This document shows, piece after piece, positions 1-36,613 of a stretch of DNA of 36,613 nt. The stretch spans positions 1-36,613 of the forward strand of contig JAIULZ010000028.1 in assembly GCA_022565805.1 (NCBI GenBank), given 5' to 3'. The stretch's first letter is position 1. Every line of letters starts with the position of its first letter. The DNA comes from Balneolales bacterium. Lineage in GTDB: Bacteria; Bacteroidota; Rhodothermia; Balneolales; Cyclonatronaceae. Made by a program: the position numbers and the translations under genes. Under the pieces are notes generated by a model. The model ran no database searches. It was not told where the DNA came from and was given only the letters and a program-made list of their open reading frames with translations.

Positions 1-259
1 CGCAGCTTAAATGGAATGAAGCCTGATTTTTAAGATTTTGATGAAGTTGAGTTAACTTAAAATGATGTATATGGCTGTAGGACATCCCGATACATTCAAC
101 AAATATTTTTTTATATAAATAATATAGTTAGCACCAGAAATACACTTTTAAAAAACGATTTGATGCAGCATTCATGATAAACAATACGTATCTAACTTTA
201 GATATGCTGTAATAATAATTTGATAAGTAGCTGTTTATTTTACCCGAATCATAAATCTT
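1..259. other. AT-rich leader without gene
   Basis: No open frame of useful length is seen. The stretch is AT-rich and holds a short palindrome (AGTTAACT near 49) and a weak GATGT/ACATC inverted pair around 64-86. It is probably the upstream region of the lipoprotein gene at 260, but no clear promoter could be picked out. Confidence 0.4.
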
Positions 260-814
260 ATGTATCGATTTGCTATAGCTGAAAAAGCTTCCGTGATTTT
301 TTTTATTGCCAAAAGCTGCCTTTTTTTCATATTTCTGCTCATCCTTTTTTTACTTGCTTCGTGTGAAATCTATTCGATAAAAAATTCTGATAATGGCGGC
401 ATCACAAATAATAGTGGACAAATAGTGTACACATCAGAAACAGAGTACAGCACAAATGAAGCCATAGATTTTTCTGTACATAATAAAACTGACGATGTGC
501 TTAAGGTTTTCCGTAGTACATCGGTTTATGGCGATGCATTTGTAGAATTTGTGATTCAGCAGAAGGTGGGAGAAAATGATTGGGAAATCGTTTTAAACCC
601 CTTGTATCATGGGATATACGTTCCGGCTATTTATCTTGAGCCGGCAGAAAGGGAGACCTTTTCTCTTTACATACAAAGCAGGGGAGAGTTTCAGTGGGAG
701 AAGGGAGAAGTTTATCGAATTATGCTTACAATTTTAAAGCCAAGTGACTCTATGAGAGGTTGGGATTCGCTTGATGAAGAGTTAGTCGTTTCCAATCCAT
801 TTCTAATGAAATAA
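260..814 (+). CDS. Small lipoprotein of unknown function
   Basis: A 184-residue protein that I do not recognise. The N-terminus carries a long hydrophobic segment (about residues 12-34) ending in LLASC, a lipobox with Cys35 as the likely lipidated residue, so it should be an envelope lipoprotein. The first 11 residues before the hydrophobic core are longer than usual, and a later start is possible. The mature part (about 50-180) is rich in beta-type sequence, with alternating hydrophobic residues and an ordered end; it resembles the single immunoglobulin-like domain of small secreted proteins such as the BsuPI type, but this is only an impression. It stands alone: 315 bases separate it from pdxH and no partner gene is visible. 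No catalytic motif is seen. Confidence 0.7.
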   Translation: MYRFAIAEKASVIFFIAKSCLFFIFLLILFLLASCEIYSIKNSDNGGITNNSGQIVYTSETEYSTNEAIDFSVHNKTDDVLKVFRSTSVYGDAFVEFVIQQKVGENDWEIVLNPLYHGIYVPAIYLEPAERETFSLYIQSRGEFQWEKGEVYRIMLTILKPSDSMRGWDSLDEELVVSNPFLMK

Positions 815-1129
815 ACAGGCGTATTTCTGTTACTCCGGAAGAATTAATTTAAGCGCCCGCAAAAAATTGAAACTACGCTGATATGGTCTGATAAAATGCT
901 TTTGCCTTGTTTTAATCGTGCTTCGACTCAATTCGATCACTATGGCATAGAATGATCTATGTATCAGGCATCTCGAAGTTACTTTTCTAACGCTACATTT
1001 CGGATGATTTAGCAGCCCTCATTTCGTTATCTTACAGACGCTGGAAATAAAGCTAATAGTTCATTTCATGAGCAATAACATGAAGTGGGTTTCGGGCGTT
1101 GTAATGCACCCTAATAAACGGAATGTACG
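815..1129. other. Intergenic stretch with degenerate repeat-like text
   Basis: No gene is supported here. Around 918-985 the text GTGCTTCGACTCAATTCG and, further on, CATCTCGAAG resembles a worn copy of the CTTCGACT...CTCAG type intergenic palindrome seen better at 6346-6384. A short frame starting at 1068 overlaps pdxH in another frame and is judged a shadow. Confidence 0.35.
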
Positions 1130-1876
1130 ATGTTTGGTAAATGGATGGATTATTTGCGGCAGAAAAAAGAGCTGCCTTCCTGGCGCACGGCCGTTTCGGC
1201 ACTTCGCCGGGAATATACCGGTAGCCCGCTTACCGAAGAAGAAGCCGGGGATTGCCCCTTTGAGCTGTTTGAGCAATGGTTTGCTGAGGCAGCAGAGCGA
1301 TCTTTGCATGATGCGAATGCGTTTGTTTTGTCAACGAGTGATGAAACCGGAGCGCCTTCATCAAGAGTAGTTTTGCTTAAGGGATGGGATAAAAATGGAT
1401 TTAAGTTTTATACAGACTTAGGCAGTAAAAAAAGTCTTCAAATTAGCTTGTACCCATCTGTTTCGGCTCTTTTCTACTGGCCTGAAACATTTCGTCAGTT
1501 ACGGGTTGAGGGAAAAGCCGAACTGCTTAATCGGGATGATGTGCTACGATATTTTAATTCCCGACCCATTGAAAGCAGAATTAGTGCGGTTGTTTCGCCC
1601 CAAAGCAGAACAATTGATAGCCGGCGCTGGCTCGAAAAACAAAAAAATGAGCTTGATGAAAAGCTGAAAAACGGTGAAATAGATAAAAACGAGCTTCTGT
1701 CGGTAAAATCAGGCGATTGGGGCGGATATTGCATTAAGCCAAACTATTTCGAGTTTTGGCAGGGTAGAACCGGGCGTCTTCACGATAGAATTGTATTTGA
1801 ATTAGATAAACATGTTCCATCATCCGATAGCTTTAGAAATAGTACGGCTTGGCAAAAGTACAGAATTGCGCCCTAA
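1130..1876 (+). CDS. pdxH: Pyridoxamine 5'-phosphate oxidase
   Basis: FMN-dependent cytosolic oxidase that converts pyridoxamine or pyridoxine 5'-phosphate to pyridoxal 5'-phosphate, the last step of vitamin B6 synthesis and salvage. Family landmarks are in order: an N-terminal LRREYTGSPLTEEEA, then P-ELFEQWF, the FMN site SSRVVLLKGWD and FYTDLGSKK, RQLRVEGKAE, the SPQS segment, and the C-terminal WGGYCIKP, FEFWQGR, GRLHDRI and a closing WQKYRIAP. At 248 residues it is longer than the usual 210-220, with about 25 extra residues before the first family block and a longer linker near 175-190; the ATG at 1130 may therefore be slightly upstream of the true start. It is transcribed alone. PLP from this enzyme would serve MetY encoded at 31758, but the genes are not linked. 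Confidence 0.93.
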   Translation: MFGKWMDYLRQKKELPSWRTAVSALRREYTGSPLTEEEAGDCPFELFEQWFAEAAERSLHDANAFVLSTSDETGAPSSRVVLLKGWDKNGFKFYTDLGSKKSLQISLYPSVSALFYWPETFRQLRVEGKAELLNRDDVLRYFNSRPIESRISAVVSPQSRTIDSRRWLEKQKNELDEKLKNGEIDKNELLSVKSGDWGGYCIKPNYFEFWQGRTGRLHDRIVFELDKHVPSSDSFRNSTAWQKYRIAP

Positions 1877-2582
1877 GCCAGATATCTTCCCCGAAATGAA
1901 CCTCAGGTTTTTGGCTTAATTCGTAACGTTTAATAAATAAGTATTTATTTCAATCCGCCTCCATATTTTCGGATTGTGGAAATCATATTGTAAAGTAAAA
2001 GACTGTAGGGCAGAATGGGTGCATTCTGGTAAAAATGTGGTCAATTTTGTAAAACAAGTACATCAGCAGCAGCTTTAGATTGTATCTTTGAATTCACTTC
2101 TCTTTATTTGGTGACTGCTCTGTGGCAGTATTGCTTGCTGAATATTTTCGGAATGATGAAATATTGAATTACAGGTACTTTTTTTAGTACATGCGAACTA
2201 TTTTGCCTTCTTGTATAAAATTAAGCTGCCCCAATACTCTAAATAAATTATGATGTATAGATATTTTATTTGTTGTAATTCGGATTATGCAGTTTGTTTT
2301 AAATAAGCCACGGCTCATGATCAATTCTGATTTAAGCAATTTTGCAATATGCAGCACTTGTTTCAAAAAAAATAGTTGCTGCCACGGGAAGCGCAAATAG
2401 GTTCTACTGATATAGCGTAAGAAGACATGCAAATATTTTCTGCCAACAGTAGAAATTAAATATCTGATCTAACACAACCGGATTTCAAAAGGCGATTTGA
2501 AGACACTACGTTTAGCATATCTTTATATGATCTGCAGAACATCGCCGTTTTTCCGGACAATTAATCCTCACAAGTACAGCAT
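1877..2582. other. 706-base gap with two hairpins
   Basis: No convincing gene. Just behind pdxH there is an AT-only inverted repeat (AATAAATA/TATTTATT, 1932-1949) and a hairpin with arms CAATCCG (1951-1957) and CGGATTG (1970-1976); neither is followed by a T-run, so termination is unproven. A minus-strand frame at 2184-2432 has a composition unlike a protein and was not accepted. A TATCTTTG motif near 2083 matches the Bacteroidota -7 element but lacks a well placed TTG. Confidence 0.4.
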
Positions 2583-4970
2583 ATGAAAAATACTCTATAC
2601 TGCATTCTATTAAGCGGTTTTCTGGTTTGGTCGGGCTGTTCGGGAACTGGTAGTACAACCAGTAACGGAGCAACCGAGACGAGCCAGGCATCCGAAAGGT
2701 CGAGTCAATCCACTTACCAGCGATTAACGTCTTCTCCAGATTTCAAAGAAGAAGGTTTGTTTACCGTTATGATGAAGGATAACAAACTGTATTTCGAAAT
2801 TCCCGTTAGCGAACTTAACAGAGATATGCTGCTCGTAAGTAGAATGGCAGAAACTCAGGTCGGTACCGGATATGGCGGGCAGAGGCTAAATAATCAGGTT
2901 GTTCGCTGGGAAAAAACGCATAACCGAATTTTGTTTCGGTCCATGATGTACGATATTACGGCCGATTCATCCGATAATATTTTCCGTGCAGTTCAGTCTT
3001 CTTCTTTTGCGCCAATTATTGCTTCTTTCGATATAGAGGCATATTCGCCGGATTCTTCGGCAGTTTTAATTGATGTAACCAGACTATATGCTACAGATAT
3101 TTCAGAAATGACGCCCAGAAGGCGATATCAGGCCAGAAGGCTCGATCCGTCGCGGAGTTTTGTAGACAGAGCAAGGGCATTCCCGGAAAATATTGAAGTT
3201 CGTAGCATTTTAACTTTTGAGGCTGAGAGAGTACCTAATCGCTGGACACTAGCCACCATTTCGGTTAAGATGAATCATTCTATGATGCGTCTTCCCGAAA
3301 CACCTATGATGCCGCGTTTACATGATGAGCGGGTGGGGTATTTTTCGGTAAGCACAGTTGATTTCAGCTCAACTGAACATAGAGCCGATAGAAGAAGAAT
3401 GGTTACCCGCTGGAGACTTGAAAAGCAAAATCCGGATGCGGAACTTTCAGACCCGGTAAAGCCCATTACTTTCTGGATTGACAGCGCTACGCCCGAATGG
3501 CTTATACCGTTCGCAAAAAAAGGTGTTGAAGACTGGCAGGTTGCTTTCGAGCAGGCAGGCTTCACAAATGCAATTGTTGCAAAAATGGCGCCTACCCCGG
3601 AAGAAGATCCAGACTGGAGCCCCGAAGATATACGATTCCCGACGGTTCGCTGGTATCCATCACAAATTATGAACGCATACGGCCCGCATGTTCATGATCC
3701 GCGAAGTGGCGAAATTATTACTTCCTCTATCGGGATGTACCATAATGTGATGAATCTGCTGCGTAATTGGTACTTTGTACAAGGTGCAGCGGTAGATGAA
3801 CGGGCAAGAAATTTACCCATGGATAATGATCTTATGGGCGAGCTTGTTCGCTATGTAGTGGCGCACGAAGTTGGCCATACGCTTGGTTTACCTCATAATA
3901 TGAAGGCCAGCGGCATGGTACCAACCGACAGTCTGCGAAGCCGCACTTTTACCGAGAAATATGGCACAACGCCGTCTATTATGGATTATGCGCGCATGAA
4001 TTACGTTGCGCAGCCAGGCGACGATGCTTATATGTTCCCCATTGTATCTATTTATGATAAATTCTCGATTGAGTGGGGCTATAAGCCATTTCCTGAGGCA
4101 AACACCCCTCAGGAAGAGCGCCCGTTTCTAAACGAAATTGCCGCGCGTCAAATGGATGAACCCATGCTTAGATTTGGTAACCTTTCCAATATAGATCCTA
4201 CGCAGCAGCGGGAAGCTTTGGGCGATAACCACGTTAAAAGTAGTCGATACGGAATCGCAAACCTTAAGCGGATTATGGAGTTTATTGTAGATTCTGCAGG
4301 GCAGGAGGGCGAAGATTACAGCACGCTAAATGAGTTGTATAATAATGTGGTACAGCAGAGAAACCGCTATATCGGGCATGTTGTAAACTGGGTTGGTGGT
4401 GTAATTAGCCATCAAAAAGTGTACGGACAAGATGGTGTTGTGCATACACCCGTAGAACGATACAGACAGCTTGAAGCTATGGAGTTTTTAACCGAAGAGG
4501 CATTTGCCACGCCGGAATATTTGCTCCGGCCTGATGTGCTCAGACTGCTTGAGCCGGCTGGTGTTTCCGACAGAATTATGCAGTCTCAGCGCATGATGCT
4601 TATGCAGCTTTTAAGCGACGAACGCATTAAGCGGATGGCAGAAATTGAGCTAACGCATGGTGGCGAAATGGAAGTTTACCCTGTATCGCAAATGTTGCGC
4701 GATGTTCGTACAGGCGTTTGGTCTGAACTGAATTCTTCAAGACCCGATGTGGATCTTTTTCGCAGAAACCTGCAAAGAACGTGGGTTCATGTAATCGACA
4801 ATCGGCTACATAGCGAAAACCTATCTGGCGAAACCAGAGCTTTGATGCGCGGAAACCTGCGTCTTATTCGCACCCAAATTGAGCGTTCTACCGCAAATGC
4901 GGCAAATGCAGAAACCCGTATGCACTTAGAAGATATGCTGGACGAAATTAATAAGTTGCTGGATGTATAG
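2583..4970 (+). CDS. Secreted zinc metalloprotease lipoprotein (DUF5117/DUF4953 family)
   Basis: A 795-residue lipoprotein of the large zinc-dependent metalloprotease family common in Bacteroidota. The leader ends in a lipobox (VWSGC, Cys19), followed by a Ser/Thr-rich low-complexity linker (about 20-48). The N-terminal half corresponds to DUF5118/DUF5117. The catalytic part holds a metzincin-type site HEVGHTLGLPH with His428, Glu429, His432 and His438, and a Met-turn-like SIMDYARMNY about 28 residues later. The C-terminal third is helical. Length agrees with the family. The natural substrate is unknown; members are annotated as proteases from the motif. The gene is monocistronic, ending before a strong bidirectional terminator shared with the convergent dusB. 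Confidence 0.9.
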   Translation: MKNTLYCILLSGFLVWSGCSGTGSTTSNGATETSQASERSSQSTYQRLTSSPDFKEEGLFTVMMKDNKLYFEIPVSELNRDMLLVSRMAETQVGTGYGGQRLNNQVVRWEKTHNRILFRSMMYDITADSSDNIFRAVQSSSFAPIIASFDIEAYSPDSSAVLIDVTRLYATDISEMTPRRRYQARRLDPSRSFVDRARAFPENIEVRSILTFEAERVPNRWTLATISVKMNHSMMRLPETPMMPRLHDERVGYFSVSTVDFSSTEHRADRRRMVTRWRLEKQNPDAELSDPVKPITFWIDSATPEWLIPFAKKGVEDWQVAFEQAGFTNAIVAKMAPTPEEDPDWSPEDIRFPTVRWYPSQIMNAYGPHVHDPRSGEIITSSIGMYHNVMNLLRNWYFVQGAAVDERARNLPMDNDLMGELVRYVVAHEVGHTLGLPHNMKASGMVPTDSLRSRTFTEKYGTTPSIMDYARMNYVAQPGDDAYMFPIVSIYDKFSIEWGYKPFPEANTPQEERPFLNEIAARQMDEPMLRFGNLSNIDPTQQREALGDNHVKSSRYGIANLKRIMEFIVDSAGQEGEDYSTLNELYNNVVQQRNRYIGHVVNWVGGVISHQKVYGQDGVVHTPVERYRQLEAMEFLTEEAFATPEYLLRPDVLRLLEPAGVSDRIMQSQRMMLMQLLSDERIKRMAEIELTHGGEMEVYPVSQMLRDVRTGVWSELNSSRPDVDLFRRNLQRTWVHVIDNRLHSENLSGETRALMRGNLRLIRTQIERSTANAANAETRMHLEDMLDEINKLLDV

Positions 4971-5010
4971 ATTGTCTACATAGCATCTGTATATCGGTCA
5001 TGAACAATAA

Positions 5011-5052
5011 AAAAAGCGTCGGTCCATTTTAAAATTGGGCCGACGCTTTTTT
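5011..5052. terminator. Bidirectional intrinsic terminator
   Basis: Arms 5011-5026 and 5036-5051 pair as AAAAAGCGTCGG(TCCA) with (TGGG)CCGACGCTTTTT around a short AT loop. A-run on the left and T-run on the right allow it to stop both the protease gene (plus) and dusB (minus), which converge here. Confidence 0.9.
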
Positions 5053-5110
5053 ACTTTTGGCAGTATCTTTGTTTATTTCAGTTTACTCACCATAGTAAGA
5101 AGTCAAGATT

Positions 5111-6100
5111 TCAGGCAGATACCGGGTAATATTTACTTTCATCAAAATTGAGGAGCGCTTCACAAATATCGTCGGGATTATTCAGCGACATGAGCTCTAC
5201 CCGAAGATGTTTTCCGTTTCTGATGCCTTTCAGGTAATTCCCATAGTGCTTCTTCATCATAATAACGCCGTACTTTTCGCCATGATGCGCTACCGAAGCG
5301 CGTAGCTGATCGGCACAAACTTCCATTCTTTCCATTAAACTTGGTTCGGGCAACATTTCACCCGTTTCCAGATACATCTTCATCTGTCGGAAAATCCATG
5401 GATTACCAATGGCGGCACGTCCAATCATGATGCCATCTGTGCCGGTATGGTCAAAAACGTATTTGGCTTCCTCTGGGGTAGTGATGTCTCCATTACCGAT
5501 TATAGGAATGTGTAGTCCGGGCGTATTTTTCAAGAGTTTGAGATATTCCCAGTCTGCGGTTCCCTTATAGCCCTGCGCGCGGGTGCGGCAGTGTACGGTA
5601 AGCGCCTGAACACCTAAACTTTGCAGCATTAGCGCAACTTCCTGTATGCGAATGCTGTTTTCATCCCAGCCAAGCCGGGTTTTTACAGTTACAGGCAGCT
5701 TGGTTGCTTCTACCACTTTCTGGGTCATGCGTTCCATTAAACCCAAATCGCGCAAACAGGCAGAGCCGGCGTTCTTTTTCACGATTTTATAGACCGGACA
5801 CCCAAAATTGATATCGATGAAATCCGGATTATTGGATTCCGCAATTTTAGCAGCGCCTTCCATAGCTTCTTCGCGTCCGCCAAAAATCTGTATGCCAAAG
5901 GGGCGCTCCATTTCCTCAAAACGCATTTTATCGAGCGATTGATCGGATTCCCGGATGATGGCTTCCGAGCTGATAAATTCTGTATAAACCACGTCGGCCC
6001 CCAGTTTCTTGCATATTTGGCGAAACGGAGAATCGCTGACATCTTCCATTGGTGCCAGTAAAACAGGTTTTTCAGGGAGCTTTATAGAGCCGATTTGCAT
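5111..6100 (-). CDS. dusB: tRNA-dihydrouridine synthase (DusB type)
   Basis: Flavin-dependent enzyme that reduces specific uridines in the tRNA D-loop to dihydrouridine with NADPH. The 329-residue product starts MQIGSIKLPEKPVLLAPMED, which is the expected family N-terminus with the FMN-binding APMEDVSDSPFR. Further marks are DINFGCPV with the proposed catalytic Cys, KTRLGWDE, LTVHCRTRAQGYKG, IGNGDI and GIMIGRAAIGNPWIF of the TIM barrel, and a helical C-terminal domain. The open frame continues 59 codons upstream, but that stretch looks unlike protein, so the ATG at 6098-6100 is chosen. The lysine-rich segment after GCPV (YKIVKKNAG) differs a little from the usual KKVxxKGAG. It ends convergent to the protease gene. 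Confidence 0.93.
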   Translation of the reverse strand: MQIGSIKLPEKPVLLAPMEDVSDSPFRQICKKLGADVVYTEFISSEAIIRESDQSLDKMRFEEMERPFGIQIFGGREEAMEGAAKIAESNNPDFIDINFGCPVYKIVKKNAGSACLRDLGLMERMTQKVVEATKLPVTVKTRLGWDENSIRIQEVALMLQSLGVQALTVHCRTRAQGYKGTADWEYLKLLKNTPGLHIPIIGNGDITTPEEAKYVFDHTGTDGIMIGRAAIGNPWIFRQMKMYLETGEMLPEPSLMERMEVCADQLRASVAHHGEKYGVIMMKKHYGNYLKGIRNGKHLRVELMSLNNPDDICEALLNFDESKYYPVSA

Positions 6101-6422
6101 GTAAACGTACTGTATATAAAAAATTAAGAGAGGTTTTGGTTCAGACCATATATAATCTTCTAAAATACAAAAAAAGGGAGTCAGTGTAAATTGAGTGCTT
6201 AGAGATACAGAAGAGAGACTGAAGACATAAAATCGACACCGTAAAAATATCGTTTTTTTCTTCGTGGCGATTACCAACGGTTGCTATCTGTTCTTAGTTG
6301 AAAGCATTTGACCAATTGCCTGCAGTTAGCCCATTAAAACCATCGCCTGAGCAGAGCCGAAAGGAACCTTCGACTCCACTCAGGTGACAGGAGTTATTTT
6401 TTTAAGAATTTTAAGTAGCCAA
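6101..6422. other. Gap between dusB and TIM-barrel gene
   Basis: 322 bases without a gene once the dusB start is placed at 6100. It contains the palindromic repeat at 6346-6384 and otherwise AT-rich text that must hold the dusB promoter; no clear promoter is seen. Confidence 0.4.
6346..6384. repeat. REP-like imperfect palindrome
   Basis: Left arm CCTGAGCAGAGCCGAAAGG (6346-6364) pairs almost completely with right arm CCTTCGACTCCACTCAGG (6367-6384), with G-U pairs and one bulge. From memory, the text CTTCGACTCC..CTCAG is a very common intergenic palindrome in Bacteroidota and other genomes. It lacks a T-run on the side needed to end the minus-strand gene at 6423. Confidence 0.6.
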
Positions 6423-7349
6423 TCAGCTAAGTCGGAGTTCCTTCATATAAGCCGCGCCGTCTTCCGCAGCTCTCATGGGCGTAGTGCCTTCGTACTCCTC
6501 CTGCTCCACAAAGAAATGCTTCATGCCATTGTCTTTAGCAGTCTGTAAGACCGATTTCATATCGATAATGCCGGTACCCAGCGTTGTGGATGCCCGTAAC
6601 TCGCTTGCAGGAACATCGGCGCGGTCTTTTACATGCGATAGGGTAAACCGTCCCGGATATTTTTTGATCCAGTATTCTGGATTTGCCTTTGCGGTTACTA
6701 CCCAGTAAATATCGATTTCATATTCCACTAGATCCGGATCAGTCTCGGTCATTAATAGGTCTTGCGGGTATATGCCGTCCATTTGTTCGAAGGTATACTC
6801 GTGGTTATGATATGCAAACTGAATCCCCGCTTTTTTGCATATTTCGCCACATTCATTAAATCGCTCTGCCATCCTTCGATAGGCATCCAAGCTGTCCTGC
6901 CCACCAATCCACGGGCAAACCAGGTATTTTATATTTGTGCTGGCAGCTTCTTCCACCTTTTTTTCGAATTCATCAAAAATATTAACGTGGCTGCCTTTTA
7001 GCTTCATCCCGAGATCAGCGATTGTTTGCTCAAAGCCAGCGGCACCCATCCCCCAAAACATACCTCTTGGCCCGTCGAAGCTCTCAATTTCGGTATAGCC
7101 GAAAGACGCCAGTTCCCGAAGAATAGCAGCCGGGTCGGAGGGGAACACATCTCTTAATGTCCAGAGTTGTATGCCAAAAGGGTGATGACTTCCTGAGGCT
7201 TCGGTGCTGTCTCTTCTGGCTTCTTGTGAGTCTCCGCCAGTGTTACAGCCACTTAACAGGCTACTGCTCAGTCCAAGAGTAAAAAGTCCGCCGGCAGCAA
7301 AACCGGAGTTTTTCAAAAACAATCTTCTCGACATTGAAGGCTTATTCAT
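6423..7349 (-). CDS. Exported sugar phosphate isomerase/epimerase-like TIM-barrel lipoprotein
   Basis: A 308-residue protein with a Tat-type leader (SRRLFLKNSG) that ends in a lipobox LLSGC (Cys35), so it is probably folded with its metal in the cytoplasm and anchored in the envelope. The mature part is a xylose-isomerase-like (AP endonuclease 2) TIM barrel: FGIQLWTLRD at the start, LASFGYTEIESFD, then QFAYHNHEYTF, a metal-ligand motif of this family, EIDIYWV, and FTLSHVKDR followed by HFFVEQEEYEG with metal-ligand Glu and His candidates. Members are found beside sugar catabolism genes and are annotated as sugar phosphate isomerases, but the true substrate is usually unknown. It precedes dusB on the same strand after a 322-base gap, so no operon is implied. 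The neighbouring gene at 7668 encodes a second exported TIM barrel. Confidence 0.88.
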   Translation of the reverse strand: MNKPSMSRRLFLKNSGFAAGGLFTLGLSSSLLSGCNTGGDSQEARRDSTEASGSHHPFGIQLWTLRDVFPSDPAAILRELASFGYTEIESFDGPRGMFWGMGAAGFEQTIADLGMKLKGSHVNIFDEFEKKVEEAASTNIKYLVCPWIGGQDSLDAYRRMAERFNECGEICKKAGIQFAYHNHEYTFEQMDGIYPQDLLMTETDPDLVEYEIDIYWVVTAKANPEYWIKKYPGRFTLSHVKDRADVPASELRASTTLGTGIIDMKSVLQTAKDNGMKHFFVEQEEYEGTTPMRAAEDGAAYMKELRLS

Positions 7350-7667
7350 AGGTTTTTAAAATTATTTGATGCTAGGTGAAGTGAAATTCGGATTGGAAAT
7401 GGATGATCAAAAAAACTGATTGAAGGTTTTGTTGTATGCATTTAAATCTAAATCCGAATAAAAAAAGATGAATTCAAATCATCTGCTGGCAATCAGAAGT
7501 CTGGCTTCAGAGAAAAATCGTGTGTGATTCCTAAATCTGATGTTAAACTATTGTGGTTTGTGCATAAGATGAATATTTCAGAGAATTATTGCAAAATTAA
7601 TACGCCCGGAAAATAAATTTCAAAATGTAATCTCCTGTTAAAATAGAAAGGTGCATCCTTTAAGAAA
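7350..7667. other. Gap with spaced inverted repeat
   Basis: 318 bases between two minus-strand TIM-barrel genes. It holds a perfect 9-base inverted repeat, ATTCGGATT (7386-7394) and AATCCGAAT (7451-7459), 37 and 102 bases upstream of the gene that starts at 7349. These could be operator half-sites; nothing else is recognised. Confidence 0.4.
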
Positions 7668-8549
7668 CTATACATCACAAATACGGATAGCTTCTTCCAA
7701 CGCATTTATCATGCTCGAATGCGAACTGTTATCTCGGGGAATAAATTCATGCGCTACGAAGCCGCTAAAGCCAGTATCTGCAATCGCCTGCATTATTGCA
7801 GGATAATACAGCTCCTGAGTTTGATCTAAGTTCCTTCTACCAGGAACACCAGCAGTATGATAGGCGCCAAACCATTTATGATTCTCTTTAATAGTTCGAA
7901 TAATATCGCCTTCGCTTATTTGCATGTGGTAAATATCGTATAAAAGCTTAAAATTGGGGCTATCAAGCTCTTCGCAAAGCCGGATTCCCCAGTTGGAGGT
8001 ATCGGCCATATAGCCGGGATGGTCCACTTTACTATTAAAAAGCTCCATTTGTATCACCACATTATATTGTTCTGCAAGTGGCAGAATCTGCTTCAGCCCA
8101 ATAACTGAATTTTTTAGACCGGTTTCATCATCGATACGATCTCTGTTGCCCGAAAAACAAATCAGATTAGTATATCCGGCCTCGGCGACTTTTGGAATCA
8201 TGCTTGAGTAATTTTCAATAAGTCTGTTATGATAGCTGGAATTACACCACCCTTTTTCCAGTGAAATTTCGGCTCCGTTGCACATCGAAGAGTGCAGGCT
8301 GTGTTCTTTAAGTGTAGGCCATTGTGCCGGTCCGCAAAGATCAATTGCTTTGATGCCCAATTGAACAGCTTCGCGGCAAAATGCAGCGAAAGGAATTTGG
8401 TGAAAAGGCCAGTGGCACACAGCATGGTTTATGTTTCCTTTTAGCTGAATACTTTTGGTGGAGCTATTTTGGCCAAGGCCGGCTGTGGGTACTAATCCTG
8501 CACCCAAGCCAGCAGCTGCAATACATCGCAATGCTTTTTTTCTATTCAT
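7668..8549 (-). CDS. Exported hydroxypyruvate isomerase-like TIM-barrel protein
   Basis: A 293-residue xylose-isomerase-like TIM barrel closest to the hydroxypyruvate isomerase (Hyi, COG3622) group. Marks are NHAVCHWPF, the metal-site run IQMELFN, FKLLYDIYHMQISEG, which is a hallmark of Hyi proteins, AYHTAGVPGR and GFVAHEFIPR at the end. The N-terminus MNRKKALRCIAAAGLGAG is a degenerate twin-arginine-like or Sec leader (residues 1-26), so the protein is predicted to leave the cytoplasm; classical Hyi is cytosolic, which makes an actual hydroxypyruvate role doubtful. Conserved Glu, Asp and His residues of the barrel appear intact. The start is 160 bases from the divergent aldolase transcript. 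Confidence 0.85.
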   Translation of the reverse strand: MNRKKALRCIAAAGLGAGLVPTAGLGQNSSTKSIQLKGNINHAVCHWPFHQIPFAAFCREAVQLGIKAIDLCGPAQWPTLKEHSLHSSMCNGAEISLEKGWCNSSYHNRLIENYSSMIPKVAEAGYTNLICFSGNRDRIDDETGLKNSVIGLKQILPLAEQYNVVIQMELFNSKVDHPGYMADTSNWGIRLCEELDSPNFKLLYDIYHMQISEGDIIRTIKENHKWFGAYHTAGVPGRRNLDQTQELYYPAIMQAIADTGFSGFVAHEFIPRDNSSHSSMINALEEAIRICDV

Positions 8550-8668
8550 GGATAAATTACCAGAGTTTAAAAAATGAAGAAAACAAGATGCTTTTCAGAT
8601 GAAATAATGCCATCCTCAGAAGCTTTCGAAACTCTTCTGCGGAAAGTAAAAAGGTTGGTGTTTTGCAA

Positions 8669-8676
8669 TACCTTTG
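8669..8676 (+). promoter_or_regulatory. Possible -7 element for fbaB
   Basis: TACCTTTG matches the Bacteroidota -7 consensus TAnnTTTG. No TTG lies at the ideal distance upstream. Use of this site would give a leader of about 135 bases before the chosen aldolase start. Confidence 0.35.
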
Positions 8677-8817
8677 TGCTGATTACAAAAAAGCCCTTCC
8701 AAAATATAAATGAAGCTTTTTAAAAACCCAATGCCTGTATTCAAATTTGATGCGGGAATATCTTATATTAAATGGACTTTACAACATAAGAATAAACTCG
8801 GAGGTAAAAAGAAAAGC

Positions 8818-9894
8818 ATGTCTTTATCATTATCCAAGATTGAAGAGCTTCTCGGAAAAGAAGCTGAAACATTACTTTCACATAAGTGCGAAACCATATC
8901 CAAAGACAGCGTACATTTGCCGTCTGCTGATTTTATAGATAACGTTTGGGCAGCTTCAGACCGCAATATCCGCGTGCTGAGAAATATGCAGTCTATCTAT
9001 AATACAGGCAGACTTGCTGGTACCGGTTATATGTCTATCCTTCCTGTAGATCAGGGTATTGAGCATTCTGGTGGCGCTTCATTTGCAAAAAATCCCGTGT
9101 ATTTCGATCCTGAAAACATCGTAAAACTAGCTATTGAAGGCGGTTGCAATGCTGTTGCTTCAACGTTTGGTGTTTTGGGTGCTGTTGCCAGAAAATATGC
9201 GCATAAAATTCCTTTTGTGGTTAAAATTAACCACAACGAACTAATGACCTACCCAAACACATACGATCAGATTATGTTTGGAACCATCGATCAGGCCTAC
9301 GAAATGGGTGCTGCAGCGGTGGGAGCCACTATTTATTTTGGTTCAGAAGAATCTAATCGCCAAATCGTAGAAGTTGCGCAGGCTTTTGCGTATGCCCACG
9401 AACTAGGTATGGCTACTATTTTATGGTGCTACACTAGAAATAACGCTTTCGCAAAAGATGGCGTTGATTATCATGTTGCTGCCGACCTCACGGGGCAGGC
9501 AAACCACCTTGGTGTAACTATTGAAGCAGATATCATCAAGCAAAAGCTTCCTGAAGTAAACGGTGGCTTTAAAGCTCTTAACACAGGTGGCTCTTCTTAT
9601 GGAAAGCTGGATGAGCGTATTTACTCCCAGCTAACATCAGATCACCCGATCGATTTAACCCGCTACCAGCTGGCTAATTGCTATATGGGCCGGGCAAACC
9701 TGATTAACTCAGGTGGTGCTTCCGGTGCGAATGATTTCGCTGATGCTGTAAAAACTGCGGTTATCAACAAGAGAGCCGGTGGCGCTGGTCTTATCAGCGG
9801 TCGTAAAGCTTTCCAAAGACCAATGGCAGAAGGAGCTCAACTACTCCAAACTATACAGGATGTCTACCTCAACGATGAGGTTACCATAGCATAA
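8818..9894 (+). CDS. fbaB: Class I fructose-bisphosphate aldolase, DhnA type
   Basis: Schiff-base aldolase that splits fructose 1,6-bisphosphate into glyceraldehyde 3-phosphate and dihydroxyacetone phosphate, and runs backwards in gluconeogenesis. The product of 358 residues is close in length and text to E. coli Fba[67 protein letters not shown] with the likely Schiff-base Lys, then [18 protein letters not shown] and [12 protein letters not shown] to the end [10 protein letters not shown]. An upstream ATG at 8710 is in frame, but its 36 extra residues match no family sequence, while the ATG at 8818 follows GGAGGT (8800-8805) and starts where homologues do. It is a single gene with its own terminator. 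Confidence 0.95.
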
Positions 9895-9936
9895 ATTTAA
9901 CTGAATTTTATATTCAGATTATCTATCGTTTTTTAT

Positions 9937-9980
9937 AAAAAAGGAATCAGGTTTTTAACTAAATCTGGTTCCTTTTTTTT
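9937..9980 (+). terminator. Intrinsic terminator of fbaB
   Basis: GGAATCAGGTTT (9943-9954) pairs with AAATCTGGTTCC (9961-9972) with two G-U pairs, extended by an A-run on the left and followed by eight T. It lies 42 bases behind the aldolase stop. Confidence 0.9.
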
Positions 9981-10103
9981 GGTATTTTGATGACATACTT
10001 TATCTGTTTAAATACAATCGGACACAGGTTTTGAAACTATTTTTCTGTTAAAAATACTGGTTCAGTTGTATTTTAAACCCATTTTTTTTGAATAGATCAC
10101 ACT

Positions 10104-11048
10104 ATGTTGAACAGAGTTTGCAGTCTTTTTGGAATTCGCTACCCGATTATTCAGGCGGGTATGGTTTGGTGCTCGGGATGGAAGCTTGCCTCTGTAGTTT
10201 CTGAAAAAGGCGGACTCGGTATTATTGGGGCCGGTTCTATGTATCCCGAAGTACTTCGAGAACATATTCTTAAGCTTAAAAAAGTAACCGCTAATCCTTT
10301 TGCGGTTAATGTTCCATTGCTTTACCCGGATATCGATTTACTGATGAAAGTGATCGCGGATGAAAAAGTGCCTGTTGTGTTTACTTCGGCCGGTAACCCT
10401 GCTGCCTGGACCGGATGGCTTAAAGAACGGGGCATTACAGTGGTGCATGTTGTACCTAACGTTAAGCTAGCCGTAAAATGTGAGCAAAGAGGGGTCGATG
10501 CCATTGTTTGTGAAGGTTTTGAAGCCGGTGGTCATAACGGTAAAGACGAGATTACAAGCATGTGCCTTATCCCGCAGGTGCGCGACGCGGTTCAAATTCC
10601 GGTTATTGCTGCCGGCGGTATTGCCGACGGACGTGCCATGGCTGCTGCATTTTCGCTTGGAGCAGAAGGTGTACAAATAGGATCGCGCTTTGCCGTAACT
10701 CTGGAAAGCTCTGCTCATCCTCATTTTAAGCAAAAAGTGTGTGAGTCAGACGACGCCGCTACTATGCTGGTCATGAAAAGTGTTGTGCCTGTACGGTTAA
10801 TTAAAAACACTTTTTTTGAAACAATTACTAATGCAGAACAGCGATGCGCGAGCCCGGAAGAATTGAAGTCTATTCTCGGAAAAAGGCGCGCCAAAGCTGG
10901 TATTTTTGAGGGTGACCTTACTGAGGGGGAGCTGGAGATTGGGCAGGTCGCAGGGTTAATTAACGACATTCCGTCTGCTGCAGAGGTGTTCGATCGCTTG
11001 CTTGCAGAATATAAAAGTGCTGTATCTGCTTTGCCGGAACTTACCTGA
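10104..11048 (+). CDS. FabK/nitronate monooxygenase-like flavoprotein
   Basis: FMN-dependent TIM-barrel oxidoreductase of 314 residues, in the family that includes enoyl-ACP reductase II (FabK) and 2-nitropropane dioxygenase/nitronate monooxygenase. Sequence marks: FGIRYPIIQAGMVWCSGWKL, VSEKGGLGIIGAGS, ANPFAVNVPLLYP, VVFTSAGNP, the EGFEAGGHNGK run with the His used in the active site, IPVIAAGGIADGRAMAAAFS and GAEGVQIGSRF. Overall order and C-terminal GELEIGQVAGLI resemble FabK more than classical nitronate monooxygenase, yet the two cannot be told apart by eye. If it is FabK it would reduce enoyl-ACP in fatty acid synthesis; no fab genes are nearby. It is a single gene between terminators and a regulatory-looking gap. 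Confidence 0.85.
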   Translation: MLNRVCSLFGIRYPIIQAGMVWCSGWKLASVVSEKGGLGIIGAGSMYPEVLREHILKLKKVTANPFAVNVPLLYPDIDLLMKVIADEKVPVVFTSAGNPAAWTGWLKERGITVVHVVPNVKLAVKCEQRGVDAIVCEGFEAGGHNGKDEITSMCLIPQVRDAVQIPVIAAGGIADGRAMAAAFSLGAEGVQIGSRFAVTLESSAHPHFKQKVCESDDAATMLVMKSVVPVRLIKNTFFETITNAEQRCASPEELKSILGKRRAKAGIFEGDLTEGELEIGQVAGLINDIPSAAEVFDRLLAEYKSAVSALPELT

Positions 11049-11587
11049 ATATGAGTTCAGATTTGAACAGTGCTTTTAAGACCTGTATTTAAAAACCGCA
11101 AAATTGGAGCGGAACGCTCAAAATTGAGCAAAACCGCATTTTAGCTCCTATAATTAAGGAGCTACAATTCCGTTTAAAATATCTTTGTACACTATATGAA
11201 AGAAGGTGCTTGAGACCTATTCTTCCACTTCCATGGTTGGGCTTTATTCATCTGATAAAGATTTATTGATGGCTTATAAAAGTCTTGATATGGCAGATTT
11301 TATATTCGTTTTCATATCTAAAAATGAACAGAGAGGGACAATTTATTTGAAACACTTTAGCAGTGTGCTCGTTAGATTGCAGAGTTGCACATAATTATAA
11401 GTAAAGGCTTTGATGAGTTCACGTAACAAAATTATTTTATAAGCAGGCAGAAGGCGTCTAACTAAAAGAACATTGCTAAGCCTACCAAGGAGAAAAGCAT
11501 TTTTGATGTTAATTAGTGGAATTGGAATTCCCTGATTTTTAACACTTTAGACTCATTGGTAGCTATTTACCTTATTTCCAGATACTA
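11049..11587. other. 539-base gap with regulatory repeats
   Basis: The left part (11104-11187) is a dense set of inverted repeats followed by a promoter-like TATCTTTG, given separately. To its right a frame of 62 codons begins with GTG at 11206 behind AAAGAAGG and ends at 11394; its product is unlike any protein I know and it is not accepted as a gene, though transcription from the promoter-like motif would cover it. The remainder up to the membrane-protein gene is AT-rich without a signal. Confidence 0.4.
11104..11187 (+). promoter_or_regulatory. Cluster of GGAGC/GCTC inverted repeats with -7-like motif
   Basis: Five GAGC-type units alternate in direction: GGAGC at 11106, GCTCA at 11116, TGAGC at 11125, GCTCC at 11144 and GGAGC at 11158. 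They build a GAGCG/CGCTC hairpin, a GCTCAAAATTGAGC near-palindrome (11116-11129) and a perfect TAGCTCCT/AGGAGCTA pair (11142-11164). A TATCTTTG (11180-11187) of the Bacteroidota -7 type follows 16 bases on. This geometry suits a repressor-controlled promoter, but no known operator is matched and no T-run supports termination. Confidence 0.4.
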
Positions 11588-12688
11588 TTGAAATCGAATA
11601 AAAATATACAAACCGGAACTTCACCCAGAGATTTGCTCTCCGGCAAGTACTTTTTTATTTCTATTTCTTTAAGTGTTATTGCCACTGCCCTTGTCTTGTA
11701 TTTTACATATACTCCTGACGGATTCGAATATGTACAACTTAAGCGTATTCCCGGGTTAATAATTGCTGTGGTTGTTCTCATATTGAAAATTTGGTTTACA
11801 GCTGCTAAAATCAGACTTTTGGCAGATAACAGAATGAGTTGGGCAGGAGCCTTTCGTGTGGTAATATCCTGGGACTTTGCCTCAGCGATTACCCCTTCTA
11901 CTATAGGTGGCGCCCCATTAGGAATTTATGCGATGACGCGCGAACATGTACCACTTGGCAAAGCAAGCGCGATAACTTTATACAGCCTGCTGCTTGATCA
12001 GCTTTTTTACCTGATGGTTATTCCGGTATTGCTCATTACAGGAATCTACCTGGAAGTTATTCCAGACAATACCGGTTTTATTGGTAAGACTGCGATGGGA
12101 TTGGTGTATATTAGCTTATTGCTGTATGGCTTTGTATTGGCTTATGGTGTTTTATGGAACCCGGCTTCGCTTAAAAAAGGGGTTCGTGCCCTTTTTCGTT
12201 TGCCAGTACTGCGTAAGCACTCCGAGAGCGTTGAGCAAGAGCTGGATAATCTGGTGAGCACTTCCGAGGGATTGCGAAACCGACCGCTTCGGTTTTTGCT
12301 GAAAGCTTATACACTTTCTTCTCTGGCATGGATGGCAAGAGCTTCGTTACCGGCCATTGTGGTGCTAAGTTTTCTGCCAGCAGATGAAGTGCTTTTATTC
12401 TTAAGAAGCTTTGCCATGTCTTTTGCAAGCCTGTTCATGCCAACACCCGGTGGAAGCGGTGGGGTAGAGGCGCTGTTTGTTATTTTTTTGGGACCTCTTT
12501 TCGATCGTGATATATTTATCGGAATTGCTACCTTTATGTGGCGGTTTATAACCTTCTATCTTATTCTTGGTGTTGGTATAATGGTGGTAAGCTGGTACTT
12601 AAATAACGCTGTTGTTACCCCGTTGACCGATAGTGCCAAATCTACTTCTGATCCAACAGATACTTCCTCTGAGATAAATAAGAAATAA
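11588..12688 (+). CDS. YbhN/LPG-synthase-like integral membrane protein
   Basis: A 366-residue polytopic membrane protein of the lysylphosphatidylglycerol synthase transmembrane/flippase-like family (UPF0104, YbhN). About eight hydrophobic segments are visible, the first at residues 22-42. Family motifs are SAITPSTIGGAPLGIYAMTR, TLYSLLLDQ and, late in the protein, MPTPGGSGGVEALF. The lysyl-transferase domain of MprF is absent, so lysine transfer to lipid is not expected; YbhN-type members are thought to act on lipid or polyprenol carriers, and the cargo here is unknown. No ATG is available in the needed range: an in-frame stop lies at 11540-11542 and the TTG at 11588 keeps the first membrane segment. 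The Ser/Thr-rich tail is soluble. It is followed 131 bases on by radA. Confidence 0.85.
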   Translation: MKSNKNIQTGTSPRDLLSGKYFFISISLSVIATALVLYFTYTPDGFEYVQLKRIPGLIIAVVVLILKIWFTAAKIRLLADNRMSWAGAFRVVISWDFASAITPSTIGGAPLGIYAMTREHVPLGKASAITLYSLLLDQLFYLMVIPVLLITGIYLEVIPDNTGFIGKTAMGLVYISLLLYGFVLAYGVLWNPASLKKGVRALFRLPVLRKHSESVEQELDNLVSTSEGLRNRPLRFLLKAYTLSSLAWMARASLPAIVVLSFLPADEVLLFLRSFAMSFASLFMPTPGGSGGVEALFVIFLGPLFDRDIFIGIATFMWRFITFYLILGVGIMVVSWYLNNAVVTPLTDSAKSTSDPTDTSSEINKK

Positions 12689-12819
12689 GCCGTTTTGCTT
12701 AAGAAGCGTGCGATTTTATCCCAAAATGTCAATTTCTTGCCTTCTGATCAGATTCTGCACATCTACGGTTTAGCGTAGCATTCTGTTCTCACCGAGATCA
12801 TATTAACTTTTTTCTTCTA

Positions 12820-14205
12820 ATGGCTAAATCTAAATCCAGGTATGAATGTAATTCTTGTGGCTACATTACACCCCGATGGCTGGGTAATTGCCCCGGCTGT
12901 AAGAGCTGGAATAGCTTTACCGAAGTAAAAGAGCTTCCTCAGGAATCTGCTAAAGCAAGCGCGCACCGGGCTAAGACAGCGGCCGGATCTGCACAAATTC
13001 CGGAGGCCCGCAAACTTGCTGAAGTCAGACTGGATGAAACCATGCGCACCACTACAGGTATGGCAGAGTTCGACCGGGTGCTTGGTGGTGGTCTTGTAGG
13101 CGGTTCTTTCATTCTTATTGGTGGAGATCCCGGTGTGGGTAAATCAACGCTTTCTTTGCAGCTGGCAGGTAAACGGCCCGATCTTAAAATTTTGTACTGC
13201 TCAGGTGAAGAATCGGCTGGGCAGATAAGACAGCGCGCCGACAGGCTGGGAATTGTTTCAGACGGGCTCTACATTTATACCGAAACAGATATACTTGGTA
13301 TACAAAGAACAGCAGAAGAGATTAATCCCGATTTACTCATTATCGATTCCATACAAACTGTTTATCGCCCCGAAGTTAGCAGTATGCCTGGCTCGGTAGC
13401 ACAGATTCGTGAAACAGCAGGCTTACTTATGCGCATGGCCAAGCTTAATCAGCTTACGACTATCGTAATTGGCCATGTTACCAAAGACGGGGACCTGGCT
13501 GGCCCGCGGGTGCTGGAGCATATGGTAGATGTAGTACTGCAGTTCGAAGGAGATAAACAGCTTAATTACCGTTTGTTGCGAACCCTTAAAAACAGGTTTG
13601 GCCGCACACATGAGGTCGGCGTTTTTGAAATGAATCAGGCCGGTTTGCGAGATGTAGAAAATCCATCTGAACTCTTTTTATCGGCTTTTACCGAGGGCAT
13701 AAGCGGTAATGCAGCAGCCTGTATTCTGGAAGGAAACAGAGCCATCATACTTGAAGTGCAGGCTTTGGTTACACCGGCGTCTTACGGAACCCCGCAGCGA
13801 ACAGCATCTGGCTTTGATCATCGCCGGCTTTCGTTGCTTATTGCGGTTCTTGAGAAAAGATTAGGATACCGTTTTGGGGATAAAGATGTATTTTTAAACG
13901 TTGCAGGCGGTATTCGCTTACAGGATACCGCTTCAGATTTGGCTGTTGCGACTGCTCTTGTTTCAAGTTTTTTGGATAAGGCAATTCCCGAGCGCACGTT
14001 GTTAATTGGCGAAATTGGCCTTGGTGCAGAAGTGAGACCGGTTAATGGTCTTGAAACAAGGGTGCGTGAAGCAAGAAAATCCGGTTTTAAAAAAATATAT
14101 ATACCCGATTATCAGGGAAAAGTATCTGATGCTGTTAAGGGTACCATTTCTGTTAAACAGCTACCCGAAATTAACCGGGCTCTTTTTGGTGGCAGAAAAG
14201 GATGA
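12820..14205 (+). CDS. radA: DNA repair protein RadA (Sms)
   Basis: RecA-like ATPase that helps extend and resolve branched recombination intermediates. The 461-residue product has the full family order: N-terminal zinc finger with Cys10, Cys13, Cys24 and Cys27 (CNSCG, CPGC), Walker A GGDPGVGKST near residue 107, Walker B-type DLLIIDSIQT, the RadA signature LKNRFGRTHEVGVF, and a C-terminal Lon-protease-like domain (VFLNVAGGIRLQDTASDLAV, LIGEIGLGAEVRPV). Nothing is missing. It starts at an ATG with little Shine-Dalgarno character, as is normal in this group, and converges on rpsU across a shared terminator. Confidence 0.96.
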   Translation: MAKSKSRYECNSCGYITPRWLGNCPGCKSWNSFTEVKELPQESAKASAHRAKTAAGSAQIPEARKLAEVRLDETMRTTTGMAEFDRVLGGGLVGGSFILIGGDPGVGKSTLSLQLAGKRPDLKILYCSGEESAGQIRQRADRLGIVSDGLYIYTETDILGIQRTAEEINPDLLIIDSIQTVYRPEVSSMPGSVAQIRETAGLLMRMAKLNQLTTIVIGHVTKDGDLAGPRVLEHMVDVVLQFEGDKQLNYRLLRTLKNRFGRTHEVGVFEMNQAGLRDVENPSELFLSAFTEGISGNAAACILEGNRAIILEVQALVTPASYGTPQRTASGFDHRRLSLLIAVLEKRLGYRFGDKDVFLNVAGGIRLQDTASDLAVATALVSSFLDKAIPERTLLIGEIGLGAEVRPVNGLETRVREARKSGFKKIYIPDYQGKVSDAVKGTISVKQLPEINRALFGGRKG

Positions 14206-14269
14206 GTTGTTCTGGAAAAATGTAGCTTAATTCCAGCCGGAGCACTCTGTTATGAGAAAACTTTTTTTT

Positions 14270-14318
14270 AAAAATAAAAAAGCCGTCTTTGCTGTAAAGA
14301 CGGCTTTTAAAAAAAAAT
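14270..14318. terminator. Bidirectional terminator between radA and rpsU
   Basis: AAAAGCCGTCTTT pairs with AAAGACGGCTTTT (ending 14308) around a GCTGT loop. On the minus strand a T-rich run follows, which makes it a good terminator for rpsU; on the plus strand only four T follow the stem, so for radA it is weaker. Confidence 0.85.
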
Positions 14319-14394
14319 CTGTAGGTACGGGCTGAAAACCTCACTCCTTAAACCCAATACCGGTCATTCGAACGAAATATGAGTAATAGCAGAC

Positions 14395-14589
14395 TTAGTA
14401 ATTGTAGCGCTGACGCCTACGTTCTTCGCGAACGCTTTTCTTAAGCTGTTCACGCTTTTCTTCGGAGGGCTTTGTATATTGTTGACGCTCCTTATATTCC
14501 ATAAGAATTCTTGAACGTGTAATCAGTTTCTTAAAACGGTTAATGGCGCGATCTACGCTTTCATTATCTTTTACTTTTACACCTATCAT
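14395..14589 (-). CDS. rpsU: 30S ribosomal protein S21
   Basis: Small basic protein of 64 residues, a component of the small ribosomal subunit platform near the anti-Shine-Dalgarno end of 16S rRNA. It starts MIGVKVKDNESVDRAINRFK and ends in a basic run of Arg, Tyr and Asn (RRRQRYNY), as in Bacteroidota S21. Length is typical. It is transcribed divergently from the ABC-F gene, with only 53 bases between starts, so both promoters must share or overlap this space. Confidence 0.95.
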   Translation of the reverse strand: MIGVKVKDNESVDRAINRFKKLITRSRILMEYKERQQYTKPSEEKREQLKKSVREERRRQRYNY

Positions 14590-14642
14590 GTATGCGTACT
14601 AAGGTTTTATAATTAATTAAATGATTAGAATTTTCGTCCTAA

Positions 14643-16706
14643 ATGTTGACAATTCATAATATAACGCTTTTTATTTCAAATTTCTGCATTTTCTCCAAAC
14701 TAAATTTTCAGGCTAATAAAGGAGACAGAGTCGGGCTTGTGGGTCCGAATGGTGCGGGTAAAACTACATTACTCCGGCTTATAGCCGGCCGATACGAACC
14801 CGAGGAGGGGTCAGTCGATTTTCAGAGCGGTGCCACAGTGGGCTTTCTGGAGCAGGATGTGCTCGAACTTAGCCTTAATCAGTCGGTAAAGGCATTTTCT
14901 ATGCAGGCTTTTAAAGAAGTAAAGCAGATTGAGGCCCGGCTTACCGAAATTGCTCAGAAAATATCCGACGAAACAGACTATGAAGGTGAAGCTTATCTTA
15001 AGCTGTTAGAAGAAATGGAGCGTCTTAATAATCGATTTACCATGCTTGAGGGAGATCGTATAGAATCCAAAACAGAGGAAGTTTTGGAAGGCCTTGGTTT
15101 TTCTACGGAAGAACTTTCACAACCTCTCGAACGGTTTAGCGGTGGCTGGAGAATGCGTGCGGTTCTTGCTAAACTTTTGCTATCAAGACCCGATATTTTA
15201 ATGCTGGATGAGCCTACAAACCATCTCGATATCGATTCTATCGAGTGGCTGGAAAACTATCTTAAAGCTTATGAAGGTGCAGTTGTAATCGTGAGTCACG
15301 ACAGGTTTTTTCTTAATAAGATGGTAAACCAAATTGCGGAGTTACGAAACAAAAAGATTTTTACCTACACTGGTAACTACGATAAATTCGAAATACAGCG
15401 GGCCGAGCAGGTAGAACAACAACAGCGTGAATTCGACGCTCAGCAGCGCGAAATTGCAGAAACAGAGCGCTTTATCGAGCGTTTCAGATATAAGGCTACT
15501 AAAGCCCGACAGGTGCAGAGCAGGGTGAAGCAGCTGGATAAGATAGATCGTATCGAAGCACCGGATTCTTCGGCAAAGCAGATGGCGTTCCGGTTTCCCG
15601 AGCCTCCACAGTCGGGTAAAGTGGTTATGGAAGTTAAAAAGCTATTGAAAACCTATTACACCTCAGATGATTTGCCCGATGTTCCGGTTTTTACTCAAGC
15701 GCAGGATTTACATATCGAAAGGGGAGACAAAATTGCCCTTATTGGGCCCAATGGAGCCGGTAAATCTACTCTTGCCCGAATACTTTTTGGAGAAGAACCT
15801 TTTAGCGGCGAACGGATCGAGGGGCATAATGTAATGACTACCTTCTTCGCGCAGCATCTTGCCGACGTGCTCGAGTCTGGCCGTACTGTTATCGAAGAAA
15901 TGGAGTCGGATGCACGCACAAGCGAGATTCGCAGCCGTATTCGCACCATACTCGGGAGCTTTCTTTTCTCGGGTGATGATGTCTTTAAACCGGTATCGGT
16001 ACTCAGTGGCGGCGAGCGCGGGCGGGTTGCTCTGGCTAAAACCTTGCTACAGCCAGCCAATTTTCTAATTTTGGATGAGCCTACAAACCACCTCGATATG
16101 GCCTCGAAAGAAGTGCTTATTCAGGCTCTGGAAGAATATCGCGGAACAGTGCTTGCTGTAAGTCACGACCGCTATTTTCTTTCCCGATTTGCAACAAAAA
16201 TATGGAGAGTCGAGGGAGGACGCGTTTTTGAGTATGAAGGTGGCTACGATTATTATGAGTGGAAACGTGAACAGCAGGCCAAAGAGGTATCAGCTAAGAA
16301 TGCCGCTGAAAATGCATTAAATGCTAAAAAAAGTAATGATACAAACGACAGGAGTAAAGATTCTGATAGCGATGCATTAGAAAAAAAATCGGGTCCTAAG
16401 TCTAAGGAGCAAAAACGAATGGAGGCCGAAATTCGCCGTAAATATGGCGAAATAAACCGAAAAATTCGTAATGAGGTGGAAAAGTTCGAAAAACAAATTC
16501 AGCAGCTTGAGCAGGAGAAAAAGGTTCTTGACGAGCAGCTTGCAGATGCCGGGTTTTATCAGTCTCCTGAGGCTGCCGCTGCGATTCGCAAACACAGTGA
16601 GATCATTACAAAAATCGATAAGGTTACCGAAAAATGGGCTGAGGCGTCAGAAGAGATGGAGCGTATGCTTGCAAAACAGGAAGAAGATATTCTTGCAGCA
16701 GGTTAG
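14643..16706 (+). CDS. ABC-F family ATPase
   Basis: Cytosolic protein of 687 residues with two ATP-binding cassettes and no membrane domain; ABC-F proteins act on the ribosome, in translation quality control or antibiotic protection. First cassette: Walker A GPNGAGKTT near residue 36, signature FSGGWRMR, Walker B ILMLDEPTNHLD. A linker rich in Gln, Glu and Arg (about 250-310) is the P-site tRNA interaction motif region. Second cassette: GPNGAGKST near 366, LSGGERGR and FLILDEPTNHLD. A charged linker (about 545-585) leads into a coiled-coil C-terminal domain (about 590-685) like that of Uup and YdiF. This points to the Uup/YheS/YdiF housekeeping side rather than to resistance factors, but the exact subfamily is unsure. 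The ATG at 14643 gives the normal N-terminus. Confidence 0.93.
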   Translation: MLTIHNITLFISNFCIFSKLNFQANKGDRVGLVGPNGAGKTTLLRLIAGRYEPEEGSVDFQSGATVGFLEQDVLELSLNQSVKAFSMQAFKEVKQIEARLTEIAQKISDETDYEGEAYLKLLEEMERLNNRFTMLEGDRIESKTEEVLEGLGFSTEELSQPLERFSGGWRMRAVLAKLLLSRPDILMLDEPTNHLDIDSIEWLENYLKAYEGAVVIVSHDRFFLNKMVNQIAELRNKKIFTYTGNYDKFEIQRAEQVEQQQREFDAQQREIAETERFIERFRYKATKARQVQSRVKQLDKIDRIEAPDSSAKQMAFRFPEPPQSGKVVMEVKKLLKTYYTSDDLPDVPVFTQAQDLHIERGDKIALIGPNGAGKSTLARILFGEEPFSGERIEGHNVMTTFFAQHLADVLESGRTVIEEMESDARTSEIRSRIRTILGSFLFSGDDVFKPVSVLSGGERGRVALAKTLLQPANFLILDEPTNHLDMASKEVLIQALEEYRGTVLAVSHDRYFLSRFATKIWRVEGGRVFEYEGGYDYYEWKREQQAKEVSAKNAAENALNAKKSNDTNDRSKDSDSDALEKKSGPKSKEQKRMEAEIRRKYGEINRKIRNEVEKFEKQIQQLEQEKKVLDEQLADAGFYQSPEAAAAIRKHSEIITKIDKVTEKWAEASEEMERMLAKQEEDILAAG

Positions 16707-17215
16707 AATCATTCTAGTATGCAGCCTTAGGTTATTTTTGTGGAGCCATATTTATAATACAATTTTCTGTATTCGTGTTTTTGAAACCTTCTCTTAATTC
16801 TCTTTAAGTAATATTTTTACACCTAATGAGAAGCTTATTTGAACACAGTTCGGTCATTTAGTATAAAAATTACTATTTTAATGAATGGGGTTAAACAATC
16901 TAACAATTAAGTAGACGAATAGTTTTTAGTTCTAAATCGTATTTTCGCAAATACAGATCTCAAATAAATGGTCTTCAACATAACTTAGGGTTTATTTTAG
17001 GGACTAAACCCCTTTATTATCGATATCGATTTTCAGGCGGGATATGAAAAGCCAGCTTGAGAAAAATGTGCATGGCAAGAATGCTTAAGAGTAATTATGG
17101 ATGCATCTTATAGTTTGCTTAAAGTCCCTAAAACCATCGCATGTGTGTTAATTTACCCTGCGTTAAATATCAAGTGCTAAGAATTAAATCAATCCAAAAA
17201 TCTGGCTAAGAAATC
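16707..17215. other. 509-base gap ahead of the VTC operon
   Basis: No gene seen. Close behind the ABC-F gene, TTTTTGAAACCTTCTCTTAA (about 16778-16798) is related to the repeat at 20129-20150. Further on there is an inverted repeat GGGTTTA (16988-16994)/TAAACCC (17005-17011) and a perfect 12-base palindrome ATCGATATCGAT (17019-17030), about 190 bases upstream of the VTC gene. These may be control sites for that operon; no promoter is firmly identified. Confidence 0.4.
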
Positions 17216-17965
17216 ATGCAGGACAATCTCCAAAAACAGAGATTTGAATTTAAATATCATGTTGATGAATACACCGCCCTGCAAATTAGGGAGTTCGTAT
17301 CATCTTATCTCGAATTGGATGCTTTTGGAGCTACACAGCCCAATTTTTCCTATCCGGTACACAGTTTATATCTCGATTCCAGAGATTATAAAACCTATAT
17401 GGATACAATTAATGGAGAGAGAAACCGCTTTAAATTAAGGATTCGTTATTATGAAGCTGGGGATAATGAGCCAGTCTATTTCGAAATGAAGCGTCGAATG
17501 AATGCCATAATCTTAAAAAAAAGAGCAAAAATCCAGCGCGCATCCGTACCGGCAATTCTTTCCGGCCATTTTGCACGCAAAGAAGACTTTGCTAATTATT
17601 CCGAAGACGAGGCAGAGTCGATGAACGACATCAGCATGTACATTAACCAACTACATGCGCAGCCGCGGGTTCACGTTTCTTATATAAGGGAAGCATGGAT
17701 GGCTAATGGTACTAATAAAATACGGGTAACGCTCGATCGAAATGTACGCAGCGATGCGGTAGACGAACTCACATTTAAGAAAGAGATGATTCGCCCAGTT
17801 GATGTTTTTGGTGATGATGTTATTCTCGAGCTTAAATTTACCGATCGATTTCCAGACTGGTTCAAAACGATGGTTCAGGTTTTTGGTCTGCGACAAGAAT
17901 CTGCCGCAAAATATGTAGATGGGCTAATTCATCTCAGAGACACGCACCAAATTGGGTTACCATAG
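17216..17965 (+). CDS. VTC-domain polyphosphate polymerase-like protein
   Basis: A 249-residue cytosolic protein made up of one VTC domain, the catalytic fold of the eukaryotic vacuolar transporter chaperone that makes polyphosphate from ATP. The tunnel-lining charged segments are all visible in order: QRFEFKYHVD (10-18), YPVHSLYLDSRDYKTYMD, NRFKLRIRYY, VYFEMKRRM with ILKKRAKI, VHVSYIREAW, RVTLDRNVRS and, near the end, VILELKFTDRFPDWF. Bacterial proteins of this type have only this domain and are called polyphosphate polymerase domain proteins; activity is inferred. It heads an operon: the DUF4956 gene follows after 49 bases and a HlyD-like gene 2 bases after that. No SPX domain is present. 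Confidence 0.9.
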   Translation: MQDNLQKQRFEFKYHVDEYTALQIREFVSSYLELDAFGATQPNFSYPVHSLYLDSRDYKTYMDTINGERNRFKLRIRYYEAGDNEPVYFEMKRRMNAIILKKRAKIQRASVPAILSGHFARKEDFANYSEDEAESMNDISMYINQLHAQPRVHVSYIREAWMANGTNKIRVTLDRNVRSDAVDELTFKKEMIRPVDVFGDDVILELKFTDRFPDWFKTMVQVFGLRQESAAKYVDGLIHLRDTHQIGLP

Positions 17966-18014
17966 AACTTTTTGCTGTTTTTTCAAGTGCTTATAACATT
18001 AGAGAAGTAATTTT

Positions 18015-18701
18015 ATGAACGAATGGATTTTTTTCGGTGATACGGCTCCTCTGCCTACCGATATTCCAACACTTATTTTAGGTTTGCTGCTTGCATTTAT
18101 ATGCGGGCAGCTTATATCCTGGGTGTATATGTTTACGCACTCGGGTTTGTCTTACTCCAAAAACTTTGTTAATTCGCTTATTATCCTGCCAATAACGGTT
18201 GCTACGGTAATGACCGTGTTAGACAATAATCTTGTAACGGCTTTTAGTTTACTTGCCGTATTTGCAATTGTGCGATTTAGAAATATTGTAAGAGACACGC
18301 TCGATGCCATTTATATTCTTAGTCTCATCGTAATTGGCATGGCATGCGGTACTCAAAAGTTTACAACAGCACTTATCGCAACCCTTATAATGGGCAGTAT
18401 TTTACTCTATCTTTGGTTTACTTCTTTTGGAAGCAGACAGCGCTATGATATGATCCTTAATATTACCTACAGGGCCAGCAGGGCGAAAGCGGGCGAGCTG
18501 CTTCAGCTACTAAACAGGCATGCTTTACGATTAACTTTAGTAAGCGAAAGAATGAATTCCAGTTCCGAAATGACCGATGCATCCTACCGGATTTTATTGC
18601 GAGACCCAAACCGATCTGATTTGATGATTAAAGAAATCAATGAGTTCGAAGGTGTTGACAGGGTAAGCGGAATGAAGGCTCAGGACGAATCGGAGGTATA
18701 A
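18015..18701 (+). CDS. DUF4956 integral membrane protein
   Basis: A 228-residue protein of the DUF4956 family, which is repeatedly found beside VTC-domain genes in bacteria. The first ~135 residues form about four membrane segments (near 22-42, 54-74, 76-98 and 104-132 by hydrophobicity), with the conserved FAIVRFRNIVRDTLDAIYI between them. The C-terminal ~90 residues are soluble and look like a small alpha/beta domain (NITYRASRAKAGELLQLL ... ISYR-type strands). Function is unknown; context suggests that it anchors the VTC polymerase at the membrane or forms part of a path for its product. It overlaps in spacing with the next gene: stop TAA at 18699-18701, next ATG at 18704. Confidence 0.88.
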   Translation: MNEWIFFGDTAPLPTDIPTLILGLLLAFICGQLISWVYMFTHSGLSYSKNFVNSLIILPITVATVMTVLDNNLVTAFSLLAVFAIVRFRNIVRDTLDAIYILSLIVIGMACGTQKFTTALIATLIMGSILLYLWFTSFGSRQRYDMILNITYRASRAKAGELLQLLNRHALRLTLVSERMNSSSEMTDASYRILLRDPNRSDLMIKEINEFEGVDRVSGMKAQDESEV

Positions 18702-18703
18702 AA

Positions 18704-19810
18704 ATGGCTTCAGACTTTAATGGAAAAAAATACGAGCCGGTTCCTATTCCCGCATCCACAAAATGGCGCGAATTCAGAATTCGAATTATTCCGATACTCA
18801 TTTTTCTTGCGGCTGTACTAATCATTTTTTTCCTCTGGGAAAGAAGAGTGCAGAGCCCCGACTTTATTGGTTATGTTTATGCTCCGCAATATGTTATAAC
18901 CGCACAGGCCGATGGCATTATTAGCGAAATTTACGTGCAGGATTTTGATAAAGTTGAGCATGGAAGCCCGGTCGCGCAGATTAAGCGTGGATTAGCAGAA
19001 GAGTTAGAGGCCAGACTGGCTTTAATCAACTCGGAAATTAATCACATTTTGACAAGCGGATACCCGGCAGAATCGGCTGTTCGTGCCTATGTAGATTTGT
19101 TAGGGTTAAAAACAGATGCGGCAGAAATGAGGGCCGAAAGAGCAGAGCTTAGGGAGCAAATTCTTTTCCTGGAAGCCAATTTCCGCAGACAAGAGCAGCT
19201 GTTTGCCTCAGGATTTTCTGAGCAGGTCGCTTTTGAGCTTGCAGAAGCAGAAATGAAGGCTGCCAAAGCCCGCATGGAAGAGCTTAATGCAGAAATAATT
19301 GAATTGGAAAAAAGCATAAGCACGGCTATGGAAATGGCCGACTTAAACAGTAGTAGCCGCGCAGATATGATAGAAAGCGCTGTTTCTGTACAGCGGGTTC
19401 TTGTTCAACTTACCGAAAAAGAATTTGGCTCTTATCAACTTAATAGCAGTGGTTCTGGTATTGTTCAGTTTATGAAACGATCTCCCGGTGAATTTGTAAG
19501 CAGAGGAGATACCATTGCTGTAGTGCAATCGCCCAGACCGGAATCAATAATTGGCATGATTCGGCAGCCTCTGTCTATTAGCCCCGAACCGGGAATGATG
19601 GTTGAGATTCGAAGCCGGAAAATTCAAAGAAACCGGTATACAGCACAGATTAGTAACGTTGGGGGGCAGTTTCGACCAATAGATCAAGCTATGCAACGCC
19701 CCGGCTTATCGTTCGAAAGTGGCTTGCCGGTGCGTATCGAGTTAAGTAGAGAAACTGATTTTGATTTTATTCCTGGAGAATTTGTGGATCTAATCCTGAT
19801 GCGTAATTAG
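18704..19810 (+). CDS. HlyD/membrane-fusion-like adaptor protein
   Basis: A 368-residue protein with one N-terminal membrane anchor (about residues 30-48) after a basic cytoplasmic tail, then a biotinyl-lipoyl-like half (YVITAQADGIISEIYVQDFD), a long alpha-helical hairpin rich in Glu, Ala and Arg (about 95-215), the returning lipoyl-like half (SGIVQFMKRSPGEFVSRGD) and a beta-barrel end (PGMMVEIRSRKI). This is the layout of membrane-fusion proteins of the HlyD/EmrA class, which sit in the periplasm and link an inner-membrane pump to outer-membrane exits. No pump or TolC gene is next to it. GGAGGT at 18692-18697 provides a good ribosome site, overlapping the end of the DUF4956 gene, so translation is probably coupled. 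Pairing with VTC and DUF4956 is the unusual point. Confidence 0.85.
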   Translation: MASDFNGKKYEPVPIPASTKWREFRIRIIPILIFLAAVLIIFFLWERRVQSPDFIGYVYAPQYVITAQADGIISEIYVQDFDKVEHGSPVAQIKRGLAEELEARLALINSEINHILTSGYPAESAVRAYVDLLGLKTDAAEMRAERAELREQILFLEANFRRQEQLFASGFSEQVAFELAEAEMKAAKARMEELNAEIIELEKSISTAMEMADLNSSSRADMIESAVSVQRVLVQLTEKEFGSYQLNSSGSGIVQFMKRSPGEFVSRGDTIAVVQSPRPESIIGMIRQPLSISPEPGMMVEIRSRKIQRNRYTAQISNVGGQFRPIDQAMQRPGLSFESGLPVRIELSRETDFDFIPGEFVDLILMRN

Positions 19811-19830
19811 TTTTCTCTTAATTTATCTTT

Positions 19831-19849
19831 GGTTTTTCAAAGCCTTCTA
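19831..19849 (+). repeat. Dispersed repeat core, copy A
   Basis: GGTTTTTCAAAGCCTTCTA, identical over 19 bases to the minus strand of the copy at 25854-25872 and over 16 bases to the copy at 20135-20150. It lies 20 bases behind the HlyD-like gene. Confidence 0.75.
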
Positions 19850-20010
19850 ATAATATATCTTGAAGAAACAGCGTAATCTAAGAAAGGTCATGTATTATAA
19901 TGGACTTCTGCATTGTAAGGACTTTTGCAATACTTCCTTGTTTTGTATTGTATCGTAAAGAACATCTCGGACTGCACCGAACGTGATTTTTTTTAAATGG
20001 GTTTGTTCAA

Positions 20011-20064
20011 AGAAGGCATTGCAAAACCACTGTTTTGCCCGTCTTCTTCCTGGGAGTAAAAGTA
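20011..20064 (-). repeat. Dispersed palindromic repeat, long copy F
   Basis: About 54 bases that match 36561-36613 with only a handful of changes. The unit is an imperfect palindrome: outer arms AGAAGGC and CGTCTTCTT, inner arms GCAAAA and TTTTGC around CCACTG. On the minus strand it contains GGTTTTGCAATGCCTTCT, two changes away from the core of copies A and C. Confidence 0.8.
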
Positions 20065-20128
20065 TAATCCTCGAATAGATAATCTGTACTACCATTGTAT
20101 TTTGCTCCGGAGTCGAATACTATTAAAT

Positions 20129-20150
20129 AGAAGTTTTTTCAAAGCCTTCT
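20129..20150 (+). repeat. Dispersed repeat core, copy B
   Basis: AGAAGTTTTTTCAAAGCCTTCT forms a hairpin through AGAAG and CTTCT, and shares TTTTTCAAAGCCTTCT with copies A and C. With copy A it forms a direct repeat that encloses copy F and about 300 bases. Confidence 0.7.
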
Positions 20151-20325
20151 CTTAAAAATGACCAATCCATTTAGGATTGAATGTCGTAGTGCTTTTTAAA
20201 GACTATAGTTAGAAAACTTATATAACTCTTTCATTTCTATAATTTATGTAAGAGAGGGTATTGAAAACTATCTATGATGTCTCACTTTTACTTAATTTAG
20301 TTATTTACCTAAAAAATAATTCTGC

Positions 20326-21168
20326 GTGAAATCCGGCAAATATTACAATGAAGTAGCTTCTTATTATGACGATGATGCTAAAGATTTTGAACAGCGCTAC
20401 GAGCAAAATCCCATCTTACAAATCATACGAGAATCTTTTAGACGTGTAACTGAAAAGTTTCCGTTTAATACGGCTTTAGAAATTGGTTGTGGCCCCGGAT
20501 TTGATGTAGAGTATTTTGCTGATAGATACCCTTCCAGAAAGTTCTTTGCTATCGATGTTTCACCCGGTATGATCGAACTCACCAGAAAAAGGTGTGAGCG
20601 AGCAAATCTTAATAACGTGCAGCTCGGTGTTGGGTCGGTAGAAGACATCACGAGTGTTTTTCCGGATCAAAAATTTGATCTTATATATGTTTACTTTGGT
20701 GGATTAAATACGGTTTTTAATCTCGAAGAGGCTGTAAAGCACCTCGAGCAAGTTTGCACAGAAGATGCCCGGTTGGTTGTTACATTTGTGAACCGATACT
20801 ATATTACCGAGATACCGCTATGGCTAGCTAACGGCCGATTCGACAAAGCATTCGAACGTATTACGAATAAGTGGAGAGGATATTCTGATCATCGTAAAAT
20901 TCCGAGTCGCCCGTATAGCTATGGAGATATCAAAAAAGCGTTTAATCCGGTATTTCATATTGGCTATAAAAGAGGCTACAGTATTTTTTATCCCGCATGG
21001 TACCGGTCACATCTGCTCAAGAAGCTCGGGAATAAAGCAGGTACTTTTTGGAAACTAGATAAGTTTTTGTCAAAAACACCATTGTGGAATAGCGGTGAGT
21101 ACAGCTTATATGAAATGTGGCGGAAAAAGAAAGATTTGGTTAAAGCCAGGAGAGAATATGACCGTTAA
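20326..21168 (+). CDS. Class I SAM-dependent methyltransferase
   Basis: A 280-residue methyltransferase with a Rossmann-like fold. Motif I is ALEIGCGPGFD (about 50-60), followed by an acidic end of strand 2 (FFAIDVSPGMIELTRKR) and FDLIYVYFGGLNTV for motif IV. The C-terminal 120 residues are basic and aromatic-rich (SIFYPAWYRSHLLKKLG), which fits work close to a membrane or on a lipid-linked substrate. The acceptor cannot be told. The start is a GTG at 20326; no nearby ATG would keep the N-terminal helix YYNEVASYYDDDA typical of this type. It precedes a convergent epimerase gene (27 bases between ends) and shares its neighbourhood with a kinase-like protein and a glycosyltransferase, so a glycan or glycolipid substrate is a reasonable guess. 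Confidence 0.88.
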   Translation: MKSGKYYNEVASYYDDDAKDFEQRYEQNPILQIIRESFRRVTEKFPFNTALEIGCGPGFDVEYFADRYPSRKFFAIDVSPGMIELTRKRCERANLNNVQLGVGSVEDITSVFPDQKFDLIYVYFGGLNTVFNLEEAVKHLEQVCTEDARLVVTFVNRYYITEIPLWLANGRFDKAFERITNKWRGYSDHRKIPSRPYSYGDIKKAFNPVFHIGYKRGYSIFYPAWYRSHLLKKLGNKAGTFWKLDKFLSKTPLWNSGEYSLYEMWRKKKDLVKARREYDR

Positions 21169-21195
21169 GCTCTTATAGGATAGATATAAATTTAT

Positions 21196-22119
21196 TTATC
21201 TCTTTTTCAGTTTGGCTACAGCATCTGAGATTATACTATTGAGGGAGTCATAATTTAGTGAATAGCTTTGTATAAGCTTTTGATTAGATTGTAAGTTTAC
21301 CGAAAACGTGAGCGCCTCGTGCACTGTTTTGCCATATTTGCTTCGAATTTGTGCGGATGTTATCTCCCGAAACGAACAGTCCAATATCTTTGCAGCTTCA
21401 TCAATAAAATCTTGATATTGTACCGGCTCGATTCCGCACAGGTTATAAATCCCGCTTTGCGTATTTCCCGATGCAATTTCCGAAATTTGCCCCGCACAGT
21501 CTTTGGTATGTATAAGGCTCATCCACGGGTTTGTATCCTTTATTCGCATTATTGTACCCGAAGAACGGGCTTCCTTGTAATAAAACTGTTCGAACCATGA
21601 GCCATCCCCGCAAACCCAGGGCGCGCGAGCTACCGACACCCGAGGTTTATGATTTCCCTTAAGATGATTCAAAAATGGATATTCGGCTTTCACGTAATCT
21701 CTCTGGAAAGCTGTTGGGTTAAGCGATGATTCTTCATCAATCGGTAAATCTCCGCAGTCGCCATAAACAAGGGTTCCCGAAACAAACACTATATGCGGCG
21801 GTCGCTCAAGTTTGGTGAGCCATTTGAGCATACGCTCCGAAGCTTTCTTGCCTTGTAAACCCGCATACCACCGGCTGATTTTATGTCTGCCAGGGATACG
21901 AGCAAGGTGAATAATCACGTCAGGCAAATCCGATTCAAGCTTTTTCCAGTCATAATTCCGGATGTCCCCGATTATATGCTCTGCGCCCGTAATGCTTATA
22001 TTACTCCGCGACATTACGCGTATCTTACCAAACCGATCGTCTGCGACTAGCATCTCAACTAAAGTTTTGCCGATAAAACCCGTACCTCCTAAAACAAGAA
22101 CCTGTTTTCTGGATATCAT
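21196..22119 (-). CDS. NAD-dependent epimerase/dehydratase-like protein, atypical active site
   Basis: A 307-residue extended short-chain dehydrogenase (nucleotide-sugar epimerase type). The NAD-binding GGTGFIG is at residues 11-17, followed by GDIRNYDW, VIIHLARIPG and VFVSGTLVYGD (111-121) with the usual Ser/Thr. Where the catalytic YxxxK should stand, after ESSLNPT, the text reads FQRDY (138-142): Phe in place of Tyr and Tyr in place of Lys. The frame is otherwise clean, and the second half (PWVCGDGSWFEQFYYKEA, MSLIHTKDCA, GIYNLCG) is normal. It may therefore bind NAD and a nucleotide sugar without classic catalysis, or use a shifted base. It sits between the methyltransferase gene (convergent) and the kinase-like gene (divergent, only 17 bases between the two start codons). 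Confidence 0.88.
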   Translation of the reverse strand: MISRKQVLVLGGTGFIGKTLVEMLVADDRFGKIRVMSRSNISITGAEHIIGDIRNYDWKKLESDLPDVIIHLARIPGRHKISRWYAGLQGKKASERMLKWLTKLERPPHIVFVSGTLVYGDCGDLPIDEESSLNPTAFQRDYVKAEYPFLNHLKGNHKPRVSVARAPWVCGDGSWFEQFYYKEARSSGTIMRIKDTNPWMSLIHTKDCAGQISEIASGNTQSGIYNLCGIEPVQYQDFIDEAAKILDCSFREITSAQIRSKYGKTVHEALTFSVNLQSNQKLIQSYSLNYDSLNSIISDAVAKLKKR

Positions 22120-22136
22120 TTTGATTTATTGATTGT

Positions 22137-22862
22137 ATGAGTGAAAAAAAAGCAAGAACGACTAATAAACATTCTTTTTTTTATAAATCGTTTGGCAAGA
22201 ATGAAGAAGCAAGAGATCTGGCCTATACTCGCTGCATGCTTTTTCATAAACAAAGCAAGAAAACAAAGTATGCTGGCTGGGAAGTGAGAACCCTGGACTG
22301 TAAAAAAGTAGGAGATGCCGATAATTTTCAGCTGCAGTTTCAGTTTCTGGAAGGCAGTGAGTTAGCACATATAGATGATGAGGATCTGTTTTATAAGATT
22401 GCGGATGCTGTAATTAATTGGTATGCAAACGCTTTGGAAAGCATGATTCATAAAGAAAACGGGTTTGTGCACGGCGATTTACATGTGTCCAATATAATGG
22501 CAGATACGACTGGGAAACGCATCACCCTAATAGATCCTGTAGTAAAAGAAGCCTCGCCGGAAACCATTTGGCAGGATATTTATCTGTTTTTGGTGAGTGC
22601 ACACTTCCTGAAAAGTCAGAAAACATCACAGCTCGATGCGCTAAGTTTTATGATTGACCAGCAGCTGATCTCCAAATTCAACGGGCTGGAAAACATTACT
22701 CTCGCCGGAACACAGGCCGGGGTAATGATTCGGTACTTCTTGCGGGACCGGAAAAATAAAAGCATATTTACCGCACTAAAAGCTTGCTACTACACCTCAA
22801 AATCGTACTGGAAACTGCGTAAAATACTGCTGCTCCGAACCTCAAGTGTAGCTGATAAATAG
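22137..22862 (+). CDS. Protein-kinase-fold protein (lipopolysaccharide-kinase/RIO-like)
   Basis: A 241-residue protein whose middle has the phosphotransferase loop of the protein-kinase-like superfamily: HGDLHVSNI with Asp114 and Asn119, then LIDPV with Asp133 as the metal ligand. FFYKSF offers Lys17 as the ATP-contacting lysine and EEARDLAY the helix-C Glu. Only 16 residues precede that lysine, so the glycine-rich loop strand is missing; an in-frame stop at 22122-22124 rules out a longer start. The fold is shared by KdkA/InaA/WaaP heptose kinases, RIO and aminoglycoside kinases; the glycan neighbours favour a role in surface glycolipid phosphorylation, but this is inferred. It is transcribed away from the epimerase gene and converges on the glycosyltransferase gene (55 bases between ends). 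Confidence 0.72.
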   Translation: MSEKKARTTNKHSFFYKSFGKNEEARDLAYTRCMLFHKQSKKTKYAGWEVRTLDCKKVGDADNFQLQFQFLEGSELAHIDDEDLFYKIADAVINWYANALESMIHKENGFVHGDLHVSNIMADTTGKRITLIDPVVKEASPETIWQDIYLFLVSAHFLKSQKTSQLDALSFMIDQQLISKFNGLENITLAGTQAGVMIRYFLRDRKNKSIFTALKACYYTSKSYWKLRKILLLRTSSVADK

Positions 22863-22917
22863 GTTTAGTGGCTGCGGATGGAGATTTAGGCAATTCATTA
22901 AATTTAATTTATCAGCT

Positions 22918-24924
22918 TCAATTCTCAACTTTGTTTGGCCGTTGTTGCTTCTTTGCATAATCGTGGAAAATCGTAAGTTTGCGCAGTGTTTTGTTAAAAA
23001 GCTGTGATACGCGCGGCCGGTGGTCTTTTGTGTGCAGCTTAATTAGCCCGGCATCCCAAAGCAGACCTTCTTCTCCGCTTTTTAAGCCTTTTTTTGTCCA
23101 TAAGCTATTGAAAATAAATAGCAGGGTGATGTTGAGATATTTTGCAAACAAACCGGTATGCTTTAATTTAACGGAGCTTTGTTCAGGTGCTGATTCCGGT
23201 AAGTTCGGGAAGAATTCTCGTATCCAGGTGTTTTGGTTTCTGAAATGAGGAGTTCCTGTTTTTATGAAAACCTTTCTCAGAAACAGGATTTGAAAGGCGG
23301 TGTAGTAATCCCGCTGCCAAAAAACTTCCTGCCTGCTTTCATCAATCAGGTAGTTTGAGCATAGTGTATTTTTTTTGCCGCTAAGCAGTGCAAGCAGGCG
23401 TATTGAAATAAGACTTAGCCAAACATAGTTTTTTTTAGAAATAACGAGTAAATCCAAATCCGGCCGGGAAAGCGACGAGTTTTGATGCGAGGTGCCCCCC
23501 GAAAAGTAAACCGCCCGAATCCATGGTATAAAACCCAGTATTTTTAGCAATTTTCTGTGTTCCCGCCTGAACCTTGCTTCATTCCATGCGTCCGCATTTC
23601 TTTTGCCTGCTATTGTGCTCAGTATCAGTTTTGTGTTTTTGTTTTCTAATGCGAATTCTTTGCTATAGGTACTAAGCAATAGCATGAGCGAGTTTCTGAG
23701 CTCATTATCAGTTGCGGGGTAGGGGTGGCACAGACGGAGCTTGCTCTTCGAAATAGAGGCCCCAAAAACGGAGGCATAGGAAACACTTGAAGCAATTGCA
23801 AACGTGTTGTTAAGTAGTTTCTTATCATACAGAGCATTGTTCTTGGGCATATAAAAAGATGTTCCACCCTTTAAATAGCTGCATATCTGTGGTAGCATTT
23901 TTCCCGGTGAGTTTTCCTCCCACTTCTTTTTTTGTATGCGCAGACTTTCTCTGTAATGAGGAGATTCGGGCTCCGATAGCTGCTTAAGCCCATCAATTAT
24001 ACTTTGGTTTGAATGTGCACTGGCTGTAATGGCACAGTTACCGGCAATTTCCTTAAGAGCTGGATCTTCTGAAATGAGTACCTTTTTTCCGGCATTCAGG
24101 GCATCCATTACAGGAAGACCAAAACCTTCTTTATGGCTTACAAGAACAAGCCCCGAGCAAAACATGAGTAAGTCCCCAAGCTCTTGCTGGCTCACAAAAC
24201 CTTTGTATTCGCAATTTGGCGTGCGTTGAATTTCTTCTGAAATGCTTTTTTTCCATGTTTCGGATCCATGTAGTTTACCGGCTAAAACCAAGCTTATATT
24301 AGGATTCAAAAAGTTGAAATCCCGGAACGCCTTAAGTAAAGAAAGTATATTTTTTTTAGGCTCGATATTTCCAACATAAAGCAAATACGGCTGACGCGTA
24401 ACAGGAATCGGATTTTCGAACTGCATGGGAGTATCCGGATTGTGTACTATAATACGTCCAGAATCGGCTCCTAAGTAATGGATGATATCATTTTTCGACG
24501 CCTCGCTTACCGTTAAAATAACTCTTGCGTTCTCTACAGAGTGTCGTATTCGTCTGCTGTACCAGGCGACCATTTTACGGCTGTAAAATTGCGGATGCGT
24601 AAGAAAAGATACATCATGTATAGTTACTGCAGAGGGAATGGGCCATGCGAGCGGCATAAAATAATTCGGGAAAATGCTGGCGTCGGCAGCAATTCCTGTC
24701 TGATTACCGGCGAGTGTCCAGTTTAGAAATAAGTGTCTGTTAGGGTGTTGTTTACTCAGGTGAAGATGCTTGGTAAACCGTTCTGTGTCTTGAGATAATA
24801 CAAACTCTGACGACTCCCTTATGGCATCTATCATCGCTAAAGTATACCTGCCAGTACCGCTAAATTGCCCAAAAAGCGTTGTGGGCTCAACGTAAATGGT
24901 TTTCATTCTCTGCATCGCGCTCAT
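22918..24924 (-). CDS. Glycosyltransferase family 4 fused to a nucleotidyltransferase-like domain
   Basis: A 668-residue two-domain protein. Residues ~7-350 are a GT-B glycosyltransferase of family 4: TLFGQFSGTGRYT, TIHDVSFLTHP (101-111), LLYVGNIEPKKNILSLLKAF (181-200), YKGFVSQQELGDLL and the donor site SHKEGFGLPVMDA. In that site the usual EX7E is E266-X7-D274, a conservative change. After a linker (~350-440), residues ~450-560 show the polymerase-beta nucleotidyltransferase pattern FSGG(476-477)-X11-DLDLLVI with Asp489 and Asp491, and a helical tail to 668. The fusion suggests one protein that transfers a sugar and a nucleotide or nucleotide-linked group, or a nucleotide-gated transferase. 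Three starts are possible (24924, 24915, 24906); the last gives MKTIYVEPTTLFG, which looks most natural. It faces the kinase-like gene. Confidence 0.85.
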   Translation of the reverse strand: MSAMQRMKTIYVEPTTLFGQFSGTGRYTLAMIDAIRESSEFVLSQDTERFTKHLHLSKQHPNRHLFLNWTLAGNQTGIAADASIFPNYFMPLAWPIPSAVTIHDVSFLTHPQFYSRKMVAWYSRRIRHSVENARVILTVSEASKNDIIHYLGADSGRIIVHNPDTPMQFENPIPVTRQPYLLYVGNIEPKKNILSLLKAFRDFNFLNPNISLVLAGKLHGSETWKKSISEEIQRTPNCEYKGFVSQQELGDLLMFCSGLVLVSHKEGFGLPVMDALNAGKKVLISEDPALKEIAGNCAITASAHSNQSIIDGLKQLSEPESPHYRESLRIQKKKWEENSPGKMLPQICSYLKGGTSFYMPKNNALYDKKLLNNTFAIASSVSYASVFGASISKSKLRLCHPYPATDNELRNSLMLLLSTYSKEFALENKNTKLILSTIAGKRNADAWNEARFRREHRKLLKILGFIPWIRAVYFSGGTSHQNSSLSRPDLDLLVISKKNYVWLSLISIRLLALLSGKKNTLCSNYLIDESRQEVFWQRDYYTAFQILFLRKVFIKTGTPHFRNQNTWIREFFPNLPESAPEQSSVKLKHTGLFAKYLNITLLFIFNSLWTKKGLKSGEEGLLWDAGLIKLHTKDHRPRVSQLFNKTLRKLTIFHDYAKKQQRPNKVEN

Positions 24925-25253
24925 AGATTAGATATTTTCAAAACCTAACAAACCCGTGCTTCACTGCATTCATCGAAATTGGAAAAATTAATGACCTTGG
25001 GTTGCGAATCTGGCAAGATGGACCGGAGAGCCGGGAAACGCAAAGGGTAATTATTTACCTAAATCAATCGTGTCGTTAGAATTGCACGACCTGCAACTTT
25101 ATTTGTATAGAAAAAAAACAGTATGACAATACGTTGTCACAGTCTATTCTTAAATTGTCGTGATTTCGATACAGGCTAATAAAAAATAATGAGTAATATA
25201 TACAGGTCTTACTTGCTTGAAAGTTCTTAATGTCTTAGAAAACAAGAAATAAC
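24925..25253. other. Divergent control region of GT and SLOG genes
   Basis: 329 bases between the glycosyltransferase start (minus) and the SLOG-like gene (plus). It holds an inverted pair GTCGT (25072-25076)/ACGAC (25086-25090) and the palindrome at 25124-25139. No gene is seen. Confidence 0.5.
25124..25139 (+). promoter_or_regulatory. Operator-like palindrome TGACAA-N4-TTGTCA
   Basis: TGACAATACGTTGTCA has perfect 6-base arms around TACG, 115 bases before the SLOG-like start. A further half-site-like TTGTCG follows at 25155. Size and symmetry fit a dimeric repressor; the regulator is unknown. Confidence 0.4.
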
Positions 25254-25856
25254 ATGACAAAACAACAATTTAAAGCGCTGATTGCCGATAAATACCTGCC
25301 TGTTGTACTTCTGGAAGGGCGACGTAAGGTGAAGGAGGAAGATGCATCCTCCCTGACTAATTTCGCGGAAAAATTGGTAAACGAGTTTTCTTCGATCATG
25401 TTCCGGACTGGAAATGCCGATGGCTCGGATACTCTTTTTGCGAAAGGGGTGGGCGCGGTCGATGCTTCCCGAATTCAATATGTTGTGCCCTACGAAAATA
25501 TGAAAAAGGCAAATCGTGTAGATGGTGCAAGTGTTTTAAGCTACGATCGTGTAAACGATTCGGAAGGAGAAAATATACAGCAGCTTACGGCCCAACAAGG
25601 AAAAAAAATGGCGCAAATGGTAGATTACGCTCGTCGGGTTCCCAAAGGCCGGATAGCGGCTAAAGCTCAATATCTTTTGCGAGACACCCTAAAAGTAACC
25701 GGCTCTGACTCAGCCGGCTTCGAAAAACCCGTGGTTGCGTTTTTTTATATCGACCCGGCCGATAAATATGCCGGTGGCACTGGACATACCATTAAAGTCT
25801 GTGAACAGCTCGGCGTTCATGTTATAACTCAGGATGTTTGGATGAAATGGTACTAG
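25254..25856 (+). CDS. SLOG-like (DprA/YspA-type Rossmann) protein
   Basis: A 200-residue cytosolic protein that I read as a SLOG-superfamily member, a Rossmann-like fold that binds nucleotides or nucleotide-derived ligands (relatives: DprA, LOG, YspA). Supporting text: LPVVLLEGRRKV (15-26), TGNADGSDTLFAKG (52-65) in the place of the GGARGAD-type loop, and near the end PADKYAGGTGHTIKVCEQLG (about 167-186) with VHVITQDVW. Hydrophobic strand patterns agree. No catalytic PGG-Glu pair as in LOG enzymes is evident, so a sensor or binding role is likelier than cytokinin-type hydrolysis. The stop codon TAG is the first triplet of a hairpin repeat (25854-25877). Family placement is by eye. Confidence 0.7.
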   Translation: MTKQQFKALIADKYLPVVLLEGRRKVKEEDASSLTNFAEKLVNEFSSIMFRTGNADGSDTLFAKGVGAVDASRIQYVVPYENMKKANRVDGASVLSYDRVNDSEGENIQQLTAQQGKKMAQMVDYARRVPKGRIAAKAQYLLRDTLKVTGSDSAGFEKPVVAFFYIDPADKYAGGTGHTIKVCEQLGVHVITQDVWMKWY

Positions 25857-25877
25857 AAGGCTTTGAAAAACCTTCTA
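25854..25877 (+). repeat. Dispersed repeat, hairpin copy C
   Basis: TAGAAGG (25854-25860) pairs with CCTTCTA (25871-25877) around CTTTGAAAAA; the gene's stop codon is inside the left arm. The minus strand over 25854-25872 equals copy A at 19831 for 19 bases. It is followed by CTAATTTT, so it may act as a weak terminator. Confidence 0.75.
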
Positions 25878-25971
25878 CTAATTTTAATTACACATAAACT
25901 TATTCGATTTACTTTGCAGTGAGACGATTATTTAATAAATAAAAAGAAAAATCTATAACAAAATTTCAACT

Positions 25972-26178
25972 ATGGGTGCTAAATTAATTATAACATTAGA
26001 TGAGGAAGCAACGCAAAACTATCTGGGCTATGCCCGTAAAATGGTAGAGGCAGAAGTAAACGAAGATTGCGAGCCTTCCGGAATAACAATTTCAGTAAGT
26101 ATTTGCCCGCCTTATGGCGCCACGGTTTTCGCAGGACCGACAGAGTTTGGTGAAGCAGATGTTGTTCTTAAAGACTAA
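25972..26178 (+). CDS. Small acidic protein of unknown function
   Basis: A 68-residue acidic protein that I do not recognise. It looks like a folded alpha/beta domain: AKLIITLDEEA (strand), TQNYLGYARKMVEAEVN (helix), then GITISVSICPP (strand) and ATVFAGPTEFGEADVVLKD. No membrane segment, leader or metal site. The initiation ATG is preceded by an A-rich leader without Shine-Dalgarno, common in this group. It lies 115 bases behind the SLOG-like gene on the same strand, separated by the hairpin repeat; the two could be a unit or independent. Confidence 0.6.
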   Translation: MGAKLIITLDEEATQNYLGYARKMVEAEVNEDCEPSGITISVSICPPYGATVFAGPTEFGEADVVLKD

Positions 26179-26383
26179 TTCGTGCTCTGCTTTCGAACTC
26201 CAAATTTCAGAATTAGTAAAAGTGGTTTATGATTCGAGTATTTGAAAATGTAAATATTGGGGCAGTCCGGAAGTGAATTTTCTAAAATAGCGAGTTTTGG
26301 AAATTAAATGGCGGATTTTAAAATTTAGTCATATCGAATCAGGCGCAACAAAAAAGCTATCAATGTGCTTATGATCTTAAACC

Positions 26384-26401
26384 GATACCAATTTTGGTAT
26401 C
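26384..26401 (+). promoter_or_regulatory. Operator-like 18-base palindrome
   Basis: GATACCAATTTTGGTATC has perfect 8-base arms around TT and ends 4 bases before the ATG of a 40-codon frame. A palindrome touching the start of a short frame is typical of self-regulating loci such as toxin-antitoxin operons. Confidence 0.4.
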
Positions 26402-26405
26402 AATC

Positions 26406-26528
26406 ATGTCCCGTCAGGCCAAAATAGAGGTTAAAAAAAGTATTGATCCATCAATAGAGCGTGCTATTAGGTACGCCAACTGCGCTTTGCAGAATGAAAA
26501 GGAGGTTTTCCCATTTTCTCCAGGCTAG
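26406..26528 (+). pseudogene. Possible truncated small gene (40 codons)
   Basis: ATG at 26406 directly behind the palindrome opens a frame of 40 codons ending at TAG 26526-26528, starting MSRQAKIEVKKSIDPSIERA. The segment SIERAIRYANCALQNEKEVF resembles the IERAxRYxxFAxxxGxxPFAP stretch of DUF4406/DUF7768-type (SLOG/deoxyribosyltransferase-related) proteins, but only over some 25 residues. It could be the N-terminal remnant of such a gene, a tiny antitoxin-like protein or chance. Confidence 0.25.
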
Positions 26529-26674
26529 CGTTTTTTGGCACAATTGTAGCATCATGGTTTTAGAGCTGATTATACGCATCACTACTTACATTGGAATGCT
26601 TGGTTTTAGCAAAAGCGTTACTATCAATTCTGTGTACATTACGATCCTAACTGCCATTCAAATAAACTAAAGAT

Positions 26675-28417
26675 TTGAACTTAAATCGATCTGCCTTCCG
26701 GCAATACGTCCGGATTCTGAGCTACGCCCGACCATATAAATGGTATATGGTTTTTGCCATTCTGGCATCTTTGCTGGCTACATTTGTCTGGTTGGCGGTT
26801 CCGCTTGGGTTACGGGAATTGCTGGATGCAGTATTTGATGAAGGCAACCGCGAGGTGCTTAACACGATTACGGTGGTTTTGATTGGCCTCTTCGCGCTTC
26901 AGTCTGCGCTCGGTTTTTTTGGTAACTATGCCCTCGACTGGACCGGAGAGCGAATGGTGGCAGATTTGAGGAAAGAGCTTTTTACACACCTTACTTCTCT
27001 GAGTCTCGCGTTTTATACCACGCAGCGACTGGGCGAACTCACCTCCCGGCTAACAAATGATGTAGCCGCTGTTCGGGATGCCGTAACCGGCACGCTCTCT
27101 GAAGGTATTACGCAGACAATTAATCTGTTTGGCTCGGTCATTTTAATGGTTTGGCTTAACTGGAGATTAAGTCTCGTAATTTTTGTTACCGTTCCGTTAA
27201 TTACGCTTGCGGTGCGCTATTTCGGGCACGTAATTCGTCAGCTTTCAAAAGCCGTACAGGACAAGCTTGCCGATACCACAGCCATAGCGGAAGAAGCGCT
27301 TGGCGCAATACAGTCTGTAAAAGCATTTGCCCGCGAACCCTACGAAAACGACCGCTACTCAACCGGAGTTGAGTCGCTATTTAGTATTGCCCGCAAACGG
27401 GTTTTGTATAGCGCCCTGTTTTGGTCTTCTGTCTCGCTTATGTTCATGTCTGCCATGATTGCCATTTTTGGGTATGGCGGCACAGAAGTACTTGCAGGGC
27501 GACTTACGGCCGGAGATTTGGTCGCGTTTATCTTTTTTGCTTTTAATATTGGTCGCTCACTCGGAGGGATGGCCCGGATTTATACCGTTTTTAGCTCGGC
27601 CATCGGGGCTTCGGAGCGTATTTTTACACTGCTCGACGAAAAGCCGGGAATTGCAGATTTACCCGGCGCACGTATTGTTCTAGAGATTAAAGGCGCCGTT
27701 ACATTTAATCGTGTTAGCTTTGCTTATGAAAAGCAAACGGTTCTTCAGGACATCAACTTTAGCTGTGAGCCGGGTGAAGTTATTGCCCTCGCAGGCCCGA
27801 GCGGCGCAGGTAAAACGACTCTTCTAAACCTGATTCCTCGCTTTTACGATTGTACCACAGGTAATATTCTGATAGATGGCAAAGATGTAAAGGATTTCAG
27901 GCAAATTGACCTGCGTAGCCAAATTGCCGTAGTGCCGCAGGATATTCAGCTATTTGGAACATCGGTTATTGAAAACATACGATATGGCCGCCTCGATGCT
28001 ACCGATGCAGAGGTTAAGGAGGCCGCAAAACTTGCCTACGCACACGATTTTATTATGGAAGCTGAAGGTGGCTATAATGCCTTAATCGGCGAGAAAGGCA
28101 TTAAACTAAGCGGCGGACAAAAACAGCGTCTTGCAATTGCCCGCGCCATACTCAGAAATCCGAAAATTCTTCTGCTCGACGAAGCAACTTCCTCCCTTGA
28201 TTCAGAATCGGAGGCTGCTGTACAAAAAGCGCTGGAATACCTGGTTCGGAACTGCACGACTTTTGTAATCGCCCATCGTTTATCCACCATAAAATATGCC
28301 GACCGCATTCTCGTACTCGAAGGCGGTCGCATAGCAGAATCCGGTTCACATAGTGAGCTGCTGCTTCAGGACGGGCTCTACAGAAGACTCTACGATATTC
28401 AGTTTGCAACCCAATAG
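26675..28417 (+). CDS. MsbA-like ABC transporter, fused permease and ATPase
   Basis: A 580-residue half transporter of the type I exporter class that works as a homodimer in the inner membrane. Residues ~20-310 form six membrane helices; the coupling text LGELTSRLTNDVAAVRDAV and SVKAFAREPYENDRY is typical of MsbA/lipid A exporters. The ATPase (about 330-575) has Walker A GPSGAGKTT, Q-loop VPQDIQLFGTSV, signature LSGGQKQR, Walker B ILLLDEATSSLD and the H-loop IAHRLST. Substrate is not defined: lipids, lipid A or a hydrophobic drug are all possible. The first usable start is TTG at 26675, since an in-frame stop is at 26663-26665. It stands alone but follows the decayed stretch. Confidence 0.93.
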   Translation: MNLNRSAFRQYVRILSYARPYKWYMVFAILASLLATFVWLAVPLGLRELLDAVFDEGNREVLNTITVVLIGLFALQSALGFFGNYALDWTGERMVADLRKELFTHLTSLSLAFYTTQRLGELTSRLTNDVAAVRDAVTGTLSEGITQTINLFGSVILMVWLNWRLSLVIFVTVPLITLAVRYFGHVIRQLSKAVQDKLADTTAIAEEALGAIQSVKAFAREPYENDRYSTGVESLFSIARKRVLYSALFWSSVSLMFMSAMIAIFGYGGTEVLAGRLTAGDLVAFIFFAFNIGRSLGGMARIYTVFSSAIGASERIFTLLDEKPGIADLPGARIVLEIKGAVTFNRVSFAYEKQTVLQDINFSCEPGEVIALAGPSGAGKTTLLNLIPRFYDCTTGNILIDGKDVKDFRQIDLRSQIAVVPQDIQLFGTSVIENIRYGRLDATDAEVKEAAKLAYAHDFIMEAEGGYNALIGEKGIKLSGGQKQRLAIARAILRNPKILLLDEATSSLDSESEAAVQKALEYLVRNCTTFVIAHRLSTIKYADRILVLEGGRIAESGSHSELLLQDGLYRRLYDIQFATQ

Positions 28418-28594
28418 AATCATAAAAAGGTGCAGCGAATTAATGTGTTGGGTTTCGTCTCCGTTTCCCACTATGTCTGTATACCTTACAGCATCTCCTT
28501 AAAATTATTTAATCCTATTTTTCTCAGTTATCTGCTCTCGACTGAAACTTACATATAGTCAAATCGTACGAGCTTCATAATTTTTTCTGTTTAA

Positions 28595-28602
28595 TACTTT
28601 TG
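28595..28602 (+). promoter_or_regulatory. Possible -7 element for serine hydrolase gene
   Basis: TACTTTTG fits the TAnnTTTG consensus of Bacteroidota promoters, 74 bases before the start codon. No TTG at the right distance is seen, so support is partial. Confidence 0.3.
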
Positions 28603-28676
28603 TCCTGTTTTATTTACATCAGCCCGTGTATTTCAGAATGATGGATTTTTTATTTAATCAACTTATTTAAATCCTT

Positions 28677-30344
28677 ATGTTTTCTTTACTCCAAAGCATT
28701 AGAGCTCTTGCCGCTACAATTCTTGTACTACTAATTTCGGTTAGTGCAAACTTGCAGGCACAGATTCCGGCTGATTTAGAAGCCTATCTGCAAGAAAGAA
28801 TGAAAATAGATCTCATTCCTTCTATAGTCGTGGCATCTGTCGCGCCCGATGGCAGGGTCGAGTTTTTGTCTTTGGGTTATGCCGATAATGATGAAAAAAT
28901 ACCCGCAACTGAAGAAACTATATACGAAATCGGATCGGTTACCAAAACGTTTACATCAACGGTTCTGCTGCTCCATTTAGCTGAAAAGGGAATTTCCATG
29001 CATGATGCAGTGCAGCCGCATATACAGGACTCGGGATTAACACTTCCGACTTACAATGGGAAAGAAATCACTTTTGCCCACCTTGCTTCACACTTAAGCG
29101 GTCTGCCTCGTTTGCCGGATAATATGAACCCTGCCGACGGTAGTGATCCCTACAAAGACTATACGATTGAAGATCTCGTTGCTTTTGCAAATTCATACGA
29201 GCTTAGCCGAAAACCGGGTGCTCAGTTCGAATATTCCAATTTTGCGTATATGCTACTCGGCTATATTACAGAACATCTCACGGAAACGAGCTACGACAGT
29301 ATTATTGAACAGCAAATTACTAAGCCTTTGGAAATGCACTCAACTTTTCGGGTTGTCCCCGATGAAAAGCAGCAGAAAAGAGCTGTTCCTACATCGTATG
29401 GAGAAGTAGTCTCTCACTGGAATTTTGATGAAGTACGGGGTTTAGGCGAATTGAATAGTACAGCAAAAGATATGGCTAAGTATATAAGTGCGCAGCTGCT
29501 GAAAGGAGATTACAGATACCCCTCTGTCTTGCTCACGGCCCACGAGCCTTTGGAGTCGCTTCGAGCAGGGCAGTATATAGGGTTTGGTTGGTTTGTGGAT
29601 GAAGTTGATGACTCCATAATAATTGGGCATGGTGGTGGCACTATGGGCTTCCGAAGCTACATTGCATTTTGTCATATGCAGAATAGGGGTGCGGTAGTGC
29701 TAACCAACTCCATTTCTGATGTTAGAGATGTGGCTCTTCATGTGGTTAACTCTAAATCTCCACTCAGAAAACTGCCGGAAATACAGGATCTGCCGGATGA
29801 GTTGATTGCAAAGGTAAGTGGTCTTTTTTTGAATGATGATATTGGCGTCTTCGAGATTTTCAAACGGGGTGATTTACTCTTTGGTCAAATTGATGGACAG
29901 CCTGCGCTTCCTCTGGAATGGGATGGGGAACTCGCTTTTAAAAATAGAAGCGTTAGCGCTAAACTTACTTTTACTGAAGCAGATAACTCCGGAAAATCGG
30001 CTTCTTTCACGCTTCAGCAGGGCGGAAATTCGTTTCGTTTTATGCGAATTGAGGAGAGACCGGCACCGCCTGTTCAAGCAGAGCTTAGCATAGAACAATT
30101 GGAAGAATATGCTGGTGAGTACGATTCGCAAATCGGCTTAAGCTATACCATGTATGTGAACGACGATGCCCTCATGGCGCGATTATCGGGACAGCCATCT
30201 GCACAGATTTTTCCCGAAGGAAATGATCGTTTTTTTTACAAAGTAGTACCGGCAAGCCTGGAATTTGAGCGGGACGAAAACGGCCTGATAAAGGCGGTTT
30301 ATTTACTGCAGGGGGGACAGCGAATTCAGTTTATCCGAAAATAA
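28677..30344 (+). CDS. Secreted serine hydrolase, beta-lactamase/PBP4* family
   Basis: A 555-residue protein with an N-terminal Sec leader (about 1-28, ending near NLQAQ). The beta-lactamase class C/D-alanyl-D-alanine peptidase fold spans ~32-370: catalytic SVTK (Ser87, Lys90), the Tyr-Ser-Asn triad YSN (186-188) and IIGHGGGTMGF in place of KTG. Leu/Gly-rich text such as ASHLSGLPRLPD is typical of the family. Residues ~375-555 form a beta-rich C-terminal domain, DUF3471-like, twice reading as a barrel repeat. Such proteins are esterases, peptidases or beta-lactam-binding proteins; the substrate is not predictable and resistance should not be assumed. It is a single gene. Confidence 0.9.
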   Translation: MFSLLQSIRALAATILVLLISVSANLQAQIPADLEAYLQERMKIDLIPSIVVASVAPDGRVEFLSLGYADNDEKIPATEETIYEIGSVTKTFTSTVLLLHLAEKGISMHDAVQPHIQDSGLTLPTYNGKEITFAHLASHLSGLPRLPDNMNPADGSDPYKDYTIEDLVAFANSYELSRKPGAQFEYSNFAYMLLGYITEHLTETSYDSIIEQQITKPLEMHSTFRVVPDEKQQKRAVPTSYGEVVSHWNFDEVRGLGELNSTAKDMAKYISAQLLKGDYRYPSVLLTAHEPLESLRAGQYIGFGWFVDEVDDSIIIGHGGGTMGFRSYIAFCHMQNRGAVVLTNSISDVRDVALHVVNSKSPLRKLPEIQDLPDELIAKVSGLFLNDDIGVFEIFKRGDLLFGQIDGQPALPLEWDGELAFKNRSVSAKLTFTEADNSGKSASFTLQQGGNSFRFMRIEERPAPPVQAELSIEQLEEYAGEYDSQIGLSYTMYVNDDALMARLSGQPSAQIFPEGNDRFFYKVVPASLEFERDENGLIKAVYLLQGGQRIQFIRK

Positions 30345-30413
30345 TTTGGATAAGCTGTAAGCATCAGAAATGCTGGATAGCATCAAAGAAGTTTTTAATC
30401 GATAAGAATTTCG

Positions 30414-30450
30414 CAAAAAAAAAGCCCTGCACTCAAAAGAGAGCAGGGCT
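30414..30450 (-). terminator. Terminator of tRNA-Leu transcript
   Basis: Arms AGCCCTGC (30423-30430) and GCAGGGCT (30443-30450) with a run of A to the left, which is a T-run on the minus strand, directly behind the 3' end of the tRNA. It may also stop readthrough from the serine hydrolase gene only weakly. Confidence 0.88.
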
Positions 30451-30453
30451 TAG

Positions 30454-30535
30454 TACCGGCGGTCGGAGTCGAACCGACACTCCTTGCGGAACACGAGTTT
30501 GAGTCGTGCGCGTCTACCAATTCCGCCACACCGGC
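30454..30535 (-). tRNA. tRNA-Leu (CAA)
   Basis: A class II tRNA of 82 bases with long variable arm. Read on the minus strand, the anticodon stem-loop is CACGA-CTCAAAC-TCGTG, so the anticodon is CAA, reading UUG. D-arm GGCGGAATTGGTAGACGC, variable-arm stem TCC/GGA and T-arm GTCGG-TTCGACT-CCGAC are intact. The acceptor stem GCCGGTG/CGCCGGT pairs with G-U at 1-72 and at 6-67; discriminator base is A. CCA is not encoded. Confidence 0.96.
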
Positions 30536-30843
30536 GTAAACAAAGAAGATAAACAAAATTTTACGTGTGCAATCTTCTATAAGTGTTCTCACAAAAACGG
30601 CTTGTATGTTTGTATAAACTACAAAAAAGTCTGTTTTAAAATGAGAATTTTAATATAAGACCAAAGCCATCAAAAAAAAAGGAACTTTTTTCTTGCTTTG
30701 TATATTATTTTAGCAATAGTTTAAAGTATGAATTCAACTCCCTCACATATCACCAAGTATTGTTGTTGCATTTGGGGCTTATAACCTAATGCCATTTCCT
30801 TGTTGATGTATGCGTGAGCTGAACAGCTCTTTATTTTATTAAT
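30536..30843. other. Gap ahead of the SAM riboswitch
   Basis: No gene. It must contain the promoters of the tRNA (minus) and of the met operon (plus). A plausible plus promoter is listed at 30693-30724; the rest is AT-rich. Confidence 0.45.
30693..30724 (+). promoter_or_regulatory. Possible promoter of the met operon
   Basis: TTG (30693-30695), 21 bases and TAGTTTAA (30717-30724) come near the Bacteroidota TTG-N19-TAnnTTTG promoter, though the last two bases deviate. It would start RNA about 110 bases ahead of the riboswitch. Confidence 0.3.
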
Positions 30844-30957
30844 CTTATCAAGAAAGGCAGAGGGATCAGGCCCTGTGAAGCCTTAGCAACCGTTCCGTAA
30901 GGAAGTCAGGTGCTAATTCCTGCCCGCAGCAGTAATGTTGCCGGGAAAGATGAGAAA
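30844..30957 (+). promoter_or_regulatory. SAM-I (S-box) riboswitch aptamer
   Basis: The conserved S-box blocks are in order: GGCAGAGGGA, GGCCCTGTGAAGCC, AGCAACC, then a variable hairpin CGTTCCGTAAGGAAG, followed by AGGTGCTAATTCCTGCCC and GGGAAAGATGAGAA. The outer helix joins CTTATCA at the start with TGAGAA at the end. Binding of S-adenosylmethionine should stabilise this fold and let the downstream terminator (31003-31041) form, switching off the CoA-binding protein, metY and, if cotranscribed, metX and hom. Confidence 0.95.
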
Positions 30958-31002
30958 GCTTGAAATTTCAGGCGGCTCTGTTGTAAAGTCGTGTTTTAAT
31001 TT

Positions 31003-31041
31003 AAGCCTCTTCCGAATCTTTCCGGGAGAGGCTTTTTTTTT
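31003..31041 (+). terminator. Riboswitch-controlled terminator
   Basis: AAGCCTCTTCCG pairs with CGGGAGAGGCTT, followed by about eight T. It lies 45 bases behind the aptamer and 103 bases before the first start codon, the standard position of a transcription-terminating expression platform. Confidence 0.9.
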
Positions 31042-31143
31042 GGAGTGAAGTATCTGTAAAGATTGATAAGAGTATTCATTTAAACAGAATAGAATTAATT
31101 ATCTGTAACATTTTTAAAACGATTAATCTGAATTTTATATAGT

Positions 31144-31638
31144 ATGAATTCAACCTTTGGTTCCTGGTTTAGCAAGAAAATGTACGCCACCGATGAACTG
31201 GCTGCAGAAACAGACTGGATTGAGAAAACTTTACCCGGCATAAAGCACATTGCTATCGTAGGTTTGTCTTCAAACCCATCTAAAGACAGCCATTTTGTGG
31301 GCAGATATCTTCAAAAACACGGCTATAAGATTTATCCGGTTAACCCCGGAGCTGATTCCATTTTAGGAGTTACTTCCTACAAAAGCCTGTCGGATTTGCC
31401 GGTAAAACCGGATGTGGTAAATGTGTTTATAAGACCCGAGCGGGTTCCTGATGTTGTTGAGCAGGCTTGGAAAACAGAGGCTGGAATTATTTGGCTTCAG
31501 TTGGGTACAGGTGAGCATCCTGAGCTTAAGGATAAAACCGAAGCTTTAGGAAGAAAGCTCATTCAGAGTCGATGTATAAAAGTTGATCATCAATTTTTGA
31601 TTAGAGATAAGCTCGAAGCATCCCGCTTAGCTCGTTAG
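31144..31638 (+). CDS. CoA-binding protein (YccU-like)
   Basis: A 164-residue cytosolic protein of the CoA-binding domain family (COG1832, YccU). It has a Rossmann-like fold: IAIVGLSSNPSKDSHFVGRY, a nucleotide-binding loop at about 38-57, then HGYKIYPVNPGAD, PDVVNVFIRPERVPDV, IIWLQLGTG and a C-terminal CIKVDHQFLI. In relatives the sites contact CoA; no catalytic function is established. Being the first gene after the SAM-I riboswitch ties it to methionine or sulfur supply in this organism; a role in acetyl-CoA handling for MetX is a guess. metY follows after 119 bases. Confidence 0.88.
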   Translation: MNSTFGSWFSKKMYATDELAAETDWIEKTLPGIKHIAIVGLSSNPSKDSHFVGRYLQKHGYKIYPVNPGADSILGVTSYKSLSDLPVKPDVVNVFIRPERVPDVVEQAWKTEAGIIWLQLGTGEHPELKDKTEALGRKLIQSRCIKVDHQFLIRDKLEASRLAR

Positions 31639-31745
31639 TTTTTCATTTTCGCTATGAGGGCAGGTTTAGCCTGTCTAAAGTTCTTTAACCAGTAAACGCT
31701 TCACCAATCAATTTTGTGAAGCCAAATTTATCGATACAAACCTAA

Positions 31746-33086
<1,341 letters not shown>

Positions 33087-33114
33087 TGCAGGTCTGGCGG
33101 TCGACAGTAAACGT

Positions 33115-33162
33115 AAATAAGCTCATGCTTTGGAAATTGATAACCTGAGTATGGGCTTATTT
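33115..33162 (+). promoter_or_regulatory. Hairpin between metY and metX
   Basis: AAATAAGCTCAT (33115-33126) pairs with ATGGGCTTATTT (33151-33162) with one G-U pair, around a 24-base loop. No T-run follows, so it is not a normal terminator; it may modulate readthrough or stabilise the RNA. Confidence 0.45.
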
Positions 33163-33279
33163 GTAGCTAAAAAAATTCTAAAGGAAGGTTTAATAAGCCA
33201 GATGAAGGGCAATTAATCATTGCATAAAAGACCTCAAAATCTAAATAATCATTTAATTAAACAGTAAAAATCCTGCTAA

Positions 33280-34332
33280 ATGCAAGCTAATCTGAATCAA
33301 AAATATAGTCACACTTCTGGTTTTGAGACAGAAACCGGGTTTCGTTTTCCAGTTCTGGAACTGGATTACAGCACTTGGGGAAAACTGAATAAAGAGAAAA
33401 CTAATGTGGTGGTTATTTATCACGCGCTAACGGGGCATTCCAACGCTTCGGAATGGTTTTCCGGGCTTTTTGAAAAGGATGGCATTTTTAAGAATCAGGA
33501 TTTGTTTGTGATTTGTATTAATGTGCCCGGAAGCTGCTACGGGTCAACGGGGCCATCATCTGTTAATCCTGAAACCGGTGAAGCATACGGGCACTCATTT
33601 CCTATACTTAGTATTCGGGATGTGGTAAAGGCTCAGCAGCTTGTTCTGGATTATCTGAAAATTGAGGAGATTCAGCTTGTTATCGGCGGTTCTATGGGCG
33701 GGATGCAGGCTTTAGAGTGCGCTATTACAGATAAGCGGGTGCAGGCCGCCGCGGTTATTGCAGCTGGCAGCCGGCACGAAGCCTGGGCTATTGGTATTAG
33801 TGAGGCACAGCGGATGGCGATTTATGCAGATGCCCGGTGGAGCGAAGATTTCTATGATTTCAACAATCCGCCTTTAGATGGTCTGGCAGCGGCACGCGCT
33901 ATGGCCATGCTCACCTATCGGGCAGCGGAGCAATATAACGACCGATTTGGTCGGGAAATACGCACTCAGGATCAGTTCCAGGTGTCATCTTACCTTAAAT
34001 ATCAGGGTGAAAAAATTGGGTTGCGTTTCGATCCGCTTTCGTACGTCCGGCTCACTCAAAGTATGGATACGCATGATGTGGGGCGGGGAAGAGGCGGTCG
34101 CGGGGAAGTTTTGTCGGCACTCCGCATTCCTGTTTTGGTAGCAGGCATACAAAGCGATTTACTTTACCCCATTTTTGAGCAGCAAACTCTTGCAGAAATG
34201 TTGCCAAATGCGATTTATCGCGAAATTACGTCTCCTTACGGTCACGACGCATTTCTGATTGAGTTCAGACAGCTGAATGATCTCCTGAAAGAATTTACTT
34301 CAATAATTAACCATCATAAGGTCGTTAAATGA
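33280..34332 (+). CDS. metX: Homoserine O-acetyltransferase
   Basis: Alpha/beta-hydrolase-fold enzyme that acetylates homoserine with acetyl-CoA, providing the substrate of MetY. In 350 residues the family text is complete: VIYHALTGHSNA, VPGSCYGSTGPSSVNPETG, FPILSIRDVVKAQ, the nucleophile elbow GGSMGGMQALE (Ser near 145) and, at the end, GIQSDLLYP with the acid and SPYGHDAFLIEF with the His. Its last codons overlap the start of hom by the four bases ATGA, so the two genes are translationally coupled. It follows metY after 193 bases that contain the 33115 hairpin, with no terminator seen. Confidence 0.95.
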   Translation: MQANLNQKYSHTSGFETETGFRFPVLELDYSTWGKLNKEKTNVVVIYHALTGHSNASEWFSGLFEKDGIFKNQDLFVICINVPGSCYGSTGPSSVNPETGEAYGHSFPILSIRDVVKAQQLVLDYLKIEEIQLVIGGSMGGMQALECAITDKRVQAAAVIAAGSRHEAWAIGISEAQRMAIYADARWSEDFYDFNNPPLDGLAAARAMAMLTYRAAEQYNDRFGREIRTQDQFQVSSYLKYQGEKIGLRFDPLSYVRLTQSMDTHDVGRGRGGRGEVLSALRIPVLVAGIQSDLLYPIFEQQTLAEMLPNAIYREITSPYGHDAFLIEFRQLNDLLKEFTSIINHHKVVK

Positions 34333-35459
34333 AAAGTGTAGCAGAAGAGTCTAAAATTTATCATGTAGGAAAAGCCGCGTTTGCGGAGCAGAAAGCAGAT
34401 GTGTTTGTGGCAGGAATTGGTACGGTTGGCGGCGAGTTATTAAATCAACTCGAAACATCGCCTTTGTTACAAAAAGAGTATCGCCTTATTGGCTTCTGTA
34501 ACAGCAAGCTGGCGTTGCTAAAATCAGACGGATTAAGAAGTTTGTCGTTTAGCAATAGTCTTTTTAAAAAGCAGCCCGTACAGCCAACCCGATGGAATGA
34601 AATTGTTCGGTGGATTATCAATCATAGAAAAGAATCGGGCCGTAATGTCTTATTTGTTGATGCAACCGGCAGTCGTGAAGTCGCCTTACTGTACGTAAAT
34701 TTGCTTAAAGAAGGCGTTCACGTGGTAACCCCAAGCAAGCTGGCGAATACAATGCCGCAAAGCTACTTCGACGAGCTTGTTGCCAAGCGACCTTCGGGAT
34801 CTATTTTTAAGTATGAGGCAGCAGCCGGAGCAGGTTTACCTGTTGTTAGCACCATTGAATCTATGGTGAATAATGGTGATGAAATCCAGGAAATTTCAGG
34901 CGTTCTTTCAGGAACTATGACCTATCTTTTTGGTCAGCTGGAAAAAGGAGTGCTGTTTAGCGATGCTGTGCGTAAAGCTTACGATAATGGCTATACAGAA
35001 CCCGACCCCAGAGATGATTTGTCGGGCGAGGATGTGGCCAGAAAGTGTCTTATTCTTGCGCGTACCGCCGGTTTTAAAATGGAAAGAGAATCTTTTAAAG
35101 CAGAAGACCAAACACCCGATGAGCTAAAACAGGTATCGCTCGACGATTTTTTTAACGGCTTGAAGAATGTTGATGCCGAGTGGAGTAAGCGGGTTGCAGA
35201 CCAAAAAGCCAAAGGAAAAGTTCTGCGCTATATCGGCACCGTACGACCCGACGGCATTCGTGTTGGGGTACAGGCTGTAGACTCCGATTCGCCACTTGGC
35301 ACTCTTAAAGGGGCAGATAATATGATTTCTATCCGAAGCAGATATTATAGTCAGTCTCCGATAACAATTCAGGGACCGGGGGCTGGAAAAGAAGTAACGG
35401 CTCAGGGAGTTCTTGCAGACATGCGATATATTATTCTTCAGACAGTTGCTAAGTATTAA
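34329..35459 (+). CDS. hom: Homoserine dehydrogenase
   Basis: NAD(P)-dependent enzyme that reduces aspartate semialdehyde to homoserine, the branch point to methionine and threonine. The 376-residue product has a Rossmann domain (VAGIGTVGGELLNQL, near 27-41), the catalytic part KYEAAAGAGLPVVSTIESM, SGTMTYLFGQLE and GYTEPDPRDDLSGEDVARK, and an end SPITIQGPGAGKEVTAQGVLAD typical of this family. No ACT domain follows, so threonine feedback through ACT is not expected; control by the riboswitch probably replaces it. It resembles the dehydrogenase part of bifunctional ThrA but lacks aspartokinase. Start overlaps metX by four bases. Confidence 0.95.
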   Translation: MKSVAEESKIYHVGKAAFAEQKADVFVAGIGTVGGELLNQLETSPLLQKEYRLIGFCNSKLALLKSDGLRSLSFSNSLFKKQPVQPTRWNEIVRWIINHRKESGRNVLFVDATGSREVALLYVNLLKEGVHVVTPSKLANTMPQSYFDELVAKRPSGSIFKYEAAAGAGLPVVSTIESMVNNGDEIQEISGVLSGTMTYLFGQLEKGVLFSDAVRKAYDNGYTEPDPRDDLSGEDVARKCLILARTAGFKMERESFKAEDQTPDELKQVSLDDFFNGLKNVDAEWSKRVADQKAKGKVLRYIGTVRPDGIRVGVQAVDSDSPLGTLKGADNMISIRSRYYSQSPITIQGPGAGKEVTAQGVLADMRYIILQTVAKY

Positions 35460-35492
35460 TATCTGATCTGCTATAAATCGGGGCAAAAAAAT

Positions 35493-35525
35493 AAGGCCTG
35501 TTTTTTTCCAAAAACAGGCCTTTCT
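35493..35525 (+). terminator. Terminator of the met operon
   Basis: AAGGCCTGTTTT (35493-35504) pairs with AAAACAGGCCTT (35511-35522), followed by a short T-rich tail, 33 bases behind the hom stop. Confidence 0.88.
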
Positions 35526-35615
35526 ATTTGATTCGACTGTTATTCTAAACTGTTTGTTATCTAATAACTGATAGTAAATTAAAGAAAATACGCATTAGGT
35601 CAATATATTTTTAGT

Positions 35616-35642
35616 AAAGAGGGTGTAGCGCCTTCTTTTTTT
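35616..35642 (+). terminator. Orphan terminator-like hairpin
   Basis: AAAGAGGGTG pairs with CGCCTTCTTT around TAG and is followed by further T. No gene ends nearby, so it may close a short untranslated RNA or be a second stop behind the met operon. Confidence 0.5.
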
Positions 35643-36123
35643 AAGTATGAGAGCCCTAAAAAAGCGCTTTTAAAGCATTAAAAAAAATGTTGAATGATCA
35701 TTTATAATAGCCCAATCTGAACTTTGGTATACCCACAATGGCACATTTCGGGCCTGAAGAAGTTTTTTATTTACAATCACATGTTGCAGTTAAAAACTAC
35801 GCATCAAAGTGGCAGATAAAGTTTTCTGGATATATTAGTTATCGCCAATTGCAGACTATTTACTAAAAAACTATTTTTATTGAGAGAAACAGTTGCCTAA
35901 ACCAAAGGGGCATACGTTTCTAATGGGGAGTTTTTTATGCCGAATGAAGCCCTAATTAAGGATGAAATCTCCAAACACAATCACATCATTTTTCAATTTG
36001 GATTCACAGTTTGACACTGTTTACACATTCAAGTAACGAGGTTAACTATCTAAACAAAGGTGGGTTCGATATAAAAATTAGGAAAAGAAGCTCCCTCCTT
36101 CGTAATGAGGAACCGGGGGTTGG

Positions 36124-36309
36124 TTACAGTACTTTAAATAGGTCTGCAAGTTGAGTATTTAGTTCATAAGCCTGTTTAAACCACCCCTGAATTCGCTTAC
36201 GCCATCAAGAAATGAGCCTGGTCTGTTTCAAAAGGCAAATTTGATTTATGAATGCCTTAAACATGAAGTAAACTTCGTAAACCTTTGAGTTTTGAAGCCT
36301 TCTTGGCAA
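36124..36309 (-). pseudogene. Possible coding remnant with internal stop
   Basis: On the minus strand a 62-codon stretch from TTG 36307-36309 to TAA 36124-36126 is interrupted only by TGA at 36205-36207. The part behind the stop reads WRKRIQGWFKQAYELN, protein-like and basic, ending in a leucine-rich helix. I cannot name the family; a transposase or similar tail is possible, and chance is not excluded. Confidence 0.2.
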
Positions 36310-36320
36310 AATAAATCAGG

Positions 36321-36367
36321 TTTTAGCTGCGAAGACACAAGGTCAAGAAGGAACACGAAAAATTCTG
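36321..36367. repeat. Degenerate GAAGACACAAGG-type intergenic repeat
   Basis: GCGAAGACACAAGGTC and GGAACACGAA resemble, from memory, a widespread environmental-genome repeat of the type (CGAAGACACGAAGG). Only one copy is seen in this window. Confidence 0.3.
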
Positions 36368-36560
36368 GATATACTAATTTAATATAAACTCAGAATTTAG
36401 GTCGAGCTGGAGTAAATTATACTCTTGACAAAACGGTAGACTTTCTGATTGTGAAGTTCAATGAATTTATAACGAACTTATGTTAAAAAAATAAAATGGA
36501 CGGCCTCACTAGTTCAAATCTCCCGCGACTTTATTATAGGCTGCCAAATATTTTGTTATA

Positions 36561-36613
36561 AGAAGGCTTTGCAAAACCACTCTTTTGCCCGCCTTCTTCC
36601 TTGGATCAAAAAT
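36561..36613 (-). repeat. Dispersed palindromic repeat, long copy E
   Basis: Second long copy of the 20011 repeat, running to the window edge. Arms AGAAGGC/GCCTTCTT and GCAAAA/TTTTGC are better paired here than in copy F. Minus strand contains GGTTTTGCAAAGCCTTCT, one base from copies A and C. It may be truncated by the window end. Confidence 0.8.

Follow-up and report, generated by a model that had tools for sequence, protein, structure and literature searches.

The window is a 36,613-nucleotide stretch of a Balneolales genome (GCA_022565805.1, contig JAIULZ010000028.1). We focused on three consecutive genes within it, which are listed below together with the start region of the third.

17216..17965, + strand: gene for a predicted VTC-domain (TTM) polyphosphate polymerase; 249 aa, no SPX domain, no transmembrane segment; PF09359
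18015..18701, + strand: gene for a DUF4956 inner-membrane protein; 228 aa, about five transmembrane helices and a C-terminal ACT-like domain; PF16316
18691..18706, + strand: ribosome-binding site and start codon of the adaptor gene, CGGAGGTATAAAAATG; overlaps the end of the DUF4956 gene; read directly
18704..19810, + strand: gene for a HlyD/membrane-fusion-type periplasmic adaptor; 368 aa, one N-terminal transmembrane anchor; HlyD_3 and Biotin_lipoyl

The original prediction described these genes as one operon of VTC, DUF4956 and HlyD-like families lacking a pump ATPase. Coordinates and open reading frames agree with its layout. The genes share a strand and are separated by 49 bases (VTC/DUF4956) and 2 bases (DUF4956/HlyD). 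The predicted ribosome site of the adaptor is present, with GGAGG lying inside the 3' end of the DUF4956 gene, and all three families were matched by Pfam. The neighbouring ATPase, encoded upstream at 14643-16706, matches ABC_tran and ABC_tran_Xtn. We take this combination to indicate a soluble ABC-F type protein, not a transporter. Hence, no pump gene lies beside the adaptor. Pfam identified no cognate ABC, RND or MFS pump near the adaptor within the window, and neither a TolC nor a CotH gene accompanies the trio there. The window operon also contains no glycosyltransferase recognised by Pfam; its polymerase is a TTM protein. Elsewhere in the window, positions 22918-24924 encode a 668-aa protein with a family-4 type glycosyltransferase domain in its N-terminal half and about 330 residues outside any recognised Pfam family in its C-terminal half. 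VTC and DUF4956 are each represented by one gene in the genome.

The VTC match covers the whole protein (130.7 bits, E 8.4e-38, profile positions 2-231 of 235). The 249-aa protein is the VTC domain alone. It contains no hydrophobic segment, SPX and DUF202-type membrane subunits are absent, and its membrane partner is DUF4956. In PDB profile matches, the bacterial VTC profile fits Vtc4, the catalytic subunit in yeast, better than Vtc2 or Vtc3. Vtc4 tunnel residues K200, R264, R266, K281, R361, R373, E426, K428 and K458 correspond to K13, R75, R77, K92, R158, R170, E205, K207 and K232 of the window protein. All nine are present, and each is conserved in 162-165 of 165 homologues. R264, R266 and E426 are the residues mutated in an inactive Vtc4 complex (PMC9911596). 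Because the tunnel residues are intact and Vtc4 is the better profile match, the best reading of the window protein is a predicted polyphosphate polymerase.

DUF4956 scored 40.8 bits against a Pfam cut-off of 30.6. An AlphaFold2 model built from a 56-sequence alignment (pLDDT 83.5, pTM 0.70) has about five membrane helices followed by a beta-alpha-beta domain. The best solved Foldseek matches to this C-terminal domain are ACT domains, including the C-terminal domain of MgtC (2lqj). Between helices 3 and 4 is an invariant Arg-Phe-Arg motif (R87-F88-R89). It would face the cytoplasm, and could plausibly form the entrance for a polyanion, if the ACT-like domain lies on that side of the membrane. 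Likeness to MgtC/SapB is structural in the ACT-like domain and weak in the membrane part. The window protein is unmatched by MgtC (PF02308), and one relative reached 15.3 bits, under the cut-off of 31.4. The operon context also differs from that of MgtC/SapB. The published description of a Streptococcus intermedius DUF4956 homologue likewise combines MgtC and ACT parts and gives it four transmembrane segments (PMC12345266).

The adaptor matches HlyD_3 (PF13437; 33.1 bits, cut-off 22.2) and Biotin_lipoyl (23.6 bits), with its N-terminal anchor at residues 22-50. AlphaFold on the single sequence gave a poor model (pLDDT 49.6), which was left out of interpretation. In adaptors of this kind, an RxxxLx6S tip motif docks TolC. 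Such tips occur in 20/26 and 12/26 relatives' adaptors, compared with a chance expectation of 6-8%. The window adaptor has RQEQLFASGFS, one residue shorter than the canonical motif.

We next consider conservation among 60 relatives, half of which encode VTC. Of 30 loci from these relatives, 27 keep the order VTC>DUF4956>HlyD; in the remaining three, the contig ends within the cassette. Flanking genes vary by family: the window's genus has RadA and ABC-F, family f3 has CotH and T9SS proteins, and f5 has other genes. Since the order is kept in all uncut relatives while the flanks differ, the trio is not a chance association. A conserved HlyD-like third gene beside VTC/DUF4956 was the test set by the original prediction, and it was found in every uncut locus. 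A profile of the window adaptor family matched 28 of the 60 relatives, and each of these has VTC. The two further relatives that have VTC but no match are genomes with DUF4956 at a contig end. The profile matched none of the 30 VTC-negative relatives, though dozens of first-look candidates were scored in many of them. As matches are confined to VTC-positive genomes among these relatives, the adaptor is, judged by sequence profile, dedicated to the VTC cassette. One relative (G048, locus L051) carries VTC-DUF4956-HlyD-CotH twice in tandem.

Across the phylum, VTC occurs in 56 of 394 genomes. All 56 encode DUF4956, while VTC is not found in every DUF4956 genome. A HlyD-type adaptor accompanies 35 of the 56 VTC loci and a DUF2490 outer-membrane barrel 15; no locus has both and six have neither close by. 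In other orders of the phylum, the adaptor gene usually comes first (HlyD>VTC>DUF4956). This upstream type is a second, very distant adaptor family, homologous to that of the window (hhalign 99.1%). An apparent 787-aa VTC fusion at L122 proved to be a frame artefact, the true upstream adaptor lying in another frame. The VTC tree splits the locus types, with 11 label changes against 59 in shuffles. Loci L128-L148 are of the Bacteroidia type, VTC-DUF4956-DUF2490, with the barrel in the adaptor's place. L130 and L133 have a divergent DUF4956-CotH-VTC layout with neither adaptor nor barrel, and their two VTC proteins are set apart by a very long branch. A secreted SdiA-regulated/phytase-like protein, possibly a phosphate-related surface protein, adjoins DUF4956 at L100:6377-7180, L115:6451-7254 and L114:9438-10208.

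CotH, a family of cell-surface kinases, is the most constant partner of VTC/DUF4956 and was missing from the earlier reading. Among VTC-positive genomes, 54 of 56 encode it, compared with 80 of the 338 that lack VTC (Fisher p 8e-27, uncorrected for phylogeny). Within the window's order, DUF4956 and CotH occur together in 29 genomes, DUF4956 only in 1, CotH only in 3 and neither in 19. Six CotH genes are present in the window genome, all of them outside the window and unlinked to the trio. By eye, several of the encoded proteins end in a T9SS-like NPF tail. Roughly half of the loci from relatives include a CotH gene, in many cases for a lamin-tail/CotH protein that ends in a T9SS sorting tail. 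Following CotH in the VTC-DUF4956-HlyD-CotH operons of L034 (1767-4385), L037, L039, L040 and other f3 loci is a conserved secreted protein of about 870 aa, with a T9SS tail and outside any recognised family.

A set of CotH, poly-P polymerase and DUF4956 genes has been reported beside Gram-positive pel clusters (PMC7112168). In S. intermedius, SIR_1592-1594 are the CotH/VTC/DUF4956 genes of the Pel locus (PMC12345266). Hence, the CotH association identifies the trio as an extension of a cassette already reported in Gram-positives. The 2025 authors did not find this synteny outside the Pel locus (PMC12345266). In contrast, it is widespread in the present loci, which lack recognised pel genes. 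The Clostridium perfringens genes CP4_0461 and CP4_0464 of NELoc-2 are annotated as 'tubulin/FtsZ' (PMC2879425). They lie beside VTC and CotH, resemble DUF4956 in size and membrane location, and are probably mis-annotated DUF4956 genes.

We compared these loci with a mostly monoderm set, obtained by scanning GTDB contigs with a Bacillota-centred DUF4956 alignment. The 80 resulting loci are nearly all from Bacillota, with some from Coriobacteriia and one each from Woesearchaeota and Caldisericia. VTC, DUF4956 and CotH occur together in 76 of them. MBOAT, GGDEF, glycosyltransferase and deacetylase genes are among the neighbours of the monoderm loci. Neither adaptor profile matched any of the 80 loci, and HlyD is absent among the 25 most populous of 105 Pfam families in 72 neighbour proteins of this set. 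Because the adaptor belongs to the diderm unit and is missing from the single-membraned version, the data suggest that the polymer, or phosphate from it, is handed to the cell exterior, although two lineages are being compared here rather than many independent losses of the outer membrane. Similarly, the addition in diderms of an adaptor, TolC-type channel or outer-membrane barrel, with the adaptor absent from the mostly monoderm set, points to a substrate that leaves the cell.

TolC-type genes occur in related cassettes, in two cases within the operon. The VTC operon of G114 (L126/L275) is ordered CotH-DUF4956-HlyD-OEP-VTC-CotH. Plasmid NZ_CP095062.1 of Hymenobacter volaticus carries HlyD-DUF4956-TolC. 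A further 17 genomes of the window's order have a DUF4956-HlyD-TolC-like cassette lacking VTC (L250-L266; G013, G016, G022, G025, G030, G034, G038, G040, G042, G049, G051, G053, G057, G216, G220, G290 and G344). Here, the gene after the adaptor encodes a secreted helical protein of 411-442 aa. Using 13 of the 17, we found this protein to be homologous to OEP (hhalign 95.8%, against less than 2% for controls) and the adaptor to be homologous to the window family (98.7%). The fourth gene of these cassettes encodes a short-chain dehydrogenase, which rules out the 245-258-aa product as a hidden VTC. Most also have a similar neighbourhood of YceI, DUF6580, 3-methyladenine glycosylase and BrkB. In a second group, 420-455-aa genes downstream of DUF4956 were considered as TolC; for the three scanned with Pfam this was ruled out (a decarboxylase, a Cys/Met enzyme and an aspartyl protease). 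CotH is present in all 17 genomes with the VTC-less cassette and PPK1 in all 13 of these that were tested. The window genome itself encodes PPK1, as do most relatives, and several unlinked OEP proteins.

We tentatively favour, at somewhat less than an even chance, polymerase-driven and pump-less export of polyphosphate via DUF4956, the adaptor and an unlinked TolC, with the trio being the diderm form of the CotH/VTC/DUF4956 system. Judging by its fold and intact tunnel, VTC would use ATP to build polyphosphate on the cytoplasmic side of the inner membrane. The growing chain would be threaded through DUF4956, with synthesis driving translocation. Such coupling has been shown for the yeast VTC complex (PMC9911596). 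Anchored beside DUF4956, the adaptor may span the periplasm to a TolC-type outer-membrane channel, which is unlinked here. With DUF4956 and TolC bridged in this way, a pump ATPase would not be needed. The chain or its phosphate could then reach the surface, where secreted CotH-family kinases act; that CotH makes use of polyphosphate is speculative. We infer DUF4956 as the conduit, polyphosphate as the product and the unlinked TolC as the exit. The original prediction offered two options; one, a signal of polymer level sent through the periplasm, may still hold, and the other had an anionic polymer being made and passed outward. This latter option gains from the intact Vtc4 tunnel residues, from a conserved adaptor absent from the mostly monoderm set and from TolC-type genes in related cassettes; what it overlooked was the CotH partner. 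Our literature search found no experiment that demonstrates polyphosphate synthesis or export by any bacterial VTC/DUF4956 pair.

The main rival to polyphosphate export is that DUF4956-HlyD-TolC is a real exporter of some other phosphorylated or anionic compound, VTC making or priming the substrate in some lineages. The VTC-less cassettes imply that the export unit may carry something else, or that the polymer is made elsewhere. That their 17 genomes all encode CotH, and that DUF4956 accompanies every VTC and not the reverse, favours another substrate. However, VTC belongs to the unit in most loci, its catalytic residues are invariant, and the VTC-less genomes could use polyphosphate made by PPK1. 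We consider this alternative unlikely. A hydrolase, or a non-catalytic scaffold like Vtc2 or Vtc3, in an operon unrelated to polyphosphate synthesis, would fit the fact that the TTM fold also houses hydrolases, and bacterial VTC branches share only 20-30% identity. Such a role is very improbable given R264, R266, E426 and six further near-invariant tunnel residues, and the preference for the Vtc4 profile over Vtc2/3.

The published deletions in S. intermedius bear on the remaining alternatives. Loss of DUF4956 or CotH gave an aggregation phenotype and a changed Pel level, whereas loss of VTC had no reported effect on aggregation (PMC12345266). This difference counts against polyphosphate export, as do the shortened tip of the window adaptor and its lack of linked TolC or CotH genes. 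Pel output rises, rather than falls, in the DUF4956 mutant (PMC12345266), as might be expected if DUF4956 were a sensor or regulator. In that case, the ACT domain would sense the level of polymer or nucleotide and the adaptor would be a periplasmic strut controlling surface enzymes such as CotH, with no export. The ACT-like domain itself and the weak MgtC likeness of the membrane part (one relative, as above) lean the same way; an MgtC-plus-ACT resemblance could point to a regulatory role and against export. A lone strut, however, needs no TolC-type partner, yet OEP genes lie in the operon in several lineages, and a role in crossing the envelope would agree with the lack of the adaptor in the monoderm set. 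We therefore judge pure regulation to be quite unlikely. The altered Pel levels of both mutants, the position of the cassette within Gram-positive pel clusters (PMC7112168) and the MBOAT, GGDEF and other genes listed above around monoderm loci would also fit a polymer that serves surface polysaccharide assembly, with polyphosphate or phosphate modifying or ionically condensing an exopolysaccharide. Against this, no pel genes were recognised in Bacteroidota loci with scanned neighbours, and flanks vary between families, making this role decidedly doubtful.

Polyphosphate export, our preferred reading, can be extended. The system may be a polymerase-powered tripartite exporter that places polyphosphate at the surface as a supply of phosphate and energy for extracytoplasmic CotH-family kinases. 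DUF4956 would be the common gate, with VTC, adaptor, TolC or barrel added according to envelope type. This fuller proposal is rather unlikely to hold as a whole. If true, it would explain the activity of surface kinases in a place without ATP, and would provide a testable phosphate source for them. Export itself, if confirmed, would be a first pathway by which bacteria send out polyphosphate in a regulated way, and a pump-less use of HlyD adaptors, in a cassette family that is widespread.

The proposed system can be set against known ones. Like the yeast VTC complex (Vtc1/3/4), it has a polymerase of the TTM family with the same tunnel residues and a membrane partner, and synthesis-coupled translocation serves as the model. 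Unlike that complex, it has no SPX or DUF202-type Vtc1 domain, with DUF4956 and a periplasmic adaptor instead, and export would be outward rather than into a vacuole. Tripartite efflux and type I secretion systems (HlyD or AcrA with TolC and a pump) share the adaptor family, the TolC-type genes of related cassettes and the tip motif of many members. Here, however, DUF4956 and VTC take the place of an ABC, RND or MFS pump. Synthase-dependent alginate secretion by Alg8 and Alg44, the latter with an MFP-like periplasmic domain, likewise lets the polymerase drive export, uses an adaptor-like protein in the periplasm and does without a pump ATPase. The fold of the window polymerase differs from this, and its product is presumed to be an inorganic polymer. 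Closest are the Gram-positive pel-cluster cassettes, in which VTC and DUF4956 are also adjacent and accompanied by CotH. By comparison, the window has a HlyD-type adaptor, a diderm host, no recognised pel genes nearby and unlinked CotH, which is linked in relatives. The original prediction knew of no described three-part system of this form without a pump. We likewise found no description of the adaptor-bearing diderm form in the literature. We conclude that the adaptor-bearing trio appears to be new and that its CotH/VTC/DUF4956 core is already known from Gram-positive Pel clusters (PMC7112168, PMC12345266).

Follow-up and report, generated by a model that had tools for sequence, protein, structure and literature searches.

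Domain architecture of the fusion protein

The window, that is, the whole stretch of 36,613 nucleotides that we analysed, carries on its minus strand (from 24924 to 22918) a single frame of 668 amino acids without any stop codon, as read from the open reading frames of the window. The first-pass annotation had described a fusion of a family 4 glycosyltransferase (GT4) with a nucleotidyltransferase (NT) domain in one clean frame, and its coordinates, given without a strand, were correct. Motif, relatives and structure model together indicated that the C-terminal half (approximately residues 370–660) is composed of a winged helix and a polymerase-beta-type NT domain. The gene and its parts are as follows:

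22918..24924, minus strand: whole gene of the GT4-winged helix-nucleotidyltransferase fusion; stop-free frame of 668 aa, with relatives that have both halves in one frame
23869..24924, minus strand: GT4 glycosyltransferase domain, residues 1–352; PF00534 match (E 2.4e-20) and GT4 structure matches
24103..24129, minus strand: GT4 EX7E motif, present as E266...D274; E266 invariant in 12/12 aligned fusions, second position E, D, N or Q
23815..23868, minus strand: inter-domain linker, residues 353–370; low pLDDT, length variable among relatives
23620..23817, minus strand: predicted winged-helix subdomain, residues 370–435; structure model and matches to winged-helix chains
23245..23595, minus strand: predicted NT core, residues 444–560; PF01909 in relatives, not in the window member, and MNT/ANT structures
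23494..23502, minus strand: NT motif S475-G476-G477; SGG in 25/25 GT-linked NTs
23452..23460, minus strand: catalytic-type NT motif D489-L-D491; both Asp identical in 44/44 aligned rows
23014..23043, minus strand: C-terminal signature IKLHTKDHRP, residues 628–637; K629, H631 and D634 in 25/25 GT-linked NTs, variable across the 19 stand-alone ones

In the full-length structure model, the two domains were separated by a stretch (residues 354–370) with pLDDT below 50, which corresponds to the linker of variable length. The two-domain organisation expected from the first reading was reproduced and the NT fold was matched, but the mutual arrangement of the domains was not fixed by the model, their predicted relative placement being of low confidence (pTM 0.61).

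A GT4 glycosyltransferase in the N-terminal half

A Pfam search identified the Glycos_transf_1 domain (PF00534) at residues 176–334 with an E-value of 2.4e-20 and 73.2 bits, against a curated cut-off of 26.4, which upheld the GT4 identity proposed for the N-terminal part. A structure search with the full-length model likewise matched GT4 structures, for example GlgM (6tvp), MshA (3c48) and BshA (3mbo). GT4 enzymes have a GT-B fold and are retaining. The replacement of the second Glu of the EX7E motif by Asp, which the first-pass annotation had pointed out, was correctly read (E266...D274). Among 23 GT-linked GT4s, this second position was E in 15, D in 6, N in 1 and Q in 1, the Q (in L014) having been missed by our pattern script and read by eye in the alignment. 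To judge from these sequences, an Asp at this position appears to be ordinary within the GT-linked clade.

A predicted nucleotidyltransferase in the C-terminal half

The motif of the window protein (G476-G477, eleven residues, then D489-L-D491-L-L-V-I) is exactly the one originally noticed, and a pattern of the GG...DLDLLVI kind appeared in 38 of 100,000 shuffles of residues 353–668. G476, D489 and D491 were identical in all 44 NT rows that we aligned (25 GT-linked and 19 stand-alone). Profile searches, proposed with the original NT assignment, succeeded with the family and not with the window member: residues 360–668 of the window protein alone had no Pfam or NCBIfam match at E≤1 and no match among PDB sequences at E≤10, but at E≤0.5 NTP_transf_2 (PF01909) matched 18 of the 26 aligned members and Polbeta (PF18765) 15 of the 26. 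The best E-values among these 26 members were 2.4e-6 for PF01909 and 2.1e-5 for PF18765, the window member itself having neither match. Other searches gave weak matches, namely MNT at E 0.23 as the best in a PDB profile search, the NCBIfam profiles MntA, LnuH and ANT(9) (best 0.0027) and PADLOC profiles (best E 2.7e-4); an initial scan of the genome contigs found no relative.

The NT half, modelled from the 26-row alignment (pLDDT 88.7, pTM 0.86), was predicted to start with a winged helix (three helices, two strands) that leads into an NTase core, while helices and a hairpin make up its C-terminal part. Foldseek placed MNT antitoxins on top (best E 7.7e-3, probability 0.93), followed at lower ranks by HI0073, AAD(9), AadA and KNTase, with nothing at 0.001. 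In VIA-align, ANT 6un8 was matched with Z 8.1 and an rmsd of 3.5 over 117 residues, with winged-helix rows beside or above it at similar or higher Z; winged-helix chains were matched at Z about 7–8. By its relatives, its motif and its structure model, the C-terminal half is a nucleotidyltransferase-fold domain, with modest fold scores. The original NT assignment was thus sustained by an exact motif, by relatives that match NTP_transf_2 and Polbeta, and by MNT and ANT as the first of the NT-type fold matches. Two elements went beyond it: the C-terminal part also holds a predicted winged helix, and stand-alone relatives of it exist in the phylum.

Residues that distinguish GT-linked from stand-alone nucleotidyltransferases

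Six residues (G477, Q545, N598, K629, H631 and D634) were fixed in all 25 GT-linked NTs. The 19 stand-alone NTs have S, N or E at position 477, E at 545 in 19/19, and D at 598 in 18/19, with E in the remaining one. No third acidic residue was invariant across the 44 rows; within the GT-linked set, D528 and E529 (24/25 each), a D or E at position 539 and D634 (both 25/25) are candidate third catalytic acids. This GT-linked signature speaks for selection acting on the NT half, which would have a substrate or a chemistry other than that of the stand-alone NTs. One catalytic group may have been lost in the GT-linked clade (E545 to Q, D598 to N).

The NT half could be catalytically idle and serve the glycosyltransferase as a nucleotide sensor or as a docking or oligomerising module, as the exchange of the stand-alone E545 and D598 (one E) for Q and N in 25/25 GT-linked NTs and the lack of an invariant third acid would allow. 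However, the identity of G476, D489 and D491 in 25/25 GT-linked NTs from two orders, together with the acids at 528 and 529 (24/25 each) and at 539 and 634 (25/25), makes an idle domain unlikely.

The several GT-linked positions that differ from the stand-alone NTs are also compatible with another activity, in which the NT-fold half, like LicD and FKRP, would use a CDP-linked donor to transfer a phospho-alcohol and so decorate the sugar that the GT half has added. FKRP is built of a GT-A-like stem and a catalytic domain with NTase fold, and it transfers ribitol-phosphate with CDP-ribitol as donor (PMC6965139); CpsC, of the LicD family, works in capsule synthesis (PMC11666461). However, the scan of the 26 members reported 23 families, and LicD (PF04991) is not one of them; the profiles matched were NTP_transf_2 and Polbeta and the NT-type folds MNT and ANT, which leaves phospho-alcohol transfer a rather small chance.

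Distribution and age of the fusion

Our search for relatives covered this phylum. An NT match was present in 15 of the 128 Balneolales genomes, and 13 of the 128 had the two halves joined in a single frame of 514–805 aa (that of G020 being cut by a contig end). The other two NT-bearing Balneolales genomes were G028, cut at contig ends, and G044, with a stand-alone NT. Because only 15/128 genomes have an NT match, the fusion is an accessory trait in Balneolales. In a sample of the phylum, 25 of 296 genomes matched the NT half, two of them with fused-size frames; for the 23 non-fused matches we read 20 contexts (all except G131, G075 and G319), including those of G129 and G208, where the two halves are split. 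The order of G129, hereafter the second order, shares only the phylum with the window genome. NT matches occurred in 30 of its 164 genomes: 9 fused (one starting at a contig start), 2 split and 19 with stand-alone-sized frames, 5 of which had their contexts read. The same fusion, sought in relatives as the first-pass annotation had advised, was therefore found in one frame in 13/128 and 9/164 genomes of two orders, 22 genomes in total, including the single-contig genome G005. The second-order fusions lie at L107 (6746–8731) and at L109–L116. A frame of 468 aa in G122 was considered as a further fusion and rejected, its extra part being an upstream frame without GT likeness (judged by eye) and its NT being stand-alone.

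In G129 and G208, the two halves are separate genes that overlap or abut, each in its own frame. At L085 (7600–7680) and L086 (7735–7815), which come from two genomes within one genus, such an overlap or contact of the GT4 gene with the NT gene is seen, and the NT gene starts with TTG. A tree of the 44 NT rows grouped the 25 GT-linked NTs in one clade (100/99), with the stand-alone NTs as sister branch. Inside it, the Balneolales GT-linked NTs formed one clade (99/99) and those of the second order, together with the split pair, another one (96/98), in which the split pair was sister to a fused gene whose genus code it shares (100/99) and so nested among fused genes. A GT4 tree, built without the second-order fusions, placed 12 fusions and the two GT4s of the split pair in one clade with support that is not decisive (93/89), and GT4s of the two orders were each other's reciprocal best hits wherever this was tried (window against 2 genomes, L085 against 4). 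The alignments do not include G004, whose GT half is cut at a contig end, or the GT half of G028, and the trees do not include L038, the second copy of G034.

A single old fusion followed by a later fission fits the NT tree and seems the simpler reading for the split pair, since this pair nests among the fused genes of its order; two separate fusions may be an alternative. The split genes could result from fission or from a frameshift that still allows some fused product. We had considered the neighbouring genes of G129 and G208 as the unfused ancestor, an idea that we dropped, as their order has 9 fused genes and the pair is nested among them. The different frames of these overlapping or touching halves would also be what is expected if the fused frame were a sequencing or assembly error joining two genes. 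The same join in 22 genomes of two orders, one of them the single-contig G005, and the nesting of the split pair within the fused clade make such an error next to impossible, and the fusion is, on the sequences compared, genuine and old. Of the two outcomes that the first-pass annotation had named as refuting, a C-terminal region with no NT match or fold and a faulty join of two genes exposed by relatives, neither came about.

Gene neighbourhood

Three genes adjoining the fusion gene in the window were of interest:

21196..22119, minus strand: SDR-type NAD-dependent epimerase/dehydratase, next downstream gene of this strand; PF01370, E 5.9e-12
22137..22862, plus strand: small APH-like kinase, between the fusion and SDR genes; PF01636, E 9.7e-7
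20326..21168, plus strand: class I SAM methyltransferase; PF13649, E 1.9e-16

In raw counts, limited at some loci by short contigs, an SDR homolog was near the gene in 13 of the 15 Balneolales loci with an NT half. A methyltransferase homolog was also present in 13/15 (raw count), consisting of the window's own, 11 at 56–70% identity and one at 28%, and a kinase homolog in 7/15 (raw count), two of these weak. G005 had no SDR or methyltransferase homolog within the 19.9 kb read. An ABC exporter gene was nearby in the window and in its congeners G001, G004 and G005. Strands alternate across 20326–24924 (methyltransferase plus, SDR minus, kinase plus, fusion minus), with a gap of 17 bases between the SDR and kinase genes, and the same alternation occurs in L032, L034, L042 and L046. 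Elsewhere in the window, genes for VTC-domain, DUF4956 and HlyD-like proteins stand in a row at 17216–19810, probably as a cluster of their own immediately upstream of the cassette, and 25254–25856 encodes a 200-aa protein with nothing better than E 0.2 in Pfam and no NCBIfam match; its GGTGHTIKVCEQLGV stretch recalls what we take to be SLOG-type domains.

The adjacency of kinase, SDR epimerase, GT and NT in the window would also suit a function in donor synthesis, the APH-like kinase phosphorylating a sugar that the NT half would convert into the NDP-sugar used by the GT half. We consider it quite improbable, as the kinase homolog occurs in only 7/15 Balneolales loci, two of them weak, and, to our knowledge, the known NDP-sugar pyrophosphorylases have a fold other than that of the NT half.

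A B12-binding radical SAM partner

Of the 9 fused loci of the second order, 8 had a B12 radical SAM gene directly downstream of the fusion, and the ninth stopped at a contig end. Such a gene was also present at both split loci (G129 and G208); over the 21 other NT loci (19 stand-alone and the 2 split), the sequence read contained a homolog in 21/21, at most 210 bases away in 17, and one further stand-alone locus (L108) had it as well. Cassettes of a winged-helix NT and a B12 radical SAM gene, mostly with a class I methyltransferase, were seen at L048, L087–L104 and L108 in several families of the phylum. As a control, genomes were examined for a radical SAM protein with ≥48% identity to the probe: it was encoded in 8/8 of the NT-bearing genomes tested and in 0/10 genomes without NT match, where the best reached 32%, these ten having been hand-picked from two families. 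Profiles did not tell to which B12 radical SAM family the enzyme belongs, the best ones (HpnJ, BchE, ladderane-type and PhpK-type) all being far below their cut-offs.

Among the 15 NT-bearing Balneolales genomes, only G047 and G044 had the radical SAM enzyme, and G047 was the sole one of the 15 loci with the gene. Since 12 of the 13 fused Balneolales genomes had no match to the partner at E≤1e-20, the pathway is not identical in all these organisms. The methyltransferases of the two cassettes were detectably alike (E 4e-13, 24% identity), a likeness that may be general to class I methyltransferases.

Proposed function

The fusion and its conservation, the motifs of the two domains, the predicted fold and the gene linkage are direct observations, whereas we infer activity of the two halves, a substrate common to them and the glycan nature of this substrate. 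Coupled sugar and nucleotidyl transfer, as the first-pass annotation had supposed, seems a fair reading of the fusion and of its conserved residues. At a probability of roughly one half, we propose that the protein is an old bifunctional enzyme that takes part in making cell-surface glycans or glycolipids, with both halves acting on the same intermediate. The GT4 half would use a nucleotide-sugar as donor and attach the sugar to an acceptor. The NT half would then use an NTP to place NMP on this intermediate, at a hydroxyl or a phosphate, or on a product handed on, the tether holding both steps on one acceptor. The unit might be completed in the second order by the B12 radical SAM enzyme, often with a methyltransferase, and in Balneolales by the epimerase, the methyltransferase and sometimes the small kinase.

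The linkage to the radical SAM gene would allow a more specific scheme by analogy with fosfomycin synthesis, in which, according to PMC8158854, Fom3 acts on the cytidylylated substrate 2-HEP-CMP. The fusion would first attach a sugar and after that an NMP tag; the B12 radical SAM enzyme encoded downstream in the second order would recognise the tagged sugar and methylate or remodel it. In Balneolales the tag would have been retained to serve a different last step, carried out by the epimerase and the methyltransferase. This NMP-handle reading is weakened in Balneolales because the radical SAM partner is absent from 12/13 fused genomes, and we regard it as a long shot.

The fusion has a wider meaning, gene fusion being good evidence that two proteins work together. 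It links sugar transfer to a winged-helix NT family for which the libraries used contain no dedicated profile. The same family is also tied to a B12 radical SAM enzyme by strict co-occurrence in 18 genomes tested (8/8 versus 0/10). A tethered GT-NTase that would nucleotidylate a glycan intermediate is a concrete and testable idea.

Comparison with known systems

We found no description of a GT4-nucleotidyltransferase fusion by title or start of the abstract in the open-licence PMC literature, in agreement with the initial impression that it had not been described. Both halves are from known superfamilies, and a protein with a GT-like and an NTase-fold part is known in FKRP; it is for the GT4-NT combination that no description was found.

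The GT half has fold and motifs in common with the GT4 enzymes GlgM, MshA, BshA and PglA; an NT domain is named in none of the 50 rows among the matches listed for GT4 structures, and the fusion has Asp for the second Glu of EX7E. The closest systems on the other side are the stand-alone winged-helix NTs beside B12 radical SAM genes in the same phylum (PF01909/PF18765), which have the same winged helix and G[GS]...DxD domain, spanning ~300 aa. In contrast to the fusion, they lack a GT4, have E545 and D598 (one E) instead of Q and N, and form the sister branch (100/99). The NTase fold is common to MNT antitoxins (Foldseek probability 0.90–0.96 in the first four rows) and, for the NT half, to ANT (6un8, Z 8.1), AadA and AAD(9), all with weak E-values; unlike MNT and ANT, the fusion protein has an extra winged helix, a C-terminal part and the GT4. 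A parallel in layout is FKRP, a glycan-making protein in which, according to PMC6965139, a glycosyltransferase-like domain is likewise followed by an NTase-fold domain. Whereas its GT-A-like stem is described there as being without a catalytic motif, the protein studied here, with no LicD-type profile among the families reported for the 26 members, combines its predicted NT with a GT4 whose motifs are conserved.
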